Shown piece after piece: positions 1 through 64,000 of a stretch of DNA of 64,000 nucleotides (the stretch's first letter is position 1; each line of letters begins with the position of its first letter). The notes beneath the pieces were generated by a model. It saw only the letters and a list, made by a program, of their open reading frames with translations. It had not been told where the DNA came from and did not search any database. The position numbers were made by a program, and so were the translations under genes. Source of the DNA: Spirochaeta cellobiosiphila DSM 17781 (GTDB taxonomy: Bacteria; Spirochaetota; Spirochaetia; DSM-17781). Location: the NCBI RefSeq assembly GCF_000426705.1, contig NZ_AUFW01000012.1, positions 1 to 64,000 of the forward strand, in the 5' to 3' direction.

Positions 1-454
1 CAATAGGATAGTGGGGACCATAAGTTCCATAGCGGATGTCATAGACCAAGCTCACCTTGGGAACCTTCTGACCAGGGTCGACCTTGCTGACTCCCGCTTT
101 GGAGACAATGTCCTTTCTAAGCTTAGCCGAGGCCGTAAAGTTAGGCTTTACATAATGTACATTGCTATCATAATCAGTGGAGTCTGTAGCAAATCCCCCT
201 TTGATACTTACACTGGCTTGGAACAAATCCGTAATGATTCTGTTCCCTGATAATAATTCATCCCTCACCACTTCAGTTAAGAGGTCCATCACAACAATGA
301 TGTCTTGTCGGGATACGGTGGTATTTTTCGTTGCCATGATGTTAATAATGTCATTTTGATAAAGGGTGTCTTTAATCTTCACTCGGGCGGCAAATCTTGA
401 TTCTTCTTTGTCTGTTAGTTTGTTTTCATTTAAGTAGTAATTTATCTTTCTCAT
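1..454 (-). CDS. HU-like DNA-binding domain protein, C-terminus beyond window edge
   Basis: An open frame on the minus strand starts at ATG 454-452 and runs off the left edge without a stop; 151 codons are visible. The start follows an AAGGAGAG ribosome-binding site with about 8 nt spacing. The protein begins MRKINYYLNENKLTDKEE and continues with an alternating helix and strand pattern (DIINIMATKNTTVSRQDI, then a VKPNFTASAKLRK segment). This resembles the HU-like N-terminal domains joined to Ig-like C-terminal domains (DUF4469-type) found in Bacteroidetes and spirochaetes. DNA binding is inferred from family resemblance only. The Ig-like part would lie outside the window. A long non-coding stretch full of small hairpins lies directly upstream. 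Confidence 0.6.
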   Translation of the reverse strand, partial: MRKINYYLNENKLTDKEESRFAARVKIKDTLYQNDIINIMATKNTTVSRQDIIVVMDLLTEVVRDELLSGNRIITDLFQASVSIKGGFATDSTDYDSNVHYVKPNFTASAKLRKDIVSKAGVSKVDPGQKVPKVSLVYDIRYGTYGPHYPI

Positions 455-966
455 CGGTATATCTCTCCTTGCGGCTGGGTCTTTTGAATAATCTCTGCGT
501 CATCAGCAAGAAGCTAAATGCTCATGTACAAGGAGTACACTGTGCTTTATCTTCTTACTTCTTCCTTGATCTGATTCAAAATACTTCGCCTTTCGGCCTT
601 CTGCATGTTCAGTTTTTTGAACTTTGCTTTTGACCTGGCTGGTAGCTTTTAGCTACTTCGCCTGGAACTCAGTTCCTTTTGCATCCCTTTGCCGTGGCCT
701 TTGGCTTTGGGGTGCTTTTGGCACTTTGTTCCTTTTGTGTTTGGTTTGGTTCCCCGGGCAACGCCTGGGGGTAAGGAGAGGGAGTGAAAGCCGGTATGCT
801 TGGGTCCTTGGCTTGTGGGCTTTGGTTCTTCCCCTTACATAGGCTTCTTCTCAGCTGTTTCTGGAATATCGAGAAGTTTTTTGAAAGTTTTTTTGTGAAA
901 TATGAAGGTTTTTGCTCATTTTTTCTTGTTTTGCTTAACAAGAGTACTTAACAAATGGGGTTGGGC
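455..966. other. Gene-poor stretch with a run of short hairpins
   Basis: No convincing gene is seen here. The frames that are open have low-complexity translations (runs of Leu/Phe/Trp on plus, Lys/Gln/Pro/Ser on minus). The stretch contains at least seven short perfect or near-perfect hairpins: 525-539, 607-622, 642-656, 664-676, 697-705, 712-724 and 752-770. Most have T-rich loops on the plus strand (A-rich on minus) and are spaced by CTTTTG or CTTTG-like words. Local base composition between 660 and 830 is clearly richer in G+C than the flanking genes. It lies between the hsp20 terminator and the ribosome-binding site of the minus-strand HU-like gene, so it could be a long structured leader, a small RNA gene or decayed repeat DNA. 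Confidence 0.5.
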
Positions 967-1007
967 AAAAAAAAAGAGCTGATGCAGAAAATATCTTCTG
1001 CATCAGC
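967..1007 (-). terminator. Rho-independent terminator of the hsp20 pair
   Basis: A perfect 12-bp stem (978-989 with 996-1007) and a 6-nt loop are followed, in the minus direction, by CTC and a run of nine T (967-975). It lies 16 nt downstream of the hsp20 stop codon and is a strong intrinsic terminator. Confidence 0.9.
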
Positions 1008-1022
1008 CCGGTCTGTAATCGT

Positions 1023-1439
1023 TTACTTAATCTCGATTCGTTTAGGACTAGCTTCAGGTTTTTTAGGAATGGTTATGGTTAAAACACCATTCTTTAATTC
1101 CGCTTTGATCCGATCGTGATCGATGCCTTTAGGTAGTTGGAAAGTCCTTGAGTAGGAAGCTTCGCTTCGTTCTCGAATCAGATAAGACTCTTCCTCTTTT
1201 TCTTCCTTCTCTACCTTTTTGATTGTTGAAAAAGATAATCTGTCATCTTTGATCTCAAGGTTAATATCCTTTTGATCAATACCTGGCAAGTCGGCGATAA
1301 TCTGATATTCGGCATCTTTTTCGACAAAGTCTACGGAAGCTTGGCTTGCACCGTAGGGATTGCCCCAGATACCATCCATCATTCTTTCCACGTCTCTTGC
1401 CCAATCTAGTGCTCTGTTGTTGTTTGCTAAATACCTCAT
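1023..1439 (-). CDS. Small heat-shock protein (Hsp20/alpha-crystallin family), copy 2
   Basis: This 138-residue protein has the alpha-crystallin domain from about residue 35 to the end. It shows the AELKNGVLTITIPK signature (the A-x-x-x-n-GvL motif of Hsp20 proteins) and a C-terminal basic and hydrophobic tail (KRIEIK). Family role: an ATP-independent holdase that binds unfolding proteins in the cytoplasm. It is the second gene of a tandem pair, 17 nt after the upstream paralogue, with its own AGGAGG-like ribosome-binding site just before ATG 1439. The two proteins share the same start (MRYL), the VDFVEKD segment and the GxL motif, so they look like a local duplication. A strong terminator follows. 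Confidence 0.93.
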   Translation of the reverse strand: MRYLANNNRALDWARDVERMMDGIWGNPYGASQASVDFVEKDAEYQIIADLPGIDQKDINLEIKDDRLSFSTIKKVEKEEKEEESYLIRERSEASYSRTFQLPKGIDHDRIKAELKNGVLTITIPKKPEASPKRIEIK

Positions 1440-1456
1440 TTTCTGCCTCCTTAGGT

Positions 1457-1852
1457 TTATTTTATGTTTATCTTTTTGGGTCCAGCTTCGGGACTCTTTT
1501 TAATGCTTACTGTTAGTATTCCATTCTTCAAATCAGCTTTGATCTGATCCTGATCAGCGTCTTTGGGAAGATTAAAGCTCCTTGTGTAGGATGAACCTGT
1601 CCTTTCCTTTAATAGGTAAGTTACATCCTTTTGCTCTGTTTCTTCTTCTCGCTTTGTTGATAGGGTTAATCTATTGTTATGTACTTCTAGATTAACTTCC
1701 TTTTGGCTTACACCTGGCATATTCGCTATAAGTAGATATTCTGAATCCTTTTCTACAAAATCGATTGCTGGTTCCCTGTTGTAGAAGGAATCACCCCAGA
1801 TGCTATTAGCTAATCTGTCAATGTCACTGTGTGTTTTTACTAAATATCTCAT
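1457..1852 (-). CDS. Small heat-shock protein (Hsp20/alpha-crystallin family), copy 1
   Basis: A 131-residue Hsp20 with the alpha-crystallin domain from about residue 28. The segments IDFVEKDSEYLLIANMPGV and ADLKNGILTVSIKK are diagnostic. It is the first gene of the pair, with an AGGAGG ribosome-binding site upstream of ATG 1852. A sigma-54-type promoter lies 45 nt upstream, an unusual choice for heat-shock chaperones. It is shorter at the N-terminus than its neighbour, so the two copies may differ in oligomer assembly (inference). Function as a holdase chaperone is established for the family. Confidence 0.93.
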   Translation of the reverse strand: MRYLVKTHSDIDRLANSIWGDSFYNREPAIDFVEKDSEYLLIANMPGVSQKEVNLEVHNNRLTLSTKREEETEQKDVTYLLKERTGSSYTRSFNLPKDADQDQIKADLKNGILTVSIKKSPEAGPKKINIK

Positions 1853-1896
1853 AATAATGCCTCCTGCATTAGTTTTATTCTTTTCACTTACTATAA

Positions 1897-1912
1897 TGCA
1901 AAGGCTGTGCCA
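1897..1912 (-). promoter_or_regulatory. Sigma-54 (RpoN) -24/-12 promoter of the hsp20 pair
   Basis: The minus strand reads TGGCACAGCCTTTGCA, which matches the RpoN consensus TGGCAC-N5-TTGCA, including the invariant GG and GC. The predicted transcription start is near 1886, giving a leader of about 33 nt with a good ribosome-binding site before ATG 1852. No well-spaced sigma-70 -35/-10 pair is seen in the same interval. Confidence 0.75.
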
Positions 1913-2012
1913 AATTATGTTTTTGCTTTTTAAAATTATTTAAATCGTTGTAATAAAAGGAAATAATAAAAGCTCTTTTTCTTAGGTAAGAACTCCATAG
2001 AAGAGCTTTATC

Positions 2013-2068
2013 TGTTTCATTTTGACATAGGATCTTTATGACTCATTATATAGTGTCAATATGAAACA
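2013..2068. promoter_or_regulatory. Inverted repeat, candidate enhancer or operator (TGTTTCAT boxes)
   Basis: Two 16-bp arms (2013-2028 and 2053-2068) form an imperfect inverted repeat of TGTTTCATTTTGACAT. A third copy of the TGTTTCAT core lies at 2095-2102, inside the spacer of the plus-strand promoter. The pair sits about 100-170 bp upstream of the sigma-54 promoter at 1897-1912, the usual range for enhancer-binding activators. Another hairpin, AAAGCTCTT with AAGAGCTTT, lies at about 1968-2009. Confidence 0.45.
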
Positions 2069-2080
2069 CTTGCCTTTTTA

Positions 2081-2108
2081 TTGCTAATCTGAAGTGTTTC
2101 ATTATAGA
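2081..2108 (+). promoter_or_regulatory. Promoter of the zinc-ribbon gene
   Basis: TTGCTA and TATAGA are separated by 16 nt. A TGTTTCAT box lies in the spacer, so a regulator bound there could block this promoter. The predicted start is near 2115, about 12 nt before the chosen ATG. Confidence 0.45.
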
Positions 2109-2126
2109 CTAGCGCGAGAGGTAAAT

Positions 2127-2666
2127 ATGAAATGTCCAAATTGTTCTAGTTTTGAATCAAAGCATATCGAGCTTGATAATAGTTTAGAAGCTTATTGCTG
2201 TAGTGAATGTAAGGGTGTATGGATCCCATCACGTAATTATATAAAGTTTGTATCCCAGAATAATTTTTCCTATGAAGGGTTGGATGAAAATATATTTTCC
2301 CTAATATTCTCTGACAAAGATTCTCAAAACGCTAAAGTTTGTCCTGATTGTGGTAAAGCCGTTGTATCAAGTAAAGCAGGCTTTGGTGCCAGCTTCTATG
2401 TTGATAGATGTGACAACTGTTTTGGAATTTGGCTAGATGAAAATGAATGGGAGAAACTAAAAGAAAAAGGTTTGCATACGGCCATTTATTATATGTTCTC
2501 TTCTTCTTGGAAACACAAGGTTAGAAAGCAAACACAAATGGAAATAAAGGTGCAATCTATTAAGGATAACTTTGAACCAGAACAAGCTCAGAAAATCCTT
2601 GATTTTATGAATTGGTTAGTCAATCAAGAAGATAAGGATAAGATTCAAAGTTTTCTCATATCATAG
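2127..2666 (+). CDS. Double zinc-ribbon (zf-TFIIB-like) protein
   Basis: This 179-residue protein starts at ATG 2127 behind a GAGAGG ribosome-binding site; an upstream in-frame ATG at 2094 lies inside the promoter. Two zinc ribbons are visible. The first is CPNC (residues 3-6) with CCSECKGVW near 25-33. The second is CPDC near 73 with CDNCFGIWLDENEWE near 96-110, the usual ending of zf-TFIIB-type single-domain proteins. The last 60 residues are helical and charged. Such proteins bind zinc structurally, and their molecular role is not established. The methyltransferase gene follows after 12 nt, so the two are probably cotranscribed. Confidence 0.75.
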   Translation: MKCPNCSSFESKHIELDNSLEAYCCSECKGVWIPSRNYIKFVSQNNFSYEGLDENIFSLIFSDKDSQNAKVCPDCGKAVVSSKAGFGASFYVDRCDNCFGIWLDENEWEKLKEKGLHTAIYYMFSSSWKHKVRKQTQMEIKVQSIKDNFEPEQAQKILDFMNWLVNQEDKDKIQSFLIS

Positions 2667-2678
2667 GAGGTAAACGCT

Positions 2679-3434
2679 TTGTCAGATAATTATGTAGATA
2701 TAAACGCTAGTGTTTTTAATAAGTGGAATGAAGAAGGTTGGGAGTGGGGGACACCTATCACTCACGAAATTTATGAACAGGCCAAGGTTCATAATAATTG
2801 GGATGTGGTACTAACTCCTACCAAGGCTGTTCCCAAGGATTGGTTTTGTGACTTCAAGGGGGCTAAGATCTTAGGTTTAGCTTCCGGTGGTGGTCAGCAG
2901 ATGCCTATTTTTGCGGCTTTAGGGGCTGAGTGTACCATTCTGGATTATTCCGACAGCCAGTTAGAAAGCGAACGGATGGTAGCCGATAGGGAAGGCTATT
3001 CCATTGAGATTATTCAAGCGGATATGACCAAACCCTTACCACTACAGGATGAAAGCTTCGACCTTATCTTCCATCCTGTATCCAATTGTTATATCGAAGA
3101 TGTGATTCCTGTCTGGAAAGAATGCTACCGTGTGTTAAAGAAAGGGGGGATACTCCTGGCAGGTTTAGATACAGGAGTTAACTACTTATTCGATGAAGAC
3201 GAAAAGAGCATCAAATACAAACTTCCCTTTAATCCGCTTCAGGATAAGGAAGTCTATGATATGTGTATCCGTAATGATTGGGGCCTGCAATTTTCTCATA
3301 CCATAGAAGAACAGCTTGGAGGACAGCTTAAGGCTGGTTTTCAACTAACAGATATCTTCCATGATACTAATGGACAAGGACCTCTTCATGAGCACAATGC
3401 CCCTAGCTTCTATGCTACAAGATCAGTTAAGTAA
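2679..3434 (+). CDS. Class I SAM-dependent methyltransferase
   Basis: A 251-residue protein with a class I Rossmann methyltransferase fold. The glycine-rich SAM-binding motif I is ILGLASGGGQQMP (about residue 65-77). The acidic motif II is TILDYSDSQL, and ADMTKPLPLQDESFDLIFHP is the post-motif region. The substrate cannot be read from the sequence. It starts with TTG at 2679 behind a perfect AGGAGG 8 nt upstream. It follows the zinc-ribbon gene closely, and its 3' end overlaps the convergent minus-strand gene by 12 nt. Confidence 0.85.
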   Translation: MSDNYVDINASVFNKWNEEGWEWGTPITHEIYEQAKVHNNWDVVLTPTKAVPKDWFCDFKGAKILGLASGGGQQMPIFAALGAECTILDYSDSQLESERMVADREGYSIEIIQADMTKPLPLQDESFDLIFHPVSNCYIEDVIPVWKECYRVLKKGGILLAGLDTGVNYLFDEDEKSIKYKLPFNPLQDKEVYDMCIRNDWGLQFSHTIEEQLGGQLKAGFQLTDIFHDTNGQGPLHEHNAPSFYATRSVK

Positions 3435-4205
3435 AGGAACAGGGTCATAATAATAGAGGCTATAAGACTCTAAGGTGCTTCCTTCATCATAGGTACTCTC
3501 TTTGATAAGGTTGCCCTTTTGGTCGTATTCAAAACGTATAACGTATTGTAGGCCTCTTCGGGTTTTAAAAGCTTCTGTAGTCTTTAGCCCCTTATCATTA
3601 TATTCATAAGCCAGGTAATTCAAGATCAGATCGGAGGCTGTGAACTCTGAGTTCTTAATTATCCTGTCTTCATCATCATATTCAGTCACAAAATAACTCA
3701 AGAGAGTATCATCCTCATCGTAGCTATAACAGATTTCCTTATGGGGCTGGGGATACTCATACTTATAATAATTCACAGTATTTGTGGGGTAATGATGATA
3801 AGTACTTTGGATTAAACGATTTTTATCGTCATAGACATTGCTATAAGAATCTTCTTCTTTACCTTTGTGGGTAAAGGTATTTTCATAAACCTTATTTTTA
3901 TTATCGTCATACATCATTAATGTATAGCCTAAGAGTCCCGTCTTTACATCAAAGGTTGTTGTTCTGGTTCTGTTTTTATCTTGATCATATTCATGTTTGT
4001 AGATTTTCTCTAATTCATTTGCTTCGTTATAAGAACGCTCTTCTATAAGTAGGGAGTCTTCCGAGTATTTATAAGTATGAAGCAATTCCAGATTATCTTC
4101 ATAATAGAACTCACTCTTGCTTAAACGGTATTGGGAATCACCGTAGCTATAGGTAACAAATCCCATTAACAGGATGAGCGAAAGTATCAGGGGGTTCGTA
4201 TGCAT
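3423..4205 (-). CDS. Secreted protein with YD-type (Rhs-like) strand repeats
   Basis: A 260-residue protein with an N-terminal signal peptide (hydrophobic residues about 5-20, ending TYSYG). The body is a series of about 20-residue units with alternating tyrosines and charged turns: EYDQDKNRTRTTTFD, VYDDKNRLIQSTY, EYDDEDRIIKNSEF, EYNDKGLKTTEAF and EYDQKGNLIKESTYD. These resemble YD/Rhs repeats and the MORN-like beta repeats of exported proteins. There is no catalytic domain and no toxin tip, so it looks like a stand-alone beta-solenoid exported to the periplasm or surface. Function unknown. An AAGGAG ribosome-binding site and a strong promoter precede it. Confidence 0.6.
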   Translation of the reverse strand: MHTNPLILSLILLMGFVTYSYGDSQYRLSKSEFYYEDNLELLHTYKYSEDSLLIEERSYNEANELEKIYKHEYDQDKNRTRTTTFDVKTGLLGYTLMMYDDNKNKVYENTFTHKGKEEDSYSNVYDDKNRLIQSTYHHYPTNTVNYYKYEYPQPHKEICYSYDEDDTLLSYFVTEYDDEDRIIKNSEFTASDLILNYLAYEYNDKGLKTTEAFKTRRGLQYVIRFEYDQKGNLIKESTYDEGSTLESYSLYYYDPVPLLN

Positions 4206-4237
4206 TGGGTAATATCACTCCTTTTGTAATGTGGGGT

Positions 4238-4266
4238 ATTATAGTAAGCTATTAAAAGCATTTCAA
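4238..4266 (-). promoter_or_regulatory. Promoter of the YD-repeat gene
   Basis: On the minus strand TTGAAA and TATAAT are separated by 17 nt, close to the sigma-70 consensus. The -35 box overlaps a possible ATG (4266) of the divergent gene, which argues for the downstream GTG start of that gene. Confidence 0.6.
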
Positions 4267-4280
4267 TGAGTGAGGTCTTT

Positions 4281-4739
4281 GTGATTAAATACAGTTTTAT
4301 TAATCAGATAAAGTATGATTATTTTTCAGGGGTTAATTCTTCAGTCCCTGTTATATTCTGGGTCGTAATGCTTTTACAAAGGTTACTTGATCCTTCTCAT
4401 AATCAACAGGTTTTTATTTTTCTAACCACAGTATTAACGGCTGTTTGTCTTATCCTATTATTATTTCGTGTCAATAAGTTCCAGAGCCTGGCTAAGCGGG
4501 GAATGATCAAAGAGGCCCAATTACTTGGTGTCTCTTTCTATAGAGGACGAGGTCGAGTGAAATTCGCTTTTGACCATGAGGGACAGCAAATCACTGCTGT
4601 TCATAATATCTATAGAAATAGTGTCACCAGATCCTTGAAAGAGGCCACAACAATTGAGGTTGTGTTTCATCCTAATAAGCCAAAGCAGGCGTATCTTCTT
4701 ATAGCTATTGGTGAGCCCATTCAGCCAGAAGTCGCCTAG
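4281..4739 (+). CDS. Membrane protein resembling the DUF3592 family
   Basis: About 152 residues. There are two hydrophobic segments near the N-terminus (VPVIFWVVMLLQ and a long FLTTVLTAVCLILLLF stretch), then a soluble beta-rich domain of about 75 residues ending in VVFHPNKPKQAYL. The spacing and the x-V-x-Y/H-P-x-x-P-x-x-A/Y ending are typical of DUF3592-like proteins. I prefer GTG 4281 because TGAGG lies 5 nt before it; ATG 4266 is in frame and would add five residues. Function unknown. The HD hydrolase gene begins 1 nt after its stop, so the two are likely cotranscribed. Confidence 0.55.
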   Translation: MIKYSFINQIKYDYFSGVNSSVPVIFWVVMLLQRLLDPSHNQQVFIFLTTVLTAVCLILLLFRVNKFQSLAKRGMIKEAQLLGVSFYRGRGRVKFAFDHEGQQITAVHNIYRNSVTRSLKEATTIEVVFHPNKPKQAYLLIAIGEPIQPEVA

Positions 4740-4740
4740 A

Positions 4741-5400
4741 ATGATAATAGACCGTGATAATGTGATCATCCAAACTACTCATTTTGTTCAGCAGACCCTG
4801 AAGGATGCCGAAGCCGGCCATGATTGGTGGCATGTTTATAGGGTATGGCAATTAGCTAAGAGAATAGCCCAAGAGGAGAAAGTCGACCTCTTTATTGTAG
4901 AATTGGGTGCCTTGCTTCACGATATTGCTGATTCCAAGTTTCATCAGGGAGATGAAAAAATTGGTCCTCTTTTGGCCTCTGATTTTCTCAAATCCTTAGG
5001 CGTTGAGGATTCCATAACTGAACAGGTAAGGATGATCATTCAGAACATATCCTTTAAGGGAGGGAACTTTGAGCAAGACTTCAAATCCCCTGAATTGGAC
5101 GTGGTACAAGATGCGGATCGATTAGATGCTATAGGAGCCATCGGTATAGCAAGAACCTTTAATTATGGAGGCTATAAAGGGCGTTTACTCTATGATCCTT
5201 CTGTGCCTCCCCGGCTTAATATGTCCAAAGAGGAATATAAAAATAGTACAGCACCGACTATCAATCATTTTTATGAGAAACTTCTTCTTTTAAAGGATAG
5301 AATGAATACAAAGACCGGTTCTGAAATGGCTGTCAAAAGACATGAGTTTATGGAGACATTCTTAGATGAGTTTTATAGTGAATGGAATGGGGAAAGTTAG
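4741..5400 (+). CDS. HD-domain phosphohydrolase (YpgQ/YedJ-like)
   Basis: A 219-residue protein with the full HD metal-binding signature: H in HDWWHVYRV (about residue 23), HD in LLHDIAD (about 57-59) and D in DADRLDAIGAIGIARTF (about 124). That last motif and the overall length match YpgQ/YedJ-type proteins, for which metal-dependent nucleotide pyrophosphohydrolase activity has been described for YpgQ. The substrate here is inferred only. ATG 4741 lies 1 nt after the preceding stop codon. The start of a decayed lipoprotein gene overlaps its 3' end. Confidence 0.85.
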   Translation: MIIDRDNVIIQTTHFVQQTLKDAEAGHDWWHVYRVWQLAKRIAQEEKVDLFIVELGALLHDIADSKFHQGDEKIGPLLASDFLKSLGVEDSITEQVRMIIQNISFKGGNFEQDFKSPELDVVQDADRLDAIGAIGIARTFNYGGYKGRLLYDPSVPPRLNMSKEEYKNSTAPTINHFYEKLLLLKDRMNTKTGSEMAVKRHEFMETFLDEFYSEWNGES

Positions 5401-5567
5401 GTTTGTTATCCTATTTATCCTCATAGGACTCAGCTCCTGCCAGTGTTAGAGAACGAGCTTTTGAGATCACAGAGAAGTATGAGTATGGAGGACAAAGTCA
5501 TTACTCCGATACAAACGGAGGCATCGATTGTTCCGGTGGAAGGCTTCTTCTGGAAGATCGTTATTAG
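5387..5567 (+). pseudogene. Remnant of an NlpC/P60-type lipoprotein gene
   Basis: ATG 5387 opens a 20-codon frame, MGKVRFVILFILIGLSSCQC, which is a complete lipoprotein signal peptide with an LSSC lipobox. It then stops at TAG 5447. In the next frame (from about 5445) the translation continues VRERAFEITEKYEYGG, then QSHYSDTNGGIDCSGG, and stops at 5567. The YGG...GxDCSG pattern is the start of an NlpC/P60 cysteine peptidase domain with its catalytic Cys. The sequence therefore shows a frameshift near 5445 and loss of everything after the catalytic Cys, where the convergent nadR-like gene ends. A functional ancestor would have been a cell-wall hydrolase. Confidence 0.7.
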
Positions 5568-6571
5568 ATCTTCTGTCCATAGAAGTTTGAATATGGTTTG
5601 TACTGATTCAATACATCTTCCACTATAGCCATACGTTCTTCTACGCTTCCTCTTAATATAATGTAGGGAATATTCCGTTCCTTCAGATCAGCAATGACTT
5701 GCTTGTGGAAGGTAGAACGTTTTTGCTCTCCACTTCGATCCCAAGTGTCATCATAGGGAATGTCATCATCACATAAGAAAAATAGGTCATACCGTTTGTA
5801 ATTCTCATGGGCTACTTTTGCTAAGTAATCAGGAGCTTTACCATGATAATCCAGAGCGTACATGTAGGTGGTGATGGCATTGGTATCAACGAAGCAATAT
5901 TTATTAGCTTGGGCAAAGGCTATTTCTTCTCTTTCTATGTGTCCTGCGGCTATATCATTAAAGGCTTCAAAACCGATTCGCCTATCTATCTGATGAGTCG
6001 TCCAGTATTCTCTGCCGTATTCGGGAGCAAAGGATGTGTGGAATCTCTTAGCTAAGGCTTCTGTGATAGTGGACTTCCCTGTGGACATGGCACCCATAAA
6101 GACGACCTTTGTTATCATATCCCTATAGACGACAGGATCTAAATATTCTTTGTAGTGATATGGATTGGAGCGGATCTTCGTCGCTGATATGGGACAGTGT
6201 AGACGCTTTTCGTCTACCCGGCGATCGATAGCTCCCAGGGCCTTACTCATATGATCTCCATAGTATTCACTACAGTAAAAATGGGTAATATTAATGCCTT
6301 GTATCAAGCTCGATACATACTCTTCTTCCTGTTTTTCCACAACTTTGATATCTTCCACTTCTGGGGGACCGTCCCAGGCTTCGATTACTTTTACTTGAGG
6401 GTATAAAGATCTAATCCACTTAGCTCGCACTTGGAGAGGAATAGGGATGAGGTCTGTGTCATATATGATGACAATCAGTTCGTCCACTTCCTTAAGTGCT
6501 GTATCAATGACAAATTGATGCCCCTTATGAAAAGGGGCGTATTTACCAAGGGTTAGACCTATTTTCTTCAT
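5564..6571 (-). CDS. nadR: NadR-like NMN adenylyltransferase / ribosylnicotinamide kinase
   Basis: 335 residues, two domains. Residues 1-150 are a nucleotidyltransferase with the GKYAPFHKGHQ (HxGH-type) motif near residue 10 and SATKIRSNP (ISxTxxR-type) near 130. Residues 155-335 are a P-loop kinase with Walker A GAMSTGKST near 160. This is the NadR/NadM arrangement, making NAD+ from nicotinamide riboside by way of NMN. The N-terminal helix-turn-helix repressor domain of enterobacterial NadR is absent, so this is an enzyme only. Its ATG shares one base with the upstream pnuC stop, and pnuC supplies the substrate. Confidence 0.9.
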   Translation of the reverse strand: MKKIGLTLGKYAPFHKGHQFVIDTALKEVDELIVIIYDTDLIPIPLQVRAKWIRSLYPQVKVIEAWDGPPEVEDIKVVEKQEEEYVSSLIQGINITHFYCSEYYGDHMSKALGAIDRRVDEKRLHCPISATKIRSNPYHYKEYLDPVVYRDMITKVVFMGAMSTGKSTITEALAKRFHTSFAPEYGREYWTTHQIDRRIGFEAFNDIAAGHIEREEIAFAQANKYCFVDTNAITTYMYALDYHGKAPDYLAKVAHENYKRYDLFFLCDDDIPYDDTWDRSGEQKRSTFHKQVIADLKERNIPYIILRGSVEERMAIVEDVLNQYKPYSNFYGQKI

Positions 6572-7272
6572 TAGGATTGGGCCTTTTCCTGAAGCTTAGC
6601 TCCCTGTGTCCAATTATAATACCCATAGAAAGCATTAATCAGGTAGGCACTCCACATGACGATCATCAAGGGGCCATCTGGGCTTCCATTGACTGTTCGG
6701 ATCGACCACATGATGACTGTAAAGACATTGAGCACAATATAGAGAAGCCATTGTTCCCTAAAACGTTTAGCCGTTAATAAAGTCGCCATGATGGATAAGA
6801 TGTTCGTTGTTGCATCAATATAAGGGGTGTTTTGACCGGCTATCAAGGATAGGGCATAGCCTAAAAGACCAATACCTAGGGCACTAACGAGTAATGTTAA
6901 GGCTACGCCTTTGGAAGACATCTTAAGCATTTCCACTTCACTGGATTCTGCTAAATGCTTCTTCCACATATAGAAACCAATAAAGTTCATAGGAAGAAAG
7001 AAGAATAGGTTTAATCCCATCTCGCCAAACAGGTTATTCTTATAAGCCAGCCAGGCATAACCTAAGGTATTAACCAGTCCATACAGGAAGGACCAGATAT
7101 TCCCCTTAGCTGTTAGAACGACACAAAGAACACCTGTCAAAAATACGATAAGCCCAAAGACATTATCCTTCCAGATTATGGTTAATAGTATGGCAACGGC
7201 TGAAAAAAGGCTAAGCCAAATAAGTTCAAAGGCTTTCCAACCGGAAAACATTTTCTTGAGCTGATGAATCAT
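6571..7272 (-). CDS. pnuC: Nicotinamide riboside transporter PnuC
   Basis: About 233 residues with seven hydrophobic segments and the PnuC-family hallmarks GNIWSFLYGLVNTLGYAWLA and LPMNFIGFYMWKKH. PnuC facilitates nicotinamide riboside entry across the inner membrane, and the downstream NadR-like kinase traps it by phosphorylation. The two genes form an operon with a 1-base overlap. Either GTG 7275 or ATG 7272 could start it; ATG is 8 nt after GGGAG and is preferred. No NAD-linked regulator site was recognised upstream. Confidence 0.9.
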   Translation of the reverse strand: MIHQLKKMFSGWKAFELIWLSLFSAVAILLTIIWKDNVFGLIVFLTGVLCVVLTAKGNIWSFLYGLVNTLGYAWLAYKNNLFGEMGLNLFFFLPMNFIGFYMWKKHLAESSEVEMLKMSSKGVALTLLVSALGIGLLGYALSLIAGQNTPYIDATTNILSIMATLLTAKRFREQWLLYIVLNVFTVIMWSIRTVNGSPDGPLMIVMWSAYLINAFYGYYNWTQGAKLQEKAQS

Positions 7273-7306
7273 CACTTTTTCTCCCTTTGTTCTTAAATGA
7301 GAACAT

Positions 7307-7352
7307 AAAAAAAAGCTCCATCCGAACCAACATGGTTGATTCTTAGGAGCTT
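7307..7352 (-). terminator. Terminator after tRNA-Ala
   Basis: In the minus direction an AAGCTCC/GGAGCTT stem (7346-7352 with 7313-7319) encloses a second small stem (AACCA/TGGTT) and is followed by a run of eight T (from 7307). It separates the tRNA transcript from pnuC. Confidence 0.75.
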
Positions 7353-7390
7353 ATTATCATTGTAAAATGATTAACTTGTATCCACAAAAG

Positions 7391-7464
<74 letters not shown>

Positions 7465-7506
7465 AAGTTGAAACAAGAATAGTGAGAATACACTTTTTTG
7501 TCAATA

Positions 7507-9693
7507 TTATAGAAACAGACGAACACTACCCTTTGGTTGTTCGGGGAGCTTTCTAAGAACAATCATAGTAAAATCATCGGCGAATTGTCCTTCGTTTTTT
7601 CGGACATCTCCCCATTTAGCAAAATTCTTTACCCTGTCTCTAATCTTTTCAATAATATCTTTAGGATGGAGATCTTTGAATTCCATAAGCAGATCTTTTA
7701 ATCTTTCCAAACCGAATTGTTCCTGATCTTGGTTTTTAGCCTCTATAACGCCATCTGTATAGAGGATAAGGACATCTCCGGGACTCATAAAAAACTCTCC
7801 CACTGAGGAGGCGGCTTTCACATATTCTGACAATCCCAAGTATCCTGTTTGACGTATGAGCTTGGTTAGTTCTTCAATACTATCTGTTTCTTTATGATAG
7901 AGTAGGCCTATTTCATGTGCTCCGGAATGGAGGAAATACCCCTCTTTTTCCACGAAGTAGTTTTGGGTCATAAATTTATCGCTACCAATTCTATCTCTAT
8001 TTATTGTACACAGTACGGTATTAACAATGTCATATATGGTATCAATATCAAATTCCAGACTTACCTGTTTACTTACTTCCAGGATACTATGAAGACTAGT
8101 GAGCTGCATGAGGGCAACCATCCCTGAAGCTAATCCATGACCGGTTACATCTCCGATTCCTAAGTAATTACCAAAGGGGGTATTGATAATGTCATAGACA
8201 TCTCCCCCCACTTCTGTGGCTGTTTCCATAAAAGCAGCTGTTTCATATCCAGGAAGCTCTATGGTCCGCGGTAGAATGGAAACTTGAATATTCTTCGCTG
8301 TCTCCATTTCGCTTTGCAATCTTGATCTTTCTTTTTGATATTCTTTACCATCCATGATTTGAAAGATCAATCCCAGGGATTCAGATAGTTCTGTCAGGAC
8401 ATCCATTTCACTGGGATATATTTTGTTAAAACTATCTTTATAAAGAATGATCATACCTGTTAAGCTGCGGTGATCGCTAATGGGAACAGCACAGAGTAAT
8501 CTTTGTAGACCTAAGTAGAGGCGGGGAATGTTTTGTTCTATAAGGATTTCATGAGGGGCATTGAGTACCCTTTTTACTATCGATTCTCCCCAGTCCGTTA
8601 TGTCTTTCAATTCTGTGTCTTCGAGTTTTTCTAGATCATAGCTTGTCTTTAGGATAATTTCATTGATCTTTTCTCTGGACATGTTTTTAATATTTTCTAC
8701 TGCTTTCATGGGAGTGCAGTATCCGGTTATATGTTCCGGATTTTCTACCTCCAGAATTCTCTGAGCATTACAGCGGTAGATGATGATACCTGTGAATTGG
8801 TATTCCGGGAGGATAAGCCGGGTAAATATTTTGGATAGGGCATCATCTATGGTGTGTTGTATGATGTGCTTCTCTTCGTCTTCAGGACTGTTAATGACCT
8901 TTTTTAAGAGGACAGTATTATTGTGAACCCTTTCATCCTGCCGTTTGAGTTCTTTTCGTAAATGGTAGTTATTCCAAAAGAAGTACTCCGATACAACCCT
9001 TACTATGTAAGCGGAATTAAGGATAAAAAAAGGTATTAAGCTTATATGTGTGGTCCCATCCTTTTGTATGATGACGACCGTATAGTATAGCCCTACCAGT
9101 CCCATAAGGACAAAAGGATAGTTACGTTTTCTGATAACACCTGTCAATAAATTAAACAGTTGAAATAGGCAAATAGCGAGGTTAATCAATAAGAGCAAGA
9201 CAAATAAGCTTGATAATAATTTTGTGTAATAGGGATAGATAGTTCCCTTAGCCAAATTGAGCTCTGAAGCAAATTTATAATAGAGGCCAAATAAGTATTG
9301 TTCATTTAATCTAAGGGGAGGGCTTATGTATAAAATAAGAAGTATTACTGTTAGCAGAAGGAAAGGGATTTTTAAATACTTAAGCCTGTCATTAAAATCT
9401 TCGCTTAAGTAACTTTTATCTATTCGTTTGGAATGTATGGAATACTCTAAGGTCGCAAGTCCGATAAAGTAAAGATAGAGAAAGGTCATGATACTTTGGG
9501 TGTTGAGAAATAATAACTCCTGTGGAAAATGATCGTATGTCGCCTGAAGTAGTCCATTGGCAACCATGAATAAAGTAGAACCAATGAGGGCATTACTTTT
9601 TTTGTCATGTCCTTTTGTCAGTATTCGTTCAAACCATATTAGGGTGGTAAATATAAGGATTGGTAGAAAGCTGAACAGGTGAAATGAATTCAT
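7507..9693 (-). CDS. Membrane-bound SpoIIE-type PP2C phosphatase
   Basis: 728 residues. Residues about 1-240 hold roughly seven hydrophobic segments. Residues about 250-450 are a sensor-like region (GAF-like strand/helix pattern, no firm call) with a helical linker. Residues 475-715 are a SpoIIE/RsbU-type PP2C domain with the metal-binding motifs GGDVYDI, GIGDVTGHGLASGMVA, LYTDGVIEA and GQFADDFTMIVL. Such phosphatases dephosphorylate STAS proteins in partner-switching cascades. It is the last gene of the operon, 3 nt after the STAS-like gene, which is the obvious substrate. The signal sensed by the membrane part is unknown. Confidence 0.9.
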   Translation of the reverse strand: MNSFHLFSFLPILIFTTLIWFERILTKGHDKKSNALIGSTLFMVANGLLQATYDHFPQELLFLNTQSIMTFLYLYFIGLATLEYSIHSKRIDKSYLSEDFNDRLKYLKIPFLLLTVILLILYISPPLRLNEQYLFGLYYKFASELNLAKGTIYPYYTKLLSSLFVLLLLINLAICLFQLFNLLTGVIRKRNYPFVLMGLVGLYYTVVIIQKDGTTHISLIPFFILNSAYIVRVVSEYFFWNNYHLRKELKRQDERVHNNTVLLKKVINSPEDEEKHIIQHTIDDALSKIFTRLILPEYQFTGIIIYRCNAQRILEVENPEHITGYCTPMKAVENIKNMSREKINEIILKTSYDLEKLEDTELKDITDWGESIVKRVLNAPHEILIEQNIPRLYLGLQRLLCAVPISDHRSLTGMIILYKDSFNKIYPSEMDVLTELSESLGLIFQIMDGKEYQKERSRLQSEMETAKNIQVSILPRTIELPGYETAAFMETATEVGGDVYDIINTPFGNYLGIGDVTGHGLASGMVALMQLTSLHSILEVSKQVSLEFDIDTIYDIVNTVLCTINRDRIGSDKFMTQNYFVEKEGYFLHSGAHEIGLLYHKETDSIEELTKLIRQTGYLGLSEYVKAASSVGEFFMSPGDVLILYTDGVIEAKNQDQEQFGLERLKDLLMEFKDLHPKDIIEKIRDRVKNFAKWGDVRKNEGQFADDFTMIVLRKLPEQPKGSVRLFL

Positions 9694-9696
9694 TAA

Positions 9697-10077
9697 TTAC
9701 TCAACGGTAACGGCTCCGGGGACTAGGTAAGTTAAGGTTGGTAGAGAGGTAACTTGCCATGTGATACTTTTATTATGAATAATTTTGATCAGGTATTTAT
9801 TATGCTCTGATAATAAGGCCATTTTCATTATCCACTTGGCTAAGGCTTTGATTCCACTGGAATTGAGAAAGCTGAGCTTATTGAAGTCAACTTCTATGTA
9901 ATCAAAACCTTGTTCACAGGCACCGGTATGGATTTTGTCAAAGAGGGGATCCAGTATCTGGCTGGGATCCTGCATATCGATGTCTCCTTCAAAAATTAAT
10001 CGTAATCCTGAATCAATATCCTCAACCTGGATTTTTACCCTGTCTTCATTGATATTTTCTATTTGTAGCTTATTCAT
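9697..10077 (-). CDS. STAS-fold regulator (Slr1659/SiaC-like)
   Basis: A 126-residue STAS-like protein. The N-terminal strands LRLIFEGDIDMQDPSQIL and the central YIEVDFNKLSFLNSSGIKAL segment match anti-anti-sigma domains, whose phosphorylatable Ser lies in the LNSSGI motif (about residue 72-73). It carries insertions relative to SpoIIAA, as in the Slr1659 and SiaC groups. The likely role is as the phospho-switch between the upstream ATPase-fold protein (kinase or binding partner) and the downstream SpoIIE phosphatase. Its start overlaps the preceding gene by 8 nt behind GGAG. Confidence 0.75.
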   Translation of the reverse strand: MNKLQIENINEDRVKIQVEDIDSGLRLIFEGDIDMQDPSQILDPLFDKIHTGACEQGFDYIEVDFNKLSFLNSSGIKALAKWIMKMALLSEHNKYLIKIIHNKSITWQVTSLPTLTYLVPGAVTVE

Positions 10078-10567
10078 TTGAAGAATCTCCTGTATTGGAC
10101 CAGTCGGCCTCGATTGTAATGGTGATCATATCGTCCTCATTCGTTTCCATAGAAAGCTTTGCCCCCACTTCATAGCGTATTCTGGCTAATCCCAGTTGGC
10201 TTTTTCCGTCCTCCCGTGTGGCTGCGATTTTCATTTGGGATACATAGGCTTCCAGAGGGTCACCTTCATTGATACGACTATAGATGGCTTTTAGTTCTTT
10301 TATAGAAGACTTGTCACCTTTGTTGGTGACCGAGGCTGTTATTCTTTGTTCGTCTGGAAAGACTTGTACGATGATTCCTGTTTCTTCCCCATGGGCATAT
10401 TTAACGGCATTCTCCAATAATTCACTGGCTGCCATTGCTATGGCATCGGCCTTGGCTGTGTTATCTATTGCAATGGCTAGAAAGTTTTGGATAAAACTTC
10501 TAGCTGGTGCAATATATTTCCATCTTGGGCCAAACTTCAGCTCAATATAGCCTCTTGTATTGGACAT
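10070..10567 (-). CDS. ATPase-fold (HATPase_c) anti-sigma-like regulator (Slr1658/SiaB-like)
   Basis: A 165-residue GHKL ATPase-fold protein. The N-box ASELLENAVKYAHG is at about residue 45-58, followed by strands resembling RsbW/SpoIIAB (IIVQVFPDEQRITASVTNKG). The canonical glycine-rich ATP lid is degenerate: instead of a GxGxxG run, KSQLGLARIRYEVGA follows. That is typical of the Slr1658/SiaB-type subgroup. It probably binds or phosphorylates the STAS-like partner encoded next. It heads a three-gene operon and has a purine-rich ribosome-binding site. No sigma factor gene adjoins, so the output may not be transcriptional. Confidence 0.75.
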   Translation of the reverse strand: MSNTRGYIELKFGPRWKYIAPARSFIQNFLAIAIDNTAKADAIAMAASELLENAVKYAHGEETGIIVQVFPDEQRITASVTNKGDKSSIKELKAIYSRINEGDPLEAYVSQMKIAATREDGKSQLGLARIRYEVGAKLSMETNEDDMITITIEADWSNTGDSSNE

Positions 10568-10643
10568 TTATCCTCGTTTCTCCTTATTGATAATTCAATA
10601 TTAGGACAAGGCATGTCAGAAATCAAACAAAAAGATTGGTGAA

Positions 10644-11618
10644 TTACCAGCGGAGAAGGTTTCCCGCATAAGTAAGACCTGCTCCAAATCCAACGGTTAT
10701 AATAAGGTTACCCCTGTGAAGTAAGCCCTTTTCTTCCATTTCACCTAAGGCGATAGGAATGGAAGCAGCACTGGTGTTCGCATAGAACTCCATGTCGGTA
10801 AAGAATTTCTCTAAAGGGATTCCGGTTCGTTTGGCACAAGCTTCAATGATTCTAATATTGGCCTGGTGGGGAACAATATAATCAATATCGTCTATGGTGT
10901 AATTATTTCTGTCTAGTAGATCAAGTATTGTCTTACCTATGACTTTAACGGCAAAGTTATAAACCCTGCGACCATTCATGGTTACAAAGGGACTCTTGTC
11001 TGTTTCGTTCTTAGGATAACGGCTTCCTCCCGCTTCTCTTATGAGATAAGGGGCTCCAGATCCATCAGACCCAAGAATGGAATCAAGTATATAGGATTCT
11101 TCTTTTTCCTGTTGAGAAAGGACAACCGCCCCTGCACCATCACCAAAGAGTACACAAGTGTCTCTATCCGTCCAGTCAATGATTCGTGAGAATACCTCTG
11201 TACCTATCACTAATACATGTTTGTAAGAACCGGATGCTATAAAGTTTTTGCCTGTTTCCAGAGCGTATGCGAATCCAGAGCAGGCTGCTGATATATCCAT
11301 AGCCGCTGCATTTCTGGCACCTAACTTATCCTGTACCAGACTGGCTGTAGAGGGAAAGCTATTATGATCGGGAGTGGAAGTCGCCAATATAATGATGTCG
11401 ATATCATCAGCACTTATGGCTGCCTTTTCAATAGCTTTTAATGAGGCTTCTACGGCTAAGTCAGAGGCTGCTTGATCGGGACCAGCTATTCTGCGCTCTC
11501 TAATTCCTGTATGGGAGTATATCCATTCATCATTGGTATCTACCATAGAGGATAATTCCTCATTTGTGCGTATATAATCAGGTACATAATAACCTGTAGA
11601 TTGTATAAAGGCTTTCAA
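10644..11618 (-). CDS. fabH: Beta-ketoacyl-ACP synthase III
   Basis: A 324-residue KAS III. The catalytic Cys lies in DISAACSGFAYALETG (about residue 112), His in VPHQANIRI (about 250), and Asn in YANTSAASIP (about 280). The C-terminal GFGAGLTYAGNLLRW is typical. The enzyme condenses acetyl-CoA or a branched acyl-CoA with malonyl-ACP to start fatty acid synthesis. It starts with TTG 11618 behind AAGGAG. It is separated by 7 kb from the fabD-fabG-fabF operon and has its own promoter with a palindromic spacer. Confidence 0.95.
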   Translation of the reverse strand: MKAFIQSTGYYVPDYIRTNEELSSMVDTNDEWIYSHTGIRERRIAGPDQAASDLAVEASLKAIEKAAISADDIDIIILATSTPDHNSFPSTASLVQDKLGARNAAAMDISAACSGFAYALETGKNFIASGSYKHVLVIGTEVFSRIIDWTDRDTCVLFGDGAGAVVLSQQEKEESYILDSILGSDGSGAPYLIREAGGSRYPKNETDKSPFVTMNGRRVYNFAVKVIGKTILDLLDRNNYTIDDIDYIVPHQANIRIIEACAKRTGIPLEKFFTDMEFYANTSAASIPIALGEMEEKGLLHRGNLIITVGFGAGLTYAGNLLRW

Positions 11619-11643
11619 TTTTAACTCCTTGAACGTCAGATGA

Positions 11644-11673
11644 ATACTACCTTGAGCTTACTAGCTCGGTCAA
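11644..11673 (-). promoter_or_regulatory. fabH promoter with palindromic spacer
   Basis: On the minus strand TTGACC and TAGTAT are separated by 18 nt. The spacer holds the palindrome GAGCT-AGTA-AGCTC (11654-11667), a possible operator. Confidence 0.45.
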
Positions 11674-11698
11674 TAGTTGAATATTTAATGTTACATAA

Positions 11699-13720
11699 TC
11701 AATTATTCTTTTCAGAAAACAAATAATTAATGCAATCCTGAATAACAAGTGTAAACTGTTTGCCCTGTTGGGTGTAACCTTTTTTACCCTTTCTGGGACA
11801 ACTTTGAGGACAAGCTCCTTGATGATTCTCTTTGATTTGACAAACCCTGCTTATGAACAGAGGGGGATTAAAAGGGGAAGGGTTAAGCTCTATATAAGGA
11901 AGAATGAAAAGAAGCTTATCACCCAACAAGTCTTCAAAAAAGGACAGACTTTCCGAGTTTGCTGCATACAGCCCGTAATCTATAAAAAAGAAAATGTTAT
12001 TTCTTTCTTTATTATGTACAGCCCAATGAAGGTGAGCAGGATTGGATAATCCAAGGACAATAGGAGCCTTCAAGGTACTAATGAAGTTCTCTAAATGGTT
12101 GAAATATAAGGAACTATTCCAAATGACAGGTGCCAATGGTAGGTAATAGCGACCATCTTCTTGATACATAGAATCTTCTGTTACATTATTGAGATCCACA
12201 TAAAAGGGGAGTTCCGTTTGGGGATCAACCATTCTGGCTCGTGTGGTATATAGCTCCTGTGGTGGTAAAGCTCTGTTGGTTAAGGAAGCTCTTAATTTTT
12301 CTCCTTCTTTCAAATAATAGGACTCTATGTATTCATAGAAGCTATTCTTTATTCGTTTTAGATCTTTTGGTGGGATGAAGAGTTTATTGAATTGGGGATC
12401 TATAGTGCTTGGTTTCAAAGTATAAAAGGAGGTCCCTGATTTACTGAATTGCTCGGCTATTACATCGGCTAAGCCTTGTGTTCCCCGGGCATCTTCTCTG
12501 CTAATGGGGGTTTGCCATGCAAAGCTGTCCGTCTTGATCGTAAGTAAGTCCTCCTGTTCCAAGGTGATATCTGCTTCTATCTCTGTTTTATAGACCTTAT
12601 AGGAATGGTCTTTATATTCTTTGACCGCTCTGTTTTGTGGAGATATATGATAGAGCAATGTGTCTATAGGTATGTTGATGTCACTTATGAGCTTTCCTGA
12701 TTTGTCTAATTGAGCTGCAAAACCAACCCGTTTTGGGGGGGAGTATTGCTTATCGAGGAACATCAACCCATCATGGTTCTTGAACTGCTTCAGTCTTTTA
12801 TATTGATACCCATTAGGGGTCTTTTTTGTTATCACAGCACAGGGTAATCCTTCATGACCGGGATTCTCAGGGGTTGTTTTTAAGGTCCCCATGGTCGATC
12901 TTTGGAAGGAGAGCCTTAATTCCTCTTCATGATTTTGGGCTTCCTCCAGCTTGTCGTCCAGTAAATTACGGTAATAAGCCGCAGAGTGGTAGGCGTATTG
13001 CGGGCTTTTCATTCTGCCTTCGATCTTCAAACTAGTGACACCGATTTGGACTAATTCCTGTATTTTCTTGCCATAGAAGATATCCCTTCCGGAGAAGTGA
13101 TAGGCTTTCTTTTTATGATCGTCATTGAACCATGTTCGACAGATCTGACCGCATTGTCCTTTATTGCCAGACCTGTGAATCAGCAATCCTGAAGCTAAGC
13201 ATAGACCGGAAAATCCATAGCAATAGGCCCCATGTATGAATACTTCCAATTCTAATTCGGGGACAGCCTCTTTGATTCTTTTGATCTCACTGATCTTGAG
13301 CTCTCTAGCCAGAACGGCTCTGGTAAAACCATTTTCATAGAGAAACTGGGCTCCGTTGACATTATGAACGGCCATTTGGGTAGATCCATGGAGAGGCAGA
13401 TGGGGATAATTCTTCTTTAATAGGTGATAAACACCCCAGTCCTGGATGATACAAGCCTCTATAGGGAGCTTCGTGATTTGAGGTAACAATTCCGTCAGGT
13501 TTTGAAGGTCTTCATTGCTGTGAATGGTATTGATCGCTAGATAAAGGGAGGTCCCTTTGTTGGCTGTTTTGAGTCTACGAACTTGTTCTAAAGTAAAATT
13601 TTCCGCTTTCTGTCTTGCGCTAAATTGTTTGAGTCCTAAGTACAGAGCATCTGCTCCTCCCTGGACGGCATAAATCGCTGTGTTAAAACTACCAGCTGGT
13701 GATAAGAGCTCTGTACCCAT
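11699..13720 (-). CDS. U32 peptidase-family protein (RlhA-like)
   Basis: 673 residues. The U32 barrel occupies about residues 1-300: LLSPAGSFNTAIYAVQGGADA at the start, the family signature ELEVFIHGAYCYGFSGLC, and the CGQICR cysteine motif. A DUF3656-like region and a C-terminal extension follow, with further cysteines (about CQIKENHQGACPQSC). Length and architecture match RlhA, a 23S rRNA cytidine hydroxylase, rather than the shorter TrhP tRNA hydroxylases. Assignment to rRNA hydroxylation is an inference. No Shine-Dalgarno sequence precedes ATG 13720. A TATAAT box ends 7 nt upstream, suggesting a leaderless message. Confidence 0.85.
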   Translation of the reverse strand: MGTELLSPAGSFNTAIYAVQGGADALYLGLKQFSARQKAENFTLEQVRRLKTANKGTSLYLAINTIHSNEDLQNLTELLPQITKLPIEACIIQDWGVYHLLKKNYPHLPLHGSTQMAVHNVNGAQFLYENGFTRAVLARELKISEIKRIKEAVPELELEVFIHGAYCYGFSGLCLASGLLIHRSGNKGQCGQICRTWFNDDHKKKAYHFSGRDIFYGKKIQELVQIGVTSLKIEGRMKSPQYAYHSAAYYRNLLDDKLEEAQNHEEELRLSFQRSTMGTLKTTPENPGHEGLPCAVITKKTPNGYQYKRLKQFKNHDGLMFLDKQYSPPKRVGFAAQLDKSGKLISDINIPIDTLLYHISPQNRAVKEYKDHSYKVYKTEIEADITLEQEDLLTIKTDSFAWQTPISREDARGTQGLADVIAEQFSKSGTSFYTLKPSTIDPQFNKLFIPPKDLKRIKNSFYEYIESYYLKEGEKLRASLTNRALPPQELYTTRARMVDPQTELPFYVDLNNVTEDSMYQEDGRYYLPLAPVIWNSSLYFNHLENFISTLKAPIVLGLSNPAHLHWAVHNKERNNIFFFIDYGLYAANSESLSFFEDLLGDKLLFILPYIELNPSPFNPPLFISRVCQIKENHQGACPQSCPRKGKKGYTQQGKQFTLVIQDCINYLFSEKNN

Positions 13721-13727
13721 AAAAAGA

Positions 13728-13756
13728 ATTATAGATTAGAATAGAAAGCTATGAAA
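13728..13756 (-). promoter_or_regulatory. Promoter of the U32 gene, start codon at predicted +1
   Basis: On the minus strand TTTCAT (weak -35, overlapping the bpt start codon) and TATAAT are 17 nt apart. The -10 box ends 7 nt before ATG 13720. The divergent bpt ATG (13751) has TAGAAT at 13737-13742, 8 nt upstream of its start. Only 30 bp separate the two start codons. Confidence 0.5.
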
Positions 13757-14452
13757 TACCTAGAGAAGCCTAAGTTTTCACATCCTTCAGCCTGTCCCTA
13801 TATTGAAGGAGAAGAATATCGACAGGAATATTTCTTGGCCTATGATGTTAATGAAGTCGAACTGGATGAGTTGTTTGAAGCAGGCTGGCGCCGGTTTGGG
13901 GCCTATTTTTTTCGACCTGCCTGTCGATTTTGTCGTAAATGTATCCCCATAAGAACGGTTATCCCCGAATTAAATCTAAGCAAAAGTCAGAGAAGAGTAA
14001 TGAAGAAGAATGCTGATACCCGTGTCATCGTAAATCCTTTGCGTTATGATGAAAGGCATTTTGAGATCTATAAAAAACATTCTTTGATAAAGTTCCACAA
14101 CGAAGAGGATGAAGAAGCCTTTAAGCAATCTTTTTACTTGCCTGCGGCTCCTTGTGGAATCATAGAGTACTACAGGGATAATATCCTGGTAGCTTTTGGG
14201 TTCCTGGATTTTGGTAAAGAATCATTGTCCAGTGTTTACTTTGTCTATGATCCGGATTATTCCCAGTATAGTTTAGGAAGCTTCAGTGTGATAACCGAGA
14301 TAAAGTTAGGGCAGAAATGGGGAAAGCGACATTATAATCTGGGATTCTGGATAAAGGAAAACCGATCTATGAGCTACAAAGACCGGTTTAAACCCTGTGA
14401 GATAATGGACTGGGATAACTACCAGTGGAATAGGCTAGATGAGGTGAAATAG
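13751..14452 (+). CDS. bpt: Aspartate/glutamate leucyltransferase (Bpt family)
   Basis: A 233-residue ATE/Bpt aminoacyl-tRNA-protein transferase. The N-terminal domain carries the paired-cysteine motif CRFCRKCIPIR (about residue 57-67), and the C-terminal GNAT-like fold has SSVYFVYDPDYSQYSLG. The family transfers an amino acid from aminoacyl-tRNA to N-terminal acidic residues, marking proteins for ClpS/ClpAP degradation. No Shine-Dalgarno sequence is seen, and the start lies 30 bp from the divergent U32 gene. The 3' end overlaps the convergent antiporter gene by 18 nt. Confidence 0.93.
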   Translation: MKYLEKPKFSHPSACPYIEGEEYRQEYFLAYDVNEVELDELFEAGWRRFGAYFFRPACRFCRKCIPIRTVIPELNLSKSQRRVMKKNADTRVIVNPLRYDERHFEIYKKHSLIKFHNEEDEEAFKQSFYLPAAPCGIIEYYRDNILVAFGFLDFGKESLSSVYFVYDPDYSQYSLGSFSVITEIKLGQKWGKRHYNLGFWIKENRSMSYKDRFKPCEIMDWDNYQWNRLDEVK

Positions 14453-15352
14453 CCTTCCAATAAAAAAACCGTATAGGACGACCAAAAAGGCTCCCTCTCC
14501 TCTATTAACTCTCTTGTCAACGGTTAACAGAATGAAGAGTACAGTTGTTCCCATAAACATAGGAAGGGAAAAATCAATAATGCTCTGGGGAACTTTAAGG
14601 GTACTTATTAACCCGGGTATTCCGATAACCGCAAGCGAATTAAAGATATTAGACCCAATTACATTTCCTACGGCCATCTCTGCATTATTTCTCTTTGCAG
14701 CGGAAATGGTCACCATTACCTCTGGTAGACTCGTTCCTAGAGCTACAGCACTTAGGGCTATAACTTCCTCAGGAATCTTGGCTATTGTGGCAATATGGAT
14801 AACAGATTCCACTGTATATTGAGCCCCAAAAAAGATAACAACAGGTGAAATCACGAGTGTTATTATTCCCAACGCTGTCATTTTAACCTTTTCCGGCACA
14901 TCTTGATTATCACCAGATATGCTTTGAAAGAGGTATACAACCAGAACAATCAAACAGAATATGGCTTCACCTGTGGTGACTTGCCCGTCTTTCATAAAAA
15001 GATAAAGCATTAAAGCTGAACCAAAAATAAAGGGCAAATCAATATTCAGAATGTCATGGGTTATGGTTAAACGTTTGCTTAAGATGGCTGCAATACCCAG
15101 TACGAGAAATATATTTGTGATGTTGGAGCCAAGTACATTCCCGACAACAATTTCCGAACTTCCTTTTGCTATCGCAAATAGGCTGGATACTAATTCGGGA
15201 AGGCTTGTTCCCACACCAATTATAAGAACGCCAACCAAAAAGGTTGGCATTCCTAAAGCTATACCTGCTTGTTCAGCAGATTCTATGAATTTGTCTGAAG
15301 CTATGACTAAAGCCGCCATACTTATGATAAAGACAAATAACCATATAAGCAT
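14435..15352 (-). CDS. Ca2+/Na+ antiporter (CaCA family, YrbG-like)
   Basis: 305 residues with about ten hydrophobic helices and the two alpha-repeat signatures of the CaCA superfamily: GVGTSLPELVSSLFAIAKG with NVLGSNITNIFLVLG (N-terminal), and ALGTSLPEVMVTISAAKR with GNVIGSNIFNSLAVIG (C-terminal). It exchanges Na+ for Ca2+ across the inner membrane. It lies 3 nt downstream of oadB in the same direction, so it is very probably cotranscribed with the sodium-pumping decarboxylase that would make the gradient it uses. Confidence 0.92.
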   Translation of the reverse strand: MLIWLFVFIISMAALVIASDKFIESAEQAGIALGMPTFLVGVLIIGVGTSLPELVSSLFAIAKGSSEIVVGNVLGSNITNIFLVLGIAAILSKRLTITHDILNIDLPFIFGSALMLYLFMKDGQVTTGEAIFCLIVLVVYLFQSISGDNQDVPEKVKMTALGIITLVISPVVIFFGAQYTVESVIHIATIAKIPEEVIALSAVALGTSLPEVMVTISAAKRNNAEMAVGNVIGSNIFNSLAVIGIPGLISTLKVPQSIIDFSLPMFMGTTVLFILLTVDKRVNRGEGAFLVVLYGFFIGRLFHLI

Positions 15353-15355
15353 ATA

Positions 15356-16633
15356 TTATCCTCCAAATATGGGGACGAGTGCTAATAAAACTCCCGCGGC
15401 TACAGCTGATCCAATAACTCCTGCTACATTAGGGCCCATGGCATGCATTAACAGGAAGTTACTTGGGTTCTCTTCAAGACCTACTTTGTTAGCCACTCGA
15501 GCGGCCATAGGAACAGCAGATACTCCAGCTGCTCCTATTAATGGGTTAATAGGTGTCTTGCTTAGTTTATTCATTAACTTAGCTAATAATACCCCGGCAG
15601 AGGTACCAATACAGAAAGCGACTAATCCCAGAGCTAAAATACCCAGGGTAGTGGCATTAAGGAAGACTTCTGCCTGCATTTTGGAACCGACAGATAATCC
15701 TAGCATAATTGTTACTGTATTCATTAAGGCATTTTGTGCTGTATCTGACAAACGGTCTGTTACCATACATTCTTTTAATAAGTTACCAAACATCAACATT
15801 CCAATAAGAGGAGTTGCGCTAGGAAGAAGAATTATACAAAGAATGAGAACCAGTAAAGGGAAAATGATCTTTTCTGTCTTTGATACTGGTCTTAATTGCT
15901 TCATCTTTATTTGACGTTCTTCTTTTGTGGTTAAAGCCCTCATAATAGGAGGTTGGATGATAGGCACTAAAGCCATATAGCTATAGGCGGCTACTGCGAT
16001 GGGCCCCAAGTAGGTTGGTGCCAGTCTAGATGATGTAAAGATAGCTGTCGGGCCATCAGCACCACCAATAATTCCTATGGATGCGGCAACATGAAGTATC
16101 GATTGGGCTAGAGATTGTCCATCAGAGGAGGTGACAAAAGAAAATCCTGGAATGGCTTCTAGGGCCACTGTTCCTAAAAGTGCCATAAAGATACCGAATT
16201 GAGCGGCTGCTCCCAACAATAGGGTCCGAGGGTTGGCAATGAGCGGTCCAAAGTCTGTCATTGCTCCTACACCCATGAATATAATGAGAGGGAAAAGACC
16301 AGAGGCCACTCCCATATCGTAGAATTGTCCAATGAATCCACCATACTCACTGATAATGGTATGATGAGCCGCATCGAAGATAACAGCACCATTATCATTC
16401 AAAAAATATGCTGTATGCTCTGCTATTTGGGCATAGGGGATATTCGATAAAATAGCACCAAATCCAATGGGAACCAGTAATAAGGGCTCAAAACCTTTCT
16501 TGATTGCCAGGAATAGTAGGACAAAGCCCACAACAATCATTATGAAGTTACCCCAGCCTCCTGGTTGAATAAAACCAAATAAACCTGTTGAGGTCCATAA
16601 TGAGAATAGGGATTTAGATAAACTGTCAAACAT
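15356..16633 (-). CDS. oadB: Na+-translocating oxaloacetate decarboxylase beta subunit
   Basis: A 425-residue membrane protein. The beta-subunit signatures are [18 protein letters not shown], the [13 protein letters not shown] segment with the conserved Asp of the Na+ path, and [18 protein letters not shown]. The C-terminal [18 protein letters not shown] also matches the family. It couples decarboxylation of carboxybiotin to export of Na+. It follows oadA by 11 nt. Beta subunits of methylmalonyl-CoA and glutaconyl-CoA decarboxylases are homologous, but the neighbouring alpha subunit of OadA type supports oxaloacetate. Confidence 0.93.
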
Positions 16634-16644
16634 ATGCTATCTCC

Positions 16645-18438
16645 CTATCCTATCTCAATGAGATGTTGACCTGCAGTTACTTGAACTCCCTGAGCAACAC
16701 TAATCTTATTGATTGTTCCTGCTTTTATTGCTGAAATGGGTGTTTCCATTTTCATAGCTTCCAGAACGATGAGAACATCACCTTCTTCAACCCTGTCTCC
16801 TTCGGATACATTGATGCGAAGAACTAAACCCGGCATGGGGGCTTCAATGGCCTCACCATCAGAACTTCCTTCACTGCTGGAAGCCGTAGGGCTATCTATT
16901 CCTTCTGTGATGGTGAAATCCATCGCCTTACCATTAACAAAAGCCTTGTTGTCTTTAAAATCAACAGAGAATTTCTCCCCTTCCACAACAACGGTATAAC
17001 CATTCTGGCTTCCCGTACCGCTTGAGGCTGGTTTTTCCTGGTTTTTTCTAACCATAACAGGTCCATTGCCTTGTAGATAGGCGATTCCTTTTTCTTTACA
17101 GGCCGCAGCGATGAAAATGTTTTCATCTGTTACATCAAGATTATTGGATGTAAGCATTTCTTTGGCTGCCTTTATTCCTTTTGCTGGATCGGCATCATTG
17201 ATATCTATTGGGCTTTTTGTAGTAGGTTCTAATTGTAATTGATCGGCCGCTAATTTGACGATTTCCTGATCAGGTACAACAGGAGTTTTACCAAAATAAC
17301 CAAGGACCATCTTACCATAACCTTCTGCAATCTTGTTCCAAGGTCCAAACATCACATTGTTAAAAGCCTGTTGGAAGTAGAACTGACTAACAGGAGTTAC
17401 GGACGTTCCAAAACCACCTTTAGTGACAACTTCACCCATGGCTGCTGATATTTCACTATATTTATCCATCAAACCATTATCTCGTAACATTTGAGTGTTC
17501 GCAGTAAGAGCTCCTCCAGGCATAGGACTAAAAGGTATTAATGGTTCTACAGCCTTAGCTTCTGGGGGAAGGAAGTAGTCTTTCATACAATTCTTGAAGA
17601 CTTCTTCTGCTTCAATAACCTTGTTAATATCAATTCCTAAATCAAACTCAGAACCTCGTAAGGCATGCCACATAGTGATTAAGTCAGGCTGTCCTGTTCC
17701 TCCAGATACGGGAGCTAAAGACAAATCTATCTGATTGGCCCCTGCTTCCAGAGCTGCTTTGTAGGCAATAACGCCAATACCGGCTGTTTCATGACTGTGG
17801 AATACAATATGGGCTTTATCACCAAGAAGTTTTCGTGCTGCTTTGATCGTATCGTAAACCTTGGTTGGTCGGCTTGTTCCTGAAGCGTCCTTAAAACAAA
17901 CAGAATTGAATGGGATATGAGCGTCAAGGATATCTTTTAAAGACTTGATATAGAATTCTGATTCATGAGCTCCTTCACAACCTGGGGGTAATTCCATCAT
18001 TGTAACGGATACTTCATGTTGTAATCCTGCATCGTGAATACATTGTCCTGAATAAATTAAATTGTTTACATCATTTAAGGCATCAAAGTTACGAATGGTT
18101 GTTATACCGTGTTTCTTAAATAACTCAGCGTGAAGTTTGATAATATCACTGGATTGAGAATCTAAACCTACCACATTGATCCCTCTCGCCAGGGTTTGTA
18201 AGTTTGCATCAGGGCCTGCTGTTGCTCTGAACTGATCCATCATATCAAAAGCATCTTCGTTACAATAAAAATATAAGCTTTGAAATCTAGCACCACCACC
18301 AGCTTCAAAGTGGGTAATTCCTGCCTTACGTGCTGCTTCAACAGCGGGAAGGAAGTCTTTCGTAAATACCCTAGCTCCATAGACAGATTGGAATCCATCT
18401 CTGAAAGCTGTCACCATAAAATCAACTTTCTTTTTCAT
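16645..18438 (-). CDS. oadA: Oxaloacetate decarboxylase alpha subunit
   Basis: 597 residues. An HMGL-like carboxyltransferase domain (1-290) begins MVTAFRDGFQSVYGARV and contains FHSHETAGIGVIAY, the metal-binding HxH. A PYC/OADA conserved region spans 300-450, and a C-terminal biotinyl domain has EAMKMETP with the biotin-accepting Lys at about 563. A short Gly/Ser-rich linker precedes the biotin domain. It moves carboxylate from oxaloacetate to biotin, which passes it to OadB. Its start overlaps oadG by 4 nt. FRDGFQS departs somewhat from the more common RDxxQSLLATR, so pyruvate-carboxylase-like use cannot be excluded from sequence alone. Confidence 0.9.
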   Translation of the reverse strand: MKKKVDFMVTAFRDGFQSVYGARVFTKDFLPAVEAARKAGITHFEAGGGARFQSLYFYCNEDAFDMMDQFRATAGPDANLQTLARGINVVGLDSQSSDIIKLHAELFKKHGITTIRNFDALNDVNNLIYSGQCIHDAGLQHEVSVTMMELPPGCEGAHESEFYIKSLKDILDAHIPFNSVCFKDASGTSRPTKVYDTIKAARKLLGDKAHIVFHSHETAGIGVIAYKAALEAGANQIDLSLAPVSGGTGQPDLITMWHALRGSEFDLGIDINKVIEAEEVFKNCMKDYFLPPEAKAVEPLIPFSPMPGGALTANTQMLRDNGLMDKYSEISAAMGEVVTKGGFGTSVTPVSQFYFQQAFNNVMFGPWNKIAEGYGKMVLGYFGKTPVVPDQEIVKLAADQLQLEPTTKSPIDINDADPAKGIKAAKEMLTSNNLDVTDENIFIAAACKEKGIAYLQGNGPVMVRKNQEKPASSGTGSQNGYTVVVEGEKFSVDFKDNKAFVNGKAMDFTITEGIDSPTASSSEGSSDGEAIEAPMPGLVLRINVSEGDRVEEGDVLIVLEAMKMETPISAIKAGTINKISVAQGVQVTAGQHLIEIG

Positions 18439-18665
18439 GAAATTAATCCTTCCTCTTTAGCTTTAGAGACTGCTATAGCCAAAGCTATTTTGACTTTTTT
18501 ATCATTTGTTTTCTTTTCATTAATGTCTAGATTAGTTTTTTCAGGGAAAAATCTTTGTATGATAGTGGAACTAACAGACATGATAAGGACTAACAGTACT
18601 AAAAAACTAAATACTGTGGTCATACCGACTACCGTTAGGGTCAGTCCTAAGTTGATACTTAACAT
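18435..18665 (-). CDS. oadG: Oxaloacetate decarboxylase gamma subunit
   Basis: A small single-span protein: hydrophobic residues about 5-30, then a charged tail. This is the usual layout of OadG, which anchors alpha to beta and assists assembly. I choose ATG 18665 (76 residues) because GAGGAG lies 6 nt upstream. An earlier in-frame ATG at 18710 would add 15 polar residues and has no ribosome-binding site. It is the first gene of the operon oadG-oadA-oadB-antiporter. The sequence is short and divergent, so the call rests partly on context. Confidence 0.8.
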   Translation of the reverse strand: MLSINLGLTLTVVGMTTVFSFLVLLVLIMSVSSTIIQRFFPEKTNLDINEKKTNDKKVKIALAIAVSKAKEEGLIS

Positions 18666-18840
18666 AGAATGCTCCTCAGCAGCCATGTGAAGGGGCTGGG
18701 AATCCTTCATCAGAACTACCAGAAAAAATATTAAAGGAATAACCTAAAGGCTCCTTGTAAGGATAACAATAAAGCCAAGACCAATTAATGTAAATGTTAA
18801 AAAAGAGAATTTTTTATTGACTTTTTTTAAGGTATGCCAA

Positions 18841-18888
18841 TATTGAACAATTAACTATAATTGAATAGAATGTATCCAATGTTCAATA
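18841..18888 (+). promoter_or_regulatory. fabDGF promoter flanked by an inverted repeat (candidate operator)
   Basis: TTGAAC (18843-18848) and TAGAAT (18866-18871) are spaced by 17 nt. A perfect 9-bp inverted repeat, TATTGAACA at 18841-18849 and TGTTCAATA at 18880-18888, covers the -35 box and the region just after the predicted start (about 18878). A second, smaller palindrome (CAATTA...TAATTG) lies between. This is the geometry expected of a repressor that blocks the fatty-acid operon; the regulator is not identified and the site does not match the FapR consensus. Confidence 0.5.
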
Positions 18889-18913
18889 AAGAGTGTTTTT
18901 TTGAGGGGCGATT

Positions 18914-19846
18914 ATGAAAACATGTTTTGTTTTTCCAGGCCAGGGATCACAGTATCAAGGTATGGGAAAAGACCTCTATGAGGCTTCAAAAGAGGTAAGG
19001 GATTTATTCCAACTAGCCTCAGATCGATGTCATATAGATACAAAGGCTCTTCTTTTTGAAGGAACTGATGAAGAATTAAAGGCTACTGATAAAGCTCAAT
19101 TAGCTATTACCTTACATAATATAGCCGCTGCTGTGTACTTGCGATCCGTCGGTATTGAAGCAGATATTGTAGCTGGGCATAGTTTGGGAGAGTTTGCCGC
19201 CTTAACTTATGCAGGTGTTTTGGATTATGAGGCTGTATTTCCTCTGGTTCAAAACCGTGGACTGTTAATGGCCAAAGCTTCCGAGAATATTGATAAATCA
19301 AATGGTGCTCCCGGTATGGCTGCTGTCATAGGTCTGGATCCGGATGTATTGGCTTCCGAGTTGCTAACAGCTAACATCGAAGGCTTATATGTAGCTAACT
19401 TTAATAGTCCAAAGCAACTCGTCTTATCAGGGACAGCTGAGGGGATTACAAAGGGGCAGTCCTTTTGTAAGGATTTAGGTGCCCGCCGTTATCTTCCATT
19501 AAAAGTATCCGGTCCTTTTCATTCTCCCTTAATGAGTGAAGCCGCTTCTGATTTTGAAGCCTATATTAAAGATATAAACTTTAAAGATCCTAATTTGTCC
19601 TTATACTCTAATGTAACAGGAGCTAAGATAGAGAAAGGATCAGAAGCCAAAGATCTTGCTGTAAAGCAGATTGTTTCTTCCGTTCAATGGGTTAAGGAAG
19701 AACAAGCCATATTGAATGAAGGTATTAATAGGATTGTCGAGGTTGGTCCCGGCAGTGTTTTGTCTGGATTATGGAAGGCCTTCAATAGCGATATTAAGTG
19801 TCACTTAGCTGGCACAGTAGAAAGTGTGATGAACATACAGGAGTAG
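18914..19846 (+). CDS. fabD: Malonyl-CoA:ACP transacylase
   Basis: 310 residues. The motifs are FPGQGSQYQGMG at residue 5, the nucleophile in GHSLGEFAAL (Ser near 89), the catalytic His in GPFHSPLM (near 200) and EVGPGSVLSGL near the end. The enzyme loads malonate from CoA onto acyl carrier protein. A GAGGGG ribosome-binding site precedes ATG 18914. It is the first gene of fabD-fabG-fabF. The start is preceded by a promoter and operator-like repeat. Confidence 0.95.
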   Translation: MKTCFVFPGQGSQYQGMGKDLYEASKEVRDLFQLASDRCHIDTKALLFEGTDEELKATDKAQLAITLHNIAAAVYLRSVGIEADIVAGHSLGEFAALTYAGVLDYEAVFPLVQNRGLLMAKASENIDKSNGAPGMAAVIGLDPDVLASELLTANIEGLYVANFNSPKQLVLSGTAEGITKGQSFCKDLGARRYLPLKVSGPFHSPLMSEAASDFEAYIKDINFKDPNLSLYSNVTGAKIEKGSEAKDLAVKQIVSSVQWVKEEQAILNEGINRIVEVGPGSVLSGLWKAFNSDIKCHLAGTVESVMNIQE

Positions 19847-19853
19847 AGAGAAT

Positions 19854-20597
19854 ATGTTAGTTAAAGGAAAATCCGCATTAGTTACCGGTGGTGCTAGAGG
19901 AATTGGAAAAGAAATTGTAGAGACATTGCTTAAAAATGGAGCCAATGTTTATTTTATTGACCTAAATCCTAGTGAATACATGGCTGATTATGAAGTATTA
20001 GCCAAAGAAGCAGGTGTAAAGGTCGTCTTCAAACAAGCAAATGTAGCGAGTGAAGAAGATATTACCAATGTGGTAGAAGAAATTATCAAAGAAGCAGGAG
20101 AACTGGACATTCTTGTTAATAATGCAGGAATCACTCGAGATGGCCTGTTGTTTAGAATGAGTGGAAAAGATTGGCATGATGTTATAAATATCAACCTTTC
20201 TAGTGCCTTTTATATAACCAGAATCGTAGCCAGACATATGGCTAAGTTAAGAAGAGGTTCTATTGTGAACATGTCTTCTATTGTTGGTGCTCATGGTAAC
20301 GCAGGACAGGTTAATTATTCTGCATCAAAAGCTGGTTTGATTGGTTTAACAAAATCAGTTGCTCAAGAGATAGCTTCCCGGGGTGTTAGATGTAATGCCA
20401 TTGCTCCAGGATTTATCAAGACAGCTATGACTGATAAATTAACTGATGATCAGAAAGACGGTTTACTAAAGCAAGTTCCCATGGGTAGATTAGGTCTTCC
20501 TTCTGAGATCGCTGATTTATTGTTGTTTTTAACATCAGATATGTCTCAATACATAACAGGTCAAGTAATTGAAATTAATGGTGGAATGGCGATGTAA
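19854..20597 (+). CDS. fabG: 3-oxoacyl-ACP reductase
   Basis: A 247-residue short-chain dehydrogenase. The NADP-binding motif is TGGARGIGKEI (about 9-19), then NNAGITRDGLLFRM, the catalytic Ser in NMSSIVG, and the YSASK motif (Tyr and Lys near 154-158). The C-terminal YITGQVIEINGGMAM is typical of FabG. It reduces 3-oxoacyl-ACP in fatty acid elongation. It lies 7 nt after fabD, so the two genes are cotranscribed. Confidence 0.95.
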   Translation: MLVKGKSALVTGGARGIGKEIVETLLKNGANVYFIDLNPSEYMADYEVLAKEAGVKVVFKQANVASEEDITNVVEEIIKEAGELDILVNNAGITRDGLLFRMSGKDWHDVININLSSAFYITRIVARHMAKLRRGSIVNMSSIVGAHGNAGQVNYSASKAGLIGLTKSVAQEIASRGVRCNAIAPGFIKTAMTDKLTDDQKDGLLKQVPMGRLGLPSEIADLLLFLTSDMSQYITGQVIEINGGMAM

Positions 20598-20618
20598 TAA
20601 TCGTCTTTGGAGTGTAAT

Positions 20619-21872
20619 GTGAAAAAACGAATTGTTATAACAGGCTTAGGTACTGTAAATTCTTTGGGTCATAATGTAGAAGATACATGGAAGGCCATTC
20701 AGGAAGGTCAGATTGGTATTGGTCCTATTACAAAATTTGATGCTAGTGACTATCCTGCAAAGATAGCCGCTGAAGTAAAGAATTTTACAGAGTCCAGAGG
20801 GAAATATTTAGATTCAAAAGATGCACGTAAAATGGATGATTTTAGTGCTTTTGCTGTCTATGCTGGTAAGCAGGCCATGGAAGATGCTGGCCTTGAAGTA
20901 GGTAAGAATATTGATCCGGAAAATATCGGTGTTATTCTGGGAAATGGTATTGGTGGTTTAACATCTCTTGAACTCGCTTATGAAAAGTTGTTATCAGCTG
21001 GACCCAGCCGTATTCCTCCTATGACTATTCCTAAATTAATTATTAACGAAGCACCGGCTAATACGGCTATTGCATTAGGTGCCCAGGGACCTTGTTATGC
21101 TTTAGTGACTGCATGTGCTGCCGGGACTGATGCCATTGGTGATGCCGCCCGATTAATCGAGCATGGTATTATTGATGTTGCTGTTACTGGTGGAACAGAA
21201 GCTTCTATAACCAAAATGGGGATTGGTGGTTTTTGTGTATTACATGCCTTAAGTACTAAGTATAACGATACTCCTCAGGAAGCCAGTCGTCCTTTTGATA
21301 AGGATAGAGATGGTTTTGTTATGGGAGAAGGTGCTGGTATTCTTATTCTTGAAGAGTTAGAACATGCCAAGAAAAGAGGCGCCACTATTTATGCAGAATT
21401 AGCTGGGTCTGGTATGAGTTGTGATGCCGACCATTTAACAGCCCCCCATCCAGAAGGCCGGGGAGCGATTGCCGCTATGAAAATGGCATTAAGTATGGCT
21501 GATATGGATCCTAAAGATATTGATTATATTAATGCTCATGGAACATCTACTCCGGTAAATGATCCCACAGAGACATTGGCAATCAAGAAAGTATTTGGAG
21601 ATCATGCTTACAAGCTAAAGGTGAGTTCTACCAAAAGTATGACCGGTCACTGTGTTGGTGCTGCTGGTGGTATTGAAGCTATTTTTTCTATCTTGTCTAT
21701 ACGGGATGGCGTGTTTCCTCCCACTATGAATATAAATGAGACCGATGAGCGTTGTGATTTGGACTACGTTCCTAATAAAGCTCAAAAAGGTTCTATTAAT
21801 GCTGTTATGTCCAATTCCCTTGGATTTGGTGGTCATAATGGTATTGTTATCTTTAAGAAATACGAAGATTAA
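20619..21872 (+). CDS. fabF: Beta-ketoacyl-ACP synthase II
   Basis: About 417 residues. KAS II motifs are the catalytic Cys in TACAAGTDAIG, then the two His in NAHGTSTPVNDP and TKSMTGHCVGAAGGIEA, and a C-terminal NSLGFGGHNG. It elongates acyl-ACP with malonyl-ACP. I choose GTG 20619 (MKKRIVITGLG) because TTGGAGTG lies just upstream; a TTG at 20607 in frame would add four residues over that site. No acyl carrier protein gene lies between fabG and fabF, where many bacteria keep acpP. Confidence 0.95.
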   Translation: MKKRIVITGLGTVNSLGHNVEDTWKAIQEGQIGIGPITKFDASDYPAKIAAEVKNFTESRGKYLDSKDARKMDDFSAFAVYAGKQAMEDAGLEVGKNIDPENIGVILGNGIGGLTSLELAYEKLLSAGPSRIPPMTIPKLIINEAPANTAIALGAQGPCYALVTACAAGTDAIGDAARLIEHGIIDVAVTGGTEASITKMGIGGFCVLHALSTKYNDTPQEASRPFDKDRDGFVMGEGAGILILEELEHAKKRGATIYAELAGSGMSCDADHLTAPHPEGRGAIAAMKMALSMADMDPKDIDYINAHGTSTPVNDPTETLAIKKVFGDHAYKLKVSSTKSMTGHCVGAAGGIEAIFSILSIRDGVFPPTMNINETDERCDLDYVPNKAQKGSINAVMSNSLGFGGHNGIVIFKKYED

Positions 21873-21876
21873 TAAT

Positions 21877-21904
21877 AAAGCTCTCTTCTTGAGAGCTTTA
21901 TCTT
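21877..21904 (+). terminator. Terminator after fabF
   Basis: A 9-bp perfect stem AAAGCTCTC/GAGAGCTTT with a 5-nt loop begins 4 nt after the fabF stop. The T-run is weak (ATCTTT), so termination may be partial. Confidence 0.65.
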
Positions 21905-21955
21905 TGCAGTTCTAACTAACTTCTTTTAAACTTATATACCATAGGAAACCCCGCT

Positions 21956-23383
21956 GTGAATAATAGTAACCCTATGGAAGACCCCGAATCAATTGAAGCT
22001 CTTGAACCTGTAGAAGAGGTTTTTTCCATCCCCTGTGATTATGAAGCCGCATTACAATATCTTGGCTTATTTGAGAAAGACCTGGTGAAAGGGACAGTTA
22101 TATCCAATTGTTTGTGGGATAAACATGGCCCTTTTTTAGAAGATATAATGAATGAAAAGTGGTTGGCCGATGTACATCCTGATGATCGGGATCGCCTGGT
22201 TTATGCTTGGAGAAGTGTTGTAGAGGGCCAGGGTAACGTCTTTGTATCAGAATATAGAATAAAAAATACTGATGGTGATTGGATATGGATTCTTAATAAA
22301 GCTGTCGTCATTGAACGGGATCCTCAAGGCTTTCCTGTTCATTATGTAGGAATAGATATTGATATTACCGATAAGAAGCATCTCGAGGAAAAGCTATACG
22401 AATTCCAGAAGATGGCAGAAGAAAAGGCCATTGAAGCAGAAAGTTTGCGTGTGGCCAGTGCTGTGTTATTAACTTCATTGGATTTTGATGAAGCCTTACA
22501 ACGGATCTTGCAACAGGCTTCCTATATGATTCCGTCTCAGAGGGCTTCCATATATATCATCAGTGATAAGACCTTTCAACTTATGGCAGATACTGTATTA
22601 AAAAAGAAGAAAATGTTTTTCTCTTTTCCTTCTACCCATCCTTGTATGCAGGCACTTACTTCTGGTTCTTTATTAGTTTTTGAAAATACACCAATAGAAC
22701 TCCCTGATATAGGAGATTTGCTTAATAGTGTTATGGCTATGCCTATCAGGATTAAAGGGGAGCCTAAAGGGGTCATTATGTTCCAGGATGATCATGTTGG
22801 TTTTTTTGAGACAGTACATAAGCGGTTAATTCTATCCTTCGCTGATTATATTGGGATTGCCTTGCAAAATGCTGATTACTATGGTCAGGCTAGACAAGAG
22901 GCCTCCAAAGATACATTAACAGGAATGTACACTAGACGGTGGTTCCTGGAGCAGTTAAAACGACTCATAGCAGAATCGAAAAAAAGTCATGGCCCATTAG
23001 CTTTGCTACTTTTGGATCTGGATCATTTTAAATTGGTCAATGATCAATACGGTCATCTCGTTGGTGATGAAGTTTTAGTTCGTTTTAGTAATAACGTTAG
23101 ACAGATGCTTCGTAGTTCTGATATCTGCTGTAGATATGGGGGGGAGGAATTTATTGTTCTTCTTCCTGATACACAGAAAGATAAGGCCATATCCATAGGT
23201 GAGCGTTTAATTGAAAGCATTCACACTATTCAGATACCTTCCTCTGATGATTTTATTTCTGTATCTATTGGTCTGGCTCTATACGATAGTGAGCTTGATG
23301 ATCAACTGGAAGATATTATTGAAAGGGCGGATCGCTGTCTCTATCGGGCAAAAGATATGGGGAGAAATAGATTGGTATATTAA
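21956..23383 (+). CDS. PAS-GAF-GGDEF diguanylate cyclase
   Basis: 475 residues. A PAS_3-type domain spans about 60-145 (WLADVHPDDRDRLVYAWRS to YVGIDIDITDKK). A GAF-like domain spans about 160-310. The GGDEF domain spans about 320-475, with the active-site motif RYGGEEFIVLLP. An RSSD lies five residues before GGEEF, matching the RxxD product-inhibition site. It should make cyclic di-GMP and be feedback-inhibited. There is no transmembrane segment, so it senses a cytoplasmic signal. It starts with GTG 21956 behind AGGAAA. Confidence 0.93.
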   Translation: MNNSNPMEDPESIEALEPVEEVFSIPCDYEAALQYLGLFEKDLVKGTVISNCLWDKHGPFLEDIMNEKWLADVHPDDRDRLVYAWRSVVEGQGNVFVSEYRIKNTDGDWIWILNKAVVIERDPQGFPVHYVGIDIDITDKKHLEEKLYEFQKMAEEKAIEAESLRVASAVLLTSLDFDEALQRILQQASYMIPSQRASIYIISDKTFQLMADTVLKKKKMFFSFPSTHPCMQALTSGSLLVFENTPIELPDIGDLLNSVMAMPIRIKGEPKGVIMFQDDHVGFFETVHKRLILSFADYIGIALQNADYYGQARQEASKDTLTGMYTRRWFLEQLKRLIAESKKSHGPLALLLLDLDHFKLVNDQYGHLVGDEVLVRFSNNVRQMLRSSDICCRYGGEEFIVLLPDTQKDKAISIGERLIESIHTIQIPSSDDFISVSIGLALYDSELDDQLEDIIERADRCLYRAKDMGRNRLVY

Positions 23384-23411
23384 AAAAGCTGTTCATTACT
23401 GAACAGCTTTA
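23382..23411. terminator. Bidirectional terminator between GGDEF gene and tRNA-Leu
   Basis: An 11-bp stem AAAGCTGTTCA/TGAACAGCTTT with a 4-nt loop is preceded by an A-run (T-run on the minus strand). It serves the minus-strand tRNA well and probably the plus-strand cyclase gene too. Confidence 0.75.
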
Positions 23412-23495
23412 TACCAGCGGTCGGACTCGAACCGACACGGGATTGCTCCCAACAGATTTTGAGTCTATCGTGTCTACCAATTTCACCACGCTGGC
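23412..23495 (-). tRNA. tRNA-Leu (CAA)
   Basis: An 84-nt class II tRNA. The acceptor GCCAGCG pairs with CGCTGGT. The D-arm region is TGGTGAAATTGGTAGAC, the anticodon loop CTCAAAA has anticodon CAA, the long variable arm is TTGGGAGCAATCCCGT, and the T-arm contains GTTCGAGTC. CCA is not encoded. The first acceptor pair is G-T. Confidence 0.95.
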
Positions 23496-23519
23496 AGAAG
23501 CAAAGGAAGAATAGTCGAT

Positions 23520-23876
23520 TTAGAAAATGGTGTCAAGAACTCTTCCTTTTAAGGAGTTTATTCTTTCTTCAATAGTGCAAAATTCTTCCCAACTAATATG
23601 ATCCCATTCTATATTCATGCAACGGCAGACTAGATAGGCAATTTTGATACTATTCAAGTATTGTCTGAAGTTTTCAGAGTTGTCTTGTATCCATACAAGA
23701 ATAGACTGTGAGTCTTTTTCTGTTAATCCTTCACGTTTTAGATGGGCTTTGATTTCGTTGGCTTGTATCTGGTTGTCCACTTGAATACAAGATGTGTCAG
23801 GATTGTCTAAACTCTTAATATAGGACTTTAAAAGCTCAAAAGTTTTAGCATCTTTTTCTAGAATACAAAAACTCAT
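23520..23876 (-). CDS. Conserved-looking small protein, function unknown
   Basis: About 118 residues from ATG 23876, which follows an AGGT-type ribosome-binding site; an ATG at 23921 in frame has none. The protein begins MSFCILEKDAKTFELL and is mixed helix and strand, soluble, with neither signal peptide nor known motif. It lies alone between tRNA-Leu and the divergent TPR gene. Its codon use and length make it a plausible real gene, but no family is recognised. Confidence 0.5.
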   Translation of the reverse strand: MSFCILEKDAKTFELLKSYIKSLDNPDTSCIQVDNQIQANEIKAHLKREGLTEKDSQSILVWIQDNSENFRQYLNSIKIAYLVCRCMNIEWDHISWEEFCTIEERINSLKGRVLDTIF

Positions 23877-23930
23877 TATGTACCTCTTATTTATAAGTGT
23901 CGGCTTGTAATATATAATCATAAGTACTAC

Positions 23931-23959
23931 TTGGAATTCCCTTAGACCTTCTTTATACT
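23931..23959 (+). promoter_or_regulatory. Promoter of the large TPR gene, start codon near +1
   Basis: TTGGAA and TATACT are separated by 17 nt, a good sigma-70 match. The -10 box ends 9 nt before ATG 23969, and there is no Shine-Dalgarno sequence. The message is predicted to have almost no leader. Confidence 0.6.
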
Positions 23960-23968
23960 GTGCCCACC

Positions 23969-26359
23969 ATGAAATGGCTGAAATGGTTTAAACAACAAAA
24001 GAAAGATACATATTTAACAGAGGACCTTTGGATATCCGATCTTAAAAGACAAGGTCGATCTGGTTTTAGTCTTATCAGGGATAACAAATATGAGGTCAGA
24101 CAACAACGTAACTCAATTAACATGACATTGAAAGAACATGTCTTTGCATGGTCAGAAATTCCGGATAAATACTATAATGACTGTGTTATATCCTGTCGAA
24201 TAAAACTTGATTCTAACTACAACGCTGGGGGTATCCTTTTTAGACAGGTTAATGAGGATAATTTCTATTACTTTCTGGTCTCCAGTAAGGGCTACTTTCG
24301 TTTCGATGCTTTATTCAATGGTGGCCCTATTACTATTCTTCCCTGGATGTTAGGAGATTTTAATCCGGAAGACCCCATTTCCCTAAAGATCATTATACAT
24401 GGTAATAATTTTATTTTTCTTATTAATGGTGATTGGGTAGGTGAGGCAACGGGAGAGTATTTTTCCTCAGGTCAATTAGGCTTTTGTGGGCAGAACTTTT
24501 CTACAGAATCTGTGGAATGTTGTTTACAGAGTTTTCGTGTTGATTCTCTTCCTGTTAATGTTGAGAAGGAATATACCAGATGGAATGAGGTGGCCAGTAT
24601 TCCTGCCGAAAATCGTTTGCGTCTTGCTAAAGCCTTTCACACAATAGACAATCTTAGTTCGGCTATTTATCAGTTTAGACAAGCCATGAAAACAGAAGCC
24701 CTTGATGTAGCTGATCTCAAAATCTTTCTTCAACTACTCATTACGCGTCAGTTTTATAAAGAAGCTATTCCTGTGGCGAAACGTTTAATTGAACTGGATA
24801 AAGGTCTTGATACTTATTTAGATATGGCCAGTATTTATTATCTCGATAATGATTTTGCTAATCTGCTGTCAGTATTAGCAGGTCGTGAAGACGAATACGA
24901 TCAAAATGACCGGTACTGGAGTTTGATCGGTCATGCTTATCATATGCTTGGATATCAAGATAAAAGTGCTGAAGCTTATCTGAAGGCCTTTTCTATTAAT
25001 AATCAGGTTCCTCTTTATGCATTAAATGCTGCCAAGAGTTATGAGATATTAGAGGAGTGGGATCTCGCAGAAGACTATTATGCCAAAGCGGGAAAAGAGT
25101 TTTTTCTTCAGGAAGCCTGGAATGATCTGGAATGGGTTCTCTTGAGGTTGGAAGCTGTGGCAGCGGACAATCCTAAAACCGAGTACATACGAAGTATTAT
25201 TGATTATCATGAAGGTCGTCTAGAAGAGGCAGAAGAGTCCTTTGATGCCCAGTTAGCGTCTGATGACTATGATAGTCAAATTCCCTATTTAAAGGCTTTA
25301 CTTCTACAGCAACAGGGGAAGGAAGAAGAGGCCCTTACTTTTTTTGAAAAGGCAGTGGCTCTTGAAGATGATGTTTTTGAATACTGGTATAAACTAGCTG
25401 AGACTCAGTATTCGGTAGGGATCGATGGAAATGATTCTTTAGCAAAGGCTCTTGAGCTTAAGGGGGATAATCCCTGGGCTTTGAATCTGGCTGGTAAAAT
25501 AACAGGTGATACCAGTTATTTTGAAAAGGCCTATATGGAAGCTAAGCATGAATCTGTTTTGGCTGTGAATTGGGCCTCAGAGCTCATAAAAATGAATAAA
25601 CATAAAGAGGCTTATGATATTCTCAAAGCCTTTCCCGAAAACCCTGAAGCCTTAAATCAGGTCGGTAATATATTAGTAAATGAAGAATCCTATGAAGAGG
25701 CCATAAAGTTTTATAACAAGGCTATAAGTCTGGCCCCTGATGAACCATATTACAGAGATAATATCATCTCCGCCGCCCTTTATCTGGATCAGTTTAGTTT
25801 GGCAGAAGAACATCTTCGTTTCCTGCTGGATCTTCGCCCAGATTATACAACTATGTTTTGGGCAGGACGTATTTCCTCCAGAATTGGAGATTATCCGAGA
25901 GCTTTAGTAGCTCTGAGAGAATCATTGAAACTGAACCCCTCCTTTAAAGAAGCTCGGATGTCACTTGTTCAGTTGTATATGAGTCGATTGAAATATGAAG
26001 AAGCTCGTAATGAATTAAAAGAATTATTAATGCAACTTCCTGATGATGAAAGTGTTAAGAAGTTGCAAGAGAAACTACGTGTTGTATCCGAAGATAGATA
26101 TGAATGTGACTGTTGTCACAGAGAATGGTGGGTTCCTAAAAACTTGCCAGAAGAAAAACCCTTACGTTTAAGAGGGGAGTTGCCTGATCATGTACCAGCT
26201 GGAGAATGTCCGGAGTGTAAGGCTATTTATTGTATTGGATGCATAAAAGACCATTTGGTTGAGGGGCGGCCTTACTGTTTAAAATGTAATGTACCTTTAA
26301 AATTAGGGAGATCTGCCTTACGATATTTGATTCGTACAGGAATAGAGAACGAACCTTGA
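23969..26359 (+). CDS. Large TPR protein with lectin-like N-domain and zinc-binding tail
   Basis: 796 residues, three parts. Residues about 20-195 form a beta-sandwich resembling LamG/DUF1080-type lectin folds (CRIKLDSNYNAGGILFRQ, YFLVSSKGYFRFDALF). Residues about 205-710 are tandem TPR-like helices with the AEEDxYxKAxxL pattern. The tail (about 715-785) has CX2C pairs (CDCCHREWW, CPECKAIYCIGC, YCLKC) typical of a structural zinc site. No signal peptide is seen. It is probably a cytoplasmic scaffold; function is not recognised. GTG 23960 in frame is an alternative start. It lies upstream of the LolA-like/RodZ-like cluster, 46 nt from its first gene. Confidence 0.65.
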   Translation: MKWLKWFKQQKKDTYLTEDLWISDLKRQGRSGFSLIRDNKYEVRQQRNSINMTLKEHVFAWSEIPDKYYNDCVISCRIKLDSNYNAGGILFRQVNEDNFYYFLVSSKGYFRFDALFNGGPITILPWMLGDFNPEDPISLKIIIHGNNFIFLINGDWVGEATGEYFSSGQLGFCGQNFSTESVECCLQSFRVDSLPVNVEKEYTRWNEVASIPAENRLRLAKAFHTIDNLSSAIYQFRQAMKTEALDVADLKIFLQLLITRQFYKEAIPVAKRLIELDKGLDTYLDMASIYYLDNDFANLLSVLAGREDEYDQNDRYWSLIGHAYHMLGYQDKSAEAYLKAFSINNQVPLYALNAAKSYEILEEWDLAEDYYAKAGKEFFLQEAWNDLEWVLLRLEAVAADNPKTEYIRSIIDYHEGRLEEAEESFDAQLASDDYDSQIPYLKALLLQQQGKEEEALTFFEKAVALEDDVFEYWYKLAETQYSVGIDGNDSLAKALELKGDNPWALNLAGKITGDTSYFEKAYMEAKHESVLAVNWASELIKMNKHKEAYDILKAFPENPEALNQVGNILVNEESYEEAIKFYNKAISLAPDEPYYRDNIISAALYLDQFSLAEEHLRFLLDLRPDYTTMFWAGRISSRIGDYPRALVALRESLKLNPSFKEARMSLVQLYMSRLKYEEARNELKELLMQLPDDESVKKLQEKLRVVSEDRYECDCCHREWWVPKNLPEEKPLRLRGELPDHVPAGECPECKAIYCIGCIKDHLVEGRPYCLKCNVPLKLGRSALRYLIRTGIENEP

Positions 26360-26405
26360 TAAAAGGGTCTATCTTAAGTAGTATGAAGGATCTTTAGGAG
26401 TATCA

Positions 26406-27080
26406 ATGTTAAAGAGAATAATATTATTAATACTGATGATTCAGTCCTATTTTGTTTTTGGACAAGATATCGTTACAGCTTCAGACTTTTTTAAGAAGAT
26501 TTCTGAACGTTATGGGACTGTTCAGGATTATCAAGCCCAGTTAAATATTGTACGTAATGGTGTGAAGATGTCAGGTACAGTTTCTTATAAGACTCCTGAT
26601 AAGCTAAGAATTGACTTTACAGAGCCTCGAAACCAGGTTTTGGTAAGTACAGGTGAGAATCTTATTATATATATTCCCAAATATAGTGTTATAATGAGGC
26701 AGGCATTAAGAAAAAAAAGTAGTGCGGAGATAGCTTCTCTGGCAAGCAAACAAGGCTTAGATCTTCTGAGAAGGGCCTATAGTGTAGCCTATCTAAGAGG
26801 ACCTTCCCCAGTGGCCTTGGATGATAAGAATCCAGAAAAGGTTGTGTGGTTGAAGATGACCTGGCGAACTGCTGATGAAACCTTTAGAGAGCTTAAGATA
26901 GCCGTTGGTCAAAACAATCTTATTAGACGTATAGAAGGAACAACAGTGGGATATGAAAATCTGGTTTTTGATTTTAAAGATATCAAAACGAATCAGGGTA
27001 TTCCCAATTCAAAATTCGAATATGACTCAGATGGAACAGCAAATGAAATTAATAACTTTTTATTTTCCCCGGAAGAATAG
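26406..27080 (+). CDS. LolA-like outer membrane lipoprotein carrier
   Basis: 224 residues with a signal peptide (MLKRIILLILMIQSYFVFG, cut near residue 20). The LolA-like beta-barrel half shows SDFFKKISERYGTVQDYQAQ, GTVSYKTPDKLRIDF and NLIIYIPKYSVIMRQ. It would carry lipoproteins through the periplasm, as in other diderms. The C-terminal half is less conserved than in proteobacterial LolA. An AGGAG ribosome-binding site lies 7 nt upstream. The RodZ-like gene follows after 3 nt, so the two are coexpressed. Confidence 0.8.
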   Translation: MLKRIILLILMIQSYFVFGQDIVTASDFFKKISERYGTVQDYQAQLNIVRNGVKMSGTVSYKTPDKLRIDFTEPRNQVLVSTGENLIIYIPKYSVIMRQALRKKSSAEIASLASKQGLDLLRRAYSVAYLRGPSPVALDDKNPEKVVWLKMTWRTADETFRELKIAVGQNNLIRRIEGTTVGYENLVFDFKDIKTNQGIPNSKFEYDSDGTANEINNFLFSPEE

Positions 27081-27083
27081 ATA

Positions 27084-28196
27084 ATGGAATCATTAGGAAA
27101 CAGACTTAAAGAAGCGCGTGAAAGTAAAGATATATCGATCGAGCAGGTCGCTCGAGAAACAAATATATCCCGACAGTACATAGAAGCATTAGAAAATGAA
27201 GATTATGAAAAATTTCCCGGAGAAGCGTACCTATTGGGTTTCTTACGGAACTATGCAGACTATCTTGGTTTAAATGCCAATGAACAAATACATCTCTATA
27301 AGAATGCACAAATTCAAGAGCAACCTGTTCCTATGGAAGCTTTGATTCCAAAGCAAAAGAAGATATGGCCTATTATTTTAGGTGCCGTCTGTGCTGTTGC
27401 TGTCTTGGGATTCGGTGGGTATGTTCTTTTTTTTACAGATAGTACAGCCCCCTCTAACTGGCAGAACACTAAGGCGGCTCCCATTGAATTGGTAAGCAAG
27501 CCTGAAGTGGCAAAAGACGTGACTGGTGACGGGACTGAGTTTGCCTATGAAGATAATTTTGAGAAACGTTTATCCAAAGGGGACTATGTTCTCTTTGATG
27601 ATAAATCTACTCTTGTTGTAAAGGATGTTGGGACTACTATCCAGATGGCTTATAATAACAAGGAACTGGATTTGATGCTTGGTCAATCTGTTCTTTTATC
27701 TGATTCGGATTTATCCGTATTGATAAAGGATATTGATACTTCCCCAGGAAAGCAGACCGTTCTTCTTTCTATCCAAAATGGTAGTGATAGCCCTGTGGTT
27801 GGTGTGGATGAGAGTTCCGTAACAGAAGCCTCTCAAGTGGTGGAGACAGGATCAACTCAGGCCCGAAGTAGAAAGGGACGTGTTGTTAATTTATATTCTT
27901 CTCCTTCTATTCAATCCTTTAGTGTTGAGATTGTATTTAGAGATTTTTGTAATTTGAGATATCTAGTAGATGGTAAAGATAGAACGGAGCGTTATTTCCA
28001 AAAAGGGGAGAGACTTCGTTTGGATGCCTATCGCTATATAATGATTTGGGCTTCAAATGGTGGAGCCATGATGGCCAAAACCAAGGGAATAGACGTTCCT
28101 TTTGGACATAATGGTGAAGTTGTTACAAAACAGCTTCAGTGGTCAGATGAAACAAGCGAAGGAAATTATAATCTTGAACTCGTCCCTGTCTATTAA
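27084..28196 (+). CDS. RodZ-like helix-turn-helix membrane protein
   Basis: 370 residues. An N-terminal HTH_25 domain (about 1-75) has LGNRLKEARESKDISIEQVA and YLLGFLRNYADYLGL. One transmembrane segment lies near 94-116 (IWPIILGAVCAVAVLGFGG). A periplasmic region follows, and a DUF4115-type C-terminal domain spans about 265-350. This is the RodZ layout, linking MreB to the wall-elongation machinery. No mreB is in the window. The ribosome-binding site is weak and the gene starts 3 nt after the LolA-like gene, suggesting translational coupling. Confidence 0.8.
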   Translation: MESLGNRLKEARESKDISIEQVARETNISRQYIEALENEDYEKFPGEAYLLGFLRNYADYLGLNANEQIHLYKNAQIQEQPVPMEALIPKQKKIWPIILGAVCAVAVLGFGGYVLFFTDSTAPSNWQNTKAAPIELVSKPEVAKDVTGDGTEFAYEDNFEKRLSKGDYVLFDDKSTLVVKDVGTTIQMAYNNKELDLMLGQSVLLSDSDLSVLIKDIDTSPGKQTVLLSIQNGSDSPVVGVDESSVTEASQVVETGSTQARSRKGRVVNLYSSPSIQSFSVEIVFRDFCNLRYLVDGKDRTERYFQKGERLRLDAYRYIMIWASNGGAMMAKTKGIDVPFGHNGEVVTKQLQWSDETSEGNYNLELVPVY

Positions 28197-29511
28197 GAAG
28201 TACTCTATCGAAAGTCTTGGTTGTGCTAAGAACCAGGTTGATGCAGAAACAATGATTGCTTCTCTTCCGGGAGAAGCTTGGGAATATACTACAAACCATG
28301 AAGAATCAGATCTCATATTGGTTAATACTTGCGGTTTTATTACAAGCGCCAAAGAAGAATCTATTGATACTTTTTTAAGCCTTCGTGAGGAATACCCTGA
28401 TACTAAGATAATGATTACTGGTTGTTTAGCGGAAAGATATAAAGATGAATTGAAGGACTCTCTTCCAGAAGTTGATGGTGTCTTCGGTAACAAAGCTCCC
28501 AGTCTTATCAGTGAAGTAGTGGACTCTGTTATGTCAGGGGACAAACCTGTCATTATTCCGACAGAGGAAGTGGCCCCTCCTCAACGTGACTTCTTTCTGA
28601 ACTTTGATAAAGCTGTCTATGTTAAGGTTAGTGAAGGTTGTAATCATAGATGTTCCTTCTGTGCTATTCCCTTGATTCGTGGAAGTCTAAAGAGTCGTAC
28701 CCTGGATAGTGTCTTAACAGAAATACAGGCTCTCCTAGAAAAGGGTGTCTCTGAAATCAATTTAATAGCACAAGATCTTGCGTCTTTTGGTGTTGATCTT
28801 GTGGGGCATAGTCTTCTTCCTGATTTATTAAAAGAAATATCAAAATGGGAAGGTCAATTCTGGATTCGCATGTTATATATACATCCAGATACTTTTATTG
28901 ATGAACTATTAAGCATTTGTCAAAATGACGAGAGAATCCTTCCTTATTTTGATTTACCATTTCAGCACTGCGCTGTTCCCGTCTTGCGGGCTATGGGACG
29001 AAGAGGCGATTCTGAGTCTTATCTGGCCTTGATTAATAAGATTAGAACAGCTTTGCCTCACGGAGTGATAAGGTCTACCTTCTTAGTGGGATTTCCCAAG
29101 GAAGATGATAAATCTTTTGAGCAGCTGCTTGAGTTTCAGCAGAAGGCTCAGATCGATTGGTTAGGGGTCTTTCCCTACTCACGTGAAGAAGGTACTGCGG
29201 CTTATCGTATGCAGAATAACATGACACATAAGTTTATGACGCGAAGAGCTGAAAAAAGAAAAGCTCAACTGGAAAATGCTCAAATAGAGATCACAGTTGA
29301 ACGTGTAAAACGCTTTATTGGAACTGAAATGAATATCATCATCGAAGAAGAAGTTCCAGAAGAAGGTCTATACTTAGGTAGAGGTCCTATTCATGCTCCC
29401 GAAGTCGATGGTTTAGTGGTTGTTCACGGTAAGGATTTGGCAATAGGTCAGTTCTACAGATGTTCCATTATTAAGAGTAATGGTCTTGATTTAGAGGCAA
29501 AACTTATTTGA
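28174..29511 (+). CDS. rimO: Ribosomal protein S12 methylthiotransferase RimO
   Basis: About 445 residues. The N-terminal UPF0004 domain has SLGCAKNQVDAETM and NTCGFI. The radical SAM cluster is CNHRCSFCAIPLIRG (CX3CX2C). The C-terminal TRAM-like domain ends near DLEAKLI. RimO adds a methylthio group to an Asp of ribosomal protein S12. Possible starts are ATG 28147 (no ribosome-binding site) or TTG 28174 (AAGGA 10 nt upstream). I prefer TTG because it gives the usual family length. Either way it overlaps the 3' end of the RodZ-like gene by 23-50 nt. Confidence 0.93.
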   Translation: MNSSLSIKKYSIESLGCAKNQVDAETMIASLPGEAWEYTTNHEESDLILVNTCGFITSAKEESIDTFLSLREEYPDTKIMITGCLAERYKDELKDSLPEVDGVFGNKAPSLISEVVDSVMSGDKPVIIPTEEVAPPQRDFFLNFDKAVYVKVSEGCNHRCSFCAIPLIRGSLKSRTLDSVLTEIQALLEKGVSEINLIAQDLASFGVDLVGHSLLPDLLKEISKWEGQFWIRMLYIHPDTFIDELLSICQNDERILPYFDLPFQHCAVPVLRAMGRRGDSESYLALINKIRTALPHGVIRSTFLVGFPKEDDKSFEQLLEFQQKAQIDWLGVFPYSREEGTAAYRMQNNMTHKFMTRRAEKRKAQLENAQIEITVERVKRFIGTEMNIIIEEEVPEEGLYLGRGPIHAPEVDGLVVVHGKDLAIGQFYRCSIIKSNGLDLEAKLI

Positions 29512-31583
29512 ATGAACTACCTTCCTACTTAGATGGTTTGAATCCTCAACAGTTAGATGCTGTGTTACATGGTAGTGATCCACTTTTGATATTAGCTGGT
29601 GCAGGATCAGGTAAGACGCGTGTGATTACCATGAGAGTCGCTTATTTGGTTAATGAAATGAAGGTTGATCCTTCTTCCATCCTAGCTGTTACCTTTACAA
29701 ATAAAGCCTCAAGAGAAATGCAGGAAAGAATTTCCCATCTCGTCGGGGAAGAATCAAAGGTTATGATTAGAACCTTTCACAGCTTTTGTGCTTGGTTTCT
29801 GAGACGTAATAGCCATCATATTGGAGTTTCTTCCTATTTTGTTATCTATGATGACGATGATGTTATTTCCTTATTAAAAACTTTGTACCCTGCTTTGCCT
29901 AAAAGTGAACATCGGCAACTCGCCCGATGGATTTCCAGAGCTAAAGATGATGGTCTTACTCCCGGGGATGATTTGTCTGCAATAAGTTATGATCCGGATT
30001 TTCCTAATATATATAAAACCTATCAGGACAAGCTGGATTCCATTGGTAACCTTGATTTCGGTGATCTCATACTAAAGACTGTTTTACTTTTGCGGAATAA
30101 TGATGCTGTCAGAACACGAGTTCAACAGCGTTTCTCCACAATATTGGTTGATGAGTACCAAGATTCAAACGGGGCCCAATACCAACTTCTTCATGCTTTG
30201 ACTGGCAAAGATACTAGTTTGTGTGTTGTCGGTGACGATGATCAGAGTATTTATAGGTTTCGAGGGGCAGAGGTTAAAAATATTTTAACCTTCCCTAATG
30301 AGTTTGATAATACAAAGATCATAAGGTTAGAACAGAACTACCGTTCTTCTGAGACTATTTTAAATGTGGCTTCCAGCGTGGTTGCTCATAATCAAGGTCG
30401 ATTGGGGAAGACTCTCTGGACTGAAAATGGTGTTGGTGAAAAGTGCTCTCTACACTATCTGGATAGTCATGATGAAGAAGCTCAGCTTGTGTGCTCTATC
30501 GTTGATGCTGATGGCCAGTGGGGTAATACGGCGGTATTATATAGAACTAATGCCCAGTCGAGATCCTTTGAATCTGCCTTGACTCGTATGGGAATCCCTT
30601 ATCGAATTATTGGAAGTTTGCGTTTCTATGATAGAGAGGAAATCAAGGACACTATAGCTTTCCTTTCATTATTGGCTAATCCTAGAGATGAGGTGGCATT
30701 TCAGCGCATTATCAATAAGCCAACAAGAGGTCTAGGTCCAGCAAGTGTTGCTAAGATTATAGATGCCGCTTATCGTTATGAAGGTGATCTGATTGAAGCT
30801 TCCTCTTTTGCTCTAGGTATCCTTAAAGGGAAAGCTGTCAAAGGATTGGAGGCCTTCCTTCGTTTATATAAACAATGGGTCGAAGATATGGAGCTGTTAC
30901 CTCTCTCTGACTTAATCATGAAGATCATAGAACAGTCTGGACTATTGGATTATCATAAAAATCAAGATGAGATAACTGGCTCGGGCAAGGAAGAAAACCT
31001 TAAAGAATTGGTTAATGCTTCTGCCGTGTATGATAATGGACAAGAAGGATTGGCTTTATTTTTAGAACATATTGAACTGGATAGAGTTGATGAGTCAGAG
31101 GAAGATAACATAGATCGTCTCACTTTAATCACCATGCATAATACCAAAGGTTTGGAGTTTGATCGGGTTATCATTACTGGTATGGAACAAGGGCTCTTTC
31201 CTCGAGATGAGGATGATCCTGAAGAGATGGAAGAAGAGAGGAGACTTTTTTATGTAGCCATAACAAGGGCACGGAAAAAGCTCATCCTGACGACATGTAA
31301 GAATCGGATGCTTCATGGTAAGTTCCGGCCCTCTCTCCCCAGTCCCTTTCTAGATGAGATTCCTTCTGAATATATTGAAGTTTATGGGGAATCTACAGCT
31401 TCTGCTGGTAAGTTTCAGACTGGTTCTACTATTTATCATGATGATTATGGTGTAGGAATGGTTATAAAACGACAGGGGAATGGGAAAGATACCGTATTGG
31501 TAATACGTTTTGAGAGTGGTAAAGTGGCTCAATTTATCGAAGAATTTGCACCAATAGAGCAAATCGGATCATGGGACTATTAA
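29508..31583 (+). CDS. UvrD/PcrA-family DNA helicase
   Basis: A 691-residue superfamily 1 helicase. The Q-motif region is LNPQQLDAV, Walker A is LAGAGSGKT (about 30-38), and motif Ia is AVTFTNKASREM. Motif II is ILVDEYQDSN, motif III is VVGDDDQSIYRFRGA, motif IV-like is LEQNYRS, and motif VI is RRLFYVAITRARKKL. The protein is shorter than E. coli UvrD and nearer PcrA/Rep. It would unwind DNA in repair and replication restart. It starts with TTG 29508, overlapping the rimO stop by 4 nt, with GAGG upstream. It ends with a GxxVxHxxYGxGxV-like C-terminal region as in PcrA. Confidence 0.92.
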   Translation: MNELPSYLDGLNPQQLDAVLHGSDPLLILAGAGSGKTRVITMRVAYLVNEMKVDPSSILAVTFTNKASREMQERISHLVGEESKVMIRTFHSFCAWFLRRNSHHIGVSSYFVIYDDDDVISLLKTLYPALPKSEHRQLARWISRAKDDGLTPGDDLSAISYDPDFPNIYKTYQDKLDSIGNLDFGDLILKTVLLLRNNDAVRTRVQQRFSTILVDEYQDSNGAQYQLLHALTGKDTSLCVVGDDDQSIYRFRGAEVKNILTFPNEFDNTKIIRLEQNYRSSETILNVASSVVAHNQGRLGKTLWTENGVGEKCSLHYLDSHDEEAQLVCSIVDADGQWGNTAVLYRTNAQSRSFESALTRMGIPYRIIGSLRFYDREEIKDTIAFLSLLANPRDEVAFQRIINKPTRGLGPASVAKIIDAAYRYEGDLIEASSFALGILKGKAVKGLEAFLRLYKQWVEDMELLPLSDLIMKIIEQSGLLDYHKNQDEITGSGKEENLKELVNASAVYDNGQEGLALFLEHIELDRVDESEEDNIDRLTLITMHNTKGLEFDRVIITGMEQGLFPRDEDDPEEMEEERRLFYVAITRARKKLILTTCKNRMLHGKFRPSLPSPFLDEIPSEYIEVYGESTASAGKFQTGSTIYHDDYGVGMVIKRQGNGKDTVLVIRFESGKVAQFIEEFAPIEQIGSWDY

Positions 31584-32300
31584 ATGGATTTATTGCAATA
31601 TGTACCTGATATTAAAAGATGTAGAGAATACAAGCTCTATCCTTATGATGGCAGTGTTATCCTTGATCTTAACTTGTTAGGAGGCGCTGCTTATTGGGGG
31701 CATCGTCCTAAAAATCTAGGTACAAAAATAAAGAATCAAATATCAACTGGTGCTGTTAGTTTTCTTCCAACAAAATGGCATAAGCATCTTAAGAAGCATC
31801 TGAAGAGAAAGTTTCCTGAGGATAGGGTTCTTTGCTTTTCCTCAAAGGCTCAGATGGAATTGTTTTTATCAAAGCACCATGATTTGGATGTGGGGGTATG
31901 GAGAACAGAATTAAGCCGCCCTTCGAATAAGGCTTTAACTCCTGTGTTGCCTCAAAACTTATCTTCAGCCTGTCTATTAATAGTATCAACTGATATTCCC
32001 TTAATGGATTTTGAAGAAGATATTACCAGTTTAGATGCCATCGCTTTAATTCGCGGTATAGAAGATTTCTTTAAGGTATCCCAGGGGCTTGTAAGTTTGC
32101 CAGCTAATAGTTTGTGGACACAGCAGGGCCGTTATTTGACATATATAAATAAAGAACATCATTATAAGGACGTTTTTCAAAAATTCCTTGATAACAATAT
32201 TCTTTTATCTCATAGAGCTGATGTTCCTTCTATTTTACCAGATTTGATAATTTCCAGTGAGCTTCATAGAATAAATAAGGTTATGGTAGAATTTAGATGA
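31584..32300 (+). CDS. Degenerate class III aminotransferase-like protein lacking the PLP domain
   Basis: 238 residues. The first 65 resemble the N-terminus of class III (fold type I) aminotransferases: a DGSVILDLNLLGGAAYWGHR stretch corresponds to the D-G-x-x-x-D-L-x-x-G...GH start, then KNLGTKIKNQISTGAVSFLP. The last 35 (DVPSILPDLIISSELHRINKVM) resemble the C-terminal segment with the I-D cap. The central large domain with the PLP lysine motif is missing or replaced, so catalysis is unlikely. It starts at ATG 31584, directly after the helicase stop codon. The call is a pattern judgement without alignment. Confidence 0.4.
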   Translation: MDLLQYVPDIKRCREYKLYPYDGSVILDLNLLGGAAYWGHRPKNLGTKIKNQISTGAVSFLPTKWHKHLKKHLKRKFPEDRVLCFSSKAQMELFLSKHHDLDVGVWRTELSRPSNKALTPVLPQNLSSACLLIVSTDIPLMDFEEDITSLDAIALIRGIEDFFKVSQGLVSLPANSLWTQQGRYLTYINKEHHYKDVFQKFLDNNILLSHRADVPSILPDLIISSELHRINKVMVEFR

Positions 32301-32602
32301 ATACAAATCTGACGATCATAGATGGTGTCATGACTTTACTAGGTGCTGTCTTGTCTATACTCGTTATTATTGTTTGGACGAATAAGCGGGATAGTGTATG
32401 GTGGTTCATAATGTCTGCTGTGCTAGTTTATTTTTTAGGCAATCTGTACAATGTATTAGCATCTATAGGAATATTGTCCTGGGATATTGCACAAATTCAC
32501 AATGTATCTTTTCTAAAACCTGTATTTGATACCCTCCCAGTAATATTCATGATAATAGCTATGATTTTTAAGTTAGTTCATATTAATCGTAGCTGGGATT
32601 AG
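32297..32602 (+). CDS. Small three-span membrane protein
   Basis: 101 residues with hydrophobic segments at about 12-30, 37-57 and 73-95. No family is recognised. ATG 32297 overlaps the preceding stop codon (ATGA), so it is translationally coupled to the aminotransferase-like gene and is the last plus-strand gene of the cluster. Its 3' end overlaps the convergent ferredoxin gene by 4 nt. Confidence 0.55.
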   Translation: MNTNLTIIDGVMTLLGAVLSILVIIVWTNKRDSVWWFIMSAVLVYFLGNLYNVLASIGILSWDIAQIHNVSFLKPVFDTLPVIFMIIAMIFKLVHINRSWD

Positions 32603-32790
32603 TCTTCTTCGATGATAACAGCAGAACCTGGACAATCCTTAATTAGTTGATGGATGATTGCCTTTTCTTCCTCTCCCTCTATCTCTTTGATTATATCAGC
32701 TGTATAATCTCCCATTTCGAATAAATCGGGACTCATTTCTTCGCAAATTCCACAACCGATGCATAAGTTTTTGTTGATTTTTACTATCAT
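32599..32790 (-). CDS. Single-cluster ferredoxin
   Basis: A 63-residue ferredoxin with CIGCGICEEMSPDLFEMGD at residues 9-27 and the fourth cysteine in the DCPGSAV stretch. This is a CX2CX2C...CP pattern binding one [4Fe-4S] cluster. It is a low-potential electron carrier in the cytoplasm; its partner is unknown. ATG 32790 has no Shine-Dalgarno sequence. A -10-like TAATTT ends 6 nt upstream, so the mRNA may be leaderless. Confidence 0.9.
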   Translation of the reverse strand: MIVKINKNLCIGCGICEEMSPDLFEMGDYTADIIKEIEGEEEKAIIHQLIKDCPGSAVIIEED

Positions 32791-32796
32791 TGATAG

Positions 32797-32825
32797 AAAT
32801 TACTAATAGAAAATGTAAATATCAA
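32797..32825 (-). promoter_or_regulatory. Ferredoxin promoter, start codon at predicted +1
   Basis: On the minus strand TTGATA and TAATTT are 17 nt apart. The -10 box ends 6 nt before ATG 32790. The -10 match is moderate. Confidence 0.45.
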
Positions 32826-32922
32826 GTCCTTCCGTGTATTGACTTTATCTATGAAAAATGAGAAATTTCGGGTCTCGTTACGAGTCAGCTTAACTTTGTA
32901 AGAGATAGGTGGAAAGACCAAA

Positions 32923-33351
32923 ATGAAAACTATATTTGTCAAACCTGCTGAAGTTGCCAGAAAATGGTACATAATTGATGCACAGGATCAAGTATTAGGG
33001 CGCGTTGCTGTAAGAGTTGCTTCTGTACTTAGAGGTAAGAATAAGCCTTGCTACACTCCTCACCAGGAAATCGGTGATTATGTTATTGTTATTAATGCAG
33101 ATAAAATGAAGCTTAGCGGTAACAAGAACAAAACAAAGCTATATTACAGACACTCTGGATATCCAGGTGGATTAAGTGTTGATACTTATGAAACACTTAG
33201 TGCTAAGAAGCCCGGAGCTCCTTTAGAAAAGGCAATCAAGGGTATGTTACCTAAGGGACCTTTAGGGAGAAAATTGTTCAAGAATGTGAAGGTGTACACT
33301 GGTGACAGACACCCTCATGCTGCACAACAACCAGAAGTATTGAATGTATAG
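32923..33351 (+). CDS. rplM: Ribosomal protein L13
   Basis: A 142-residue L13 of usual length. The signatures are VKPAEVARKWYIIDAQDQVL, LGRVAVRVASVLRGKNK, HSGYPGGL and KGMLPKGPLGRKLFKNVKVY. It is part of the 50S subunit. It is in the standard operon with rpsI, whose start is 15 nt downstream. The ribosome-binding site is AGGTGGAAAG. A TTGACT (32839-32844) upstream may be a -35 box but lacks a clear -10. The leader also holds a small CTCG/CGAG hairpin. Confidence 0.97.
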   Translation: MKTIFVKPAEVARKWYIIDAQDQVLGRVAVRVASVLRGKNKPCYTPHQEIGDYVIVINADKMKLSGNKNKTKLYYRHSGYPGGLSVDTYETLSAKKPGAPLEKAIKGMLPKGPLGRKLFKNVKVYTGDRHPHAAQQPEVLNV

Positions 33352-33366
33352 GCTAGGAGTAAGTAA

Positions 33367-33759
33367 GTGATAAAGAATATTGCCAATGGTACAGGACGAC
33401 GAAAAACTTCCGTTGCAAGGGTTTACCTTCGTAGTGGAAAAGGAAATATAACAATCAATGGTAGAACTATTGAGGATGTTTTCCCATTAGCAGAATTACA
33501 GTCTGTCGTTAAGGCTGCCTTAAACTTAACTGATACTGCTTCAAAATATGATGTTTTGGTAACAGTAAGAGGTGGAGGAATAAACGGTCAAGCTGAAGCT
33601 GTTAGACACGGTATGTCTAGAGCCTTAGCTTCATTAAGTGATGAGAATAGAAAAGTTTTAAAAGCTAACGGATTCCTTACTCGAGATTCCAGAATGGTTG
33701 AACGTAAGAAGTTCGGTCAACGTGGTGCTCGTAGAAGATTCCAATTCTCAAAACGTTAA
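33367..33759 (+). CDS. rpsI: Ribosomal protein S9
   Basis: A 130-residue S9. The N-terminal [19 protein letters not shown] and the basic C-terminal [17 protein letters not shown] tail that reaches the 30S P site are diagnostic. It starts with GTG 33367, with AGGAGT upstream, and is cotranscribed with rplM. A terminator follows. Confidence 0.97.
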
Positions 33760-33780
33760 GCAGACTTTATTTGGAAAAAG

Positions 33781-33817
33781 GAGGCCTTACCAAGATGTAC
33801 TTTGGTGGCCTCTTTTT
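33781..33817 (+). terminator. Terminator of rplM-rpsI
   Basis: A stem GAGGCC-ACCA/TGGT-GGCCTC (with a two-base bulge on the 5' side) is followed by TTTTT, 21 nt after the rpsI stop codon. Confidence 0.85.
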
Positions 33818-33846
33818 ATTTATAAGATATTGAAATTGGATTTGAT

Positions 33847-34299
33847 TTGGACATAGATAAGGAAATATATAATCGGGCCATAGATTTATTAGCACGAAGA
33901 GAAGAATCCAGAAAGACCCTTATGTTAAAGCTAATGAAACGTAATTATGAAATTCTCAATATAGAACCTATCCTTGATAAATTAGAGGATAAGGGATATC
34001 TTAATAACCGACGATATGCTGAAGAATGGGTTAGGACTAGGTTAATAAAAACAGCAGAAGCTCCGAATGTTTTAATCAGTTCTTTGGTAGTAAGAGGTAT
34101 TAGTGAGGCTATTGCCAGAGAAGTCGTAAATGATGCTGTTAATGCTATAGGTTACGAAGTACTTCTCGAAAAAGCGGCTAAAAAAGTATTAAAAAAAAGT
34201 ACCATAACGAAAGATAAATTTATTGCCGCTCTTGTTAGAAAAGGTTTCTCATTGAGTAGCATAAAGAGCTATATCTATGAATTAAATCTGTTTTGTTAA
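33847..34299 (+). CDS. recX: RecX-family regulatory protein
   Basis: A 150-residue helical protein with three RecX-type repeats: AIDLLARREESRKTLMLKL, LDKLEDKGYLNNRRYAEEWV, and KDKFIAALVRKGFSLSSIKSY. RecX modulates RecA filaments. recA itself is not in the window. It starts with TTG 33847 and has only a weak ribosome-binding site. It sits directly after the rpsI terminator. Confidence 0.85.
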   Translation: MDIDKEIYNRAIDLLARREESRKTLMLKLMKRNYEILNIEPILDKLEDKGYLNNRRYAEEWVRTRLIKTAEAPNVLISSLVVRGISEAIAREVVNDAVNAIGYEVLLEKAAKKVLKKSTITKDKFIAALVRKGFSLSSIKSYIYELNLFC

Positions 34300-34304
34300 A
34301 ATTG

Positions 34305-34332
34305 TTGACGGTAAACCCAATGTCGTTATAAT
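34305..34332 (+). promoter_or_regulatory. Promoter of the HTH-REC gene
   Basis: TTGACG and TATAAT are separated by 16 nt, a near-consensus sigma-70 promoter 39 nt before ATG 34371. Confidence 0.7.
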
Positions 34333-34370
34333 TGAGAGAGTGAGGCTTTTGACTGATAAAGGATTGATGC

Positions 34371-34973
34371 ATGGCGAAGGGGTCTAAAAAGGTAAGAATC
34401 TACTCGGCTTTAGAGGTAGCAAATATCTGTGGCGTTGTTAATCAGACAGCTATAAACTGGATCAAGAATGATTATTTAAAAGCTTTTACTACTCCTGGTG
34501 GTCAGTATAGAGTCTATGCTGAAGATCTTGTTAATTTCCTTCAGGACAGGAATATGAGGATTCCTGATGAACTAGTGGAAGTTGTTCATAACTCAGAAGA
34601 AGGGAAATCGATTCTTATCATAGACGATGATAAAGAGTTGAATAACCTACTTAAAACTTATGTAGAACGTAAATTAACCGGCTTTACTATATATCAGGCT
34701 TTTGATGGCTATGAAGCAGGGTCTATGTTGTATAGAGTCCGTCCTTCTATTGTAATCCTGGATATTGATTTACCTGGTGTTAATGGGCATGTTATTTGTA
34801 AAAAAATAAAAAGTGATGCAGATTTGGGGTCTCCCTACATCATAGCTGTTACAGGAATGAATGACAGTAATGAAGAGCGTCTTATTTTAGAAGAAGGTGC
34901 TGATGCTTTTTTAGGCAAACCTTTTGATCCCAGTGAGGTTGTTACTCTTATTGCTGAATTCATTGAAAAATAA
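34371..34973 (+). CDS. MerR/BldC-like HTH fused to a receiver domain
   Basis: 200 residues. An N-terminal winged helix-turn-helix (YSALEVANICGVVNQTAIN, then the TTPGGQYRVY wing) spans about residues 10-62. A CheY-like receiver follows (ILIIDDDKELNNLL with the acidic pair, phospho-acceptor Asp in VILDIDLPGVNG, Lys in AFLGKPFDPSEV). The order, with the DNA-binding domain first, is reversed from most response regulators. No histidine kinase lies nearby. The receiver-only gene follows after 11 nt. Confidence 0.85.
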   Translation: MAKGSKKVRIYSALEVANICGVVNQTAINWIKNDYLKAFTTPGGQYRVYAEDLVNFLQDRNMRIPDELVEVVHNSEEGKSILIIDDDKELNNLLKTYVERKLTGFTIYQAFDGYEAGSMLYRVRPSIVILDIDLPGVNGHVICKKIKSDADLGSPYIIAVTGMNDSNEERLILEEGADAFLGKPFDPSEVVTLIAEFIEK

Positions 34974-34984
34974 GAGGAAATATT

Positions 34985-35335
34985 ATGGATACTAATCAGA
35001 AAGTACTAATAGTAGAAGATGAAGATCCAATCCGATTGACACTACGAGATTATCTAAAAAGGAAAGGCTATAATGTTTTGGTGGCCTCAGACGGTGTTGG
35101 TGCTATTAAACAATTATTGGACAATGACATTATACTGATGATATCTGATTATAGAATGGATGTTCTTGGTGGTGAGTATTGGATTAAATTCTTGGAAAAA
35201 TACTGTCAAAATCTTAAGATAATAATCACTAGCGGTTTTTTGAAGCCTGAGTTCGAAATCCCCTTTGAGGTTGTGTACAAACCTTATGATTATGAAGATT
35301 TAGAAAAGCGAATCTCCCAAATCATTAAGGGGTAG
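34985..35335 (+). CDS. Single-domain response regulator
   Basis: A 116-residue receiver: VLIVEDEDPIRLTLRD (acidic pocket), a DIILMISDYRMDVLGGEYW segment (phospho-acceptor Asp near 55), ITSG (Thr/Ser) and VYKPYD (Lys). There is no output domain. AGAGGAAA is the ribosome-binding site. It is coupled to the HTH-receiver gene and to acyP 2 nt downstream, so it may act as a phosphate sink or a relay partner of its neighbour. Confidence 0.88.
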   Translation: MDTNQKVLIVEDEDPIRLTLRDYLKRKGYNVLVASDGVGAIKQLLDNDIILMISDYRMDVLGGEYWIKFLEKYCQNLKIIITSGFLKPEFEIPFEVVYKPYDYEDLEKRISQIIKG

Positions 35336-35337
35336 AG

Positions 35338-35610
35338 ATGCAAGCTGTTAATATCAAGGTGAGAGGCCGAGTTCAGGGAGTAGGATTCCGTTATTCAACT
35401 CAGCAAAAGGCCGAATCATTTGGTATAACAGGTTGGGTTAGAAATATGCCTAATGGCAATGTTGAAATAATGGCAGAAGGTGAAGACTCTGATCTCAAAA
35501 AGTTTGTTGATTGGGTTCGAATAGGTCCTTCAGGTGCTAGAGTTATAGATGTCGATGTTTCTTATCAATTCGCTCTGGGAAGTTATAGAAAGTTCTCTAT
35601 CGAATTCTAA
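35338..35610 (+). CDS. acyP: Acylphosphatase
   Basis: A 90-residue enzyme with GRVQGVGFRYSTQQKAESFG (catalytic Arg near 20) and GWVRNMPNGNVEIMAEG (catalytic Asn near 38). It hydrolyses acylphosphates. It begins 2 nt after the response regulator stop codon, with a purine-rich ribosome-binding site inside that gene. The pairing with receivers, whose phospho-Asp is an acylphosphate, may be chance. Confidence 0.93.
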   Translation: MQAVNIKVRGRVQGVGFRYSTQQKAESFGITGWVRNMPNGNVEIMAEGEDSDLKKFVDWVRIGPSGARVIDVDVSYQFALGSYRKFSIEF

Positions 35611-35623
35611 ATTATTTATTTTT

Positions 35624-35660
35624 AAAAAAAGAACTGCTGCAAAATTACTTTCACAACAGT
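35624..35660 (-). terminator. Terminator of eno
   Basis: In the minus direction ACTGTTG/CAGCAGT forms a 7-bp stem (one G-U) with a 14-nt loop, followed by TTCTTTTTTT. It lies 60 nt beyond the eno stop codon. Confidence 0.6.
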
Positions 35661-35719
35661 CCCCAGAATAATTATCAAAGACCTATATCCCTAAAGAAGG
35701 GGGTTAGATATCATCAATA

Positions 35720-37021
<1,302 letters not shown>

Positions 37022-37054
37022 TTATCTCCTATTTTAATAAAATTATACCTAATT

Positions 37055-37083
37055 AATATGGTTTTTTCCTGACACTTAGTCAA
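37055..37083 (-). promoter_or_regulatory. eno promoter
   Basis: On the minus strand TTGACT and CATATT are 17 nt apart. A TATAAT (37042-37047) lies nearer the gene but without a well-spaced -35. The -35 box is part of a TGAC/GTCA dyad. Confidence 0.45.
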
Positions 37084-37099
37084 GGGTTGTTTTGCGTAC

Positions 37100-37127
37100 T
37101 TGATTTTTTCTAATTCTAGTCTATGAT
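37100..37127 (+). promoter_or_regulatory. proS promoter, start codon near +1
   Basis: TTGATT and TATGAT are 16 nt apart. The -10 box ends 11 nt before ATG 37139 and no Shine-Dalgarno sequence is present. Confidence 0.5.
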
Positions 37128-37138
37128 TTATCTTATTC

Positions 37139-38842
37139 ATGTTATATTCAAAACTTGCAGGAAAAACAAAAAGAGAGGTTCCCCAACTAAAAAAGGATGA
37201 TAGTTTCTATTTGCTTGTACAAGCTGGCTATGTTCAGTCTTTGGGCAAAGGTCTCCATTCTTTTCTTCCTTTGGGAATGAGAGTTCTTAAGAATATCAGT
37301 GAAATGATTCGCCTTCACATGGAGCCATTAGGGGGGCAAGAGGTTTTGATTCCTTTGGTTAACCCTGTAGATATATGGAGAAAAAGTGGCCGCCTGGAAC
37401 TAATGTCAAGAGACATTATCCGTTTTCATGATAAAAATGGTCGTGATCTCATCCTTTCCCCAACTCATGAAGAGGCTATGGTTGAGTTGATTCGGGATAA
37501 TGTTCATTCCTACCGAGATCTTCCTTTATTTCTTTTTCAAATACAATCAAAATATCGTGATGAGACTAAAACTAAAGGGGGATTAATTCGTTCTAAAGAG
37601 TTCATTATGAAAGATGGTTATTCTTTTCATAAAAGCTTTAGTGATTTGAATAATTTTTTTCCTAAAGTTTTTGCGGCTTATCGTAAGTTTTTCAAATCCT
37701 GTGATTTGGATGTGATTGAGGCCGAATCAGGAGTCGGCTTTATGCGTGGTAATAAAGCCTATGAATTTCTTGTTCCTTGTTCTTATGGTGATAATACTCT
37801 TATACAGTGCCCAAATTGTGGGTACGCAGCCAATCAGGACGTAGCGTTAAGTGAAAAGCACTTTTCTGTTCAAGTTTTAAAACCCTTGGAGAAGGTTGAA
37901 ACAAAAGACTGTATTACCATGGAAACTTTATCTGAACGATTAGAGGTCGATAAAGATCAGTTAGCTAAGCCTTTGGTTTATAGTTCGACAAGAGGATTGG
38001 TGATGGTTCTTGTCAGAGGGGATTATGAGGTTAGTGAGGAAAAGCTTTCTGCTTTTCTGGGGTATCCTGTAGGTTCTTTAGCGTCAAAAAGGGAATTACG
38101 AACAGAAGGTTTGATACCTGGTTATATGTCACCGATTAATTTAGAGATCGATATTCCTGTTGTGGTTGATGAATTAGTAGCCAACTCCTCCAACTTAATA
38201 TATGGGGCAAATGAAAGGGATTATCATTATTTAAATGGGAATTTTGGACGTGACTTTGAATCTCCCTATGTAGCTGATATAGCTAGGGTTCATGCTGGTG
38301 ATTTATGCAAAAGTTGTGGCCGGGAATTGGTTGAAAACAAAGTAGTGGAAGTTGCCAATATTTTTAAATTGAGTGATTATTATACCAGAACTATGGATGT
38401 TACCTATCAAGGAGATGATGGAAAAAAGAAGTATCCCTATATGGGGTCATATGGAATAGGGATTAGCCGTCTAGTGTCTGTTCTTGTTGACAAGAACAAA
38501 GATGATAAAGGTATTGGTTGGCCTCTTAATTTGGCTCCCTACAAAGTTGGATTAGTAGCAATAGGTCATTCCCTACGTATAAAAGATGTTGCTCAGAGTA
38601 TATATAAACAACTAGAAAGGGAGTGCTTGTTTGATGATAGAGAAGAGTCTGTTGGTGTTAAATTTAAGGATCTTGACTTAATTGGCATACCTTTAAGAAT
38701 TGTTGTATCATCGGATAGTCTAAAGGAAGGTATGGTTGAGTTTAAAGAAAGAAGCTCAGGACGTACTTGGTTAGTCGCTGTAGATGATGTTCTATCTACG
38801 GTAAAGCAGTTTTTTGGAGAGCAGAATTGGAGTTCGAATTAA
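37139..38842 (+). CDS. proS: Prolyl-tRNA synthetase
   Basis: A 567-residue bacterial-type ProRS. Class II motif regions are GLHSFLPLGMRVLKNI, PTHEEAMVELIRD and QSKYRDETKTKGGLIRSKEF. An editing-type insertion lies in the middle (about 220-400). Then come the SYGIGISRLVS motif 3 and a C-terminal anticodon-binding domain. It charges tRNA-Pro. Two CX2C pairs (CPNCGYA near 220, CKSCGREL near 390) could bind zinc. ATG 37139 lacks a Shine-Dalgarno sequence. Confidence 0.97.
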   Translation: MLYSKLAGKTKREVPQLKKDDSFYLLVQAGYVQSLGKGLHSFLPLGMRVLKNISEMIRLHMEPLGGQEVLIPLVNPVDIWRKSGRLELMSRDIIRFHDKNGRDLILSPTHEEAMVELIRDNVHSYRDLPLFLFQIQSKYRDETKTKGGLIRSKEFIMKDGYSFHKSFSDLNNFFPKVFAAYRKFFKSCDLDVIEAESGVGFMRGNKAYEFLVPCSYGDNTLIQCPNCGYAANQDVALSEKHFSVQVLKPLEKVETKDCITMETLSERLEVDKDQLAKPLVYSSTRGLVMVLVRGDYEVSEEKLSAFLGYPVGSLASKRELRTEGLIPGYMSPINLEIDIPVVVDELVANSSNLIYGANERDYHYLNGNFGRDFESPYVADIARVHAGDLCKSCGRELVENKVVEVANIFKLSDYYTRTMDVTYQGDDGKKKYPYMGSYGIGISRLVSVLVDKNKDDKGIGWPLNLAPYKVGLVAIGHSLRIKDVAQSIYKQLERECLFDDREESVGVKFKDLDLIGIPLRIVVSSDSLKEGMVEFKERSSGRTWLVAVDDVLSTVKQFFGEQNWSSN

Positions 38843-39723
38843 CACCTGAGCTAGTTGATCAAATCATATTTGCCATGGAAGACCAGTCTTCTACATTTTG
38901 TTTTGATACTAATATCATGGAGATAACTGTCCTGGAGTCTACAGAAGAAGCAGATTCTAATGGTAAATATGTGCTTCCCCAGTGGTCAAGTATTGAAGGT
39001 TTTCAAGTAATGGAGCAATTTGTTGGTTCCCTAAGAAATCCTATTGTTCGTCAAGAATTAAGATTAGTTCTAAAGTCGGGTTCGGGAGTTTTTAGGAAAT
39101 TTAAGGATGTTCTGAGAGCTTATCCCGAAGTAGAAAAAATTTGGTTTAATCATAAAAGTAATACAATGAAATCCCTAGTCACAGAATGGTATAATCAGCT
39201 TAGAGATTATTGGGGATTGGAAAGAATCGGGTACGAACCTGAAGAAATCGATGATCTTATTGAAACGGATTTTGTGGTGAAATCAATTGATCTGTGGGAT
39301 GATGCTGATTATATAAAGGGGTATCTTCCTGTTTTTATTGAAGAATGTCTTTCTTTTCTGAACAATAGACCTCAGGTTCAACGTTTAAATAGATATATAC
39401 AAGATTGTGTGAGTCATTCTAAAAAAGCTTTGATAGTGGAAAGCTTGGATGGTGATTTTGCCTCAGCGCTCTTGTATGAAGAATTATGTGGTGATGAATA
39501 CTGTATTCTCAAGGTTCACTTTGTTTTTACTTTGAAGGAATATAGAGGTCTTAGGCTCAGTGCAAAGTTGATTAACTCCCTAACGGATCTTGTTGGAGAT
39601 CGAGAAATGACAGATATTCTTTTTTCAATTCATGGCCAGGAACAAGTTCTGATGGAAACCCTCCTAAGGGAGGGCTTTGTCAAATGTGGAACTTATTATC
39701 TTAAAAATCTTTTAACTGTTTAG
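38827..39723 (+). CDS. UPF0158 domain fused to a GNAT-like domain
   Basis: 298 residues. Residues about 1-135 match the UPF0158 pattern: a short acidic start, YVLPQWSSIEGFQVMEQF, then LVLKSGSGVFRKFKDVL and a TEWYNQ ending. Residues about 150-298 look like a GNAT acetyltransferase: ALIVESLDGDFASALLYEEL, then VHFVFTLKEYRGLRLSAKLI, the acetyl-CoA-binding R-G-x-x-x-x-x-L pattern. The acetyltransferase call is tentative because the pyrophosphate loop is degenerate. TTG 38827 lies inside proS (16-nt overlap) behind GGAG. Substrate unknown. Confidence 0.6.
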   Translation: MEFELTPELVDQIIFAMEDQSSTFCFDTNIMEITVLESTEEADSNGKYVLPQWSSIEGFQVMEQFVGSLRNPIVRQELRLVLKSGSGVFRKFKDVLRAYPEVEKIWFNHKSNTMKSLVTEWYNQLRDYWGLERIGYEPEEIDDLIETDFVVKSIDLWDDADYIKGYLPVFIEECLSFLNNRPQVQRLNRYIQDCVSHSKKALIVESLDGDFASALLYEELCGDEYCILKVHFVFTLKEYRGLRLSAKLINSLTDLVGDREMTDILFSIHGQEQVLMETLLREGFVKCGTYYLKNLLTV

Positions 39724-40611
39724 TTTGCTCAATTGATTCTGGTGGTATATTTCACCTTCTTCATGAATTTTTTCTAATTCCTTCATGATTCTGTCTGCAG
39801 TCCATTGTTTAACATCATATCCCTCAGGAAGAGTGTCCTTGGATTGATTTCTAAACTCTTTCGTTTTGATAACAGGACTGACAGTATAAGAAATGACATC
39901 TTCATGGGCCAAATCTTCTTGCATTTGTCCAGATTCATTAATGTGAAGTATATTTCCATTTATTCCGATAAAAACGGCATACTCAAAGCTTTTAAGATAA
40001 GAATCCATTTCTGGAACAGCTTTCTTTGTTTCCGGGTGCCCTGGTCTATAGCGCGTTCCAGCAGGAAAAACAAGGATGGTTTTTCCATTGTATTTAGCCT
40101 TTGTCATAGCTTTCATAGCTGCCAAGTTTATAGATTTACTTTTCTGCGTTTCTTCTTCCCTTTGCTCAGGATCTGTTATCTTTTTTAGACTTCTTGATGG
40201 ATAGATTACGATACGGCTGAAGGACTCAGTAAAGGCCAAGACGACTGGGCTTTCCTCGTTTAATTTCATACCGGCCATTGCAATCAGAGACTCAGTGATG
40301 GATTTACCGATTTTCTCATCTGCCCTCTCAATGAGATTGAAAAAGGATGGTAAATCAAAATTGCTATAATGTTCCATTAGAATCAGAGTGGATTTACCTT
40401 CTTTGGCAAGATTGTGTAATTGAATGAGATTCTCAAAATTCCTGATTTTACTACCAGGCAACATTAAATCTTCAACAATGGTATAGAAAATCTCTCGATT
40501 CTTTAAATTGGCCTCTTGGAGAATGTTTTCTTCAGTAATTACATGATGACCATTTGTATTGGCCATCATTTCTTTGATCTGTTTATTGTATCTTTCCCAA
40601 ACAGAGTCCAT
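39712..40611 (-). CDS. PlsC-like acyltransferase family protein
   Basis: 299 residues. The HX4D acyltransferase motif is MEHYSNFD (about 80-87), followed by the substrate-binding FPAGTRYRPG (about 185), both in the order of the PlsC/LPLAT superfamily. There is no hydrophobic N-terminal anchor, unlike typical PlsC, so membrane association is peripheral. It would acylate glycerol phosphate or a related acceptor; the acceptor cannot be read. Its 3' end overlaps the convergent UPF0158-GNAT gene by 12 nt. Confidence 0.75.
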   Translation of the reverse strand: MDSVWERYNKQIKEMMANTNGHHVITEENILQEANLKNREIFYTIVEDLMLPGSKIRNFENLIQLHNLAKEGKSTLILMEHYSNFDLPSFFNLIERADEKIGKSITESLIAMAGMKLNEESPVVLAFTESFSRIVIYPSRSLKKITDPEQREEETQKSKSINLAAMKAMTKAKYNGKTILVFPAGTRYRPGHPETKKAVPEMDSYLKSFEYAVFIGINGNILHINESGQMQEDLAHEDVISYTVSPVIKTKEFRNQSKDTLPEGYDVKQWTADRIMKELEKIHEEGEIYHQNQLSKLNS

Positions 40612-40781
40612 AAGTGCCTCCTATAACAAGTAATTTAGGCTATATAACAATGTGTGGGTTGTCAAGTTTACAGATTCCCTAAATTTAGAACCATTTTGCC
40701 TACCTAATTGTATGATTAGGTTTTATTGAGGACAATTATGAAAAAATATACATAAATCGTATAAATTTACTTAAATTCCTA

Positions 40782-40810
40782 TTGGCAAAAGGCTGGAGTA
40801 CCCCTTAAAT
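40782..40810 (+). promoter_or_regulatory. oppA promoter
   Basis: TTGGCA and TTAAAT are separated by 17 nt, 45 nt before ATG 40855. Upstream, a CCTAAT/ATTAGG hairpin followed by TTTTATT (about 40701-40725) is also present. Confidence 0.4.
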
Positions 40811-40854
40811 TAGTTTACAAAAGATTAACACCCCAACAAAAAGGAGAAATTTTA

Positions 40855-42447
40855 ATGAAGAAGGTATTAAGCCTCTTATTTATGTTTTCTGTTGTATTCA
40901 GTGTTTTTGCTGAAGGTCAGCAAGATGCTGTATCAGGAGACGAGTTTATTATTTGGAACAGTGCAGAACCTGAGTCTCTTGATCCTCACAAGATAGAAGG
41001 TGTTCCTGAGCATCGTCTTTACTTATCACTATTTGAAGGATTAGTTTCTTATGATCCCAAAACTGCTAAGCCAGTACCTGCTGTAGCTGAAAGCTGGGAA
41101 TTCAGTGATGACAATACTGAAATAACTTTTCATATAAGAAAGAATGCTGTCTGGAGTGATGGGGTTGCTATCACTGCTCAAACTGTAAAAGATTCCTGGA
41201 TTCGAGGTTTGGATCCTGAATTGGGTGGACCTTATACTTGGTTCCCAGCTATGTTTCTTGAAGGTGCTGCTGAATACAATGGCGGTGAAGCTGGTCCTGA
41301 AGCATTAGGTGTTGAAGTTATTGATGACAATACATTAGTTGTTCATCTTATTGGACCTCTTCCTTATGCTCTTGAAGCTTTTGCGCACTATTCTTTTGCT
41401 ATAGTTCCTGTTCATGCCATTGAAAAATACGGTGACGCGTGGATTAATCCCAAAAACTTTGTTGGTAATGGTCCTTTTAAATTATCAGAATGGGTTCCTC
41501 AGGATAAGGTTGTAGCGGTTAAGAATGATAAATATTGGGATGCTGCTAATGTTAAGTTAGACAAAATAACTTACTTGGCTGTTGAAGATAACAACACCGG
41601 TTATAATCTATTTGTTAATGGTGAAATCGATTGGGGTGTTGAAGTTCCTCTAGATCAGATGGATGCTGTTAAGCTAAGAGATGATTATCAGAGTGTTCCC
41701 CAGTTAAGTACTTACTATTATATTTTTGAAACCAAGACAGCACCATTTGATGATGCACGTGTAAGAAAAGCTTTAGCTATGGCTATTGACAGAAAGACAT
41801 TGGTAGAAAAAATAACTAAAGCTGGTCAGGTTCCTGCCTATGCAATGGTACCTCCAATGGCTGGCTATCCTGGAATTGATGGATTTCATGAAAGTGTAGC
41901 TGAAGCGCAACAATTATTGGCAGATGCTGGATTCCCTCAAGGAAATGGATTCCCAGAATTCAAAATTCTATATAACACTTCAGAAGGTCATCAGACTGTT
42001 GCTGAGTACATTCAACAACAATGGGAAGAAAACTTAGGAATTAAAGTTACTCTAGTGAACATGGAATGGAAGACTTATCTTGCTGAAAGAAGAGAGCATA
42101 AATTCACTGTAGCTAGAGCAGGATGGGTAGGTGACTACCAAGATCCTAATACTTTCTTGGATATGTTCCTTGCTGCTGATGATCTAGATGGAAATTGGGG
42201 AAGTAATGATGGTCGATTTGACAATCCTGAGTATGACAAATTGATCAGACAAGCTGCAACAATGCCTGAAGGTGAAGCCAGATTCAAAGTACTAGCTGAT
42301 GCTGAAAAAATCTTCATTGAAGATGAAATGGGTATATTACCACTCTACTTCTATGCAACTAAAAATATGATTGACCTCTCTAAATGGGGTGGATGGCACA
42401 GTAATACTATGGATATTCATCCTACAAAATACATTTACAAGAAATAG
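40855..42447 (+). CDS. oppA: Oligopeptide ABC transporter, substrate-binding protein
   Basis: A 530-residue SBP_bac_5 protein. The signal peptide (MKKVLSLLFMFSVVFSVFA) is cut near residue 20. The family features EPESLDPHKIEGVPEHRLY, WEFSDDNTEITFHIRKNAVW and VGNGPFKLSEWVPQD are present. There is no lipobox cysteine, so it is predicted soluble in the periplasm rather than lipidated. AAGGAGAAA is the ribosome-binding site. The rest of the importer follows after a hairpin terminator and a 176-nt gap. Confidence 0.93.
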   Translation: MKKVLSLLFMFSVVFSVFAEGQQDAVSGDEFIIWNSAEPESLDPHKIEGVPEHRLYLSLFEGLVSYDPKTAKPVPAVAESWEFSDDNTEITFHIRKNAVWSDGVAITAQTVKDSWIRGLDPELGGPYTWFPAMFLEGAAEYNGGEAGPEALGVEVIDDNTLVVHLIGPLPYALEAFAHYSFAIVPVHAIEKYGDAWINPKNFVGNGPFKLSEWVPQDKVVAVKNDKYWDAANVKLDKITYLAVEDNNTGYNLFVNGEIDWGVEVPLDQMDAVKLRDDYQSVPQLSTYYYIFETKTAPFDDARVRKALAMAIDRKTLVEKITKAGQVPAYAMVPPMAGYPGIDGFHESVAEAQQLLADAGFPQGNGFPEFKILYNTSEGHQTVAEYIQQQWEENLGIKVTLVNMEWKTYLAERREHKFTVARAGWVGDYQDPNTFLDMFLAADDLDGNWGSNDGRFDNPEYDKLIRQAATMPEGEARFKVLADAEKIFIEDEMGILPLYFYATKNMIDLSKWGGWHSNTMDIHPTKYIYKK

Positions 42448-42481
42448 TTTAACTATTTGTTAACTGTTTTTAGTAAACCTA

Positions 42482-42510
42482 AAGACGCCTTTTTATGGGC
42501 GTCTTTTTTA
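42482..42510 (+). terminator. Intercistronic terminator between oppA and oppB
   Basis: A stem AAGACGCC/GGCGTCTT with an 8-nt loop and a T-run (TTTTTTA) lies 35 nt after the oppA stop codon. It would lower transcription into oppBCDF relative to the binding protein. Confidence 0.85.
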
Positions 42511-42534
42511 TGGGAATAGATCTTGTTTCTTGTC

Positions 42535-42563
42535 TTGCAAGGAATTAGGGTATTCAATACAAT
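42535..42563 (+). promoter_or_regulatory. Possible internal promoter for oppBCDF
   Basis: TTGCAA and TACAAT are separated by 17 nt, downstream of the oppA terminator and 61 nt before oppB. Confidence 0.45.
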
Positions 42564-42623
42564 GGCATTTCTGCTTGTCATATTTATGTAGTAAGCAGGG
42601 ATTAAGTTAAGTGGAGTCTGTAA

Positions 42624-43553
42624 ATGACTAAGTACATCATCCGTAGATTTTTAGGATTGATTCCGACAATTTTTATCATCATTACAATAAGTTTCTTTTT
42701 TATAAGATTAGCACCTGGAGGGCCTTTTGATACAGAAAAAGCTGTACCTGATGCTGTCATGAAAAACCTGGAAGCTAAATTCCATATGAATGAGTCAATG
42801 CCAAAACAATATCTTAGATATATGTGGGATATTCTTCATGGTGATCTTGGACCTTCCTACCGATATTCTGATCACAGTGTTAATTGGTATATTTTCAACA
42901 GCTTGCCCAACTCAATGTTACTGGGAGGTATATCTTTATTCGTAGCAGTAATCTTAGGTGTTGGCGCTGGGATTATATCAGCTATACGGCAAAACACATG
43001 GATGGACTATGTGGCCATGGGATTTTCAGTCATGGGTATATCAATTCCTCTCTTTGTTATTGGTCCTGTATTAATGTATATCTTCGCCATGAAGTTACAA
43101 TGGTTACCTACTTCTGGCTGGATAACAGGTCGTCATGGGGCCTGGACTTTAATTATGCCAGTAATAACATTGATGTTTCCTTATTTTGCCAATATAGCAA
43201 GATTATCAAGAGCTAGTATTTTAGAAATATTACGAAGTGATTATGTGAGAACAGCACGTGCCAAAGGCTTGAAAGAATCTGTGATCATTTTTAAGCATGT
43301 TCTAAAGGGTGGAATGTTGCCTGTTGTAAGTTATTTAGGACCTGCTTTAGCCGGAATTTTAGTTGGATCTGTTGTTGTAGAACAAATATTTCGGGTTCCT
43401 GGATTAGGGACTTTCTTTGTTAAGTCAGCTTTTAATCGTGATTACACATTGATATTAGGAACTGTAATTGTGTACTCCGTTCTATTGGTATTGTTAAATT
43501 TTATAGTGGATATAGTGTATTCCATTCTGGATCCTCGAGTCAGCTATAAATAG
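42624..43553 (+). CDS. oppB: Oligopeptide ABC transporter permease OppB
   Basis: 309 residues with about six transmembrane segments. The binding-protein-dependent permease EAA-loop region is near residues 200-225 (YVRTARAKGLKESVIIFKHV). The N-terminal MTKYIIRRFLGLIPTIFIII is typical of OppB. It forms the inner-membrane channel with OppC. An AGTGGAG ribosome-binding site lies upstream. Confidence 0.95.
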   Translation: MTKYIIRRFLGLIPTIFIIITISFFFIRLAPGGPFDTEKAVPDAVMKNLEAKFHMNESMPKQYLRYMWDILHGDLGPSYRYSDHSVNWYIFNSLPNSMLLGGISLFVAVILGVGAGIISAIRQNTWMDYVAMGFSVMGISIPLFVIGPVLMYIFAMKLQWLPTSGWITGRHGAWTLIMPVITLMFPYFANIARLSRASILEILRSDYVRTARAKGLKESVIIFKHVLKGGMLPVVSYLGPALAGILVGSVVVEQIFRVPGLGTFFVKSAFNRDYTLILGTVIVYSVLLVLLNFIVDIVYSILDPRVSYK

Positions 43554-43568
43554 GAGATAAGTAAAATA

Positions 43569-44669
43569 ATGAGTAATGAAAAAAACTCTGTGACTAGTTC
43601 TGAAGAACCTAAAGCAGATGAAAATACATTTAGTATGTCTGTTAAAGGGTCCAGTTTAACACAGGACGCTTGGCGACGATTAAAGAAAAATAAAATGGCT
43701 ATGTTTGGATTGGGAATTTTTATTTTCTATGCCTTTATAGCGTTTCTTGGACCTTATATCCTCCCCATTTATTCTTACAAATTCCAGGTGATTGATCATA
43801 TTCATCTACCACCATCCTTAACAAAGACGGCGGGAGAGTTATGGTATGAAAAAGAGTCTACCCATATGAAGGCTATTGCTGCTAAAGAAGGTAGAGAATT
43901 AAATGCAGAAGAAAAAGCTGAACTAGATGATATGATCTATCGTATTCATAATGAAACTAAGGTTATAAATGGAAAAACAGTGAAAATCCATGAACGTCAT
44001 TACCTTCTGGGTACTGATTATCTTGGGAGGGATTTGCTGTCTCGTATTATCTATGGTGGTCGAATCTCCATACTGGTCGGCCTTGTTGGTGCACTGGTTG
44101 CTGTATTTATTGGAATTGTATTAGGTGCCCTGGCAGGATTCATGGGTGGTACTGTAGATGCTATAATATCAAGAGTCATTGATGTTATGTATAGCTTACC
44201 TTACATGCTCATGGTAATCATTTTTATGGCAATATTCGGTCAAAACATTTTTAACCTTTTCTTGGCTTTAGCCTTGGTGTCTTGGTTAACCGTTGCCCGG
44301 GTTGTTCGGGGGCAAATTATTTCATTAAAAAATTCTGAGTTTGTTGAAGCTGCTAGAAGTATTGGCGCTGGGACTTGGAGAATTATATTCAGACATTTAT
44401 TGCCTAATACATTAGGTGTCATTATTGTATTCACAACACTTCGTATTCCGTCATTTATTATGAGTGAATCATTTTTATCTTTCTTAGGTTTAGGAATATC
44501 TGCTCCTATGGCTTCCTGGGGAACATTACTGAAAGATGCTATTGATGGTATGAGTCTATTTCCTTGGAAATTAATCTATCCCGCTGGTGCCATGATCCTC
44601 TTTTTGTTTTCTATGAACTTTTTAGGTGATGGCCTAAGAGATGCTTTCGATCCAGAAAGTAGAAATTAA
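43569..44669 (+). CDS. oppC: Oligopeptide ABC transporter permease OppC
   Basis: 366 residues with about six transmembrane segments. The segments YLLGTDYLGRDLLSRIIYGG and FVEAARSIGAGTWRIIFRHL (EAA loop) are OppC hallmarks. It is longer than usual. A charged segment of about 60 residues (near 85-145, rich in Glu/Lys) lies between the first membrane span and the GTDYLGRD motif, so the first periplasmic loop is enlarged. A 40-residue polar N-terminal tail precedes the first span. AGGAGATAAG is the ribosome-binding site. Confidence 0.94.
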   Translation: MSNEKNSVTSSEEPKADENTFSMSVKGSSLTQDAWRRLKKNKMAMFGLGIFIFYAFIAFLGPYILPIYSYKFQVIDHIHLPPSLTKTAGELWYEKESTHMKAIAAKEGRELNAEEKAELDDMIYRIHNETKVINGKTVKIHERHYLLGTDYLGRDLLSRIIYGGRISILVGLVGALVAVFIGIVLGALAGFMGGTVDAIISRVIDVMYSLPYMLMVIIFMAIFGQNIFNLFLALALVSWLTVARVVRGQIISLKNSEFVEAARSIGAGTWRIIFRHLLPNTLGVIIVFTTLRIPSFIMSESFLSFLGLGISAPMASWGTLLKDAIDGMSLFPWKLIYPAGAMILFLFSMNFLGDGLRDAFDPESRN

Positions 44670-44683
44670 AGGAGGTGAACGTA

Positions 44684-45682
44684 GTGAGTAATGAAGTGAT
44701 CTTAGAAGTAAAAGATCTTAAAACATATTTTAAAACTGATCAGGGCATATTGAAGGCTGTTGACGGTGTTTCCTTTGAATTAAAAAAGGGGGAAACTTTA
44801 GGTATTGTAGGAGAATCCGGTTCTGGTAAATCGGTAACCAATATGTCTGTCATGAAGCTGATCCCCCAACCACCGGGACGATATGAGGGGGGTGAAATCC
44901 TTTTTGAAGGTCGTGATGTTTTGAAAATGTCTGAATCAGAACTTCGCCAAATGCGTGGTAACAAAATATCAATGATCTTTCAAAATCCCATGACTAGTTT
45001 GAATCCTTTTCTTAAGATATCTACTCAGTTGATTGAAACTATTATGTTACATCAAAAGTTAAACAAAAAAGCCGCTCGGGAACGAGCTATTGAAATGCTT
45101 AAGTTAGTTGGTATTCCTGGAGCAGAGAACAGAGTTGATGCTTATCCTCACCAATTTTCTGGAGGGATGAGACAACGGGTAATGATTGCGATTGCCTTAA
45201 GTTGTAATCCGGAAATCCTTATCGCCGATGAACCAACAACCGCTTTGGATGTAACCATTCAAGCTCAGATCCTGGAGTTAATGAATTCACTTGCACAGAA
45301 ATTTGGAACAGCTACCATTATGATTACCCACGACTTGGGTGTTGTCGCTGGGATGTGCGATCGAGTTTGTGTTATGTATGCAGGGAAAATAGTGGAAAGA
45401 GCGTCTAATGATGATCTTTTTATGGAACCAAAACATCCATATACTCAAGGTTTAATTAAATCTGTTCCAAGATTGGACAAAACAAATGATAAACGTCTTT
45501 ATTCTATCCCTGGGCAACCACCAAATGTCATCAACCTGCCGGATTGCTGTCCATTTTATCCAAGATGTGAGTATGCAATGGATGTTTGTAAAAACAAGTA
45601 TCCAGATGAAATTAAATTAAGCGAAGGGCGAACAGTAAGTTGTTGGTTGTATGCAGATAAGGAGACAAAGAATGGAAAATGA
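44684..45682 (+). CDS. oppD: Oligopeptide ABC transporter ATPase OppD
   Basis: About 332 residues. Walker A is GESGSGKS (near 40), then the Q-loop, the signature [15 protein letters not shown], Walker [13 protein letters not shown] and the H-loop THDLGVVA. The C-terminal oligo_HPY domain has cysteines in [21 protein letters not shown] choose GTG 44684 because GGAGGT lies 7 nt upstream; GTG 44675 overlaps it. It partners OppF as the ATPase pair of the importer. Confidence 0.95.
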
Positions 45683-46706
45683 TAAGACTGAAATCTTATT
45701 AGAAGTAAAAAATTTAAAACAACATTTTCCATTGGATGGTGGTTTCTTATTTAAGAAGAAGGTGGGAGCTATTCGCGCTGTCGATGGTGTATCTTTTGAA
45801 CTACGGAGAGGAGAAACTCTTGGTCTCGTTGGTGAATCGGGTTGTGGTAAATCCACTACAGCGAGAGCTATAGCTCAATTGTATAAACCAACTGCTGGTG
45901 AAGTCATCTTAGATGGTGAAGATCTTAATAAATTATCACCTAAAGAAATGGTAACAAGAAGACGAGACGTACAAATGGTCTTTCAAGACCCTTATGCTAG
46001 TTTGAATCCACGAATGACTGTTGGAGATATTATTGCAGAGCCAATGATAATTTTTTCCAATAAAAAGGTAATCGTTCGATCAAAATCTGAAATAGCTGAT
46101 CGTGTTGAATGGTTGATGGAAAAAGTTGGTTTGAATAAACGTTTCAAAAATCGATATCCCCATGAGTTTTCTGGTGGGCAGAGACAACGAATTGGAATAG
46201 CAAGGGCTCTTGCTTTAAATCCAAAACTTATCCTTGCGGATGAACCTGTTTCTGCGTTGGATGTCTCTATCCAATCTCAGATATTAAATCTTTTAAAGGA
46301 TTTACAAGAAGAGTTTGGACTTACTTATTTATTTATAGCCCATGACCTTGCCGTTATTGAATACATTTGTGACCGTATTGCTGTTATGTATTTAGGTACT
46401 ATGGTTGAGATCAGTCCCAGTAGTGGTTTATATAAGAATCCTTTGCACCCTTATACCAAAGCGCTTTTATCAGCTGTACCTATCCCTGATCCTGAGATTG
46501 AAAGAAAAAGAAAACGTATAACCTTAGAGGGCGACGTTCCAAGTCCAGATACAGAACGGGTTGGTTGTTACTTTTATGATAGGTGTGCTTTTAGAATGGA
46601 CCATTGTAAAAATAATATCCCTAAACTTTCTAAGGTAGAAGGTGATCATAAAGTAGCCTGTTTCTTATATCATGATGTGGACGGAAAACTTTTAGAAAAA
46701 AATTAG
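45672..46706 (+). CDS. oppF: Oligopeptide ABC transporter ATPase OppF
   Basis: About 344 residues. Walker A is GESGCGKST (near 60), the signature [15 protein letters not shown], Walker [14 protein letters not shown] and the H-loop [11 protein letters not shown]. The C-terminal oligo_HPY domain contains [10 protein letters not shown]. It begins at ATG 45672 behind GGAGA, overlapping oppD by 11 nt. It is the last gene of the opp operon. Confidence 0.95.
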
Positions 46707-46711
46707 ATTAT

Positions 46712-47209
46712 TTAGTTATTATTGATGAAGGGCTTGTTAAGCTTTGAGGAGAGTAGTTCTCCCCATGTGACAAGCTCTTTTTTTTGGTTTAATGATCTTT
46801 TTTCAATGTCTAGTGAACCTATATTCATAGAATTGATTGTTAGAGTACACATTCCCTTTGGTTGGATATCTTTTTTCTTATTAGTTTGTATAGAGTGAAA
46901 GACGGATGATGTTAATTCAATGCTTTCAATACTTTCAATGTTACCTATCATTTTTTTTCCAATTATCCCTAAACCATAAAAATGAATAAAAGAATTATGG
47001 GATAAGTCAAAGGTCCAATACTCATTATATAGACTGGCTAATAAGGTTATAAAAATAACTATGACTATAAAAGCATTGATGTCTTTTAGCAAAATGGCGG
47101 ATATAATTAAACTGAGACAGATTAGCCCATTAATAATACGCATGATTTTAGATAGGCGAAATACTAATGCGTTCTCTTTTATTATTAATTTTAGTTGAGA
47201 TCCAAACAC
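46712..47209 (-). CDS. Two-span membrane protein, function unknown
   Basis: 165 residues. Two hydrophobic segments (about 23-42 and 46-62) are followed by a soluble beta-rich part with IESIESIELTSSVFHSIQ and GMCTLTINSMNIGSLDIE, which resembles bacterial PH-like membrane domains. No family is certain. It starts at 47209, sharing a base with the stop codon of the HAD gene, so the two are coupled. Its 3' end is 6 nt from the convergent oppF stop. Confidence 0.5.
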   Translation of the reverse strand: MFGSQLKLIIKENALVFRLSKIMRIINGLICLSLIISAILLKDINAFIVIVIFITLLASLYNEYWTFDLSHNSFIHFYGLGIIGKKMIGNIESIESIELTSSVFHSIQTNKKKDIQPKGMCTLTINSMNIGSLDIEKRSLNQKKELVTWGELLSSKLNKPFINNN

Positions 47210-47841
47210 TAAAGACTCCTTAAATACAAGGGGAGATCAAAAATATTGTTAATATGAGGGAAAGGATGTTTCTTATATTCATTATCATATTCATCTACCA
47301 ATAATACATGTCCACCCATTTCCTGAAAAGGATACAAGTATTTGGGATGATCATCAATGAATAGTGTGTTCTCTATTGTGTAATGAGCGACATCGAGAGC
47401 TTTAGTATAACTGGATATATGAGGTTTGCCTTTGAGATTATTATATTCTATGTCAAAAATGTGTTCAAAGCAGTGGGTGATTTCTAAATAGTCTAGAACA
47501 CGTAAGGCATGATCTCGAGGAGCGTTTGTCAATATCGACATAGGTAGCTTTAAGGACGAAAGCATCTGTGTCAAATTTCTTTCACGTTTGAGGTACTTGT
47601 GTATGTTCTTTGGATGCACTGCGTCAAAGAAAGACGTGATATCGGTTAAGCCTTTTGTTTTACGTAACCATTCGAGAGTTGTACCATATCTTTTGTTTTC
47701 TTTTCTAAGGACAAGTGCTTCTTCAATGGTAACACCTAAATAATTGGCAACAAATTCATTCATTCGTTGATTAATGGCTTCACTAAAACCCCAAGATCCT
47801 TGATAGAGAGTGTTATCGAGATCAAATAAAAGATATTTCAT
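47209..47841 (-). CDS. HAD-superfamily pyrimidine 5'-nucleotidase-like phosphatase
   Basis: 210 residues. HAD motif I is LLFDLDNTLYQGSWG at the N-terminus, motif II is SILTNAPRDHALRVL, motif III has KALDVAHY, and motif IV is LFIDDHPKYLYPF. The DLDNTLY start followed by a helical cap fits SDT1/YjjG-like pyrimidine nucleotidases (haloacid dehalogenase subfamily I, variant 3.5). The substrate is not settled by sequence. It is linked to the membrane protein gene downstream. Confidence 0.85.
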   Translation of the reverse strand: MKYLLFDLDNTLYQGSWGFSEAINQRMNEFVANYLGVTIEEALVLRKENKRYGTTLEWLRKTKGLTDITSFFDAVHPKNIHKYLKRERNLTQMLSSLKLPMSILTNAPRDHALRVLDYLEITHCFEHIFDIEYNNLKGKPHISSYTKALDVAHYTIENTLFIDDHPKYLYPFQEMGGHVLLVDEYDNEYKKHPFPHINNIFDLPLYLRSL

Positions 47842-47846
47842 TGTAT

Positions 47847-48554
47847 TTATTCTATAATTACCACAGAAAGGGTTTGTCCTTTCGTCGATATCTCCTGTAA
47901 ATGATTCAAGGGATCAGTCAATTTTTGCCCTTTATAAATATAGTAATAGTGATGTTTTCCTGCTAACAATTTAAGGGATACTGAATATACACCTTGTTCT
48001 TTTTCAATCATGGGAGTGAAAAAAGGATCATAATTATTAAAATCACCACAAAGGTAGACTGTCTGCCCCGGTTCAGCTCTGAATGAGAATTGTACGACAT
48101 TAGGTTCAATGATTTGTGGGCTTTGTAAGTAATTGTATTTCTTATCCGTAAGGGATATCCGTGAGATTTCTGTTCCCCATGAATCAGTTTCTGTATTTGG
48201 ATTAGTGGGATCAGGCTTCCATAATCCATTTTCGATGATTCTATATTGAAGATCATTTTCATCACTACTCAATGGATATAGATAGAAAAATACCCCTTTT
48301 TCATTTCTTTTAAAAAGATGAATTTTTTTATAGTTTTCATTTTCAAAAGCAATTCCTACCATTCTTGTATTACCAGTTGGTTTCTGTGTGAATAAGATAT
48401 TTCCATTCCATAGTCTTGGCTCACTAGCCTTATCTAGAACTGATAATGTTAGATGGGTTGCTAATTGATTAACAGGCTGTATATCATTTGACCAGCCCAT
48501 ATGGCTAACGAGTATAGTAATTAGTATAATAAATAGTTGTTTAACGGTTCTCAT
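47847..48554 (-). CDS. Secreted E-set/CBM48-like glycan-binding protein
   Basis: 235 residues with a signal peptide (hydrophobic residues about 4-20, ending SHMGWS). The C-terminal domain (about 145-235) has VVQFSFRAEPGQTVYLCGDF, NNYDPFFTPMIEKEQGVYSV and KHHYYYIYKGQKLTDP, a CBM48/AMPK-type E-set fold. The first half seems to be a degenerate copy (VGIAFENENYKKIHLF). It could bind glycans in the periplasm. It is transcribed towards the HAD gene, 5 nt upstream of it. Confidence 0.7.
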   Translation of the reverse strand: MRTVKQLFIILITILVSHMGWSNDIQPVNQLATHLTLSVLDKASEPRLWNGNILFTQKPTGNTRMVGIAFENENYKKIHLFKRNEKGVFFYLYPLSSDENDLQYRIIENGLWKPDPTNPNTETDSWGTEISRISLTDKKYNYLQSPQIIEPNVVQFSFRAEPGQTVYLCGDFNNYDPFFTPMIEKEQGVYSVSLKLLAGKHHYYYIYKGQKLTDPLNHLQEISTKGQTLSVVIIE

Positions 48555-48644
48555 AATTCTGATATATTTAAATTCGGTTGCTATCTTAACTGACTTTAAT
48601 AAGATTGGTTCAATAAACCTTTATAAAGGGACGATAATTTCTGT

Positions 48645-51600
48645 ATGCCAAGTCTGGATGCTATTGAAGATATAAAACGACAAATTCAGTCTTTCGCTAA
48701 TGAACCTACTATAAGACAGGAACGAGGCGAGGATTTAGAAGATATACAACCACCTGTATCAGATATTTCTGAAGATCTCAATTCTTTGCTGGAAGAAACA
48801 AGAGAAGAATTGGATCAAGAGCCTGAACCGGCACCTGAAGAGGAATATTCAGATCTAGATATTGATTCCTTTTTTGATGATGATCTGGATTTACCAGAAG
48901 ACGGTAATCTTTCTGTTCCTGATGATTTGTTCGGTGATGACTTACTATCTGATGAACCATTTTCAGATGATGCTTTCTCTGACTCGGTTGAGAATCAGGA
49001 TGAAGATTTTTCTGACTTTGATCTTGATGAGGTCGGTGAGATTCCTGAAATTGAAGACTCACTCGAGGAACAGACCGATGATCTCGATGTTCTAGAAAAC
49101 TTTGATGATGTTCCAGATTTGGAATCCAGTACAGAAGATCAAGAGGATTCTTTTGGCATTGACAACAATGTGGAATTTGAAAGTAAGGATGTTACTCAGA
49201 ATGATAGCCTTGATGATGACCTAGATCCTTCTGTTGATACTGCTGCTTTAGCAGCATTTGATTCAGATATGGATTTTTCTATTGATGATGATTTGGCTGA
49301 ATTATCAGCTAATATAAATGATCCTTCAAATGATGAAGAGTCCAGTGTAGAGGAAGAACCTCCTGTTGATGGTTTAGATATCACTTCTGAACCAGACAGT
49401 CCTCGAGATTTGGATATTGATTTAGATGATTCTATTGATATTGAAGAAGAATCTTTTGATGAACTGGAAGATATTCCTGAGATGGAAACTTCGGGAGACC
49501 TTGATCTTGATTTGCCTGATTTTGGTGAGGACATGGGTGATCCAGGTTTTAGTGATGAAGACTTTGAGTTTTCCTTCGATGAAGATTTATCAGACAAACC
49601 TAGTGACAGTACTCCTGATGAATTAGAAGAATTTTCTTTAGATGATCCAATAAAAGAACAAGCCTCCACTGATGATGATATGGTTTTTCCAGATTTTTCA
49701 AATGATATGGAATTGGATTCCTCTTCTGATGATGAATTTTCAATCGAAACTAATATCTCCGATGATTTTCCTGAATTAGCCAGTTTTGATAGTGATGATG
49801 ATTTTGAGTCTAATGAAGATGATGAATTTGATTTAGGTGATTTTGGTAGTGAATTTGGTCTAAATGAAGAAGACGATTTGCTATCTGATCCTGGAAGCCT
49901 GAATCCTGCAATGGATATGAGCCTTGATAAGGGTGAACAACCAGGTGAGTTTGAAATATCAGAAGAGGAATTTAAAAAACTTCAAAGAAAGTTAGGAACC
50001 CTACCTCTAAACTTAAGGATTGCTATTGAAGAAGCTATTGGAGAAAAGGATCTGTCAACTGAGGATAATCAAAGAATTATAAATATGTTGATTAAAGATG
50101 CTTCTCCTAAAGCTCTGGCTAAGACGGTTGGGGATATCTTAGGAAAAGTAATCAGAATCCCTTCTGGATTTAAAGAAAGTGGACTTGAGTTAGATCGAAA
50201 GCGATCTACTCTCCTATATAATGCGGTTCATATAATGCTTCCCATCATAAGGAATGCATTTTTATTAAGTATATTGACTGGTGTTTTAATTATATTGGGA
50301 TATCAGTTCGCATATAGACCATTAAAGGCAAAGAATTTATATACGCGGGGCTATGAGAGTGTTCTGGATGACGACTATGAATTGGGCAAAGAAGATTTTA
50401 GATTGGCCTGGAATACATGGAAAGATAAAAGTTGGTTTTACAAATACGCAGAAGCCTATTTGAGTCGTCGACAGTATGATTACGCAGCAGAAAAGTATAG
50501 TCAATTAATTCAGAATTATCCTAAAGAAACAAATGGCTACCTGGAATGGGCCAAAATGGCTAGTAACGATCGTAATGACTATGCTGAAGCCGAACGTATT
50601 TTGAAGATGGGCTTAGATATAAATCGTAATGATTACGACTTGAAACTCTATCTTGGTGATAACTATCTTGAATGGGCTTATGAAGATCCCTCCTACTTTG
50701 AATCTGCTAGGCGTTCCTATGCTGAGTTGCGACAGGAAGCTGGAGGCAAGAATGAAATCTGGATGAGAATGTTAAGGCTTTTTATACGTACTGATAATAT
50801 AAAAGAAGTAAATAGGATCAAAGATATGTATCTTGATGTTCCAGCAAGGAATCTGGCCAGTTTTGGGGATACTTGGGCAGAATTAGGAGGATATCTTATA
50901 GATAGGGATGAAATTTCTGATGTTGAATCTATACTTTTAAAATCCTATGAAATTAATCCGTCTTATCCTGAAACACATTATGAATTAGCCAGATATTTTG
51001 ATCAAATAGGTAAGGAGGGAGATGAAAAGAAGGCCCTGACTTCCGCTTTATATTTTTTTGAACAATCCATGCCTTTATCTCAGAGGCGTCTTCCTAAGCT
51101 AGTAGACACTCATAAACGAATCGGAAAGTTGCAGTATGATGAAGGGGATTATCTGTCTGCAGAACAATCTTATGGGGCTGCTTTAAATATTTATGAAGAT
51201 AGTAAGTCTAGAGGATTAATGTCTGCACGTAAAGAATTTGGTGAAATATACAAATTAATGGGAGACCTCAACTATTATGTGTCACATGATTATCAGACCG
51301 CTTTAGACTATTATGTTGAAGGGGAGAGGAATTATTATCAAGAACCAGAAGTGAATTATAGAAAAGGATTCGTTTACTATCTACAAAATAAGTTTAAGAA
51401 ATCTCTCGATGAGTTTTATGACTCTTTGGACTCAATTGAGAATAATGAAAACCTTCGTTATGCTATGGCGAATACTTTGTATAGGAGAAAGGATTATTAT
51501 GCTGCTCGCGGATATTATGAGGGTCTTAAGAAGGACCTTGAGGCCAAATATCAATCCATAGACATGTTGCTTCCTGAAGATAACCCCGATCATGAATATC

Positions 51601-51881
51601 TAGTTGAGGATTTGTATAAGGTTTACAACAATTTAGGTGTCTCACTTGTGCAGGTATCACGTAGGATGGGAGATAATTCAAAAAAAGGAGAAGCCCAGTA
51701 TTATTTTACTAAGGCTTCTGAATTAATCGATAATTTGTCAAGAGATCCAGATTCAGGTGTTCGAGAAGAGCTTGCTAATTTGCCTTATGTGAACTCAAGA
51801 TTACTATTATATCCTCAGTCAGAAGCAGACCTAGAGATATATCAAGATATTCCTAGGGACTTGCAATCAGATCAGTTTTAA
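48645..51881 (+). CDS. Very large acidic TPR membrane protein (FlcA-like)
   Basis: 1078 residues. The N-terminal ~440 residues are extremely acidic (long Asp/Glu/Ser runs such as DDDLDLPEDGNLSVPDDLF) and low in complexity. Residues about 440-520 are helical (KKLQRKLGTLPLNLRIAIEE). A transmembrane segment (AFLLSILTGVLIILGYQFAY) lies near 545-565. The remainder is TPR-rich up to about 1040. This layout resembles BB0236/FlcA, the spirochaetal periplasmic flagellar collar protein, but the call rests on architecture, not alignment. With one span the acidic part is probably cytoplasmic and the TPR part periplasmic. No Shine-Dalgarno sequence is obvious; GATAAT ends 6 nt before ATG. Confidence 0.5.
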   Translation: MPSLDAIEDIKRQIQSFANEPTIRQERGEDLEDIQPPVSDISEDLNSLLEETREELDQEPEPAPEEEYSDLDIDSFFDDDLDLPEDGNLSVPDDLFGDDLLSDEPFSDDAFSDSVENQDEDFSDFDLDEVGEIPEIEDSLEEQTDDLDVLENFDDVPDLESSTEDQEDSFGIDNNVEFESKDVTQNDSLDDDLDPSVDTAALAAFDSDMDFSIDDDLAELSANINDPSNDEESSVEEEPPVDGLDITSEPDSPRDLDIDLDDSIDIEEESFDELEDIPEMETSGDLDLDLPDFGEDMGDPGFSDEDFEFSFDEDLSDKPSDSTPDELEEFSLDDPIKEQASTDDDMVFPDFSNDMELDSSSDDEFSIETNISDDFPELASFDSDDDFESNEDDEFDLGDFGSEFGLNEEDDLLSDPGSLNPAMDMSLDKGEQPGEFEISEEEFKKLQRKLGTLPLNLRIAIEEAIGEKDLSTEDNQRIINMLIKDASPKALAKTVGDILGKVIRIPSGFKESGLELDRKRSTLLYNAVHIMLPIIRNAFLLSILTGVLIILGYQFAYRPLKAKNLYTRGYESVLDDDYELGKEDFRLAWNTWKDKSWFYKYAEAYLSRRQYDYAAEKYSQLIQNYPKETNGYLEWAKMASNDRNDYAEAERILKMGLDINRNDYDLKLYLGDNYLEWAYEDPSYFESARRSYAELRQEAGGKNEIWMRMLRLFIRTDNIKEVNRIKDMYLDVPARNLASFGDTWAELGGYLIDRDEISDVESILLKSYEINPSYPETHYELARYFDQIGKEGDEKKALTSALYFFEQSMPLSQRRLPKLVDTHKRIGKLQYDEGDYLSAEQSYGAALNIYEDSKSRGLMSARKEFGEIYKLMGDLNYYVSHDYQTALDYYVEGERNYYQEPEVNYRKGFVYYLQNKFKKSLDEFYDSLDSIENNENLRYAMANTLYRRKDYYAARGYYEGLKKDLEAKYQSIDMLLPEDNPDHEYLVEDLYKVYNNLGVSLVQVSRRMGDNSKKGEAQYYFTKASELIDNLSRDPDSGVREELANLPYVNSRLLLYPQSEADLEIYQDIPRDLQSDQF

Positions 51882-51883
51882 AA

Positions 51884-52966
51884 TTAGACACTAACCATCC
51901 AATTGTATTTATCCTCTTTTGAACCATATTGAATACCTTTTAATGTTAAAAGAAGTTCCTTGGTCAGTTCTCCCATTTTTCCAGCATTAAAGACTTTTGT
52001 TTTGCCTTTATGGGTCATTGATTCTAAAAAGCTGATTCCTGCTGCTGTACCAGTTACAAAACATTCCTTGCCAGCATCCAAGGCTTCTTCGATTGATATT
52101 TGTCGTTCTACGACGGTCAATCCCATATCGACAGCTAGTGTCATAATGCTTTTTCTAGTGATGCCAGGTAGAATCGTATCTCCTAAAGATGGAGTTACAA
52201 GCGTGCCATCATTTAGAAGTATAAAAAAATTACTACTAGAGCCTTCTTCTATGTACTTGCTCTCCATACTATCGAGAAATATAGCCTCCATATAGCCTTG
52301 TTGCTCTGCTTCTTTTTTAGCAAGTGTGGGAATGACATAATTAGCATCACATTTTATCCAACCTGTACCTCGTTTAGTAGCACGAATACGGTCTGTTGTA
52401 ATTGCTTTTGAGCTTCCTGTTCCAAAATAAGAACTTACTGGTGTTGATATAACAATAAACCAGGGGGCTTCACTATATCCTAAGCCGATAGCCGCTTCTG
52501 AATAAGTAAATGGTCTTATATAGATAGAATGACCTGATAGAAAATTATCTTTTTCCCAAACACTAGCGTATTCTGGCGTAAAACCTAGTTCTTGATTTCT
52601 TTTAGCTATCCCTTTAACAGCATTCAGGAATACTTTTTCATCAATCCCAGGCATATGAAGACCCTCCATAGAACTTTTCATTCTTTTAGCATTTTCATCA
52701 GGTCTGAATATTTTTAAGCTACCATCTTTTTGAGGAAACGCTTTTAATCCTTCAAAGCATCCCATACCGTACTGGCTTGTATAGGAAACCATTGGCAATT
52801 GCCCTAGTTCATTTCTTTTGGCTAATAGTTCTGATTTATCTTGAGATGAAAGTTGAAGCTCTTCTTCAAAAGAGAAATGCTTCTTTTCTTCAAAATTTCC
52901 TTTCCAAGATTGATTTATATATTTTGCTGTATAAATCCATGGCAAAATTGATAAAGAAAATCCCAT
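51884..52966 (-). CDS. ilvE: Branched-chain amino acid aminotransferase
   Basis: 360 residues. A fold type IV PLP enzyme of the group II branched-chain type: the segment MVSYTSQYGMGCFEGLKAF, the arginine-containing FRPDENAKRM, the PLP-lysine region GTGWIKCDANYVIPTLAKK, EEGSSSNFFILL and GDTILPGITRKSI. It transfers amino groups between branched-chain keto acids and glutamate. It lies 287 nt from the divergent porin. AAGGGAGAAA is the ribosome-binding site before ATG 52966. Confidence 0.93.
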   Translation of the reverse strand: MGFSLSILPWIYTAKYINQSWKGNFEEKKHFSFEEELQLSSQDKSELLAKRNELGQLPMVSYTSQYGMGCFEGLKAFPQKDGSLKIFRPDENAKRMKSSMEGLHMPGIDEKVFLNAVKGIAKRNQELGFTPEYASVWEKDNFLSGHSIYIRPFTYSEAAIGLGYSEAPWFIVISTPVSSYFGTGSSKAITTDRIRATKRGTGWIKCDANYVIPTLAKKEAEQQGYMEAIFLDSMESKYIEEGSSSNFFILLNDGTLVTPSLGDTILPGITRKSIMTLAVDMGLTVVERQISIEEALDAGKECFVTGTAAGISFLESMTHKGKTKVFNAGKMGELTKELLLTLKGIQYGSKEDKYNWMVSV

Positions 52967-53158
52967 TTAAATTTCTCCCTTTTTAATACAGATAAAGCTA
53001 TTTAATCAGTCCTTTAAAAAAAAGTCCAATCTTACATAAAAGGGCTTGTATTTTTTACAAATACTATGTGTTCGGATAAATATATTGCCATTGGCAGAGT
53101 TATCTCCATTATGTCCATATAGAATTGTTAGTAGACCTTTAAAAAAGTAAAGAAAAAC

Positions 53159-53188
53159 TTGACAGAAAAAATTAGCACTGGATATACT
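53159..53188 (+). promoter_or_regulatory. Strong promoter of the porin-like gene
   Basis: A consensus TTGACA and TATACT are separated by 18 nt, about 65 nt before ATG 53254. This suits an abundant envelope protein. Confidence 0.7.
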
Positions 53189-53253
53189 GAAACAAATAAG
53201 AAGGTTAATGGGTATTATCCATTGATCGATTAAAAAACGGAGGAAAAGTTTTT

Positions 53254-54405
53254 ATGAAGAAGTTTTTACTTTTTTCATTGTTAGTTGCGTTTGTAGCATC
53301 ATTCGCAATAGCGCAAACCGAAGTATCTGGTGAGCTTAAATTTGGTTATGCATCTGATTTTGATGGTGAAGTAACAAAGGGCTTAAAAGATGACTATAGT
53401 AAAGCTGATGTAAAGATTACTGTTGCTAACGAGTTAAATGATTTTACTTCTATTGAAGCTACAATCAAGGCTGATTCAGGTTTTATGGCAGTTGATTCTG
53501 CATGGCTTCAGACTGATATTGGATCTTCCTTAGGAGTACTTCCTGTTGTAGCAAAAATTGGTAAATTTGATGCTAGAGGAGAAAGATTTGGTAAGGTTAG
53601 CGGTTTTGAAGCAGAAGCCGTTGATGTAAAACTTGGAGGAGATAGTGCAAAAGCTAATTACCAAGTTGATGTAAAACCAGCTGAAGTTTTTAATGTTCGT
53701 GTAATTACTGATTTTAAATCAGTGAAAGACGGTTTTATGTATTTCACAGCTTTGGGTTATGGTTCTGCGGCTGATGCAAACTATGAACTAGGTTTCAATA
53801 CTAATGGTACAAAAGATGCAACAAGTACATTTTTTGCTACAGCAAATTATGAATATGCAACAGATGCTTTTTCTGTCAAACCAGGTGTTAACTTTTCTTA
53901 CAAGGCTTTAGGTGTTGGTGACACAGAAATAAGTGGCGTTAAGCATACTTATGATGGTGGAAATGAAATCTTCTTTGGTTTGGGTGTTAATGCAGCGGTA
54001 TCTGATCTTACTCTTACAAGTGGTATGAACTTCGTTTCAGTAAACAGAGAAAAGTGGGACAATGGATCCGATGCTAATAAGTATTCACAGGTACAAAATC
54101 TTACTGCTTCAGTAGCGTATAACTTGTTTGAAGGTTTATTCCAACCTTATGTTGGTGTTGATTTTGCTCTTGGTACTAATGAAGACTCTTATAACAAAGA
54201 CGCAAAAGCTTTCCAATTCTTAGAAGCAGGAGCACAATCTGAAGTATCAGGTGTAACATTTACTTATGGTTACGCTTATATTGCTAAGAAAGATGACAGC
54301 GCAACTTATGCTAAACAGTCATTGAACGCACCTATTGATATGGTAGCTGCTGAAAACGATAAAGCTGCAAATGCATTCTTCTTATCTGCAAAGGTTTCTT
54401 TCTAA
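53254..54405 (+). CDS. Porin-like outer membrane protein
   Basis: 383 residues with a signal peptide (MKKFLLFSLLVAFVASFAIA, cut before QTEVS). The rest alternates short amphipathic strands ending in aromatic residues, and the final residues FFLSAKVSF end in Phe, the signal for outer membrane beta-barrel assembly. It resembles the family of spirochaetal porin-like proteins without certain assignment. AACGGAGGAAAA is the ribosome-binding site. It has a strong promoter and terminator and is monocistronic. Confidence 0.75.
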   Translation: MKKFLLFSLLVAFVASFAIAQTEVSGELKFGYASDFDGEVTKGLKDDYSKADVKITVANELNDFTSIEATIKADSGFMAVDSAWLQTDIGSSLGVLPVVAKIGKFDARGERFGKVSGFEAEAVDVKLGGDSAKANYQVDVKPAEVFNVRVITDFKSVKDGFMYFTALGYGSAADANYELGFNTNGTKDATSTFFATANYEYATDAFSVKPGVNFSYKALGVGDTEISGVKHTYDGGNEIFFGLGVNAAVSDLTLTSGMNFVSVNREKWDNGSDANKYSQVQNLTASVAYNLFEGLFQPYVGVDFALGTNEDSYNKDAKAFQFLEAGAQSEVSGVTFTYGYAYIAKKDDSATYAKQSLNAPIDMVAAENDKAANAFFLSAKVSF

Positions 54406-54437
54406 TAAGTAATTTTTGTTAGTATTATGCTATATAT

Positions 54438-54463
54438 CCCACCGTCTTTGACGGTGGGTTTTT
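54438..54463 (+). terminator. Terminator of the porin-like gene
   Basis: A perfect 9-bp stem CCCACCGTC/GACGGTGGG with a 3-nt loop is followed by TTTTT. Confidence 0.92.
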
Positions 54464-54528
54464 ATTTAAAATCAATCCCCCATAAATTTCTGTATTCCTT
54501 ATAACTAACATATTATAAGGAGTCATAT

Positions 54529-54903
54529 ATGCAGCCATTCAATTCTGTCGTAGTCGAAGGGAATCTGGTAAAAGATCCTGAAACACGAACAACCCCAAAC
54601 GGTCACAAATTAAGTTTATTTACTGTAGCACACAATTATTATTACAAAGTCGATGGAGAGCAGACTAAGGGAGTCAACTATTTTGACATTGAAGTCTGGA
54701 ATAGAACATCTGAGTTTGCAGAGGAATATCTATCAAAAGGCACTAATGTAAGAATAGCTGGTATTTTGAGACAGGATCGTTGGAATGATAAAGATGGTCA
54801 TGTTCGATCTAAAATAAAAATCATTGGGGAACATATTGAGTTCCGTACTTTACGCACAGATAAAAAAGTGACAAATCAATCAGAGTTTGAAGTCACATTT
54901 TAG
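54529..54903 (+). CDS. ssb: Single-stranded DNA-binding protein lacking the acidic tip
   Basis: 124 residues. The OB-fold SSB pattern is visible: SVVVEGNLVKDPETRTTPNG, LFTVAHN, YFDIEVWNRTSEFAEEYL, KGTNVRIAGILRQDRW and HVRSKIKIIGEHIEF. It ends ESEFEVTF-like (SEFEVTF) with no D-D-D-I-P-F protein-interaction tip and no flexible linker, so it is a short form. A standard SSB may be encoded elsewhere. An AAGGAG ribosome-binding site precedes it. It lies 90 nt upstream of trpE. Confidence 0.85.
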   Translation: MQPFNSVVVEGNLVKDPETRTTPNGHKLSLFTVAHNYYYKVDGEQTKGVNYFDIEVWNRTSEFAEEYLSKGTNVRIAGILRQDRWNDKDGHVRSKIKIIGEHIEFRTLRTDKKVTNQSEFEVTF

Positions 54904-54912
54904 AAAAATTAA

Positions 54913-54942
54913 TTGACATGTCGTTATACTCCTGTGTATAAA
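54913..54942 (+). promoter_or_regulatory. trp operon promoter
   Basis: A consensus TTGACA and TATAAA are separated by 18 nt. A second TATAAT lies at 54945-54950. The predicted start is near 54950, within or just before the palindrome at 54951-54970. Confidence 0.65.
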
Positions 54943-54950
54943 GGTATAAT

Positions 54951-54970
54951 CGTTTCTATTAGTAGAAACG
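54951..54970 (+). promoter_or_regulatory. Perfect 8-bp palindrome at the trp start, candidate operator
   Basis: CGTTTCTA-TTAG-TAGAAACG lies at the predicted transcription start, between the promoter and the trpE ribosome-binding site. The leader is too short for a Trp-codon leader peptide, so repressor binding is likelier than ribosome-mediated attenuation. It does not match the enterobacterial TrpR operator. Confidence 0.45.
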
Positions 54971-54993
54971 GTTATATTTTATCAGGAGCGTAT

Positions 54994-56403
54994 ATGCCTA
55001 AAGAATATAGACAAGACACTATTATTAAAGTCCTTCCTGGTGAACGATTCACACCCTATTCTCTAGCAGAAAAACTCCATGCAAAAGTTGTTTTAGAATC
55101 ATCCTCTTTGAATAATGGTAGAGAGCGTTATTCCATTCTTTTAGTAGATGAAGCTTTTAAAATTGTTCAATCGTCTGGTAGAAGCTATATGAAAAAGGGT
55201 AATAAATTATTAGAAATAAAAAGTCAGGCTAAAGATATTCTAGATGTTCTTAACTATTTTGCTGAACAACATAGCCCTTTAAAACAAAATTTACCATTTC
55301 CTGCAGGTGGATTAGGGTTTCTTAGTTTTGAGTTTTGTCAGTATTGTGATGATATACCTCTCACGAATAATCCAAATCCTCTAAATTTGCCTGAAGCTGT
55401 ATTTATTTTTGGGCACATTTTTATAATCTTTGATCATTATACAGATGTGATCTATCTGGTTGGTATTAATTACAAAGAAAGTGAAATTAATCTAACAAAA
55501 GCAATTGATAGAACTGTTGATGCTATCAATGACTTAAATTTTAACTACCTAGCTCCCAAAGATAATGACTTTGAAGTTGAAGTATTAACAGATTCTTCTG
55601 TAGAAGAACAATATAAAGCCAATGTAAGTTTTATAAAAGATGAAATCGTAAAGGGTAATTTACTACAATGTGTCCCTTCAAGAAGATTACAGGTAAAAAC
55701 TAAATTACCTGCCTTGGAAGCTTACCGGCGACTTCGTTCAAGTAATCCTTCCCCCTATTTATTCTTTTTTAATTTTGATGACTACCAAATGTTTGGTTCT
55801 TCTCCAGAAGTTCATGTCAAAGTTCACGAGGGGAAGGCTCTGATTCGACCTATTGCTGGTACAAGAAGGCGTGGGAAGACGAATCAGGAAGATTTGCTAC
55901 TAGAGAAGGAACTATTAGATGACCCAAAAGAAAGAGCTGAACATCTCATGCTTGTAGATCTAGCGCGGAATGACCTCGGTCGCTTATGTGAAAAAGAAAC
56001 AGTCCAGGTAACATCCTATGCCCAAGTAGAAAGATATAGTCACGTCATGCATATTGTTAGCAATGTGGAAGGTCTACTCAAAGATAATAAAAATGGAATG
56101 GACGCCATTAGAGCAACGTTTCCTGCTGGTACAGTATCTGGTGCACCCAAAATTCAAGCTATAAAAACTATCAGCCAATTAGAATCTTTTGAAAGAGGTT
56201 TTTATGCAGGGCTAGTTGGATATTTCGAACCTGGAGGTAATCTGGATACTTGCATAGCTATACGTACAGGCTTAAAGCAGGGGGACGTGATTACTTTACA
56301 AGCTGGTGGTGGGATCGTTCATGACTCAGAGCCTGAACGTGAGTTGGAAGAAACAAATGAAAAATTAAGAGCTTTAGCTTCAAGTATAGGAATAGAGGTG
56401 TAA
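54994..56403 (+). CDS. trpE: Anthranilate synthase component I
   Basis: About 469 residues. Chorismate-binding motifs are FFNFDDYQMFGSSPEVHVKV, IRPIAGTRRRG, MLVDLARNDLGRLC, and FPAGTVSGAPKIQAI near the end. It makes anthranilate with the glutamine amidotransferase subunit. The start is ATG 54994 behind CAGGAGC. Translation could extend upstream to 54913 but would read through the promoter. First gene of trpE-trpGD-trpCF-trpB-trpA. Confidence 0.96.
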   Translation: MPKEYRQDTIIKVLPGERFTPYSLAEKLHAKVVLESSSLNNGRERYSILLVDEAFKIVQSSGRSYMKKGNKLLEIKSQAKDILDVLNYFAEQHSPLKQNLPFPAGGLGFLSFEFCQYCDDIPLTNNPNPLNLPEAVFIFGHIFIIFDHYTDVIYLVGINYKESEINLTKAIDRTVDAINDLNFNYLAPKDNDFEVEVLTDSSVEEQYKANVSFIKDEIVKGNLLQCVPSRRLQVKTKLPALEAYRRLRSSNPSPYLFFFNFDDYQMFGSSPEVHVKVHEGKALIRPIAGTRRRGKTNQEDLLLEKELLDDPKERAEHLMLVDLARNDLGRLCEKETVQVTSYAQVERYSHVMHIVSNVEGLLKDNKNGMDAIRATFPAGTVSGAPKIQAIKTISQLESFERGFYAGLVGYFEPGGNLDTCIAIRTGLKQGDVITLQAGGGIVHDSEPERELEETNEKLRALASSIGIEV

Positions 56404-56405
56404 CA

Positions 56406-58010
56406 ATGATTGTCTTATTAGATAACTATGATTCTTTCACTTACAATGTCTATCAGTATCTTACGGAGGTAACTGAACTTCCTATAAAGGTTATCCGTAA
56501 TGATCAAATAGATTTGACTCACTTAATTGAACTCAAACCTTCCTATCTTGTCATATCTCCTGGTCCTGGAAGACCTACAGACGCTGGGATCAGTATAGAG
56601 GCCATTAAATATTTTGCAGGTAAAATCCCTATTCTTGGAATATGTCTGGGGCATCAGGCCATTGGAGAAGCCTTTGGTGGAATCATTGTAGGTGCTAAAA
56701 ATATAGTACATGGAAAAACAGAACCTATAACAAATGATGGGAGGGGACTTTTTAGGGGATTATCCAATCCAACCCAATTTACTCGATACCATTCTCTTGT
56801 TATTGAAAAGAACTCCTTACCTCAAGATTTTGAGATAACCGCACAAAGTCAAGATGGAGAAATTATGGGGTTACGTCATAAGAATATGATTATTGAAGGA
56901 GTTCAGTTTCACCCTGAATCTATTGCCAGCGAGGCAGGCAAACGTATGTTAAAAAATTTTTTAAACTACAAAAGAGAAGCCTTGGATATAAAAGAATTAT
57001 TATCAAAGGTGATAAATGGTGAAGATCTATCTCAGGACGAAGCGGCTAGTTTTATGGAAGAACTTACAGATGGTAATCTATCTGATATTCATATTTCCGC
57101 TTTCTTGGTTGCCCTCAATGCAAAAGGTATAACTAGTGAAGAAATCGCAGGTTGCGCCTCTGTTTTATTAAAGAAAAGAGTCGCTATTTGTGGTGAAAAA
57201 CCACTTCTTGATACTTGTGGAACAGGAGGTTCTGGATCTGGTAGTTTCAATATTTCAAGTTTTGCAGCCTTGATTGCCTCTAGTGCAGGAGCTGCTGTTG
57301 CTAAACATGGTAATCGGGCCGTTAGTTCCTTATCGGGAAGTGCTGACTTCTATAAATGTTTAGGAATGACAATCGATATTGATCCTGTGAAATCGGAAAA
57401 GTTACTAAAGGAAACAGATTTCGCTTTTCTATTCGCTCCTCTTTTTCATGGGGCTATGAAATATGCAGGACCTGTTAGAAAAGCTCTTGGAATAAAAACG
57501 ATTATGAATTGTTTAGGACCTTTAAGTAATCCAGCGGGAGCTCAATATCAAATAATTGGCGTTTATAGTTCTGATCTCGTACCTATTGTGGCTAGAGCGG
57601 CAAAGCTCTTAGGTGTAAAACGAGTTATGACTGTGTATGGAGAGGATGGGTTAGATGAGATCTCTATCTCGGCCGCTACTCAGATATGTTTTATAGATGA
57701 ATCTGGTGTTGAAACTAATTATAGTTTTGATCCTGCATCCTTAGGCCTAAATGGTTATACCCTTGGAGATATAAAAGGAGGGAGTGGACAAGAGAATGCA
57801 AATATGGCACTGGACATTCTTAATGGAAAAGGAAAAGAAGCTTTAATTGATGCTATATGTGTGAATGCAGGAGCCGCTCTGATGGTCTATGGTCTAGTAG
57901 AATCCATTTCAGAAGGATATACAAGATCGAAGGAAATATTAAAATCTGGACTAGTTAAGGACAAGCTGAATCTAATTGTATCAAGAGGCAAGGAGTTGGC
58001 TCTTCAATGA
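56406..58010 (+). CDS. trpGD: Fused anthranilate synthase glutaminase and phosphoribosyltransferase (TrpG-TrpD)
   Basis: 534 residues. Residues 1-190 are a class I glutamine amidotransferase: the SPGPGRPTDAG loop, the catalytic Cys in GICLGHQAIG (near 80) and the HPES His/Glu near 170. After a short linker, residues about 200-534 are anthranilate phosphoribosyltransferase with CGTGGSGSGSFNISS (PRPP binding), KHGNRAVSSLSGSAD, and GPLSNPAG. The fusion matches the E. coli TrpGD order. It lies 2 nt after trpE. Confidence 0.95.
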   Translation: MIVLLDNYDSFTYNVYQYLTEVTELPIKVIRNDQIDLTHLIELKPSYLVISPGPGRPTDAGISIEAIKYFAGKIPILGICLGHQAIGEAFGGIIVGAKNIVHGKTEPITNDGRGLFRGLSNPTQFTRYHSLVIEKNSLPQDFEITAQSQDGEIMGLRHKNMIIEGVQFHPESIASEAGKRMLKNFLNYKREALDIKELLSKVINGEDLSQDEAASFMEELTDGNLSDIHISAFLVALNAKGITSEEIAGCASVLLKKRVAICGEKPLLDTCGTGGSGSGSFNISSFAALIASSAGAAVAKHGNRAVSSLSGSADFYKCLGMTIDIDPVKSEKLLKETDFAFLFAPLFHGAMKYAGPVRKALGIKTIMNCLGPLSNPAGAQYQIIGVYSSDLVPIVARAAKLLGVKRVMTVYGEDGLDEISISAATQICFIDESGVETNYSFDPASLGLNGYTLGDIKGGSGQENANMALDILNGKGKEALIDAICVNAGAALMVYGLVESISEGYTRSKEILKSGLVKDKLNLIVSRGKELALQ

Positions 58011-59428
58011 TAGATAATATTAAAACAAAGATAATTAGTATGAGACGTGATCGTATTAAGAGTGAGGGGTATGCTTTAGGTGTTGAAATCCCTGAAGAAA
58101 GACGGGTTCCCCTTACACTCTTTTGCGAATCTCCAGGATTGATATGTGAAATAAAAAGAAAATCTCCTTCCAAAGGTGATATTCGTTTTGATTTAGATGC
58201 TGTTGCTCAAAGTAAGCTTTATTATAGTAAAGGTGTTAAATCTGTTTCTGTGCTTACTGAAGAAAATCATTTTAATGGCTCCCTTAAGGACTTAATCGCA
58301 GTAAAGGAAGCTACTCCTGAATTAGCTGTTTTAAGAAAAGACTTTCTTATCGATACAGAAGATATTATAACTTCCTATAAAGCAGGAGCTGATGCGGTTC
58401 TTTTAATAGCATCCGCTCTGACTCTCGATGCGTTAAAAGAAATGTATCAGCTAAGTACAGAGCTTGGTATGAAAGTCCTTTTTGAGGTCCATGATCAGAA
58501 GGATTTTGAAAAGGCTAATATTATCAAACCGGAAATAACAGGAATAAATTGTAGGGATCTATCTTCCTTTTCTATTGATTTAGCTTCTCCCATAAAGAAG
58601 TTATTTAACTTGAACTATGAAGGGAAAAAAATCTTTGAGTCTGGAATTTTTGGATCCTGGTCTGCTAATGTTGCGTTGAGTAATGGATTTGATGGGCTTC
58701 TCGTCGGAGAGTCAGTTGTTAGGGCTCCAGAACTAATCCCTTCTTTATTAGGAACTTTTCCCTCTGAAAACAGACAATCAAAGTTTTGGTCTAATCTGTA
58801 TAAGAAAAATCATCTACCCCTCATTAAAATATGTGGATTAACAAGAGAGGAGGATGTTTATTATGCTGATAAACTAGGTGCAGACATAATGGGTTTCATT
58901 TTTGCAGAAAGTCCACGTAGAGTAAGTCCTTCTTTTGTAAGGAGTTTACCAAAAACTAAAGCTTTAAAGGTTGGCGTTGTTACAGATTGGGAACAAGATA
59001 AAGAGAGTTTGACTACTTTATTGGATGCCGGATATCTGGATGCTATTCAATTCCATAGAGCACCAAGTGGAAAACTTCTGAAGGATTTTAAATATCCTTT
59101 TTATATAGGAATAGAAGCTAAATCGATTGAGGAATACAGGGGTCAAAGAGATATACCTTCTATAAGACACCTAATTGATGCTTTTCATAAGGATCGATTT
59201 GATACAAATGCTTCAAAAACCTTGTCACCAGAAATAATAACAGAGGCATCAAAGAGTAAGCCCTTGTGGTTGGCAGGCGGTTTGAATCCAGACAATATTC
59301 ACGAAATCGTCAAAATGTATCAACCAGAACTAGTAGATGTGGCTAGTGGAGTAGAATCTTCACCAGGAATAAAGGATCATAGAAAGATGGAAAGTTTTTT
59401 CAAGGAGACACGAGTTGAAAGTATTTAA
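58007..59428 (+). CDS. trpCF: Fused indole-3-glycerol phosphate synthase and PRA isomerase (TrpC-TrpF)
   Basis: 473 residues. Residues about 1-255 are TrpC: LICEIKRKSPSKGDIRF (catalytic Lys), VLTEENHFNGS, LRKDFLID and GINCRDLSSFSID. Residues about 265-473 are TrpF: IKICGLTREEDV with the catalytic Cys, GFIFAESPRRVSP, and LAGGLNPDNI. ATG 58007 overlaps trpGD by 4 nt. The order C then F is as in the enterobacterial fusion. Confidence 0.94.
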   Translation: MIDNIKTKIISMRRDRIKSEGYALGVEIPEERRVPLTLFCESPGLICEIKRKSPSKGDIRFDLDAVAQSKLYYSKGVKSVSVLTEENHFNGSLKDLIAVKEATPELAVLRKDFLIDTEDIITSYKAGADAVLLIASALTLDALKEMYQLSTELGMKVLFEVHDQKDFEKANIIKPEITGINCRDLSSFSIDLASPIKKLFNLNYEGKKIFESGIFGSWSANVALSNGFDGLLVGESVVRAPELIPSLLGTFPSENRQSKFWSNLYKKNHLPLIKICGLTREEDVYYADKLGADIMGFIFAESPRRVSPSFVRSLPKTKALKVGVVTDWEQDKESLTTLLDAGYLDAIQFHRAPSGKLLKDFKYPFYIGIEAKSIEEYRGQRDIPSIRHLIDAFHKDRFDTNASKTLSPEIITEASKSKPLWLAGGLNPDNIHEIVKMYQPELVDVASGVESSPGIKDHRKMESFFKETRVESI

Positions 59429-60641
59429 TAACTATTTTGGTGAGTTTGGTGGCCGATATGTCCCTGAAGTCTTAAGAAAACCCTTAGATGAACTTGAGAT
59501 TGTTTTTAGAGAAGCGATGGAAGATCCTGAATTTTGGGAAGAATATTCTAGTCTAATGAAACAATATGTTGGTCGACCAACCCCTTTATTGTATGCGGAA
59601 AATACCACTCGATTATTGGGGGGAGCTCAGGTTTATATAAAACTAGAAGGTTTGGCTAATACAGGGGCTCATAAAATCAATAATGCCTTGGGCCAAGCAC
59701 TAATAGCTAAACGAATGGGTAAAAAAAGAATAATAGCAGAAACAGGGGCTGGGCAACATGGAGTGGCAACCGCTGCTGTTTGTGCCAAATTAGGTTTAGA
59801 TTGTCATATCTATATGGGGGAAGTTGATATAAGAAGACAACGCCCTAATGTCTTCCAAATGGAATTATATGGAGCAGAGGTTGTTCCCGTTACTAGTGGT
59901 GATAAGACCTTGAAGGATGCTGTTAATGAAGCAATGAGAGATTGGGCTTCTCATCCTGATGATACACATTATTTATTAGGATCTGCTTTGGGGCCTTCTC
60001 CCTTTCCGGATATGGTTAGAGAGTTTCAATCTGTTATTGGAAAAGAAGTAGATACTATTGTCCAAGAAAAGAATCTTGATGTGGCAGCTATGGTTGCTTG
60101 TGTTGGTGGAGGGTCCAACGCTATTGGTTTTTTTAGCCCTTATCTAGAAAAGAATAAACCGAGATTAATAGGGGCAGAGGCTGGCGGTATTGGAGCAGAC
60201 ATTGGTCAACATGCGAGTAGAATGACTGGTCCTGGACGAGAGGGTATTGTTCAGGGCTATAAAAGTCTTTTTCTCCAGAATGAAGATGGACAAGTTCTCT
60301 CTACTCATTCTGTATCTGCTGGCCTTGATTATGCAGGTATTGGCCCTCAGTTAGCTCACCTTGGGAAAACCGGGCGAATAGAGTTTGTCTCTATAACCGA
60401 TAAAGAAGCCTTAGATACGGTAAAGTTCTTTGCAGAAAAAGAAGGTGTCATATTTGCTTTGGAATCTGCTCATGCAGGAGCGGCTGCACTTAAGGTGATT
60501 CCTACATTACCAAAAGATAAAGCTGTCATTATCAATATGTCTGGTAGGGGAGATAAAGATATTTTTATTACTGCAGGACAGCTAAGTAGAGAAACGTGGA
60601 CTAAATTCTTAAAAGATGAGGTTAAACGATATGAAAGCTAA
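59415..60641 (+). CDS. trpB: Tryptophan synthase beta chain
   Basis: 408 residues. The motifs are FGGRYVPEVL, the PLP lysine in NTGAHKINNALGQ (near 92), AETGAGQHG, CVGGGSNAIG and SAGLDYAGIGP. It condenses indole with serine. The start overlaps trpCF by 14 nt; its ribosome-binding site is the AAGGAGA inside trpCF. Confidence 0.97.
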   Translation: MKVFNNYFGEFGGRYVPEVLRKPLDELEIVFREAMEDPEFWEEYSSLMKQYVGRPTPLLYAENTTRLLGGAQVYIKLEGLANTGAHKINNALGQALIAKRMGKKRIIAETGAGQHGVATAAVCAKLGLDCHIYMGEVDIRRQRPNVFQMELYGAEVVPVTSGDKTLKDAVNEAMRDWASHPDDTHYLLGSALGPSPFPDMVREFQSVIGKEVDTIVQEKNLDVAAMVACVGGGSNAIGFFSPYLEKNKPRLIGAEAGGIGADIGQHASRMTGPGREGIVQGYKSLFLQNEDGQVLSTHSVSAGLDYAGIGPQLAHLGKTGRIEFVSITDKEALDTVKFFAEKEGVIFALESAHAGAAALKVIPTLPKDKAVIINMSGRGDKDIFITAGQLSRETWTKFLKDEVKRYES

Positions 60642-61377
60642 AATTATGACCCATATGATATCCCATTACCCCCATAGAGAAGCTTCTTTAAATGTGGCAA
60701 GAGCATTGATTGATGGAGGTGCCTCTTTTCTGGAGATACAGTTCCCTTTTTCTGATCCTTCTGCAGATGGAGCAACCATTCAAGCAGCCTGTACTAAGGC
60801 CTTAGCCTCTGGTTTTACTTTGGATGAAGGTTTTGAATTAGTAAAGGAAGTGTCTCAACTAACAAAGATACCTATTTTTATCATGAGTTATGCCAGTTTG
60901 GTTTACGCTAGAGGGGTAGAGCTATTCTGTGAGCAGGCAGCTAAAGCTGGAGCAAAGGGGCTAATTATTCCTGATCTTCCTTTTGATAAGGATGAGGGCT
61001 TGTACTCCTTTGGTAAAAAAAATAATCTTCACGTCATTCCTGTACTTGTTCCCAATATTTCTGAACAACGGCTAGAGGCTATTCAAAAACTATCGTTATC
61101 ATATATCTATGGGGCACTACGTGTTGGTATTACAGGAAGTCATACAAGTATAGGTGAAGATAGTATTGAATTTCTTAATAAGCTCGCACAAAATAGTTCC
61201 TGCAAAGTGCTTGCTGGTTTTGGAATTGATTCTCATGGTCAAATTGAAGAGTTGAAGGACAAAGTGTATTCCCTAATTGTTGGTTCTGCACTGGTAAAAT
61301 CAATTCCTCAAGAGGGCAGCAATGAACAGATCTATAAAGCTGTAAAAGATAAATTATTATCTTTATTAGGTTCTTGA
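60631..61377 (+). CDS. trpA: Tryptophan synthase alpha chain
   Basis: About 248 residues. The TIM barrel has the catalytic Glu in LEIQFPFSDPSADG (near 40) and the Asp in SADG, then GLIIPDLPFDKDEG, and GITGSHTSIGED near 175. The N-terminus is short and replaces the usual T-x-G-D/Y-P segment with MTHMISHYPHREASL. The usual L-G-x-P-F-S-D-P is I-Q-F-P-F-S-D-P, so it is a divergent but apparently complete TrpA. I prefer ATG 60631; ATG 60616 is in frame and overlaps trpB further. Last gene of the operon. Confidence 0.93.
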   Translation: MKAKIMTHMISHYPHREASLNVARALIDGGASFLEIQFPFSDPSADGATIQAACTKALASGFTLDEGFELVKEVSQLTKIPIFIMSYASLVYARGVELFCEQAAKAGAKGLIIPDLPFDKDEGLYSFGKKNNLHVIPVLVPNISEQRLEAIQKLSLSYIYGALRVGITGSHTSIGEDSIEFLNKLAQNSSCKVLAGFGIDSHGQIEELKDKVYSLIVGSALVKSIPQEGSNEQIYKAVKDKLLSLLGS

Positions 61378-61402
61378 GATACTTATCCACTACTATTAGA
61401 AT
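61374..61402 (+). promoter_or_regulatory. Promoter at the trpA end, upstream of the hypothetical gene
   Basis: TTGAGA and TAGAAT are separated by exactly 17 nt. The -10 box ends 7 nt before ATG 61410. It overlaps the stop codon of trpA. Confidence 0.5.
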
Positions 61403-61409
61403 GTTTAAC

Positions 61410-62186
61410 ATGAAAAGAAAAAAGTGGACACATGATGATTCCGTAGAATGGTTAGATAAGATTAGATCTGAATATAACCATCTCGTTGTACGATATGGAA
61501 AATCTCCTCGACTTAAATCTGCCTTTGAAGATAGATATTATGAGGCCTTAAGGAAACGTTTGGATTTACCTACCTTTTTTAAGGCTGAATGGGAAGTTGC
61601 TCATGCATACAATGAGGTTGAAGAGTTCAAAAAAACAGTTAAAGTTAAACAAAAAGAAAAAGAACCTCCAAAGAAAAAGAAGCCCACAAAACCCTTTGTT
61701 GAAAGGGTTTTAGATGAATTACGAAGTCGAATCGTCAAATACCCAAGAATACATATTCATGAAGAATCTTCTGAAGATATGGAGCGACTCTATGGAGCTA
61801 TAACCCAATTTGATAAAGAATATTGGTCTGAGTTAGATAATGTATTTCGTGATTATTATCCTATTAGACAATTTCGACCTACAAGCAAAGTGGAAACCAT
61901 GTTAGTAAACCTTTCTTCTCCCTCTGATGGTAGCTTACCAAGAAACTTAGATAAATACGTCAATATGCTTAATAATGACAATATAAGTTTGTCCATTATT
62001 ACAAAAGAACATAAAAGATGTATTTTAGAAGCATCATTTTTCTTTCATGAAGTAAGAAATTTTATATATGAATTTCAAAATGATCAAAATCTAGAAGAAA
62101 CTGATAGCCTTAAAGTAAAAAAAGTTTTAACTTTTGTGGAACAAGTTCTTGATGACTTTCGACTTAAGGACTTAAAACCTGTATAA
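61410..62186 (+). CDS. Hypothetical protein, charged and helical
   Basis: 258 residues if ATG 61410 is the start; TTG 61374 and ATG 61401 in frame are alternatives. No family is recognised. The N-terminal ~70 residues are helical (WTHDDSVEWLDKIRSEYNHL). A very basic linker (KVKQKEKEPPKKKKPTKPF) near 77-100 follows. The second half (about 100-258) is a mostly helical soluble domain with FDKEYWSELDNVFRDYYP. No signal peptide or membrane segment is seen. It lies between trpA and trxA, 19 nt from trxA. A leaderless start is possible, with no clear Shine-Dalgarno sequence. Confidence 0.6.
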   Translation: MKRKKWTHDDSVEWLDKIRSEYNHLVVRYGKSPRLKSAFEDRYYEALRKRLDLPTFFKAEWEVAHAYNEVEEFKKTVKVKQKEKEPPKKKKPTKPFVERVLDELRSRIVKYPRIHIHEESSEDMERLYGAITQFDKEYWSELDNVFRDYYPIRQFRPTSKVETMLVNLSSPSDGSLPRNLDKYVNMLNNDNISLSIITKEHKRCILEASFFFHEVRNFIYEFQNDQNLEETDSLKVKKVLTFVEQVLDDFRLKDLKPV

Positions 62187-62205
62187 AACATATGGAGGAT
62201 TTGCT

Positions 62206-62526
62206 GTGAGCGAACTAACCCTTACGAATGATAATTTTGAATCTGAAGTAATACAGTCCAATATTCCTGTATTAATTGATTTTTGGGCAGAATGGTGTAT
62301 GCCTTGCCGAACTATTTCTCCCCTTGTAGAAGAAATCGCAAAAGATTATGAAGGCAAACTGAAAGTTGGTAAAATCAATGTTGATGAAAACCCCGAGCTT
62401 GCCGGACGTTTTAACATTATTAGTATTCCTACCTTGATGGTTGTCAAAGGTGGGGAAGTAGTAAACCAACAAGCTGGAGCCGGATCTAAAGCTGCTATAG
62501 AAGCTTTATTCAAAGATCAGTTATAA
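62206..62526 (+). CDS. trxA: Thioredoxin with CMPC active site
   Basis: A 106-residue thioredoxin fold: DFWAEWCMPCRTISPLVEEI carries the active-site dithiol near residues 31-34, then KINVDENPELAGRF, the cis-Pro in SIPTLMVVKGG, and a final helix. The X-X pair in C-X-X-C is Met-Pro instead of the usual Gly-Pro, which will shift the redox potential. It starts with GTG 62206 behind GGAGG. It is a cytoplasmic reductant for many targets. Confidence 0.93.
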   Translation: MSELTLTNDNFESEVIQSNIPVLIDFWAEWCMPCRTISPLVEEIAKDYEGKLKVGKINVDENPELAGRFNIISIPTLMVVKGGEVVNQQAGAGSKAAIEALFKDQL

Positions 62527-63512
62527 GAATCATCTGTGTTCTTATAACCAAAAGTGGATCCCCTTGTGGGAACGATATGCCAATCCCCAGTGCCATTGGT
62601 ATCAATAAAATCCGATGAACGGCAAATACTTCTTGTACTTGTGCTGTTTGTTGATCTGATACCATAGTCTGGGGAGAGACTATCGAATTCCCATTGTTCG
62701 TTTTTATAGAGTATATTTGCTTGTTCAAGGGTTTTCTTGCTGCCAAAACCTGAATACTTATCCATATTTTCACTTGATCTATTAGTGTAGTAGACACCAT
62801 CAAGGATATTGCCATTGGGGTTGTTATATAATGCTAATATGCCATTATTTGCAGATAATCCTGTAGCTTCATCAACCCATAAATCCCAAGCAGTGTCACA
62901 ATGATCGATTCCAATGGACTCGGATTGACTAGTGTATTCATTTATTTCTCCTTCAATCCCTTCCGGTTTTAGATGAAGAAGAATATAATCTCCTGCTTTC
63001 ACCTCTAATGAAGGAAAAATATAACGGTTTGTATAGTTTGATTTAACTCCAATATAAAATGTTAGACTTTCAATGTTACCAGATGTCAAACAATAAAACT
63101 CAACCATATCAGGATGAGTTTTTGAACCTTTTGTTGTGAACTCGTTAATGATTATATTCGGCAAATTGGGATTTGAATAATAAAAAGGAAGGATGAAGAA
63201 AGTCTCATTATCATTTTGATCGTTAACAGTACCTGTTAATTTATCTGCTCCTCTATTGCCCGGGAGTGTTAAAGTTATGGTGTCTCCCTCTATCTCCATA
63301 GAATCAACTTTTAATTGATCTAAATTAAAGTCTCCTTGACTAATGGCTTCATCAAAGCTCAGCATCATCTTCCTATCCTTAAGATTCCATGTTAATAATT
63401 CGGCTGGTTTTGTATCCCAATTCATTAGTGCTGTTGCACTAGGTAAGGGGATGCAGGATGTGATGAATAGTAATAATATAGGAAATGGTTTAAATAAGTG
63501 ATTTAACTTCAT
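62517..63512 (-). CDS. Lipoprotein with lamin-tail-like domain
   Basis: 331 residues. A signal peptide ends in a lipobox, LLLFITSC (Cys near 20). A first domain of about 100 residues is Ig/cadherin-like (SFDEAISQGDFNLDQLKV). A second domain from about 125 shows IIINEFTTKGSKTHPDMVEF, YIFPSLEVKAGDYILLHL and NNGILALYNNPNGNILDGVY, matching the bacterial lamin-tail domain pattern. It is predicted to be anchored in the envelope. Its 3' end overlaps trxA by 10 nt. Confidence 0.75.
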   Translation of the reverse strand: MKLNHLFKPFPILLLFITSCIPLPSATALMNWDTKPAELLTWNLKDRKMMLSFDEAISQGDFNLDQLKVDSMEIEGDTITLTLPGNRGADKLTGTVNDQNDNETFFILPFYYSNPNLPNIIINEFTTKGSKTHPDMVEFYCLTSGNIESLTFYIGVKSNYTNRYIFPSLEVKAGDYILLHLKPEGIEGEINEYTSQSESIGIDHCDTAWDLWVDEATGLSANNGILALYNNPNGNILDGVYYTNRSSENMDKYSGFGSKKTLEQANILYKNEQWEFDSLSPDYGIRSTNSTSTRSICRSSDFIDTNGTGDWHIVPTRGSTFGYKNTDDSYN

Positions 63513-63550
63513 ATATGACCTCCGACTTTTATACAGATATCATGTAAGTA

Positions 63551-63580
63551 TTGATTCAAGATCTTTAATAAAGTTATTAT
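63551..63580 (+). promoter_or_regulatory. Promoter of the edge gene, start codon at predicted +1
   Basis: TTGATT and TATTAT are 18 nt apart. The -10 box ends 6 nt before ATG 63587. No Shine-Dalgarno sequence is seen. Confidence 0.45.
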
Positions 63581-63586
63581 TATGCT

Positions 63587-64000
63587 ATGTCATATAGATC
63601 ACGATTTCATTTCACTATTAATATTTTAATAGTATTATTCTCCTTAATAGCTTTTGGGTTGGGTAGGAGTGTAGTGAATTTAAATTATAATGCACTCTTT
63701 TTAGGTCTCTCTATTCCATTAATCGGAACAATCATTCTTGCCAATGTTTTTTTTCTCCCTTTGTCTAAGCTAGTAAAAGTTTCGGACTGGGATATGGATA
63801 ACCAAATATTTTTAAAGCGATTTAAATCCTTGGGTGCGGCCCCTCTTCGTTCCCTGCTAATGCTATTGATCCTGTTAATTGGTTTTTTAATGGTCTATAC
63901 ACATTTAGCATTTTCTGATTCAGGGGATCTGCAAGTTTTACTATTCCCTTTCCGAATGGTTTTAGTGGGCTGTGGAATGGTAAGTGGTAGTTTTGTCTAT
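63587..64000 (+). CDS. Membrane protein, C-terminus beyond window edge
   Basis: 138 codons are visible from ATG 63587 and remain open at the right edge. The N-terminal part begins MSYRSRFHFTINILIVLF, and at least four hydrophobic segments are seen (about 8-28, 36-55, 85-103, 118-138). A hydrophilic loop of about 30 residues (VSDWDMDNQIFLKRFKSLG) separates the second from the third. No catalytic domain is visible, and the layout would fit the input module of a spirochaetal signalling protein such as a cyclase or phosphatase, which is only a guess. No clear Shine-Dalgarno sequence. Confidence 0.55.
   Translation, partial: MSYRSRFHFTINILIVLFSLIAFGLGRSVVNLNYNALFLGLSIPLIGTIILANVFFLPLSKLVKVSDWDMDNQIFLKRFKSLGAAPLRSLLMLLILLIGFLMVYTHLAFSDSGDLQVLLFPFRMVLVGCGMVSGSFVY

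Follow-up and report, generated by a model that had tools for sequence, protein, structure and literature searches.

A conserved sigma-54 promoter with paired upstream palindromes at the hsp20 loci of Spirochaetia, and an Rrp2 orthologue as its probable activator

Introduction

Which form of RNA polymerase transcribes the hsp20 genes of a spirochaete and, if it is the sigma-54 form, from which sites and by which activator might it be set to work? The window (the whole stretch of 64,000 nucleotides analysed here) contains a pair of hsp20 genes for which an initial annotation had proposed a sigma-54-type promoter, on the grounds of an exact TGGCAC-N5-TTGCA on the minus strand, the right distance to the start codon and the absence of a competing sigma-70 promoter. 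No report on sigma-54 control of spirochaete hsp20 was found in the open literature, most subscription papers being outside the search.

Results

The observed promoter match could be confirmed. TGGCACAGCCTTTGCA at 1912-1897 on the minus strand is the sole exact promoter match in the window, with the GG and GC elements at their fixed spacing within TGGCAC-N5-TTGC[AT]. When position 1898, the C in the GC element, is taken as -12, the start site is predicted at about 1886, which places it 34 nt before the ATG at 1852, a suitable distance. Both downstream open reading frames match PF00011, as the annotation of an hsp20 pair implies, and since the gap between them is only 17 nt they are read as a two-gene operon. 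The features of the locus are as follows.

1897..1912, minus strand: -24/-12 sigma-54 promoter TGGCAC-AGCCT-TTGCA, exact match (GG at 1911-1910, GC at 1899-1898)
1860..1865, minus strand: ribosome-binding site AGGAGG of the first hsp20, identified by sequence
1457..1852, minus strand: promoter-proximal hsp20, 131 aa (PF00011, E=2.4e-24)
1023..1439, minus strand: promoter-distal hsp20, 138 aa (PF00011, E=1.3e-26)
976..1009, minus strand: strong intrinsic terminator ending the operon, 15-pair stem and T run
2127..2666, plus strand: gene of a Zn-ribbon protein, divergent from hsp20 across their common intergenic region (PF13453, E=1.2e-16); listed for context, with no evidence that it belongs to the switch

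Other modes of control were considered. An HrcA/CIRCE-controlled heat-shock operon was rejected, as no match to the CIRCE inverted repeat was found at the operon with up to three mismatches. An RNA thermometer (ROSE and similar) was also rejected: the only Rfam elements in the window are two tRNAs, with none at the hsp20 operon, and the predicted 5' UTR, which contains no known family, is only 34 nt long. Elsewhere in the genome, a CIRCE-like repeat with three mismatches (L325, C27:157634-157660) lies 235 nt before a response-regulator gene rather than a chaperone gene, and is probably due to chance.

A consensus scan of the minus strand from 1850 to 2130 found no sigma-70-type promoter, in agreement with the initial annotation. 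It could still be argued that the -24/-12 match is real and that hsp20 is nevertheless transcribed mainly from another promoter, recognized by the housekeeping or a group-2 sigma factor, with sigma-54 making a minor contribution, because there are no transcription data and the scan was limited to one consensus. We regard this as improbable, given that no sigma-70-like site was found on that strand and that the promoter and the paired sites described below are strongly conserved across many families, which implies selection.

The studied genome (3.95 Mb in 29 contigs) encodes RpoN (Sigma54_AID, E=4.8e-15; TIGR02395, 393 bits against a cut-off of 277) and six full enhancer-binding proteins (EBPs). 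The genome-wide motif scan that had been proposed as a check returned only five exact TGGCAC-N5-TTGCW sites, two of which precede the only two hsp20 loci that a similarity search detected (E <= 1e-20), namely the operon described here and a third hsp20 gene on contig C25 (L004). The other three exact sites lie before an RpoS-type sigma gene (L003, on C24), a gene whose function is unknown (L005) and an open reading frame of doubtful status (L006). When one mismatch was allowed, 81 sites were found, against 30 for a reversed control pattern, and a pattern of 16 bp in which five positions are free does arise by chance. It might therefore be objected that a short consensus picked by eye is such an accident. 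We reject this objection, to which we give almost no credence, because the other hsp20 locus has an exact site too and the promoter is conserved class-wide (53 of 54 loci).

Sites with one mismatch precede nifH, nifV and the gene for a type III glutamine synthetase (identities read from sequence), all of which are ordinary sigma-54 targets. The nifH and nifV sites fall in a nitrogen-fixation cluster (L187, C3:136000-148500) that includes nifH, a NifA-type EBP and an apparent nifV. The exact site of L005 (C27:63211-63226, minus strand) is located 35 nt before the gene of a 218-aa protein, with a 10/12 palindrome of the kind described below at -181, and this gene is a possible further member of the regulon.

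The hsp20 sigma-54 promoter is conserved class-wide in Spirochaetota and scarcely occurs elsewhere. Among Spirochaetota loci from named genomes with enough upstream sequence, a count that overlaps the same-class sets, 53 of 54 have the promoter when up to two mismatches are allowed (34 are exact, 17 differ at one position and 2 at two). The same threshold is met by all 29 hsp20 loci from genomes of the same class (Spirochaetia) and by 13 out of 13 more. By comparison, the promoter was found at only 3 of the 25 loci under other or unstated names (1 exact, 2 with two mismatches), the sole exact site coming from an unclassified bin (L163), and 12 of the 25 lack any GG-N10-GC. A first scan of the genome collection with a single protein query had given no match.

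We regard the proposed sigma-54 control of the hsp20 operon as supported, and the system as larger than the initial annotation suggested. Several lines of evidence for sigma-54 control do not depend on the motif: the presence of rpoN and of six EBPs, the exact site at the second hsp20 locus, the conservation across Spirochaetota, and conserved palindromes with enhancer-like spacing further upstream. Transcription as such is inferred. The palindromes at this locus are as follows.

2013..2029, minus strand: upstream activator site 1, TATGTCAAAATGAAACA, centre at about -135, 11/12 consensus positions; putative, no binding data
2052..2068, minus strand: upstream activator site 2, TGTTTCATATTGACACT, centre at about -174, 39 nt from site 1, 11/12; inverted repeat with site 1
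2095..2111, minus strand: possible weak third site, TAGTCTATAATGAAACA, centre at about -217, 8/12, in the place of the third site of L004

The hsp20 locus on C25 has palindromes centred at -134, -173 and -217, and at hsp20 loci in general the consensus TGTRTCANNNTGAYACA is found between about 100 and 240 bp upstream of the start site. A score of at least 10/12 was reached in 39 of 53 upstream regions, where dinucleotide-preserving shuffles lead one to expect 0.78; the remaining 14 score below 10/12. Furthermore, 24 site pairs in these 53 regions are exactly 40 nt apart (0.18 expected). As 40 bp correspond to about four helical turns, we infer that the paired sites lie on one face of the DNA. 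The palindromes of the studied genome are asymmetric. Their inner 15-mer TGTCAAWAHGAAACA, a pattern written from these same hsp20 sites, matches the genome exactly at two places in each hsp20 locus and nowhere else. A consensus-free search for exact 4-mer palindromes upstream gave only weak signals, none of them present in more than 6 of 51 sequences, and frequent differences between the two arms are the probable reason. The claim that the palindromes are genuine rests on the shuffle test and on the held-out test of sigma genes given below, and not on this search.

A sigma-70-like site, TTGACA-N16-CATTAT at 2022-2049 of the window on the plus strand, faces the divergent Zn-ribbon gene. Since it overlaps upstream site 1, an activator bound there might also affect that gene.

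The palindrome consensus was fixed on the hsp20 loci before any sigma gene was tested. A group-2 sigma-70 gene (L206/L293; L293:920-1780, C24 minus strand), which came to light when the remaining sigma-54 sites of the genome were scanned, has both a sigma-54 promoter and an 11/12 palindrome at -135. Its orthologues in other genomes have, in ten out of ten cases, the promoter with at most one mismatch together with palindromes scoring 9 to 11, many of them in pairs 40 nt apart, and the score is at least 10 in eight of the ten. Two of three more distant members have a full-match promoter and palindromes scoring 9 and 12, the third being weaker, and in a genome of 1.1 Mb the gene has the promoter without palindromes. 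None of six other sigma paralogues tested shows the combination of promoter and palindrome. According to coordinates in six genomes, the group-2 sigma gene is located about 4 to 9 kb from an EBP gene of the Rrp2 type.

This EBP is the candidate activator. Its gene (L184:5665-7041, minus strand) encodes a PF00072 receiver, a PF00158 sigma-54 AAA+ domain with GAFTGA and a PF02954 Fis HTH. In a tree of 35 EBPs from the studied genome and ten hsp20-bearing relatives, from which Borrelia sequences were left out, the Rrp2-type clade (100/99) has exactly one member per genome. The comparison is limited to EBPs that match at E=1e-40 or better, and any that fall in the missing portions of draft genomes escape it. 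We name the Rrp2-type protein as activator because, among the EBP types of the studied genome, it is the only one common to all ten relatives. Its binding to the hsp20 palindromes is inferred by elimination, without binding data. A different EBP, such as the NtrX-like protein (L034), the response regulator (L035) or the GAF-type protein (L037), might instead bind the palindromes while sigma-54 still drives hsp20, as a Fis-type HTH is present in all six EBPs and the palindrome has not been linked to any one of these by experiment. We consider this unlikely, though it remains the alternative to be taken most seriously: according to the tree, there are for each rival type several genomes that lack it and yet carry the promoter and the palindromes, and two relatives with three EBPs each (G052 and G074) share only the Rrp2 type with the studied genome.

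In none of the loci examined was an EBP gene found within 3 kb of hsp20, nor was a strong palindrome, as autoregulation might leave, found near the activator gene of the studied genome. The Rrp2-type EBP is also present in 20 out of 20 tested genomes without a similar hsp20, and must therefore have other targets. Among these 20 are three genomes of one family in which it is the sole EBP match at E <= 1e-40. One of the three, G018, is Borrelia turicatae (100% match of a 30.7-kb plasmid contig).

Judged from sequence, the Rrp2-type EBP is the orthologue of Borrelia Rrp2, because the two are 57% identical over their full length, the adjacent kinases are 37% identical, and the gene order murG-cvpA-holB-kinase-regulator, read from translations, is apparently the same in Borrelia. 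The C-terminal recognition helix, GNKSKTAEILGIGRKTLHRKL, is nearly invariant in Rrp2-type proteins. Its HRK is changed to HNK in Borrelia and to YLK in G076, and the tested promoters of both are without palindromes; G074, with YQK, is an exception in that it has kept the palindrome. The change of the arginine could mark a loss of enhancer binding, although this is no more than a lead. Binding by the Rrp2 family is unproven, because purified Borrelia Rrp2 bound no DNA near rpoS: it did not bind the 238 bp before this gene, and it acts without an enhancer (PMC1976401).

The RpoS-type sigma gene L003 (L190:5618-6460, C24 minus strand) has an exact sigma-54 promoter and follows directly after flagellar genes. 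It groups with Borrelia RpoS (100/99), with caution due to long branches. The L206-type sigma factor was rejected as the Borrelia RpoS orthologue on the basis of this tree, of identity to Borrelia RpoS (40% for L003 against 32% for the L206 type) and of the flagellar-gene neighbourhood. Before L003 and eight presumed orthologues, the promoter is present with at most one mismatch and no palindrome scores above 9; before three Borrelia rpoS genes, the promoter is present and no palindrome scores above 7. The published enhancer-independent activation of rpoS agrees with such palindrome-free promoters.

Discussion

We think it likely that the sigma-54 promoter of hsp20 is driven from the upstream palindromes, most probably by the Rrp2 orthologue and its neighbouring kinase, and that hsp20 represents one branch of a stress cascade. 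The promoter, the spaced and conserved palindromes, rpoN and the orthology of the activator are all read from sequence, whereas the contact between activator and palindromes, ATP-dependent activation and transcription itself are inferred, and the signal is unknown. According to this model, sigma-54 RNA polymerase would wait at 1912-1897 as a closed complex. The Rrp2 orthologue, a response regulator of the NtrC family, would be phosphorylated by the neighbouring, soluble-looking histidine kinase (an Hk2 orthologue), bind two or three palindromes about 135, 174 and 217 bp upstream, loop over and remodel the closed complex using ATP. In Spirochaetia this activator may also turn on the gene of the group-2 sigma-70 factor, again from paired sites of this kind, and that of the RpoS orthologue in their absence. 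If so, the promoter of a heat-shock chaperone would be signal-gated and ATP-dependent throughout a bacterial class, and the Rrp2 family, for which no enhancer sequence was found reported in the open literature searched, would have in the palindrome a candidate target on DNA.

Similar arrangements are known. In the parts of a published survey available to us, chaperone genes, IbpA/Hsp20 among them, have predicted -24/-12 sigma-54 promoters in Planctomycetota and Bacteroidota (PMC12316311). These parts differ from our case in that the phyla named for the cluster are other ones, the chaperone entry for Spirochaetia is another gene (COG0533), and no enhancer or activator is given for the chaperone cluster. 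Enhancer-dependent promoters of the NtrC/PspF type also have paired palindromes 100-220 bp upstream and an NtrC-type activator with receiver, AAA+ domain and Fis HTH; however, the palindrome sequence and the target, hsp20, differ. To our knowledge, the hsp20 palindromes are not NtrC or PspF sites.

The closest parallel is the Rrp2-RpoN-RpoS pathway of Borrelia, in which Rrp2 regulates the RpoS cascade of Lyme disease. Borrelia Rrp2 has a helix-turn-helix domain, yet rpoS, whose promoter is the only one recognised for it, is not known to have a binding site for this protein nearby. Both systems have an orthologous response-regulator EBP and kinase (Hk2) in the same apparent gene order, and in both a sigma-54 promoter precedes an RpoS-type gene downstream of flagellar genes. 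Borrelia differs from the studied genome in having Rrp2 as its sole EBP, which needs no enhancer to activate rpoS (PMC1976401, PMC11109971); in B. burgdorferi, no sigma-54 promoter other than that of rpoS is known (PMC11109971). The studied genome, in contrast, has paired palindromes at hsp20 and at a second sigma gene, with none found before rpoS in either organism. We lean slightly toward the view that Spirochaetia inherited the Rrp2-type two-component system as an ancestral stress switch, predicted to act on hsp20 and the group-2 sigma factor via paired TGTRTCANNNTGAYACA enhancers and on rpoS without them, and that Borrelia lost the enhancer-bearing targets. This inference suggests that enhancer-independent activation of rpoS in Borrelia is a remnant of an older switch for chaperone and stress sigma factor; if it is true, the loss of the enhancer-bearing targets would explain why Rrp2 has kept a DNA-binding domain and yet needs no enhancer at rpoS.
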